From: a virus
DNA: 24,136 bases
Virus record (IMG/VR): IMGVR_UViG_3300017739_000114
Coordinates: 1 to 24,136 of that record
Reading direction: 5' to 3' (one strand)
Both the position numbers and the translations under genes were made by a program. The notes under the pieces are model-generated. The model was not told the origin of the DNA. It was given only the letters and a program-made list of their open reading frames with translations, and made no database searches. Positions 1 to 24,136 of the stretch are shown one piece after another (positions within the stretch are counted from its first letter, which is position 1; the number at the start of each line of letters is the position of its first letter).

Positions 1-1
1 G

Positions 2-274
2 CATTGGCGACTAACGGCTACTGATGATACTAATACTGTAAGCGATGGACTTGGCGGAACTGTCAATGCTGCTGCAACAGTATATGGTACTCAATCATTA
101 GACACTTCAGACTTATCAAGCTTCACCGCTTTTGCAGATTTAACTGCAAGTGATGTGCAAGGTTGGGTCGAAACAGCAATGACTGCTGATACAGTTACAG
201 AAATGAAAACTGGTCTGGATGCTACTATAGCTGAATTAGTTACCCCAACATCTGAAACAAAAACTATAGGTTAA
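2..274 (+). CDS. C-terminal part of a conserved phage structural-type protein (5' end outside the window)
   Basis: An open frame enters from the left edge and ends at TAA 272-274, leaving 90 residues. It begins HWRL and contains VYGTQSLDTSDLSSFTAF and DVQGWVETAM followed by a Thr-rich tail. I recall a short conserved protein with the same plan (HWRL near the middle, VYGTQ, SFT-Y-DL, V-GWV-AAM) beside structural genes in marine podoviruses, possibly the family called DUF7936; this is memory, not a search. No membrane segment is visible. The next gene starts 2 bases after its stop, so the two are probably translated together. Its exact role in the particle is unknown. Confidence 0.7.
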   Translation, partial: HWRLTATDDTNTVSDGLGGTVNAAATVYGTQSLDTSDLSSFTAFADLTASDVQGWVETAMTADTVTEMKTGLDATIAELVTPTSETKTIG

Positions 275-276
275 AA

Positions 277-519
277 ATGGAAATATCTTCATATCTGATT
301 TGGAATGCTTTTATAACATTAGTTCTAGCTCCGATACTCTACAACATTCGACAAAATACTCAAGAAAATAAACGCATTGATATTTTGATAAATAAAACTA
401 GAGAAGAAATAGCTAAAGACTATGTAACTAAAAATGAGTCCAGAGCAGTTATGAGAGACCTTTTAGATAGGTTAGATAAATTAGACGAAAAAATTGACAA
501 ACTGTTTGAATTAAGGTAA
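277..519 (+). CDS. Small membrane-anchored coiled-coil protein
   Basis: An 80-residue protein. Residues 6-24 (about YLIWNAFITLVLAPILYNI) form one hydrophobic segment, and the rest is a highly charged helix rich in Lys, Asp, Glu and Leu ending LDKLDEKIDKLFELR, a likely coiled coil. The start lies 2 bases after the preceding stop and no strong ribosome binding site is seen, which fits translational coupling. Short proteins with one N-terminal membrane segment plus a coiled coil are common next to structural and lysis genes of podoviruses, where they are often guessed to be spanin- or holin-like. The sequence supports the topology only; the function is not established. Confidence 0.75.
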   Translation: MEISSYLIWNAFITLVLAPILYNIRQNTQENKRIDILINKTREEIAKDYVTKNESRAVMRDLLDRLDKLDEKIDKLFELR

Positions 520-522
520 AAT
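494..522 (+). promoter_or_regulatory. Sigma70-like promoter match at the end of the small membrane gene (doubtful)
   Basis: TTGACA at 494-499 and TAAAAT at 517-522 are separated by exactly 17 bases. A transcript from it would begin at about 529, the first base of the next start codon, so it would be leaderless. The match also coincides with codons of the preceding gene. AT-rich sequence produces such matches by chance, so confidence is low. Confidence 0.25.
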
Positions 523-528
523 AATTAG

Positions 529-2487
529 ATGAGTACTCCAAGTTGGTTAATTGGTTTTGGCTCTGTTCCTATTTATGGACCGGGAGGTCAAACAGTAGCA
601 ATAGCAGACCCTTCAGGAAAAGTCACGTCTACTACTGCGCCTACAGCAGAAGAATTAAAAAAACAAGAAGAGATTAATAAAATGTCACAAGAAAGAGAAC
701 AAAGAGTAAATAGAACAGGAAAAGCTATGGAACAAGCAGCTAAAGGTATTTTACCGGCTTCTGCTCAACCAAACATGGCTAGTATAGACCCGGCTTCAGG
801 ATTAGCTAATGTTCCAAGTGAAGGAGTTTTACCTACAACAAATATGGAATTACCTACGGTAGCTGCTGATATACCTACATCAGAAATTGTAACAACTGCC
901 GACACTCCTACGCAACTTACTCCTCAACAAATGACAAGTGCTTTAGCACAAACAGACTTAGTAGATACTACTGTTCCTACAACAGCTGCTCAAGGAACTT
1001 TTACACAAGGTTTAACAGATACTGAAATAGCTAATTTTGCTGATATTAAAGATGCACCTACAATAACTGGTCAAAATATACAAGTTAAAACAGGAGCTTT
1101 ACAAGCAGAAGTTTCAGGAGTTATTAGTCCACAAGCTATGGCTACTGCAGCTCAAGCAGCTGGTACAAGTTTAGCTAGAATTACTAGGGCTAAAAAACAA
1201 TTAAGAACTGCAGGATTAAGCGAAGAGTCTATAACTTCTTTAGGAGATAATCCTCAAGCTTTAGAAGCTAAGTTAACAACATTTACTGAACAAGAAAGAG
1301 GTATTGTTGAAGGACTTCCAACTGAAGCTTTAGTAACTACTCAATTAGATACTTTATTAAAAGGCATGGAAGAAGGAAATATTCCTAGTTGGGCTGCCCC
1401 AGCTGTCGCTTCTGTAGAACAAATGTTAGCATCAAGAGGTCTTGAAGCTTCTTCTGTTGGTAGAGATAATTTAATTAACTCTATTATACAATCAGCTATT
1501 CCTTTAGCACAAGCTAATGCTACAGCACTACAGTCTTCTATTTCTTTAGATAGACAGTTAATTGCTCAAGAAGAAAAAAATAACGCTGCATTAAGACAAC
1601 AAGTTTCAATTCAAAATGCTCAAAATGTTTTTAATATGGACATGGCTCAGTTTACTGCTAATCAACAAAGAGCTGTAAATAATAGTAAATTTTTACAAAC
1701 TGTAAGTTTAGCAGAAGCTAGTAATAATCAACAAGCTACTATTCAAAATGCAGTTTTAGCTGCTAGTATTAATCAACAAGAAGCTACCTTAACAGAAAAA
1801 TTAGTAAGTTCTAATGCTGCTAATTTTTTAAAAATGGATTTAACTAATTTAAATGCTAGACAACAATCTAATATGTTGTCTACTCAAGCTGAACAACAAA
1901 GACTATTAAGTAATCAAGCAGCAGTTAATTCAATGAATCAGTTTAATGCTAAGAATCAAAATCAAGTAGACCAGTTTATGATAAATTTATCAGCTCAAAT
2001 AGAACAAAATAATGTTAATAGAGCAGCTCAAATGAATCAGTTTAATGCAGCAGCTTCAAATGCTGCGGCTGCTAGAGATGCTGGTAGATTAGTAGATGTT
2101 GATAAATTTAATACGCAAATGGCAGCTAGTATTGAACAATACAACGCTAATCAAAAATTTGCTAGAGAAGAATTTAATGCTAAAAATGCAATGCAAATAG
2201 AACAAAGTAATGCTATTTGGAGACGAGAAGCTAACAAGATTGACACGGCTGCACAGAATGCAATAAATGCTAGAAATGCTCAAAATGCTTTTGCTATGAG
2301 TCAATCAGCACAAGCTCAGTTATGGCAAGAATTAAGAGATGAGTTTGACCAAATTTTTAAAGCATCAGATAATACTGAGCAAAGAAAAACTCAAATAGCT
2401 GTAGCAGGTTTAGGTAATCAACATTTAAATGCTGCTGATAGTAGTGCAACAAGTAAATTAAAAAGTTTTATAGAATTATTTAAGTAA
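529..2487 (+). CDS. Putative virion protein with a long 11-residue-repeat helical rod
   Basis: A 652-residue protein very rich in Ala, Gln, Asn and Thr. Residues 1-45 are Gly/Pro-containing (MSTPSWLIGFGSVPIYGPGG), 80-200 are Thr/Pro-rich and probably extended, and 200-320 are mixed. From about 360 to 595 there are almost no Pro or Gly residues, and a (Q/K/E)(F/Y)NA motif recurs at multiples of 11 residues. No enzyme motif, signal peptide or membrane segment is visible. It opens a block of large late genes just before the lysozyme-bearing ejection protein, so it is probably a particle or internal virion protein, though a tail fibre or sheath-like rod is also possible. The start ATG has only a weak, distant AAGG upstream. 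The next gene begins 9 bases after its stop. Confidence 0.75.
   Translation: MSTPSWLIGFGSVPIYGPGGQTVAIADPSGKVTSTTAPTAEELKKQEEINKMSQEREQRVNRTGKAMEQAAKGILPASAQPNMASIDPASGLANVPSEGVLPTTNMELPTVAADIPTSEIVTTADTPTQLTPQQMTSALAQTDLVDTTVPTTAAQGTFTQGLTDTEIANFADIKDAPTITGQNIQVKTGALQAEVSGVISPQAMATAAQAAGTSLARITRAKKQLRTAGLSEESITSLGDNPQALEAKLTTFTEQERGIVEGLPTEALVTTQLDTLLKGMEEGNIPSWAAPAVASVEQMLASRGLEASSVGRDNLINSIIQSAIPLAQANATALQSSISLDRQLIAQEEKNNAALRQQVSIQNAQNVFNMDMAQFTANQQRAVNNSKFLQTVSLAEASNNQQATIQNAVLAASINQQEATLTEKLVSSNAANFLKMDLTNLNARQQSNMLSTQAEQQRLLSNQAAVNSMNQFNAKNQNQVDQFMINLSAQIEQNNVNRAAQMNQFNAAASNAAAARDAGRLVDVDKFNTQMAASIEQYNANQKFAREEFNAKNAMQIEQSNAIWRREANKIDTAAQNAINARNAQNAFAMSQSAQAQLWQELRDEFDQIFKASDNTEQRKTQIAVAGLGNQHLNAADSSATSKLKSFIELFK
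1939..2301 (+). repeat. Hendecad (11-residue) protein repeats, at least 11 copies
   Basis: Codons 471-591 divide without gaps into eleven units of 11 residues: QFNAKNQNQVD, QFMINLSAQIE, QNNVNRAAQMN, QFNAAASNAAA, ARDAGRLVDVD, KFNTQMAASIE, QYNANQKFARE, EFNAKNAMQIE, QSNAIWRREAN, KIDTAAQNAIN and ARNAQNAFAMS. Position 2 is often Phe/Tyr, position 3 Asn and position 4 Ala. A looser register appears to continue upstream to about codon 361. The DNA copies have diverged, so this is a protein repeat rather than a recent tandem duplication. Confidence 0.75.
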
Positions 2488-2496
2488 GGAGAACAA

Positions 2497-3810
2497 ATGT
2501 TTAAAAAGATATTTAAAAAAATTAGAAAAGTAATAAAACCTTTAGGTAAAGCTTTCAAAAAGGTTATGAAACCTTTTGCTAAAATACAACAAAAACTAGG
2601 ACCAGTAGGTACAATGGCATTAATGTTCATCGCACCCTATGCCCTCCCGGCAATATGGGGAGCTTTTGGTGCTTGGGCAGGTGTTAGTGCTGGTGCTGCA
2701 GCCGGTGGAGCTGCATCGTTTCAAGCTTTAGCACCGGGAATACAAACTTTAATGAAAGGAATTTATGCTGCTGGAACAAAAATAGGAGCTGCTTACAATA
2801 CTGTAACAGGTTTTATTTCTGATACAGTTGGTAAAATAGCTAGTAATACTGTTGGTAAAATTCCATTAGGAGCTGAGAAAACTGTAGGAAGTGTATGGAA
2901 AAACTTTACAAATAATTTATCTATGACAATGGAAGCTAGAAATTTAGGATATGGAAATAATATAGTAAGTGCTGACGGTACGCTTTCAAAAGGATTTACA
3001 GAAGCTAAGAAACTAACTGCTCAAAATTTTGAGATTGCTTCAAAAGTTGGAGAAAGGCAAATAGAAAGAAGTCTTGCTTTTGGTGATGCACTTCCTCAAT
3101 TAGGAGAACTTCCGAAAGTTGTACAGCCTACTATGAGTGCTGGTAATTTAAATATACCAACAACTGAGTCTTTATTAGGTGATAGTATATTTTCTGAGCC
3201 TACTCAAAAAGTTATAGTAGACCTTAACCATTCATTTAAAAAAGCTAATATTAGTGGGAATCAACTAGCAACATCTAAAAAACGTTTAGGTGTAGAAAGT
3301 TTAGATTTTTTAGAACCTGTAACAGCAGATGTTCCTGTTAGTTTAATACAAGATAATCCTCAGTTAATATACAATAATAATCGTTTAATAGATTATACAA
3401 ATGATGTTAACAAATTTGCAACTCCTTACATAGGTGAGGATGCCTTACCTTTTGACAGAAGTAAATTAACTAGGAAAAAACTTATTAGTGATACTAGAAA
3501 AGGATTAGAAGGTATTGAAACTCTTACAGGAGCTGCAACAGAGCCAGAGACTGATGATATTTATCAAGCTCAACAAAATATGCAGTTAGCTCAAAGTTTA
3601 GCACCAATAGGTTATTCTGGTCTTCAAGACTTTTCATCAGATTTTTCTAATTTATCTAACACTTATTCTGCTGCTGGTTATGGTCCAGAGACAAATTTTA
3701 CAACTGGACAATCTCAATATGAAGCAGGAGCTTATGGAGGTGCAGGATTTATGAATCAAGTATCTTCTAGATTTTTACAGCCTACAATAGGAATGCCTAG
3801 ATTAGCATAA
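2497..3810 (+). CDS. Putative internal virion / membrane-active ejection protein
   Basis: A 437-residue protein. Residues 1-33 form a strongly basic amphipathic stretch starting MFKKIFKKIRKVIKPLGKAF. They are followed by a hydrophobic Gly/Ala-rich stretch at about 35-75 containing GTMALMFIAPYALPAIW and GVSAGAAAGGAASF. The middle is helical and mixed, and the C-terminal 60 residues are Gly/Tyr/Gln-rich. A basic amphipathic end plus a hydrophobic Gly-Ala segment is what one expects of a protein that enters or crosses a membrane. That would suit the DNA-ejection proteins of podoviruses (analogous to T7 gp14-gp16), but no specific family is recognised. A good ribosome binding site (AAGGAG, 2485-2490) precedes the start. 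It sits between two other putative virion genes in the same operon. Confidence 0.7.
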   Translation: MFKKIFKKIRKVIKPLGKAFKKVMKPFAKIQQKLGPVGTMALMFIAPYALPAIWGAFGAWAGVSAGAAAGGAASFQALAPGIQTLMKGIYAAGTKIGAAYNTVTGFISDTVGKIASNTVGKIPLGAEKTVGSVWKNFTNNLSMTMEARNLGYGNNIVSADGTLSKGFTEAKKLTAQNFEIASKVGERQIERSLAFGDALPQLGELPKVVQPTMSAGNLNIPTTESLLGDSIFSEPTQKVIVDLNHSFKKANISGNQLATSKKRLGVESLDFLEPVTADVPVSLIQDNPQLIYNNNRLIDYTNDVNKFATPYIGEDALPFDRSKLTRKKLISDTRKGLEGIETLTGAATEPETDDIYQAQQNMQLAQSLAPIGYSGLQDFSSDFSNLSNTYSAAGYGPETNFTTGQSQYEAGAYGGAGFMNQVSSRFLQPTIGMPRLA

Positions 3811-3828
3811 AATTAAAAGGAAATTATA

Positions 3829-4458
3829 ATGTCAAATTTAACAAATGAAGAAGTTCAATTTTATCAGGATTATGAATTAGCTACTCCCGGTCAGTCGCTA
3901 ACTAATTCCCCCGAACAAAAATATCCTTGGGAAGGACCTCCTCAATTTACTAATAGGCACGATGCTGAATTATATATTTTAACTCAGCTAACTGAAGAAG
4001 AAATATTTTTATCTTTGATGGATATGGTAGGCGATGGTGTTACTATCGAAGCTATAACTACTACATACTTATATAATGGTTATGCTGAAGGTCTTTGGAA
4101 TGCTGACTTGTTACTAATGCTTGTTGAATCAGTAGCTTTTATGATTATTGGTTTAGCAGAAAAAGTAGGCTTAGATTACAAACTTTATCAAGGAGAAGAA
4201 GAAGACGATGCTTTAGATGAGATTGACCCTATTTTAGAAGATGAAGACGAACCTTTAGAAGAAAATGCTTTAGATAAAACAAACAATATTATTAAAGAAC
4301 AAATTAAAAAAGGAGCTTCTGAGACTTTTACAAGTAAACCTTTAGAAGAAAAAATAGAAGAAGTTCCAGAAGAATTAATAGCCAGTGCCCAGAGTCTTTT
4401 AGAAAGAGACGAAGCACCAGCACAAGAAAAAAGTTTATTAGCTCCAAACGAGGTATAA
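3829..4458 (+). CDS. Acidic-tailed virion-operon protein of unknown function
   Basis: A 209-residue protein not recognised as a named family. Residues 1-45 are polar with PWEGPPQFTNRHDAE. Residues 45-120 are hydrophobic and helical, with LMDMVGDGV, LWNADLLLMLVESVAFMIIGLAE and Y-NGYAEG motifs, so one membrane segment near 95-115 is possible. Residues 120-209 are very acidic (EGEEEDDALDEIDPILEDED) and probably disordered. A clear AAAGGAA site precedes the start. I recall similar small proteins between large virion genes of marine podoviruses, without a known role; an assembly or ejection accessory is a guess. The following gene starts one base after its stop. Confidence 0.7.
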   Translation: MSNLTNEEVQFYQDYELATPGQSLTNSPEQKYPWEGPPQFTNRHDAELYILTQLTEEEIFLSLMDMVGDGVTIEAITTTYLYNGYAEGLWNADLLLMLVESVAFMIIGLAEKVGLDYKLYQGEEEDDALDEIDPILEDEDEPLEENALDKTNNIIKEQIKKGASETFTSKPLEEKIEEVPEELIASAQSLLERDEAPAQEKSLLAPNEV

Positions 4459-4459
4459 A

Positions 4460-6793
4460 ATGGCAAAAGTACAAGATATAACTACAACTTCAGTATATAA
4501 AGATATTGTTGAACAAGACAAGCCAGACACGCTAGATGAAATCATAGGCATAGCTGGAGTTGTTAAAGATGTTATAAATGACCCCGTAACTAAAAATTTA
4601 GAAAATTTAAAAGCTAAAGGTATTTTTGATAAGTCTTTAATGTCTAGTCGTTTAAAACAATTTAAAAATAATCAAGCAGAATTAGAAAGAATAGACTCAG
4701 AATTTGGTGGTAGCACTTATAACTACGCTAATTCTAGAAATAAAAAAGCTATAGAACAAGCAATATTACAGTATTATAATTTAGACCCTAATACAAAATT
4801 TACACTAGGTAATCCTGATATGGTTTATGGTGATGTGTTAAAAAACATGAATGAAAAAAGTGTTAATTCTATAGAAAAGTTAAGAGCTGCAAAAGCTTCA
4901 TTAGGAGTTTCTGGAGTTAATATGAATGAAATTGGAACTTATTTAGATGAAAAACACGCTGCTGCTTTTAAAAATTTACAAGACGAATTTAAAATTACTG
5001 GTGGAGATATAATAAGAAATTTATTTGGCACAGCTCCTTATAATAAAGCTAGTTCGCAACAAATGGAAGATTACATTTCTAAACAGGCTTACACTAAAAA
5101 CTTTACTGAGGTTGAAAATGTCAATAATACTTATAGAACTTTATTTAATTTTGACCCTACAGCAGCATCTGAGTTTGAAGAAATAATTAAAAATGCTGAT
5201 TTAAGGTTTAATGTAGAGTCTAAAGCAAGTGGAATAATAAAAGAAACTACTACAGCAGACGAAAAAGGTAGAAAAAGAACAGGCACATATAGAAATGTTG
5301 AGACTTCTTATACAGATAATAAAGGAGTTAAAACAGTAGATACTCAAAAAGTTATAGTTGACCAAGGAGAGTTAATTGACATTAATATGGAAACACATAA
5401 CTTAATGCAAAGAAAGTTATTTGAAGGTCCGGGTATGGAAGAATATTTTAAAAAGGTAAATGAAGGTTTTTCTCCTAAAGCTGCTTTTGATAGTATTCCA
5501 AGAAAATATAAAAAATCTTTAGATGAAAGAACAAAAGAAGCTTTATATGTAGAGAACTTTAAAGATATGCAAACAGGTTTTGAAAAACACCAAGAACTTT
5601 ATTATTTTACAGGAACTGATAATGTTTTTGGCGGTAAAGACCTCGAAACTTTAAAACCAGAAGTAAAAAACTGGGAAGATTATTCACAAAACCCAAAGTT
5701 ATATTTAGAACAAAATGAAGGTAAAGTGCCCCCTAGACCATCTTACTATTATAAAAATGTAGCAGAATGGGCTAGAGGAGAACTAGATATAGGAATGGCT
5801 GAACAAGTTCCTTTTCCTGAAGATAATGCAAATACTTCAGCTAATTCTTATATTTTAAATTCAGATTTAGATGATAGCAGAGAGTATCAATCATTTGTTA
5901 ATAATCCAAATATTGTTGCTAGAAACATGAATGACATTTTTGACGGAGATGCTGCTAATAAAATTTCTAAATTAGAATCAGAATTTGATAACGGAATTAA
6001 AACAAATTTTGTTAAAGGAAGCAGTGTTTATGTTAATCCTAACAGTGATTTTGTAACTACTGAAGAATTAATGCAAATAGGTTTAGAAGATAAAATACCT
6101 GCTGGTAGCTATAAAGTAGGTTACGATGTTAAAACCGATACTTTGCAATTAGTTAATATAGATGAACCGCAAATAACAGAGCCTACAGAACCAGTAGAAC
6201 AACCAATTACTGAAGAAGGTATTTATGATACTTTATTAAAAGTTCCGGGATTAGGCGATGCTGCAGAAACTATTTTTGGTACAAAATTAAACTCTTATGA
6301 GCAGCTTGTAATTGCTGGAGGAGGAGGAGTTGCAACTTTTAAAGCAGGACAAGCAGCTTTACCAGCTACAGCTAAACGAGTTGGTATGTCTATATTAAAT
6401 AATCCAAAAAATAAAGATGCTATTAAAGTAGTTACAGATGTAACTCAAAAAGTAAATCAAACTAATTATGGTTTTAAAACTAAATCTGCTTTTAATTCTT
6501 GGAAAAGTAAACTTACTCCTTTTCAACAATCTGTTTTTAAATCTGTAAGTAAATCAGGTAAAACAATTAATCCTACTTTACTTGCTAAAAATTACATCCC
6601 TAATACAACTGTAGTTAGAGTTCCTGTTACAGGTCTTAAAACTCTAGGTAGTTTAGCAAAAAATATTCTTTGGAAGGGAGCACTAGGTAAAGCCACAACT
6701 ATAGCAACAATAGGAAGTCTTTTATATAATCAATTAGGTCTTGATGACGAAGATACAGAAGCAGAAGTACAAAAAATTAAAGATTCTCAATAA
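4460..6793 (+). CDS. Large putative internal virion protein
   Basis: A 777-residue protein without recognised enzyme motifs. Most of the chain is polar and mixed. Residues 270-310 and 440-600 contain many Thr, Asp and Asn residues, and 580-590 form a Pro/Glu/Thr linker. The C-terminal fifth changes character: it has a Gly-rich hydrophobic stretch near 612-635 (VIAGGGGVATF), then a basic region, and a last hydrophobic helix near 738-758 (KATTIATIGSLLYNQLG). Hydrophobic C-terminal segments fit a protein that inserts into a membrane on ejection. Its place between the acidic protein and the lysozyme-bearing giant protein supports an internal virion role by analogy with T7 gp15, though no sequence homology was shown. 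The start is 1 base after the previous stop, preceded by GAGGT. Confidence 0.7.
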   Translation: MAKVQDITTTSVYKDIVEQDKPDTLDEIIGIAGVVKDVINDPVTKNLENLKAKGIFDKSLMSSRLKQFKNNQAELERIDSEFGGSTYNYANSRNKKAIEQAILQYYNLDPNTKFTLGNPDMVYGDVLKNMNEKSVNSIEKLRAAKASLGVSGVNMNEIGTYLDEKHAAAFKNLQDEFKITGGDIIRNLFGTAPYNKASSQQMEDYISKQAYTKNFTEVENVNNTYRTLFNFDPTAASEFEEIIKNADLRFNVESKASGIIKETTTADEKGRKRTGTYRNVETSYTDNKGVKTVDTQKVIVDQGELIDINMETHNLMQRKLFEGPGMEEYFKKVNEGFSPKAAFDSIPRKYKKSLDERTKEALYVENFKDMQTGFEKHQELYYFTGTDNVFGGKDLETLKPEVKNWEDYSQNPKLYLEQNEGKVPPRPSYYYKNVAEWARGELDIGMAEQVPFPEDNANTSANSYILNSDLDDSREYQSFVNNPNIVARNMNDIFDGDAANKISKLESEFDNGIKTNFVKGSSVYVNPNSDFVTTEELMQIGLEDKIPAGSYKVGYDVKTDTLQLVNIDEPQITEPTEPVEQPITEEGIYDTLLKVPGLGDAAETIFGTKLNSYEQLVIAGGGGVATFKAGQAALPATAKRVGMSILNNPKNKDAIKVVTDVTQKVNQTNYGFKTKSAFNSWKSKLTPFQQSVFKSVSKSGKTINPTLLAKNYIPNTTVVRVPVTGLKTLGSLAKNILWKGALGKATTIATIGSLLYNQLGLDDEDTEAEVQKIKDSQ

Positions 6794-6803
6794 AGGAGTT
6801 TAA

Positions 6804-9800
6804 ATGTACACCGGAAAGTCTAACAATCGTTTTAGCTCTAACTATACTTCTGATGCAATGTCAGAAGAAGAAGCTAAAAAATATGCAATGAAAATGGGTA
6901 TGTCAGACTCATTGCGTGGTATACAACAAATGTTTGGTAATATAACTGGTAATGAAGACTTACTAGAAAAATTAAAAAAGAAAGACCAAAGGTTAAAAAA
7001 GATATTTGAAAATCCAAACTACGGAGATGAGGTTTTTAAATATTATTTAGGAGCTGCTGTTGTAGCTGACCCTATAGGTTATATACCTATACTAGGTTGG
7101 GGTAAAAAAGTTAAAACTTTAAGTCAAGCTGCTACCTATGGTGCTGGTATGGGTGGTGCTTATGGAGGAGCTGCTTATGTTGGTGAGGGAGAAAATAGAG
7201 CTTTAAATACTTTAGTAGGAGCTACTGCAGGTGGGGTTTTAGGTTTAGGCGGTGCTGGAATACTTAGAGGTATACAAAAAGCTACAGGTAATAATCCTAC
7301 ATTTGCTAAGACTTTAAAACAAAGACAACAAGAAAACATCGAAAAAGGAGCTACTAAAACCTCTTTAGGAAAAAACATATCCGAAGCTGATTACGAAGAG
7401 TTAACTAATCAAGCAATAAAAAACATACAAAAAGAAAAACCCGGTGCAGGGTTAGAAGGTAATTTAGAAACTTTTTATAATAATGTAGGCGGTACTCGTA
7501 TATGGGATATGGCTGTTCAAAACTGGGGAACTGGTCTGTCAGCTGTTGCTGGTGGGTTAGGTGGTTTTAATGCTTTTGATGATGGAGAGTCTACTCAAGC
7601 TCAGAAAATAACCGCAGCTTTGCTCATGTCTTTAGCAGGAGGAGCAAGTGCTAAAGTTCTAGGTAAAATTACATACAAAGATAAAACTTTATCTGAAATG
7701 ATACAGGCTGGTATTGTAGATAATTATGGGCTACCTAAAGGATATGTACAATTAACTAAAGCTACTTTTGGTGAAGTAAATGAGTTAAGACAACAATTTT
7801 TAAAAAGTGCTAAAGAAATAGCTACGTTAGAGCCAGACGAAAGAAAAAATGTTTATCGTCTAATGACAGGACAAATAAACGAAATGGATAACTTAGGTAA
7901 TTTTAGTTTAGAAGCTAGAAAAGTAATTACTAAAGCTGGTCAAGAAATGGTTGATGCTGGTTTATTAGACCCAGACATATTCCAAAAAAACATGGACACT
8001 TATTTACATCGTAGTTACACTAAACACGTTAATAAAACAGGAAATACATCTGATTATAAAGCTGCTAAAAGATTAAAATTAATTGGCGATGAGTTAAAAA
8101 GAAGAGGACAAAAGTTAGATAAAGTTATTTCTAAAAAAGCTTATGAAGCTAGTTTTAAACCTACAAGTAAAACTTTTGGTAGATACGATGATTATACTAC
8201 AGTTTTAGATGTAGAGACTGTTGTGTCTAAAAATAGATATAATAAACTTACTGAAAAAATAGATAGAAAAAAAGTTATTCGTGATAAAGATTATAAATTA
8301 AATAAAACTGTCGATGATGTTAGGCAGTGGGAAGTAATAAGAGATGAAGGAGACCAGTTACTTTTAAGACATAAAAACAAAGTAGAGTTAAGAAGAGACT
8401 ATACAGACATCGAAAGAAAACAATTAGGAGAGATAGAAGATGCAGCCTTTGCTGTAGCTGAAACTGGTCGTTTAATGACTAATGATTTAGCCGTTTATAA
8501 ACTATACAACAATATTGCAAAAGAAAAAAAATACTCTTTAGATATTGATGAGTTTAATAATGCTATTGATAATAAACTTATAAAGACTGAAGACTGGGTA
8601 GAAGTACCTACGGATAAACTTTCTGGAGTTCCTGTAGCTAAGTTTGGAACTTTAGCAGGTAAATATGTACCAACAGAAATCTATGACGATTTAACAAAAA
8701 TTCAAATGTCTAAGGAAGCTGGTGGAGCTGTACTTAGAAATTATCTAGCAATCAATAGAGTTTGGAAAAAATCTAAAACTGCATGGAATCCTGTAGTTCA
8801 TGTGAACAATACTATTTCTAATGTAATACTTTATGATTTAGCAGGTGCTAAATATAGATTTATGCACAGAGGATTTAAAGAATTATCAAAAGGTATTGAA
8901 GGAGACGAGTCTGCAAGACTTTATAATTTAGCAAAAGCTAATGGAGTTTTTGATAGTGATTTACTAAGTAGAGAATTAACTGACCAAACTAAAGATGTTA
9001 TGGACTCTGCTTTAAAAAATTTATCAGACGAATTAAACCCAGAAATAATAGGTGCTCAAAAATATTCTTTAGAAACTTTTAATAAATTAAGCTCTAAAGG
9101 ATATGATATGAGTTTAGGTAAACTAGATAATTTTTATCAGTTAGAAGACCAAGCTTTTAGAATGGGTTTATTTATGGATAGAATGGCGAAAGGTATGAAG
9201 CCACAAGAAGCTGCAGCTGATGCTAAAAAATGGTTTATAGACTACGATATAAATGCACCGTTTATAAACTTTATGCGTAGATTCCCTACTCCTTTTATTT
9301 CTTACACTTACAGAGCTTTACCATTACTAGCTGAAGCAGCTATAAAAAGACCTTGGAAGTATGCTAAGTGGGCTGGTTTAGCCTACGGTTTAAATGAAGT
9401 AGGCAAAGGTAAAGTTCCGTTTGCTGAGTATTTTTCTGATGACCCCGACTTCGGTAGGTTTCAAGAAGAAATAGGAAATGAAGAAACAGAACGACTTTTA
9501 ATGAGGGAAAATTTAAGAAACAAATTATTCGGTGTTCCGTTTATGCCAGACACTTTAATTAAAACTCCTTTTGCTTCTGGCAGAGACAAAGAAACTCCTT
9601 TATATTTAGATGTAAGAAGATTTATTCCGGGTGGTGATGTATTTGCTGTAGGAGATAAAGGTATCGGAATACCTATTGGTTTTGGTAAAAGTTTAAAATT
9701 ACCTGAAGTAATTACTCCTAACTTTGGTGCTCCCGGTGAAGTATTTTTTCCATTACTAACAGGAGTAGACCCTTTTACATTACAAAAAATAGACGGTTTA

Positions 9801-11129
9801 GGATTAGGTAATGATGAAAAAGTTAAAGTTCAACACATATTAAGTAGACTTATTCCTAACATACCTACTACTGCTTTTACTGCTCCTTTGTTTGGCGAAG
9901 ACTCTAAAGTAGTTAAGTATGACCCTTTCTCTCAATCTTTTGGTTCTCAAAAAATATTAAAAGCTATGAGACAAATGCAAGACCCGGAAAATAAAAAAGC
10001 AAAATATGGTGCAGATTTTACACCTTTTGAAGCAATACTAAGTACCTTTGGTTTTAAACTTCAACCACAACAATTTACTAAATTAGTAGGCATTAGACAA
10101 CAAGAATTTAAAAGTTTATACAGTAATGCTAGACAATCATTTTACAGAATATCAAAACAATATGCAGAAGCAAAAATTTCAAAAGAAGAAGCAGAAAAAA
10201 GAGTTAATGAACTTTACACAATACTAGATAGAGCACAAAAAAAATCAGAAGCTTTATCTGCTCAATTAAAAGAAACTAGAGAAAAAAAATATGAAGGTGG
10301 GGAGGTAGAAGATGTTGCACAAGTTAAGGAAGAACCAGAAGATAGGATTAACCCTGTTACTAATGAGCCTTATAGTGTTACATCCGGTGTGAAGAAACCA
10401 GAGCAAATAGAAATAGAAGCAGAAGAAAGACAAGGTTTTAACTCTGGTGGAAATGCAGAAAAAAAAGAAATAGACTTAAACTTAGAAGAAAGACGTGAAA
10501 GGATTGATAAAACTTATAAAGATAAACCTTATTTTAAAAACATACCTCTTGATTCACTAGGAGACACAGGAGAAAATACAGTAAGTTCTTATAAATTTGC
10601 AGATAGATACACACTAGGAAAGAAAAACGAAAGAATTGCACTTCCAGATAGTGCTATACGTTTTGTAAATATTATTTTTAACGCATCTAAAGTTTTAGGT
10701 CACAACGACAAAAAAGCTTTAGCAATAGCAACTCAAGCTGCTGCAGAAACTGGGTACGGTGCAAAACCGGGTGCTAATTTGTTTGGTATTAAAGCTAGAG
10801 AAGGAGAACCTTATCAAGAAGTAACTACACATGAAGAAAAAGCCAACGGCAGAAAAAAAGAAACTCATAAATTTTATGATTTATCTAATGGAACAATCCA
10901 AGATAATATTAACAAATACACACAGACTATAACAAGAGAATATCCTTTATTTTGGAAAAGTCTTGATACAGAATCTTACTCTGAAGCCGTAAAACATTTA
11001 CAAGACATAAACAGAGGTGGTTATAGAAAAGAAAACACTGGTTATGCTACTGATAAAAATTATTTAAAAAAACTAGGTGACATAAATAAAGGTGTTAAAG
11101 AAAGAATAGGCTATAATGATACTCTATAG
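6804..11129 (+). CDS. Giant internal virion / DNA-ejection protein with C-terminal glucosaminidase-like lysozyme domain
   Basis: A 1441-residue protein. Residues 83-157 are a Gly/Ala-rich hydrophobic stretch (YLGAAVVADPIGYIPILGWG, then GAGMGGAYGGAAY and GGVLGLGGAGI), and a second lies near 242-290. The centre carries WNPVVHVNNTISN (about 660-675) and FMRRFPTPFISYTYRALPL (about 822-842), motifs I recall from very large phage and polyvalent proteins. Residues 1150-1235 are a charged linker. The last 210 residues resemble the FlgJ/GH73 glucosaminidase family: ATQAAAETGYG with the probable catalytic Glu at 1315, NLFGIKA at 1325-1331 and GYATD at 1413-1417. The likely job is to form part of the channel through the envelope and cut peptidoglycan locally during DNA entry, like T7 gp16, whose lytic domain is instead N-terminal and of another fold. 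A strong AAAGGAG site precedes the start. Expression as late virion protein is inferred. Confidence 0.85.
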   Translation: MYTGKSNNRFSSNYTSDAMSEEEAKKYAMKMGMSDSLRGIQQMFGNITGNEDLLEKLKKKDQRLKKIFENPNYGDEVFKYYLGAAVVADPIGYIPILGWGKKVKTLSQAATYGAGMGGAYGGAAYVGEGENRALNTLVGATAGGVLGLGGAGILRGIQKATGNNPTFAKTLKQRQQENIEKGATKTSLGKNISEADYEELTNQAIKNIQKEKPGAGLEGNLETFYNNVGGTRIWDMAVQNWGTGLSAVAGGLGGFNAFDDGESTQAQKITAALLMSLAGGASAKVLGKITYKDKTLSEMIQAGIVDNYGLPKGYVQLTKATFGEVNELRQQFLKSAKEIATLEPDERKNVYRLMTGQINEMDNLGNFSLEARKVITKAGQEMVDAGLLDPDIFQKNMDTYLHRSYTKHVNKTGNTSDYKAAKRLKLIGDELKRRGQKLDKVISKKAYEASFKPTSKTFGRYDDYTTVLDVETVVSKNRYNKLTEKIDRKKVIRDKDYKLNKTVDDVRQWEVIRDEGDQLLLRHKNKVELRRDYTDIERKQLGEIEDAAFAVAETGRLMTNDLAVYKLYNNIAKEKKYSLDIDEFNNAIDNKLIKTEDWVEVPTDKLSGVPVAKFGTLAGKYVPTEIYDDLTKIQMSKEAGGAVLRNYLAINRVWKKSKTAWNPVVHVNNTISNVILYDLAGAKYRFMHRGFKELSKGIEGDESARLYNLAKANGVFDSDLLSRELTDQTKDVMDSALKNLSDELNPEIIGAQKYSLETFNKLSSKGYDMSLGKLDNFYQLEDQAFRMGLFMDRMAKGMKPQEAAADAKKWFIDYDINAPFINFMRRFPTPFISYTYRALPLLAEAAIKRPWKYAKWAGLAYGLNEVGKGKVPFAEYFSDDPDFGRFQEEIGNEETERLLMRENLRNKLFGVPFMPDTLIKTPFASGRDKETPLYLDVRRFIPGGDVFAVGDKGIGIPIGFGKSLKLPEVITPNFGAPGEVFFPLLTGVDPFTLQKIDGLGLGNDEKVKVQHILSRLIPNIPTTAFTAPLFGEDSKVVKYDPFSQSFGSQKILKAMRQMQDPENKKAKYGADFTPFEAILSTFGFKLQPQQFTKLVGIRQQEFKSLYSNARQSFYRISKQYAEAKISKEEAEKRVNELYTILDRAQKKSEALSAQLKETREKKYEGGEVEDVAQVKEEPEDRINPVTNEPYSVTSGVKKPEQIEIEAEERQGFNSGGNAEKKEIDLNLEERRERIDKTYKDKPYFKNIPLDSLGDTGENTVSSYKFADRYTLGKKNERIALPDSAIRFVNIIFNASKVLGHNDKKALAIATQAAAETGYGAKPGANLFGIKAREGEPYQEVTTHEEKANGRKKETHKFYDLSNGTIQDNINKYTQTITREYPLFWKSLDTESYSEAVKHLQDINRGGYRKENTGYATDKNYLKKLGDINKGVKERIGYNDTL

Positions 11130-11364
11130 AGAAAAAGATTTAGATGCTGCTTACAGAATAGACTGTAAAGCTCGTACTCGTAATAACATGCCTTGGGTAA
11201 AACGAGAAGAATTCCGAACTATCTATGAAGACTTAATGGATTTATATATGATACAACTTAGTCCTACACAACTTTTAGAAGTTGAAGATATTCCAGAAAC
11301 AGTATTAGACTCGTTAAAAGGAATATTAAATAAAAGTTTACATTTTGACCCAGAGGAAAAATAA
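11116..11364 (+). CDS. Small conserved hypothetical protein
   Basis: An 82-residue soluble protein starting MILYREKDLDAAYRIDCKAR, with WVKREEFRTIYEDLMDLYM in the middle. It is charged and mostly helical, with no signal peptide or membrane segment. The start lies inside the 3' end of the giant virion gene (14-base overlap), with a modest TAGG upstream. The stop overlaps the next start in a TAATG arrangement. I do not recognise a characterised family. Its position between the lysozyme-bearing virion protein and two membrane proteins suggests a late role in particle assembly or lysis. Confidence 0.75.
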   Translation: MILYREKDLDAAYRIDCKARTRNNMPWVKREEFRTIYEDLMDLYMIQLSPTQLLEVEDIPETVLDSLKGILNKSLHFDPEEK

Positions 11365-11798
11365 TGGGTTTTCCTTTTGAAATAATTACTATGCTTGGTT
11401 CTACTGTTCTTAGTGGAGTTATGAGTATCTGGGCTGAAAGTAGAAAGGCAAAAGCAGAAGAACAAAAGCTACTTATTTCTAGAGGTGAGTTTGAAATGAA
11501 AGCTGTAGCTGCTGCTCGTAACGTAGACAACGTAGGCTTTCAATGGACCAGAAGAATTATCGCACTAACTGCTATCTTTGCCATTGTAGTATTCCCAAAA
11601 CTAGTTGCAGTTTTTGCTCCAGATATTTTAGTAACTGTAGGTTACACTCAATTTAAACCCGGATTTCTATTCTTTACTCAAGATGTAGAAGTATTTAAAT
11701 GGATAACATTTGAGGGCTTAGTAATAACTCAGTTAGATACAAACCTAGTATCGGCTATTATCGGTATGTACTTCGGTGGTAGTTTAGTAAAACGATGA
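11364..11798 (+). CDS. Small multi-pass membrane protein, candidate holin
   Basis: A 144-residue protein. It has a hydrophobic N-terminus (about 4-23), a charged helical part rich in Lys, Glu and Ala (25-55), then WTRRIIALTAIFAIVVFPKL (about 61-80), a hydrophobic continuation to about 93, and a C-terminal segment near 122-142 ending MYFGGSLVKR. That gives two to three membrane segments. I recall near-identical proteins (WTRRIIALTA-FAI and a GLYFGGSLVKR end) in many marine phages, usually unnamed or called holin-like. The gene begins with TAATG coupling to the 82-residue gene, with AGAGGA upstream, and overlaps the next gene by ATGA. A holin role is a reasonable guess from size, topology and neighbours only. 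Confidence 0.75.
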   Translation: MGFPFEIITMLGSTVLSGVMSIWAESRKAKAEEQKLLISRGEFEMKAVAAARNVDNVGFQWTRRIIALTAIFAIVVFPKLVAVFAPDILVTVGYTQFKPGFLFFTQDVEVFKWITFEGLVITQLDTNLVSAIIGMYFGGSLVKR

Positions 11799-12082
11799 AA
11801 GGATTAGACTATATAGGCATAATAGAAACAATAGGCATACCCATGGTGGGTGCTATTGGCATGGGTTACTTAGTATGGCTAGTAGTAAAGTTTTTGATGG
11901 CGGATATTCATAAAAAATTAGATACCCAACATCAAATGATTGTTGCCTTGATAGATAGAATCAGGCAAATGGATAATGATATGATTCGGATTGATGCCAT
12001 GTGTAGAGCTGCAATGGGTCTAGACCCTGACGTTAGCCGAATAGCCAGAGCAGACGGTCAAAAAGACCAACGTAAAGACTAA
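11795..12082 (+). CDS. Small single-pass membrane protein with coiled coil
   Basis: A 95-residue protein with one hydrophobic segment at about 8-34 (IIETIGIPMVGAIGMGYLVW and on), followed by a helical cytoplasmic or periplasmic part at 35-70 with IDRIRQMDNDMIRIDAM. It has a short basic/acidic tail ending GQKDQRKD. It starts within the end of the previous gene (ATGA overlap). Similar small proteins ending in a D-RIARA/K-D-RKD tail occur in marine phages as I recall, with no proven function. Together with the preceding membrane gene it looks like a lysis-associated pair (holin with antiholin or spanin), but this is inferred from layout. It is the last gene of the plus-strand arm of normal size. 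Confidence 0.75.
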   Translation: MKGLDYIGIIETIGIPMVGAIGMGYLVWLVVKFLMADIHKKLDTQHQMIVALIDRIRQMDNDMIRIDAMCRAAMGLDPDVSRIARADGQKDQRKD

Positions 12083-12102
12083 CCATAAAAAATTTATCAG
12101 GT

Positions 12103-12124
12103 GCTGAATGCTTTGTCATTCGGT
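12103..12124 (+). other. Short hairpin between the membrane genes
   Basis: GCTGAATG (12103-12110) pairs with CATTCGGT (12117-12124) around a 6-base loop, including two G-U pairs on the plus strand. A run of five T's follows only about 10 bases later, so it is a poor intrinsic terminator. It may instead separate or modulate translation of the small ORF that follows. Confidence 0.4.
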
Positions 12125-12154
12125 AGAATTAACTATTTTTAATTGAGGAGAAAA

Positions 12155-12238
12155 GTGGACAAACAAGATGTCTGCATTTTATGCATTCTTTTTTGGATAA
12201 CTATAACTGTAGTTTATAGTTCAGTAATAGCTATCTAA
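12155..12238 (+). CDS. 27-residue single-pass membrane microprotein
   Basis: A GTG-start ORF that begins (M)DKQDVCILC and continues as an almost unbroken hydrophobic stretch (ILFWITITVVYSSVIAI) to TAA at 12236-12238. A very good ribosome binding site, GAGGAG at 12145-12150, lies 4 bases before the GTG, and the region is otherwise empty. This is the evidence that it is translated. It has the size and shape of tiny phage membrane proteins that modulate holins or the envelope, but no homologue is known to me. It ends 3 bases before the stop codon of the opposing gene. Confidence 0.5.
   Translation: MDKQDVCILCILFWITITVVYSSVIAI
12200..12220. other. Inverted repeat at the convergence point
   Basis: ACTATAA (12200-12206) and TTATAGT (12214-12220) form a 7-bp dyad, extendable inward with a one-base bulge, inside the microprotein ORF and 22 bases from the convergence of the two arms. 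Neither strand has a T-run after it, so it does not look like a standard terminator. Confidence 0.3.
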
Positions 12239-12241
12239 AAA

Positions 12242-12454
12242 TTATTTAACTTTACTTTGTAATTGTTCGTGAAGAGGAGCAACGGCATTCTTTACGTGTG
12301 TGATTAGTACTTTAATTTTTTCTTTTTCAGGAAAATTAAAAATTTTATCTATATCTTTATCTTTTAAAAAAGATAGCTCAGTAATATAATTATTATTTTT
12401 ATCAACTACTAATTTCCAACTAATTAAGTTTCCTTCTGTTTTATTCTTCGTCAT
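12242..12454 (-). CDS. Small hypothetical protein at the end of the nrd operon
   Basis: A 70-residue, charged, soluble protein beginning MTKNKTEGNLISWKLVVDKN and ending in a helical part with LITHVKNAVAPLHEQLQ. No family is recognised and there is no membrane segment or metal-binding motif. It starts inside the last codons of nrdB (14-base overlap) and is the last gene of the minus-strand arm. Its only link with ribonucleotide reductase is operon position. Confidence 0.65.
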   Translation of the reverse strand: MTKNKTEGNLISWKLVVDKNNNYITELSFLKDKDIDKIFNFPEKEKIKVLITHVKNAVAPLHEQLQSKVK

Positions 12455-13424
12455 TACTTACTCCTACAAATTTTATTTGGTCTTGTCTTCCTCTAAGACC
12501 TGCTTTCATATAAGAAGTAGCTCTACCTTCAAAAAAGTTTTGATGCTCTACTCCAGTAACTTCATCAATCCAACCTAAAGGATTTTCTCTTTGGTCATAA
12601 TTAGTTTTTAAACCAAGTTGTAATAATCTTCTATCTGCAATATATCTATTGTAAGCATACATGTCTTTTTTAGTAAGACCTTCTAAATCGCCCATGTTAA
12701 ATACTAAATCTAAAAACTTATCTTCAAGTTTTACCATGTGTCTACATATTTCGTATATTTCTTTTTTAAAATCATCTGTCCATATATCTAAGTTTTCTTG
12801 AATAAACTCTCTAAAAAGTTTAGTCATTGCTTCAACGTGCATTGATTCATCTCTTATAGAATAAGTAACTATTTGACCCATGCCTTTCATTTTACCGAAC
12901 CTTGGAAAGTTTAATAAGATTGCAAAACTACTAAAAAGTTGTAGTCCTTCGGTAAAGGCTGAGTAGACTGCTAAAGTCTTAGCAATACTTCTTTTATCAG
13001 AACGTACAGTTTTTAACTCACTTATGTATTCATGTTTATTAGACATCTCTTCGTATTCTGCAAAAGCTTTATATTCTATCTCAGGCATACCTACAGTATC
13101 TAACAAAAGACTGTAAGCATCTTGGTGAATTGCTTCCATATTAGCAAAAGAACCCATCATCATTCTAGCTTCTGGTTTTCTAAATATTCTCATATATCTA
13201 TCTATGTACCCCGAAGCAACATCAACATCTGATTGAGTGAACAATCTAAATATTTGCGTTAGTAGGTTCTTTTCTTTATCTGTAATATCTTGCCAGTCTT
13301 TAACATCTGTGTGTAATGGTACAGACTCTGGCATCCAATGCATTTGATTTTGGAGTTTGTAATAATCATACATCCAAGGATAATCAAAAGGTTTATAGTA
13401 TTCTCTAGTTTTTAATAGGCTCAT
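12441..13424 (-). CDS. nrdB: Ribonucleoside-diphosphate reductase, small (beta) subunit, class I
   Basis: A 327-residue protein of the ferritin-like class I R2 family, which holds the metal centre and tyrosyl radical used by NrdA to make deoxynucleotides. The metal ligands are visible: D66 (31 residues before the next ligand, as in E. coli), E97 and H100 in MEAIHQDAY, E159 in FTEGLQ, and E193 and H196 in RDESMH. Y104, four residues after H100, matches radical Tyr122 of E. coli, so a standard tyrosyl-radical enzyme is expected. The acidic C-terminus (SNDEE) probably docks on NrdA. The start codon directly abuts the nrdA stop. Two genes side by side on the same transcript fit stoichiometric production. 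Recognition is secure; the exact subclass is less so. Confidence 0.95.
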   Translation of the reverse strand: MSLLKTREYYKPFDYPWMYDYYKLQNQMHWMPESVPLHTDVKDWQDITDKEKNLLTQIFRLFTQSDVDVASGYIDRYMRIFRKPEARMMMGSFANMEAIHQDAYSLLLDTVGMPEIEYKAFAEYEEMSNKHEYISELKTVRSDKRSIAKTLAVYSAFTEGLQLFSSFAILLNFPRFGKMKGMGQIVTYSIRDESMHVEAMTKLFREFIQENLDIWTDDFKKEIYEICRHMVKLEDKFLDLVFNMGDLEGLTKKDMYAYNRYIADRRLLQLGLKTNYDQRENPLGWIDEVTGVEHQNFFEGRATSYMKAGLRGRQDQIKFVGVSNDEE

Positions 13425-15317
13425 TTATCCCTCACAAGCAATACATTCCACATCATCTAAACGAACACGTGGAATTTTGGTGTTAACATTTTCTACATTT
13501 CTGGCTGCGTTAGTTCTAAAATAATATAAAGATTTTAGTTTATGCATACCATACCAATGCACATCACTCACATATTGCATGTATTCATCATGCACATCTT
13601 GAGCTTCAGTAGCACTTGGTAAATTAAAAAACAAATTTACTGACTGGGCTTGACAGATAAACTCTTGCCTTTTATAAGCATGTTCTATCAACCAAATCTG
13701 ATTCAGTTCATTTGCAGTTTTAAAAATTTCTTTTTCTTCAATAGTAAGAATATCTAAGTCTTGAACAGAACCCTCATTACTTACTATAGCTTTCCATATA
13801 CTTTCAAGTTCTTCTCCTTTTAAACCTTTACTACGTAATACTTTTTCTAAGTATTTATTTTTTACTTGATAACTACCAGATAAAGTTTTATGAGTAAAAA
13901 CGTTTGCTCGATAAGGTTCTATCGAGGGAGACGTACCAGAACATATAATGCTACTACTAGCATTGGGAGCAATGGCAAGTAGATGAGCATTACGCATACC
14001 AGAACCAGATACATCAGGAGCTTCACCCCTGATATCAGCAAGTTCTTGACTAGCTTTTTTAGCTTTGGTTTTAATATCTTTAAATGTTTGATAATTAAAT
14101 CCCGTAGCTTGGATTCCTTCAAAAGGTATACCGTTTGATTGTAGATAGGCATGAAAACCCATTGCACCCAAACCCAAGGAACGTTCTCGATAAGCCGAGT
14201 AAGCTGCTTTTTCATAACCTTCTTTTCCTTCTTTAACATAATTTTTAAAACGTTTAAAATTAGCACTGTACTCGCCTAATTGCTCTGTGTCAATAGCGTT
14301 ATCAATAAAATGTTGTATAACATTATCTAACATAGTTATTAAATCTCTTATAAAATCTTTATCTTCTTTCCAAGTATCGTAGTGTTCTAAATTTACACTA
14401 GACAAACAACACACTGCGGTTCTTTCTTCGTCAGTTGCTAAAGTTATCTCTGAACATAAATTACTTTGTCTTATTTTTAAACCTAAATCTTTCTGTCCTT
14501 GTGGTAAATGTTCATTACAAGTGTCGATATTAATTAAGTAAGGCTCTCCAGTTTCTGCCCTAGCATTAATTAACTGCCACCAAAGAGAACGAGCATTGAC
14601 AGTTTTTACTGCTTCATTACTTTTAGGGTCTATTAATCTAAAGTTATCATCTTCTTCTACGGCTTTTAAAAACTCATTAGTAAGATTAATACCATTATGT
14701 AAGTTTAAATTCTTTCTGTTTATATCTCCACCAGATTCTTTTCGCATGTTGATAAACTCTTCAATCTCTGGATGAGATATATCCATGTAAGCAGCATAGC
14801 TACCTCTTCTAGTTACCCCCTGATTAAAGGCTAACATTTGCGAATCAACTACATGTATGAATGGAATTGAACCAGTAGAACGACTGCCGCTAGAAGTAGA
14901 TACACCGTTACTCCTAATATCTCCCCAATATCCACCAATGCCTCCACCTGCACTAGCCAACCAAATGTTTTCGTCATAGTGAGCAGATAAACCAGAACGG
15001 CTATCAGGTACGTAATTAAGGAAACAGCTAATAGGTAACCCACGACTTGTTCCCCCGTTACTAAGTATAGGAGTGCTAAACATGAACCAACCATCGGAAC
15101 AGTAGTTATACAATCTCTGAGCCAACTCGAAGTCAGTGTGTTTTTTATATGTTGCTGCAAATACTGCAGCCCTTGCAAAAGATTCTTGTGCATGTGTTTC
15201 TTCCTCCCAGAAGTATCTATCTTTTAAAGTGTCTAGACTAAATTTGTCTAGTTTCTTTTCTTTATTGTAATTAATATTGATGCCTAAATAAGGCTTTTCT
15301 CCAATCTTATCATCCAT
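13425..15317 (-). CDS. nrdA: Ribonucleoside-diphosphate reductase, large (alpha) subunit, class I
   Basis: A 630-residue protein that reduces ribonucleotides to deoxyribonucleotides with NrdB. It shows C98 in LPISCFLNY, the active-site trio N286, C288 and E290 in SNLCSEI, and C303 in AVCCLSSVNL (partner of C98). It also has the paired radical-transfer tyrosines Y598-Y599 in LYYFRTN, and a C-terminal redox pair C625/C628 (ECIACEG) that reloads the active site from thioredoxin or glutaredoxin. It is shorter than E. coli NrdA (761), and the N-terminal ATP-cone allosteric domain appears to be absent, so overall activity control by dATP may be lost. It overlaps the DUF3310 gene by 8 bases and abuts nrdB. 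The ribosome binding site is weak, suggesting coupling. Confidence 0.95.
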   Translation of the reverse strand: MDDKIGEKPYLGININYNKEKKLDKFSLDTLKDRYFWEEETHAQESFARAAVFAATYKKHTDFELAQRLYNYCSDGWFMFSTPILSNGGTSRGLPISCFLNYVPDSRSGLSAHYDENIWLASAGGGIGGYWGDIRSNGVSTSSGSRSTGSIPFIHVVDSQMLAFNQGVTRRGSYAAYMDISHPEIEEFINMRKESGGDINRKNLNLHNGINLTNEFLKAVEEDDNFRLIDPKSNEAVKTVNARSLWWQLINARAETGEPYLINIDTCNEHLPQGQKDLGLKIRQSNLCSEITLATDEERTAVCCLSSVNLEHYDTWKEDKDFIRDLITMLDNVIQHFIDNAIDTEQLGEYSANFKRFKNYVKEGKEGYEKAAYSAYRERSLGLGAMGFHAYLQSNGIPFEGIQATGFNYQTFKDIKTKAKKASQELADIRGEAPDVSGSGMRNAHLLAIAPNASSSIICSGTSPSIEPYRANVFTHKTLSGSYQVKNKYLEKVLRSKGLKGEELESIWKAIVSNEGSVQDLDILTIEEKEIFKTANELNQIWLIEHAYKRQEFICQAQSVNLFFNLPSATEAQDVHDEYMQYVSDVHWYGMHKLKSLYYFRTNAARNVENVNTKIPRVRLDDVECIACEG

Positions 15318-15549
15318 TTTGTGTCTCTAATATTGTTAATAGTTTTTTCTCGTACCATTCGGCTTTCTTTAAATCCTCAATACCGTTTTTATATTTAAAT
15401 CTCCAACGATATTTAAGTGAGTTTCCTCGTAAATATCCAACAAACTCATCGTGAGTTAGCATAGACTCAATAGCATCTATACATTCTATGCTTCCTTTAT
15501 TGTAATGTTCTGGTTGATTTATTATATCATTTATTGTTTTAGGTTTCAT
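15310..15549 (-). CDS. DUF3310-family phage protein
   Basis: A 79-residue protein when started at the ATG at 15549. It has the family's signature: HYN (15-17), IECIDAI (21-27), GYLRGN (39-44 region), KYRWR (46-50) and EDLKKAEWY (58-66). DUF3310 proteins are widespread in phages, often annotated as nucleotide-kinase-like, and their function is unproven. I prefer this start over the upstream ATG at 15618 because AGAGGAA lies 8 bases before it. The overlap with the preceding gene is then only 11 bases rather than 80, and the family begins near this point. It lies between the resolvase and nrdA, in the DNA metabolism operon. Confidence 0.9.
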   Translation of the reverse strand: MKPKTINDIINQPEHYNKGSIECIDAIESMLTHDEFVGYLRGNSLKYRWRFKYKNGIEDLKKAEWYEKKLLTILETQNG

Positions 15550-15976
15550 TTTTAAATTCCTCTGGTAATGTGTGTTCTGAATACCACTTAAAGTTATTCT
15601 TTTCAGCCCATTCAGCATGGCTTCTTTTAGTTCCGTCTTTTCTCCTTTTAGCCTGTGGCATAGGAGATGTAGGACTAGAAAATAAAAATATTAATTCTTG
15701 ATTTTCTTTTAAACTTTTTCTAATCCAAACATATTTATTATATTCGTTGTAATCCCAAAATCTTCCTTTAGCTTCTAATAAGTATTCTATATCGTTAATA
15801 ACTTTAGTAAAGTCAGGCTCATAGTTATGTTCAACAATATAAGAAATCTTATCGCTATGGTGACTCCAATCTTTTAATATTGAAGTGTGTAGATTATATT
15901 CCCATTTAGAGTCATATCCTTTTGGAGTGTTTTTCTCTACAGGTCTTACCTTTCTAGGCTTTCGATAACCCCTCAT
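15539..15976 (-). CDS. Endonuclease I-like Holliday junction resolvase (T7 gp3 type)
   Basis: A 145-residue protein, almost the length of T7 endonuclease I (149). The catalytic PD-(D/E)XK residues line up: E26 (SKWEYNL), D55 (YEPDF), E68 and K70 (LLEAKG). The C-terminal half has the family pattern of a hydrophobic strand (LIFLFSS), a basic segment (AKRRKDGTKRSHAEWAEKN) and a final aromatic strand. In T7 this enzyme resolves branched DNA and helps break down host DNA, and here it sits beside the exonuclease and polymerase. It overlaps the upstream gene by 4 bases (ATGA) and the DUF3310 gene by 11. Confidence 0.9.
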   Translation of the reverse strand: MRGYRKPRKVRPVEKNTPKGYDSKWEYNLHTSILKDWSHHSDKISYIVEHNYEPDFTKVINDIEYLLEAKGRFWDYNEYNKYVWIRKSLKENQELIFLFSSPTSPMPQAKRRKDGTKRSHAEWAEKNNFKWYSEHTLPEEFKNET

Positions 15977-16233
15977 AAGAAATCCTGTAACTTTATTTTT
16001 TCTAACTTTTTAGTTCTACTTAATTTTTTAATTTTTTTAGAAAACCATTTTTCTGTATACGCCGAAAGAAATAATTTACCATTCGCATACACATATTTTT
16101 CTTCTGGTACTAAAGTATGATAGTTTTGTAAGTTAACTTTACTAGCTTCTTCTTTAGGTAATAAACTTTTTACCCATTCAACAACTAACAGTTTAGCTTT
16201 TTTCCTAATTAATTTAGATTTTTTACCACTCAT
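15973..16233 (-). CDS. Lysine-rich small hypothetical protein
   Basis: An 86-residue basic protein starting MSGKKSKLIRKKAKLLVVEW. It has a helical first half (WVKSLLPKEEASKVNLQNY) and a basic end (KWFSKKIKKLSRTKKLEKIK). The charge would suit nucleic-acid binding, but no fold is recognised. I recall similar proteins (A-KLLVEWV-SLL-EEEA) in marine phages as conserved unknowns. It is linked by 4-base overlaps to both the exonuclease upstream and the resolvase downstream, so it is probably co-translated with them. Confidence 0.75.
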   Translation of the reverse strand: MSGKKSKLIRKKAKLLVVEWVKSLLPKEEASKVNLQNYHTLVPEEKYVYANGKLFLSAYTEKWFSKKIKKLSRTKKLEKIKLQDFL

Positions 16234-17093
16234 ACTAAAACCTCTTCAACATTAGGCATCTTTTTTATTTCAGTAAAGTAAACATTTCCTTTTGCATACT
16301 TAAATACTTTTAAACCTTCTCCATCGTTACTGCCTTTATAACATTTAAATTTATGAGGACAGTAAACACAATCCATAGGTAATTTCATATTACCCGAAGC
16401 TCCTTCTGGTATTGTTTGATAGCATAATTCAGGCGGAGTATCTTTTTTTATGGCTGCTTTAACTTTTTTAATCTTGTCTTTAATGTTAGGCTTATCTAAA
16501 TCATCAGGAATAAAAGTAGTAAGCTCTCCAGTTTCTTTATTCATAACTAAAAAGCCACCGTTATTTGTTTTTTCTGCTTCTTCGTATCCTGCTAGTTGTG
16601 ATAAGTAACCAAAACTATCGTACTGTCCTAGTGTGCCTTCTTTAAATTTTCTAAAAGAATAGCCAGAAGCAGTCTTAACATCTATAACTTCACCGTCAAT
16701 TTTACAATCCATGTGCCCTTTAACCCCGGAAACTTTTATTTCTTTTTGTTCGTCTGTAACCTCATGTCCAGAGAGCTTAACAAAAAACAAAAGCAATACT
16801 TCTAATAAATGACCATATAAAAATTTAATCTGTAAACTAGGTGATATTGTTTCTGAGTTTGTTTCGTCTTTTATGTCATACCATAATCTTCTTAAAGGTC
16901 TGCCTATGTTAGACATACGTAAAGTATTTCTAGGTTGATTATTAGGTGTTGCCCAATGCTGTAAGGCACTAGCCATTTCTTTTCCAAAACTATCTAATAG
17001 TTTGTCTGAAAACTCTAAAGGTTTTCCTTCTGATAAAACACCAATTTTAGAATAAATATCTTCTACTAATGTATCAATTTTCTTTTGTTTCAT
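16230..17093 (-). CDS. PD-(D/E)XK exonuclease (RecB/Cas4-like) with a cysteine cluster
   Basis: A 287-residue nuclease. Catalytic elements in order: E98 (GHLLEV), D129 in GVKGHMD, D138 and K140 in GEVIDVKT, and the RecB-family QxxxY motif Q166-Y170 (SQLAGY). Near the C-terminus C242, C245 and C251 form C-x2-C-x5-C, the spacing that AddB and Cas4 nucleases use with one more Cys to hold a 4Fe-4S cluster. C224 is the possible fourth ligand, although in those families it normally precedes the nuclease core. In this operon it takes the place of the T7 gp6 exonuclease, so it probably degrades DNA ends for nucleotide recycling or recombination. GGAG lies 8 bases before the start. It overlaps its upstream neighbour by 20 bases. 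Confidence 0.85.
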   Translation of the reverse strand: MKQKKIDTLVEDIYSKIGVLSEGKPLEFSDKLLDSFGKEMASALQHWATPNNQPRNTLRMSNIGRPLRRLWYDIKDETNSETISPSLQIKFLYGHLLEVLLLFFVKLSGHEVTDEQKEIKVSGVKGHMDCKIDGEVIDVKTASGYSFRKFKEGTLGQYDSFGYLSQLAGYEEAEKTNNGGFLVMNKETGELTTFIPDDLDKPNIKDKIKKVKAAIKKDTPPELCYQTIPEGASGNMKLPMDCVYCPHKFKCYKGSNDGEGLKVFKYAKGNVYFTEIKKMPNVEEVLV

Positions 17094-17499
17094 TTTTTAA
17101 CTCCTGAAATACTTTAAAGACATCTGCAGTAAACAGCTTTTGAATATTAACTAAATACATTCGACTTGCGTTATGGTCTCCGCCACTTACTGACTTTAAA
17201 TAATCTAATTTTTTTACTAACTGTTTTAGTTTTGGCACATCAAAAACTAAGGTACAAAATATATCCTCACCAATACATAAATTATGAAACCAAAAATCTG
17301 CTTCGGTAGCTTCAATACCTGACGGTTTACCATAAGATTGATACTCAATACAAATGTTACCGGTCTTCATCCACATTCCTCGTTCTGATTTTACTTCTAT
17401 TTTTTTATTAGTTAGCATATCTGCTATTCTATCTTCTCTAATAGAGCCATACTGTAAATCTAAATCAAATTTCTTTCTATCTTCTTTAATGGGTTTCAT
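17074..17499 (-). CDS. Small PD-(D/E)XK-like or DNA-metabolism protein
   Basis: A 141-residue soluble protein. The N-terminal half has YGSIREDRIADML (17-29), KIEVKSERGMW (33-43, containing an E35-x-K37 pair), TGNICIEY with E52, and GKPSGIEATEADFWF (58-71). An EVK strand followed by a GN-IEY strand and SGI--T-AD-W is a layout that I associate with small restriction-fold nucleases of phages. The proposed catalytic set (E22 or D27, E35, K37, E52) is tentative. It lies between the polymerase and the exonuclease with overlaps of 14 and 20 bases. A structural or accessory role with the polymerase is equally possible. Confidence 0.7.
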   Translation of the reverse strand: MKPIKEDRKKFDLDLQYGSIREDRIADMLTNKKIEVKSERGMWMKTGNICIEYQSYGKPSGIEATEADFWFHNLCIGEDIFCTLVFDVPKLKQLVKKLDYLKSVSGGDHNASRMYLVNIQKLFTADVFKVFQELKNETKEN

Positions 17500-19216
17500 A
17501 CCAACTATCCCCTATCTTGTATTCACCATCTAGAGGACAGCGAAGATTAAAATGTTCTCCTGCTTGGACAATGCTTTCAACAGCTAATTGACCTACAAAT
17601 TCGGATTGATTTTCTTGAACTTCAATCTGCCATTCATCGTGAATATTAGCAACAAATTTATAGTTTATAGTATTTAAGTTTAACTGATTTTCAAGTAAAC
17701 ATAAAGCTTTTTTCATTACTATAGCACCTGCTCCTTGTAATAAAGTATTTAAAGCTGCATGTTTATGCCTTAATATTATTTTTCTACCGTCTAAACCTTT
17801 GAGGTAATTTTTTGTTGTTGCTCTTTGAACTCTATCTGCCAAAGTTTTAAATGCTGGACTATTAGCAATAAAGCGTTCTCGCATTCCCTTACCTTCTGCT
17901 CTACTTCCGTCAACAATGCTTCCAAGTTTTGCGTCTCCTGCTCCGTAGATAAGTGCATAGATAAATGTTTTTGCCTTATCTCTTGATTCAAGTCCTGCAA
18001 GTCTTTGGTTAGCTGTGTGGACATCTCCATTAATGATTTCATTTACGTACTCCGTGTCAGCCATATAGTGTGCTAACATTCTTAATTCTAAACCACTTGC
18101 ATCTATACCTACAAGTTTATTACCTTCTTCGACTACCCAACAGGCTCTGCATTCTTTTCCATAAGGAGAAGAAACACTAGGTACTTGAGCCATGTTGGGG
18201 TCTCTATGGGTCATTCTGCCAGTTATTGCACCAGTAGAAATTACTGAGCCATGAACTCTTTCATCTTCACCTATGGCATCTATCCAAGAATTAACTTGTG
18301 CCAATCTTTTTTGATAAAGTAAAAAGTCTGCTATTAATTTAGCTTCTTTAATATGAATTATTTCTTTTAGTGTTCCTTCGTCAACTATCGGTTGACCTGT
18401 AGGTGTAAAGTTTTTAGGTTTCCAACCAAAATCTTTTAAGTATTCTCCGATTTGTTTTCTACTACCCAGATTAAACTCTTGTAATTTTTTACGGTAAAAA
18501 GGAGTAAGGTCTTTAGTGTCTTTTCTACTAGCATACTCGTAATCAGTTAAACCAGACTTAGACAAAGACCCGTCTTTTTTAAGCTTTGGAGTTACTAATT
18601 TCTCATCTATCCATTTGGGTTTAAATGTTTTATGAACTTCATCTTCTACTTTCTTAATATTACTTTGTAGTTCGCTAGTTAAAAACATAGCTTCTTTTAA
18701 ATTAAATTTAAAGCCATTCGATTTTTGATGGGTTAATATATTAGTTATTTGATTTTCAATCTCTATACTTTCTTTTGTAAAACCTTTAGACTCAGTTTTT
18801 AAATGCTCAAAAAGTTTCTTGTTTACTTTTACATCCTGTACGCAATACTTTAACATTTCATCAGAGTAAGTTTTAAAGTCTGGCTTATCCCATTTAGCTA
18901 ATGCTAATCTATAACCCCACTTCTCTAAGCTGTGTCCTCCTTCTCTGGTAGGATTAAAAAGTCTAGATAGAACTAAAGTATCTATAACTTTATTAGGGTT
19001 GTATAAATCTATATCATATAACTTTTTTATCACTGGTATATCAAAACCAATTATATTATGTCCTATAATTTTATCGGCTTGTTGTAAAAGATTAATACCT
19101 TCATTAATTTTATCCTCAGAATAAGAATAAACTTTATCGTTCTCATCAATAGCAACAATGCACCAAATCTTAGTAGCATCTAAGTCGTCTGTCTCTATGT
19201 CAAATACTAATTTCAT
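17486..19216 (-). CDS. polA: Family A DNA polymerase, T7 gp5 type
   Basis: A 576-residue replicative polymerase. The 3'-5' exonuclease domain has D6 and E8 (FDIETDD), D59 (NIIGFDIP) and Y124-x3-D128 (YCVQD). The polymerase domain has GAITGRMTHRDPNMAQVPS (about 329-347), motif A with D372 (GIDASGLELRMLAHYM), motif B R412, K416, Y420 and Y424, and motif C H526-D527-E528. It matches T7 polymerase closely but is about 130 residues shorter. Much of this is lost around the exonuclease domain and in the thumb, where T7's thioredoxin-binding loop lies (here about 198-249). The residue at the E. coli Phe762 position is Tyr420, as in T7 (Tyr526). It is expressed with the primase-helicase 3 bases upstream. 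Confidence 0.97.
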   Translation of the reverse strand: MKLVFDIETDDLDATKIWCIVAIDENDKVYSYSEDKINEGINLLQQADKIIGHNIIGFDIPVIKKLYDIDLYNPNKVIDTLVLSRLFNPTREGGHSLEKWGYRLALAKWDKPDFKTYSDEMLKYCVQDVKVNKKLFEHLKTESKGFTKESIEIENQITNILTHQKSNGFKFNLKEAMFLTSELQSNIKKVEDEVHKTFKPKWIDEKLVTPKLKKDGSLSKSGLTDYEYASRKDTKDLTPFYRKKLQEFNLGSRKQIGEYLKDFGWKPKNFTPTGQPIVDEGTLKEIIHIKEAKLIADFLLYQKRLAQVNSWIDAIGEDERVHGSVISTGAITGRMTHRDPNMAQVPSVSSPYGKECRACWVVEEGNKLVGIDASGLELRMLAHYMADTEYVNEIINGDVHTANQRLAGLESRDKAKTFIYALIYGAGDAKLGSIVDGSRAEGKGMRERFIANSPAFKTLADRVQRATTKNYLKGLDGRKIILRHKHAALNTLLQGAGAIVMKKALCLLENQLNLNTINYKFVANIHDEWQIEVQENQSEFVGQLAVESIVQAGEHFNLRCPLDGEYKIGDSWYETH

Positions 19217-19219
19217 AAC

Positions 19220-20884
19220 TTAAAAAGGACTATCCTCTTTTAAAACTTCTAGTTCTTTATCAAAATATTCTGATAGTCTCCCAGTCTCTACATCGTAGAG
19301 TAAAGATGTAGCTAAACCAACATCTCCGGTATACCTAGATTTTAATATTCTTAATCTTGTTGTTCTAGACTCTATATCATCTGTAGATTGTTGGTCTCTT
19401 TCTAAAGCAATAACACAATCGGATAACTGTGCAATACTATTAGACCCTCTAAGATGTGATAAACTTACTGAGATACCATTCTCATGCCCTTTATTTCCTT
19501 CTACTCTACGTAAGTGTGATACCAATACGATACCTGCTCCTGTTTCTTCAACCAAACTTCTCAGTCTAGTCATAATCATATCAATAGTTCTTCGTTCATC
19601 GCCTTCATTAGAAGCACTAACTAGCATGTGTAAGTGGTCTACAATAACCCATTTACAATCGCAACCTACAATTAAGTATCTAAGTTTAGCAAATATATCT
19701 TCAATGTCATTAGTACCAAAGTGAGCATGTATAAAAACTTTATCATCATTAAAGAGTTGAGCATACATATCTTTTAGTTTTTCAGGATTTATTTTTTCTC
19801 TTATAGGGTCTATGTAAAGCCTTTCATTAGCTTCTATAGATAAAATTCCATCTACAGTTCTTCGCCAATCTTCTTCTAAAGCTATAATTCCTATGTTGTC
19901 ATCTGTTGTATTTATTAAATGATGTTCTAACTCTCTAGTTATACTAGACTTACCAAGTCCAGTTCCTCCAGTTAAAGTTACTAACTCTCCTTGTCTAAGC
20001 CCGTATAGTTTTTTGTTAAGACCATCCCAAGGATAAGGTACACTATCTTTGCGTTCTCTTTTTAAGAACGACTGTACCTTTTTTGAAACTCTAATAATTC
20101 CGCTTGGAGTATAAGACTGAGCATCCCAGAAAGCCCTAGTAAATTCTTGATGTTGGTTCTTTCTAAGCATGTCATTAGCATCTTTGTAACCATTGGGTAA
20201 AGTCATTATCTTAGCTTTTCCGGGCTTAATAATATTAGCTACTTTTTTAGCTGCTTCTTGCCCTTGAGCATCTTTGTCAAAACAAATAACCACATTATCG
20301 AATGACTCAATATACTCTATGTTTTCTTTTATATCTTTAACTGCTCCCTGTGCTCCATTTTTAATGGAAACAGAAGCCCACTTACTGCCTAGTAATTCGT
20401 AGGCAGCCATAGCATCACATTCTCCTTCTACGATTGTTAAATACTTACCACCGCTTTTAAATAAATTTTGTCCAAATAAAGCTGTACCTTGCATTGTACC
20501 TTCGAAACGAAACATCTTATCTCTAATAAGCCTAGTTTTAATTCCTGATACTTCGCTTTGATTATAGTAAGGGTATAAGTGTTGGGCTATAACTCCTGAT
20601 GAATCATAAACCACCTTCACTCCATACTTCTCCGCTGTTTCTCTGGATATTTGTCTGTCTGTTAGTGGAGCATAAATACCACCATGCTTGTCTGCAAAAG
20701 AATAAGATTGTTCTTTTGTTACATTTTCTTCTATTAAGTTTTTAATGTCTCCTCCTTCAAAGTTAGGGAAAAATTTTGAACAACTAAAACATTTAGCTGA
20801 ACCGTCTGAGTTAACTGATACTGCATCGCTACTACCACACTCAGGGCAGGGCACATGATACTTTATAAATTTAGTTTTTTCCAT
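19220..20884 (-). CDS. Bifunctional primase-helicase, T7 gp4 type
   Basis: A 554-residue protein (T7 gp4 has 566). It carries an N-terminal zinc finger C13, C16, C32 and C35, and a TOPRIM primase domain with E153 and D157 (VEGECDAM) and D203 and D205 (CFDKDAQG). The C-terminal RecA-like helicase has Walker A GGTGLGKSS (306-314), the E337-E338 pair, Walker B VIVDHLHML with D416, VSHLRR (455-460), LRGSNSIAQLSD (478-489) and a probable arginine finger R517 in LKSRYTGD. It should prime lagging-strand synthesis and unwind the fork for the neighbouring polymerase. The start follows an intrinsic terminator by 12 bases. The ribosome binding site is weak (GAG, 9 bases upstream). Confidence 0.97.
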   Translation of the reverse strand: MEKTKFIKYHVPCPECGSSDAVSVNSDGSAKCFSCSKFFPNFEGGDIKNLIEENVTKEQSYSFADKHGGIYAPLTDRQISRETAEKYGVKVVYDSSGVIAQHLYPYYNQSEVSGIKTRLIRDKMFRFEGTMQGTALFGQNLFKSGGKYLTIVEGECDAMAAYELLGSKWASVSIKNGAQGAVKDIKENIEYIESFDNVVICFDKDAQGQEAAKKVANIIKPGKAKIMTLPNGYKDANDMLRKNQHQEFTRAFWDAQSYTPSGIIRVSKKVQSFLKRERKDSVPYPWDGLNKKLYGLRQGELVTLTGGTGLGKSSITRELEHHLINTTDDNIGIIALEEDWRRTVDGILSIEANERLYIDPIREKINPEKLKDMYAQLFNDDKVFIHAHFGTNDIEDIFAKLRYLIVGCDCKWVIVDHLHMLVSASNEGDERRTIDMIMTRLRSLVEETGAGIVLVSHLRRVEGNKGHENGISVSLSHLRGSNSIAQLSDCVIALERDQQSTDDIESRTTRLRILKSRYTGDVGLATSLLYDVETGRLSEYFDKELEVLKEDSPF

Positions 20885-20896
20885 AATATTTTACTC

Positions 20897-20936
20897 AAAA
20901 AAAAAGAAGCTCGACTTTAATTAGCCGAGCCCCTTT
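20897..20936 (-). terminator. Intrinsic terminator after the ssDNA-binding protein unit (minus strand)
   Basis: On the minus strand AAAGGGGCTCG (20936-20926) pairs with CGAGCTTCTTT (20913-20903) as an 11-bp stem with two G-U pairs and a 12-base loop, running into nine T's (20905-20897). On the plus strand the two wobble pairs become A-C mismatches, so the hairpin works best on the minus strand. It lies between the 84-residue gene and the primase-helicase start. Confidence 0.85.
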
Positions 20937-20958
20937 CTACACAACAACAACCTACTGG

Positions 20959-21213
20959 TTATTCTTTCGTTTCAATAGTCTTTGTTTCAGATTCTATTGG
21001 CTCTTCAACAATTTGACTTTCAGGAGAATCGTTAAGTAACTTTTCTAAATTACTTCTATGAGTCTGACTTGTAAAAGATAAAGCTTCTATAATTACTTCT
21101 AAAGTTCCAGTCTTAGAAACAATGATAGCTGCTTCTCTAGCTTTAGCTTCATCTTTTATTTTATTAGTATCGTAGGTGATTTCCCCTGAGTCATTCTTAA
21201 TGTTGATAATCAT
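20959..21213 (-). CDS. Small acidic hypothetical protein in the ssDNA-binding unit
   Basis: An 84-residue protein. The N-terminal part is a probable beta hairpin (MIINIKNDSGEITYDTNKIK), the middle is helical (AKAREAAIIVSKTGTLEVII), and the tail from about 62 is very acidic (PESQIVEEPIESETKTIETK) and likely disordered. No family is recognised. It is coupled to the ssDNA-binding gene by a TAATG overlap and followed by a terminator, so the two form a two-gene unit. That suggests a role linked to single-stranded DNA or to the binding protein. Confidence 0.75.
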   Translation of the reverse strand: MIINIKNDSGEITYDTNKIKDEAKAREAAIIVSKTGTLEVIIEALSFTSQTHRSNLEKLLNDSPESQIVEEPIESETKTIETKE

Positions 21214-21662
21214 TAGAATTCCTCGCCATCGTCAAAGGGAGTAAGTTCATCCCCGTCAGAGCTTTTCATTTCAACAAGACTAACTACTTGCATTCCTTGA
21301 AAATCTAAGGAGACTCCAGTTTTACCTGCATACTCCCAAGGATATTCATTATATTGAACACGAACCTCAGAGCCGTTACCTACTTTAGTGCTGATTTCAA
21401 CTTTGTTTCTATCAACTAATTTAGGAGCAGGTCTTGGTCCTTTCTTTCCATTAACTTTTCTTTTAATGGTTAGAGCTTTACCGACATACTGTTGCTCTCC
21501 GCTTTCATCTTTCAGAGAAAAGTCTTTAACTTTAACTCCTCTTTTTTCAAACTCTTGAGCAACCTCATCACTTACAACTAAATCAACTGTATATACAGGT
21601 TCAAAAGTAGTATTAGGTGTGGTTACACTTGCCCAATAAGCTTTTCCGTTTACTATTGCCAT
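21213..21662 (-). CDS. ssb: Single-stranded DNA-binding protein (T7 gp2.5-like)
   Basis: A 149-residue protein with an OB-fold-like alternation of strands (AYWASVTTPN, YTVDLVVSDE, KALTIKRKV, SEVRVQYNEYPWEY, VSLDFQGMQVVSLVEM). It ends in a short acidic tail with an aromatic last residue, DDGEEF. T7 gp2.5 (232 residues) ends in the same style, and its terminal Phe contacts polymerase and helicase. It should coat single-stranded DNA and organise the replisome. It has its own near-consensus promoter, a perfect GGAGG 7 bases before the ATG and a terminator beyond the following gene, consistent with high expression. The family call rests on the tail, the strand pattern and the context. Confidence 0.8.
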   Translation of the reverse strand: MAIVNGKAYWASVTTPNTTFEPVYTVDLVVSDEVAQEFEKRGVKVKDFSLKDESGEQQYVGKALTIKRKVNGKKGPRPAPKLVDRNKVEISTKVGNGSEVRVQYNEYPWEYAGKTGVSLDFQGMQVVSLVEMKSSDGDELTPFDDGEEF

Positions 21663-21669
21663 TTATTTA

Positions 21670-21674
21670 CCTCC
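21670..21674 (-). promoter_or_regulatory. Strong ribosome binding site of the ssDNA-binding gene
   Basis: GGAGG on the minus strand lies 7 bases before the ATG at 21662. It is one of the best Shine-Dalgarno matches in the window and fits a highly made protein. Confidence 0.85.
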
Positions 21675-21706
21675 GTAATTTTTGACATTTGTTATTTATA
21701 AAGTGC

Positions 21707-21735
21707 ATTCTACTCGTAACATGAAATGTTGTCAA
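21707..21735 (-). promoter_or_regulatory. Sigma70-type promoter for the ssDNA-binding unit
   Basis: On the minus strand a perfect -35 box TTGACA (21735-21730) and a -10 box TAGAAT (21712-21707) are separated by exactly 17 bases. They lie in the non-coding gap before the ssDNA-binding gene. A start near 21700 would give a leader of about 38 bases carrying the GGAGG site. Confidence 0.85.
21718..21730. promoter_or_regulatory. Inverted repeat in the promoter spacer, possible operator
   Basis: AACAT-GAA-ATGTT forms a 13-base dyad lying entirely between, and touching, the -35 and -10 boxes of the ssDNA-binding promoter. A repressor bound here would block RNA polymerase. Short arms mean chance is possible. 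Confidence 0.35.
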
Positions 21736-21773
21736 GTGCAAAACGTACACAATATTATTATTAATAAATTTTA

Positions 21774-21932
21774 TTAATTTGTTTTTAATTTTAAAGTTCC
21801 TAATTGAATAAATACATTTAATTGGTATCTAATTAGTCTTTGATAAACCTTTGGTTGATATTTTTTTAATCTATCAAAAGTTGGTTTATACTTTAAGTAT
21901 TCTACTAAGTCTTTAGGGTTTATTTTTTTCAT
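21774..21932 (-). CDS. Small basic hypothetical protein (52 residues)
   Basis: Found by hand. ATG at 21932 overlaps the stop of the upstream basic-protein gene (ATGA), and TAA lies at 21774-21776. The product begins MKKINPKDLVEYLKYKPTFD and is rich in Lys, Tyr and Leu (RLKKYQPKVYQRLIRYQLNV), probably two or three short helices. No family is recognised. It is the last gene before the promoter gap of the ssDNA-binding unit. The stop-start overlap and the lack of any alternative gene in this stretch support it. Confidence 0.6.
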   Translation of the reverse strand: MKKINPKDLVEYLKYKPTFDRLKKYQPKVYQRLIRYQLNVFIQLGTLKLKTN

Positions 21933-22087
21933 CTACCCTGACCTCTATATTTAATTTTTCTTTGTAACTTTTTACGCTTGTTCATGTGCTTGGTAGATTG
22001 TTTAACCTTTCTACCACGACCTGCTAAACCTTGTGAGGTTGATTTTTTTACATGTTTTATTAAAACATTTTCTTTTCTTACTGCCAA
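21929..22087 (-). CDS. Small highly basic protein with KYRGQGR tail (52 residues, TTG start)
   Basis: Found by hand. A TTG start at 22087 sits immediately after the upstream stop, with GGAGG five bases before it (22097-22093), which decides the start. The product begins (M)AVRKENVLIKHVKKSTSQGL and ends with MNKRKKLQRKIKYRGQGR, so about a third of the residues are Lys or Arg. I recall small phage proteins with the same plan (STSQG or STS-G, then MNKHK-R, ending KKYRGQG) in marine viromes, which supports it as a real conserved gene. The charge suggests RNA, DNA or ribosome binding; no function is known. Confidence 0.7.
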   Translation of the reverse strand: MAVRKENVLIKHVKKSTSQGLAGRGRKVKQSTKHMNKRKKLQRKIKYRGQGR

Positions 22088-22246
22088 TTAATCCTCCAAT
22101 AAATAAATATCAACATAAATTTTTTCTACTTGTTCTTTAAACTCTATAATCGACATACTCGTAATAGGTAATTCTTTAACTAAAGCTTTAAAAGATTGTG
22201 CTTTAATTCTTTGTTGTCTTTCTACTTCCCAACTAGCAGGGGTCAT
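22088..22246 (-). CDS. Small hypothetical protein (52 residues)
   Basis: Found by hand. ATG at 22246 overlaps the stop of the upstream membrane gene (ATGA) and is preceded by AAAGGAGATAAAG, a strong ribosome binding site. The product begins MTPASWEVERQQRIKAQSFK and ends with an acidic helix (VEKIYVDIYLLED). It is soluble and unrecognised. Its last codons contain the GGAGG of the next gene, so the two are tightly coupled. Confidence 0.7.
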   Translation of the reverse strand: MTPASWEVERQQRIKAQSFKALVKELPITSMSIIEFKEQVEKIYVDIYLLED

Positions 22247-22560
22247 TCTTTATCTCCTTTGTTTTCTGCAATACTTTCATAGCTTTTTAATTTATTAGGT
22301 AAATTTAATTCTTCTTTAAGTTTTTCTACTTCTGTTTCATTAATAAATAATTGAAAAGCAAAGTTATCTAATAGTTCAGTTAAGTCTAATATAGAATCAG
22401 TAATAACTTTTTGATTTTGTATCAGTTGATATATGTCTTTATCATTCATATCTATATTATCATTAATAGTAACAAATGATTTTTTTAAAGCAAACATAGT
22501 TATAGTTGTAAAGCCAATTATAACTAATATGGCTACCCAAGTTAATATTTTATTAAACAT
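22243..22560 (-). CDS. Single-pass membrane protein with coiled coil, early region
   Basis: A 105-residue protein from the ATG at 22560. It has a hydrophobic segment at about 4-25 (KILTWVAILVIIGFTTITMF) followed by a charged helical domain with LIQNQKVITDSILDLTELLD and an acidic-basic tail. I chose 22560 rather than the GTG at 22569 because GAGGT lies 7 bases before the ATG, and the start then falls just after the preceding stop. The topology, a membrane anchor plus a coiled coil, recalls spanin-like or superinfection-type proteins, but no family is recognised. Its place among early genes argues against late lysis. Confidence 0.7.
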   Translation of the reverse strand: MFNKILTWVAILVIIGFTTITMFALKKSFVTINDNIDMNDKDIYQLIQNQKVITDSILDLTELLDNFAFQLFINETEVEKLKEELNLPNKLKSYESIAENKGDKE

Positions 22561-22561
22561 A

Positions 22562-22837
22562 TTAAGCACCTCTTTTTTTATAAATTTTTAATAATTCTTT
22601 TCCTTTTAATTTTTTTCCAAATAGTTTTTTAGATTTATCTTTATAAATAAATCTTTCAATTCTACTGTCTTCGTATGTAGTATCACAAACATAACCTTGT
22701 CTATTAGGATTAGGGTAGTCGTATGCTACATTAGTATTATCAGTATTAAATACATGAACACTTTTTATTTTATTTTGCCATTGCTCTGCTTCTAATAATA
22801 ATTTTTGTTCTTCTACTTCTTTTTTAAATTCAGTCAT
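22562..22837 (-). CDS. Hypothetical early protein
   Basis: A 91-residue protein with a helical acidic N-terminus (MTEFKKEVEEQKLLLEAEQW), a central part with Asn and Tyr (FNTDNTNVAYDYPNPNRQGY, one Cys) and a basic C-terminus (KDKSKKLFGKKLKGKELLKI). It is soluble and unrecognised. It overlaps the upstream gene by ATGA, in a chain of small early genes. Confidence 0.65.
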   Translation of the reverse strand: MTEFKKEVEEQKLLLEAEQWQNKIKSVHVFNTDNTNVAYDYPNPNRQGYVCDTTYEDSRIERFIYKDKSKKLFGKKLKGKELLKIYKKRGA

Positions 22838-23067
22838 AGTTTATTTTCCTCTGTAAAATATTTATTATATTCTAAACAAACAAAAGTTTCAGCTTTTATT
22901 TCTTCTTCTTGTTTAATATATTTTTCTAGTTTAACAATGTTAGATTGTAAATAACTAGAACAATCTTTTAAAGTAGTAAATTTAAAATCAAAAATGTAAG
23001 CATCAATAGTGAAACCATTAAACTCACTTAATTCTAGTATAGCAACTATTACCCACGAAGCAATCAT
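22834..23067 (-). CDS. Small protein with hydrophobic N-terminus
   Basis: A 77-residue protein. The first 13 residues (MIASWVIVAILEL) are hydrophobic, a possible short signal or anchor, though too short for a confident membrane segment. Then come a mixed part with FDFKFTTLKDCSSYLQ and a charged end with two of its Cys residues at about 36 and 64. The spacing of start and stop (ATGA overlaps on both sides) places it firmly in the early operon. An exported protein with a disulfide is possible but not shown. Confidence 0.6.
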   Translation of the reverse strand: MIASWVIVAILELSEFNGFTIDAYIFDFKFTTLKDCSSYLQSNIVKLEKYIKQEEEIKAETFVCLEYNKYFTEENKL

Positions 23068-23393
23068 AATTTTTCCTCTATTTCCTGTTGAAGTTCTTCA
23101 ATAGTTTTTGAAATATTTTTATTGTACCTTTTTTTATAAAAAAGAATACCCATATCAAGAGCTTTTCTTTTTATTTTATGTTCTGCAACATGACCTTCCC
23201 ATGTTCTAAAATCTTTTTGGCGACAAATGTCTTGCCATTTTTTGATTGAAAGTTTTCTAAAGTTTCCCTCACTAGAAAATCTAAGATAAACCCATTTACG
23301 ACCAACAGAACGAACAGTAGCTTTACGATAGCCGCAACCTTCACCTCTTAGTCCAGTCTTTATATCATCGTGATAAAAATAGTAGTGTTCCAT
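23064..23393 (-). CDS. Hypothetical basic early protein
   Basis: A 109-residue protein. The N-terminal half is strand-rich with basic and aromatic residues (YYFYHDDIKTGLRGEGCGYR, RKWVYLRFSSEGNFRKLS). The C-terminal half is helical with KIKRKALDMGILFYKKRYNK and an acidic end. The character suits a small nucleic-acid-binding protein, but no family is recognised. It starts 2 bases after the previous stop and overlaps the next gene by ATGA. Confidence 0.65.
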   Translation of the reverse strand: MEHYYFYHDDIKTGLRGEGCGYRKATVRSVGRKWVYLRFSSEGNFRKLSIKKWQDICRQKDFRTWEGHVAEHKIKRKALDMGILFYKKRYNKNISKTIEELQQEIEEKL

Positions 23394-23395
23394 AA

Positions 23396-23632
23396 TTACT
23401 CTACTCCATCAATTATTAATTCTGCTCGAGTTTCTATAACAACTCTAGCACCACAAGATAAGGCAGTTTTTTCATTACCACTATAACTTACTTTGCTCTT
23501 ACCAAGTATCTCAACTTTATGGCAGTAAGTATTTTTCTTACCTTCCTTGATAGTTATTACAGGATTGTTTTCATTATTTTTTTTGTTAGCTCTTATCACA
23601 TGTTGATTAACATGAATATATTTTTTAGCCAT
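23396..23632 (-). CDS. Conserved small phage protein with IHVNQHVI motif
   Basis: A 78-residue, beta-rich protein beginning MAKKYIHVNQHVIRANKKNN, with NPVITIKEGKKNTYCHKVEI and ending SCGARVVIETRAELIIDGVE. I recall proteins with the same sequence signature (IHVNQH-I, NPVIT-K, HRVEI-GPS-V-YS, L-CGARVWIET) in many marine phages. They have no assigned function and are presumably small folded domains with strands. GGAGG followed by AAAAAG precedes the ATG. It overlaps the upstream gene by 8 bases. Confidence 0.8.
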   Translation of the reverse strand: MAKKYIHVNQHVIRANKKNNENNPVITIKEGKKNTYCHKVEILGKSKVSYSGNEKTALSCGARVVIETRAELIIDGVE

Positions 23633-23897
23633 CTTTTTCCTCCAAATGTTTTTTAATTAAATTTTCCATAGCCTTTCCAACCTTCATAGGTTTTTGTTTA
23701 TCAATCCACTTGTGCCTATCTTTAATCTCATAGATTTCAACACCTTCAAAGCTGCTATCATCAGCTCTTCGCCACCAATCTATGACTCTGTTTTTTAAGG
23801 GGAGAATACTATCAGTATTATCATACTCCACATGAACTGTACCTGCGACATAATCTTCGGCTACAGTTATCCCTTTATCTATTAGTTTAACTTCCAC
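23625..23897 (-). CDS. Hypothetical early protein (GTG start)
   Basis: A 90-residue protein starting (M)EVKLIDKGITVAEDYVAGTV. It has a WWRRADDSSFEGVEIYEI segment and a basic helical end (GKAMENLIKKHLEEKDG). The GTG start is decided by AAAGGAGGT ending 5 bases upstream, the best ribosome binding site of the early block. It is soluble and unrecognised. It overlaps the 44-residue gene upstream by 16 bases. Confidence 0.65.
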   Translation of the reverse strand: MEVKLIDKGITVAEDYVAGTVHVEYDNTDSILPLKNRVIDWWRRADDSSFEGVEIYEIKDRHKWIDKQKPMKVGKAMENLIKKHLEEKDG

Positions 23898-24016
23898 TCT
23901 TTACCTCCTTTAGTTGTGAAAAATTCTTCGAGTTCTTTTTGTTCTTTCTCAGTTGGTTTGAAGTGAGGATTTAAAAAATACTCCTGTAACAATGTACCTT
24001 TTTTATAGCCCTTCAT
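23882..24016 (-). CDS. Small hypothetical protein (44 residues)
   Basis: Found by hand. ATG at 24016, TAA at 23882-23884. The product begins MKGYKKGTLLQEYFLNPHFK and ends with a charged helix (TEKEQKELEEFFTT and a GGKEWKLN tail). GAGGA lies 8 bases before the ATG, and the ORF continues the same-strand chain of overlapping genes. Its 3' end supplies the GGAGGT of the next gene. It is unrecognised. Confidence 0.6.
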   Translation of the reverse strand: MKGYKKGTLLQEYFLNPHFKPTEKEQKELEEFFTTKGGKEWKLN

Positions 24017-24136
24017 TTACTTCTTCCTCGTCTATTGGCATCCAATCTCCATCAAGATAAGAGTCTAGTGATGACCACTTCCAATCAGTAGCATCTGAAT
24101 CATTGCCGTCTTCTTGAAAGATTGTACCATCTTTTA
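24003..24136 (-). CDS. C-terminal part of an acidic hypothetical protein (5' end outside the window)
   Basis: The open frame enters from the right edge and leaves 43 residues before TAA at 24003-24005. It is very acidic and Trp-containing (DGTIFQEDGNDSDATDWKWS, SYLDGDWMPIDEEEVNEGL). No family is recognised. It overlaps the following 44-residue gene by 14 bases. Confidence 0.6.
   Translation of the reverse strand, partial: KDGTIFQEDGNDSDATDWKWSSLDSYLDGDWMPIDEEEVNEGL

Follow-up and report, generated by a model that had tools for sequence, protein, structure and literature searches.

The DNA analysed here (the window) is a 24,136-base virus fragment, positions 1 to 24,136 of IMG/VR record IMGVR_UViG_3300017739_000114. 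Its minus strand carries T7-like replication genes (primase/helicase, DNA polymerase, Cas4-like exonuclease, endonuclease and ribonucleotide reductase) and, ahead of them, a gene for a single-stranded DNA-binding protein (SSB). The nearest isolates by SSB were the Pelagibacter phages HTVC115P, HTVC104P and HTVC103P, with identities of only 40–50%, and these phages also took the top ranks for primase; thus, the host of this uncultured ocean phage, a pelagiphage-like record, is probably a SAR11 bacterium. IMG/VR searches returned 24 loci with SSB and 80 with primase as query, and the 95 loci with enough upstream sequence (window and isolates included) were reduced to 27 representatives sharing < 90% nucleotide identity in SSB. 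An initial annotation had described a TTGACA, a 17-base spacer, a TAGAAT, a GGAGG, the SSB ORF, an 84-residue acidic gene and a minus-strand terminator, all of which are present where it had placed them, as follows.

21774..23897, minus strand: small early genes ahead of the SSB unit and on its strand, each abutting or overlapping the next.
21730..21735, minus strand: -35 hexamer TTGACA of the SSB promoter (TTGAC at the same place in 25 of the 27 representatives).
21707..21712, minus strand: -10 hexamer TAGAAT after a 17-nt spacer (TATAAT in most relatives), placed by hexamer scoring and by the relatives.
21663..21706, minus strand: A-rich 44-nt leader, with GTCAA at 21686–21682 and GGAGG at 21674–21670.
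21213..21662, minus strand: gp2.5-like ssDNA-binding protein of 149 aa ending in DDGEEF (phrog_112, E 6e-13).
20959..21213, minus strand: small acidic protein of 84 aa, net charge -7, whose start overlaps the SSB stop by 1 nt (family alignment A6; neither Pfam nor PHROG offered a family).
20897..20938, minus strand: intrinsic-terminator-like hairpin of 16 pairs (stem 20938–20901) with a U-run to 20897.
19220..20884, minus strand: primase/helicase (phrog_239, E 1e-182), the first gene past the hairpin; a promoter of its own was not found.
12242..19216, minus strand: remainder of the replication arm downstream of the hairpin (DNA polymerase, Cas4-like exonuclease, endonuclease, ribonucleotide reductase).

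The minus-strand genes otherwise abut or overlap, as had been noted, and the two large gaps are the 111 nt ahead of SSB and the 74 nt ahead of primase. A 102-aa ORF at 15310–15618, which overlaps the endonuclease gene, matches just the C-terminal part of phage nucleotide-kinase profiles.

Judged by its sequence, the SSB gene product is a member of the gp2.5-like family; the Pfam profile SBB_T7 gave only 15.9 bits, below the cut-off. The acidic tail with its terminal phenylalanine was general, EF closing the protein in all 27 representatives and EEF in nearly all. Directly after SSB (≤ 4 nt from its stop), 25 representatives, all but HTVC115P and HTVC104P, have a small ORF encoding an acidic protein (net charge -3 to -19). 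These proteins fall into at least three dissimilar families (the types of the window and L104, of L084 and L015, and of L053 and L105), with L045 possibly a fourth; none gave a confident Pfam match, only weak PHROG matches of unknown function were obtained, and the fold predicted for the acidic protein was of low confidence (pLDDT 62). Since an acidic partner persists through these changes of family, it may share a role with SSB.

The SSB promoter has the sigma70-type hexamers (consensus TTGACA/TATAAT, 16–18 nt apart), matching at 11 of 12 positions with a spacer of 17, and with the generic consensus as yardstick it was the only site scoring ≥ 11 within positions 14000–24136; transcription would start near 21700. 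Site counts in the window equalled the shuffled expectation for promoter-like (42 observed, 41.5 expected) and terminator-like sites (3 observed, 3.4 expected), so that the window alone would not prove function, and 100 shuffles of the 110 nt upstream reached the score of the SSB promoter three times. Such single-sequence statistics are weak, and the signals are taken as real because they are conserved in relatives. A promoter scoring 11–12 of 12 preceded the SSB ATG by 32–47 nt in 24 of the 27 representatives, with a spacer of 17 nt (16 in two) that itself varied in sequence. The exceptions were L084 (9/12, at the same place), HTVC115P (TG followed by a perfect -10) and HTVC104P, which had none upstream of SSB. 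Within the same loci, a score of ≥ 11/12 was reached at 21 of 24 SSB genes compared to 10 of 260 other ORFs. Inverted repeats resembling operators were seen in the promoter (AACATTTCATGTT in the window, others around the -10) but were rejected, as they were not significant when the spacer and downstream bases were shuffled (combined p about 0.06, with clades that are not independent).

Conservation extended into the leader. Among 2227 GGAG..ATG contexts, GCCAA followed by GGAG and then ATG was found in 47 distinct SSB contexts and 8 others, a count that reflects conservation and not independent origin, since many of the contexts are related by descent. The motif is thus largely specific to SSB, reading GTCAA in the clade of the window and GCCAA in most relatives. 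In T4, gp32 acts at a leader site to repress its own translation (PMC3014915), and by analogy a gp32-like autogenous loop acting through the SSB leader motif is possible.

The hairpin of the window folded better than shuffles (z -4.3), and its U-run ends at 20897, 13 nt short of the primase ATG (20884). A significantly stable hairpin stood directly before primase in 22 of the 27 representatives; of the five without the standard form, three (L104, L062 and L041) enclose an inserted RNA within the stem, HTVC115P has a gap of just 21 nt, and the terminator of HTVC104P lies further upstream. Stem sequences differed strongly between clades. In one clade, with the arms joined by hand, pairing was 100% with no mispair and 4 of 8 pairs were changed on both sides, so that the features of an intrinsic terminator, a GC-containing stem with an immediate U-run, are accompanied there by a stem kept through compensatory change. 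The two comparisons across relatives (24 of 27 for the promoter, 22 of 27 for the hairpin) show that both elements are conserved beyond the coding sequence, and close relatives had not lost the pair while keeping the genes. Searches of Rfam with the window and 26 related loci gave no match at the gathering score, and none for the window at E up to 1.

Several further features were seen around the hairpin. Most relatives (e.g. L104, L047 and L071) carry a conserved TATCTCCA directly before it, just after the stop of the acidic gene, which is absent from the clade of the window; this anti-Shine-Dalgarno-like sequence is also scattered elsewhere in these genomes, where the copies are possibly the antisense of Shine-Dalgarno sequences. 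Within the last 60 nt before primase in the L014–L027 group and L103, the terminator loop contains TGTGCAT, complementary to an ATGCACA directly after the U-run; the pairing, both arms of which are invariant, could serve as an antiterminator or a start-site clamp. In HTVC104P (L002), promoter and terminator stand almost back to back after SSB, and a short, lipoprotein-like ORF (MAVIFLLLGLSACSW..) runs over the terminator after position 8459.

A search with PF00940 found a T7-type RNA polymerase in none of 20 related records, three complete isolates among them, whereas a search of this kind did detect the positive control HTVC022P (E 1e-105); most of the related records are fragments, beyond which other polymerases or distant promoters may lie. 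Given this absence from relatives that include three complete isolates, the host RNA polymerase likely reads the SSB promoter, in agreement with the host-polymerase-driven production originally suggested. The HTVC027P transcriptome was considered as direct evidence and set aside, no close relation to HTVC027P having been found. In longer relatives the early arm begins at a perfect divergent promoter pair about 8–11 kb before SSB, and therefore the SSB promoter appears to be an extra start inside a longer arm, with the hairpin as a step down after the second gene. These perfect divergent sigma70 pairs (L222:774-840, L223:4874-4956), which lie outside the window fragment, are probably the main early/late switch point. 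L223 has further perfect promoter-like sites inside its early arm, at least one of them intergenic. The description of the SSB unit as the only promoter-to-terminator cassette holds for the 24-kb fragment, but longer relatives have the divergent pair and, in one case, the internal sites.

Within the 300 nt before primase, the best promoter site scored 7–9 of 12 in 26 of the 27 representatives; the exception, HTVC104P, has an 11/12 site ahead of its terminator. The hairpin lies about 13–30 nt from the primase ATG, which leaves no room for a promoter after it. Transcription of the replication genes must therefore pass through the hairpin, and the idea of a self-contained unit has to be given up, as no site above 9/12 was found ahead of the downstream genes in these 26 representatives.

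We consider it likely that the locus is the head of a replication operon with an attenuating terminator that leaves SSB and its acidic partner in excess. Host RNA polymerase with the housekeeping sigma factor would initiate at the near-consensus promoter, some 40 nt upstream of SSB, and transcribe SSB together with the translationally coupled acidic gene. The intrinsic terminator just before primase would then halt part of the polymerases, and the remainder, plus any arriving from upstream early genes, would read on into primase, DNA polymerase, the nucleases and ribonucleotide reductase. Because part of the polymerases would stop before primase, SSB and its partner would be made in excess over the replisome. 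The promoter, the two-gene overlap, the hairpin, the conservation of these and the absence of another promoter are read directly from the DNA; we infer the transcription start, the degree of termination, the protein ratio and the cooperation of the acidic protein with SSB. HTVC115P, which lacks the hairpin, HTVC104P, which lacks a promoter upstream of SSB, and one subclade with a weaker post-stem tail (CCATTTTAATT), whose hairpin might not terminate, speak against this model.

It is rather unlikely that the hairpin acts instead as a barrier at the 3' end, or as a processing site, making the SSB-partner mRNA more stable once a longer transcript has been cut, with a real promoter driving the whole operon. 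The stem is kept in some relatives with a poor U-run, and in T4 RNase E processes the gene 32 mRNA, which is unusually stable (PMC3014915). However, most relatives have a tail after the stem whose T content clearly exceeds background: over the nine bases after the stem, 48 loci with a strong hairpin had a mean of 5.0 T compared to 2.8 in background, a conservative figure because the scorer chose a different pairing in the L014–L027 group. A closed unit is improbable, in which termination would be full and the replication genes would depend solely on a promoter that escaped notice or on early transcripts made insensitive to the hairpin by antitermination. The window hairpin is very strong and the TGTGCAT loop of one clade offers a possible antiterminator, but no site above 9/12 precedes primase in 26 of the 27 representatives, and no antitermination factor came to light in searches aimed at other functions. 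That promoter- and terminator-like sequences arose by chance in an AT-rich genome, as the shuffle-like site counts of the window would allow, is scarcely credible, since it is contradicted by position-specific conservation spanning relatives down to about 53–60% SSB identity. The promoter and hairpin signals of this probable attenuated operon head are, on this comparative evidence, real and conserved, and would provide a fairly ordinary route to more SSB than downstream enzymes.

In some relatives, a conserved pseudoknotted RNA of about 70–190 nt was observed (e.g. L080:2965-3055, L038:1635-1760, L091:3845-3985 and L112:6416-6530, with about 75 more distinct elements); it is absent from the window itself. 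Of 80 distinct elements, 32 had a primase of the SSB-unit type as the downstream gene, and many of the 32 take the place of the loop of the SSB-unit hairpin. Its layout is GG-TTAGC-GGAAAAGAGGATAGCTATTAAAGTATAAATCC-[variable arm]-GAACAACGCC, and L037 has an element-free version with nearly the same flanks. Three helices, two of them crossing to form the pseudoknot, were 95.3% paired (cells) across 31 sequences from which the variable arm had been removed by hand; slid versions reached ≤ 41.1%, a control that is flattering because the structure was picked by eye from some of the same sequences, and the nine pairs changed on both sides are the firmer evidence. Of 23 records, 16 have the element, each as a single copy, and 71 of 80 elements lie on the strand of the longer flanking ORFs. 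The element has about 25 downstream-gene contexts and, by crude clustering, about 15 types of variable arm, this fourth arm being exchangeable. It had no match in Rfam 15, where a relaxed search of one insert returned only chance-level hits, and searches of isolate phages and host genomes gave only chance matches, in coding sequence of Salmonella phages and one Selenomonadales contig. Regulation of read-through by the element is one possibility; that it is a new class of mobile regulatory RNA (a switch or ribozyme) deciding SSB-to-replisome transcription at this site is a tentative idea that we hold to be doubtful.

Compared to known systems, the SSB shares with T7 gp2.5 the same broad family (phrog_112) and an acidic tail ending in phenylalanine, and as in T7 its gene adjoins T7-like primase/helicase and polymerase genes. 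T7 transcribes gene 2.5 with its own RNA polymerase, whereas an enzyme of that type was not found in the 20 records related to the window. HTVC115P, HTVC104P and HTVC103P share the gene order SSB-primase-polymerase; HTVC104P and HTVC103P keep a strong terminator after SSB, and HTVC115P has its TG-preceded -10, but the position of the acidic gene differs. Leaky intrinsic terminators, in which a hairpin and U-run between genes set the gene ratio, are found in bacterial and phage operons; the same combination within an operon is predicted here from sequence. The locus also resembles T4 gene 32, an SSB gene expressed at a high level by host RNA polymerase and regulated apart from its neighbours (PMC3014915, PMC2988021). 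In T4, however, transcription is modified by the phage, RNase E processes the RNA and gp32 binds a pseudoknot in the leader, whereas here we found a plain sigma70-type promoter, a conserved hairpin after the unit and a protein of the gp2.5-like rather than gp32 family. For another pelagiphage without an RNA polymerase, sigma70 promoters, but no terminators, were predicted near the replication genes (PMC10504331), and a small, open-licence sample of the literature held no report of this SSB arrangement.

These results provide concrete conserved transcription signals for ocean phages that apparently lack an RNA polymerase of their own, and would give a simple account of how SSB is kept more abundant than the replisome. 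Some relatives also have an undescribed structured RNA lodged at the terminator, and the signals could be used as calibrated parts for studies of SAR11 transcription.
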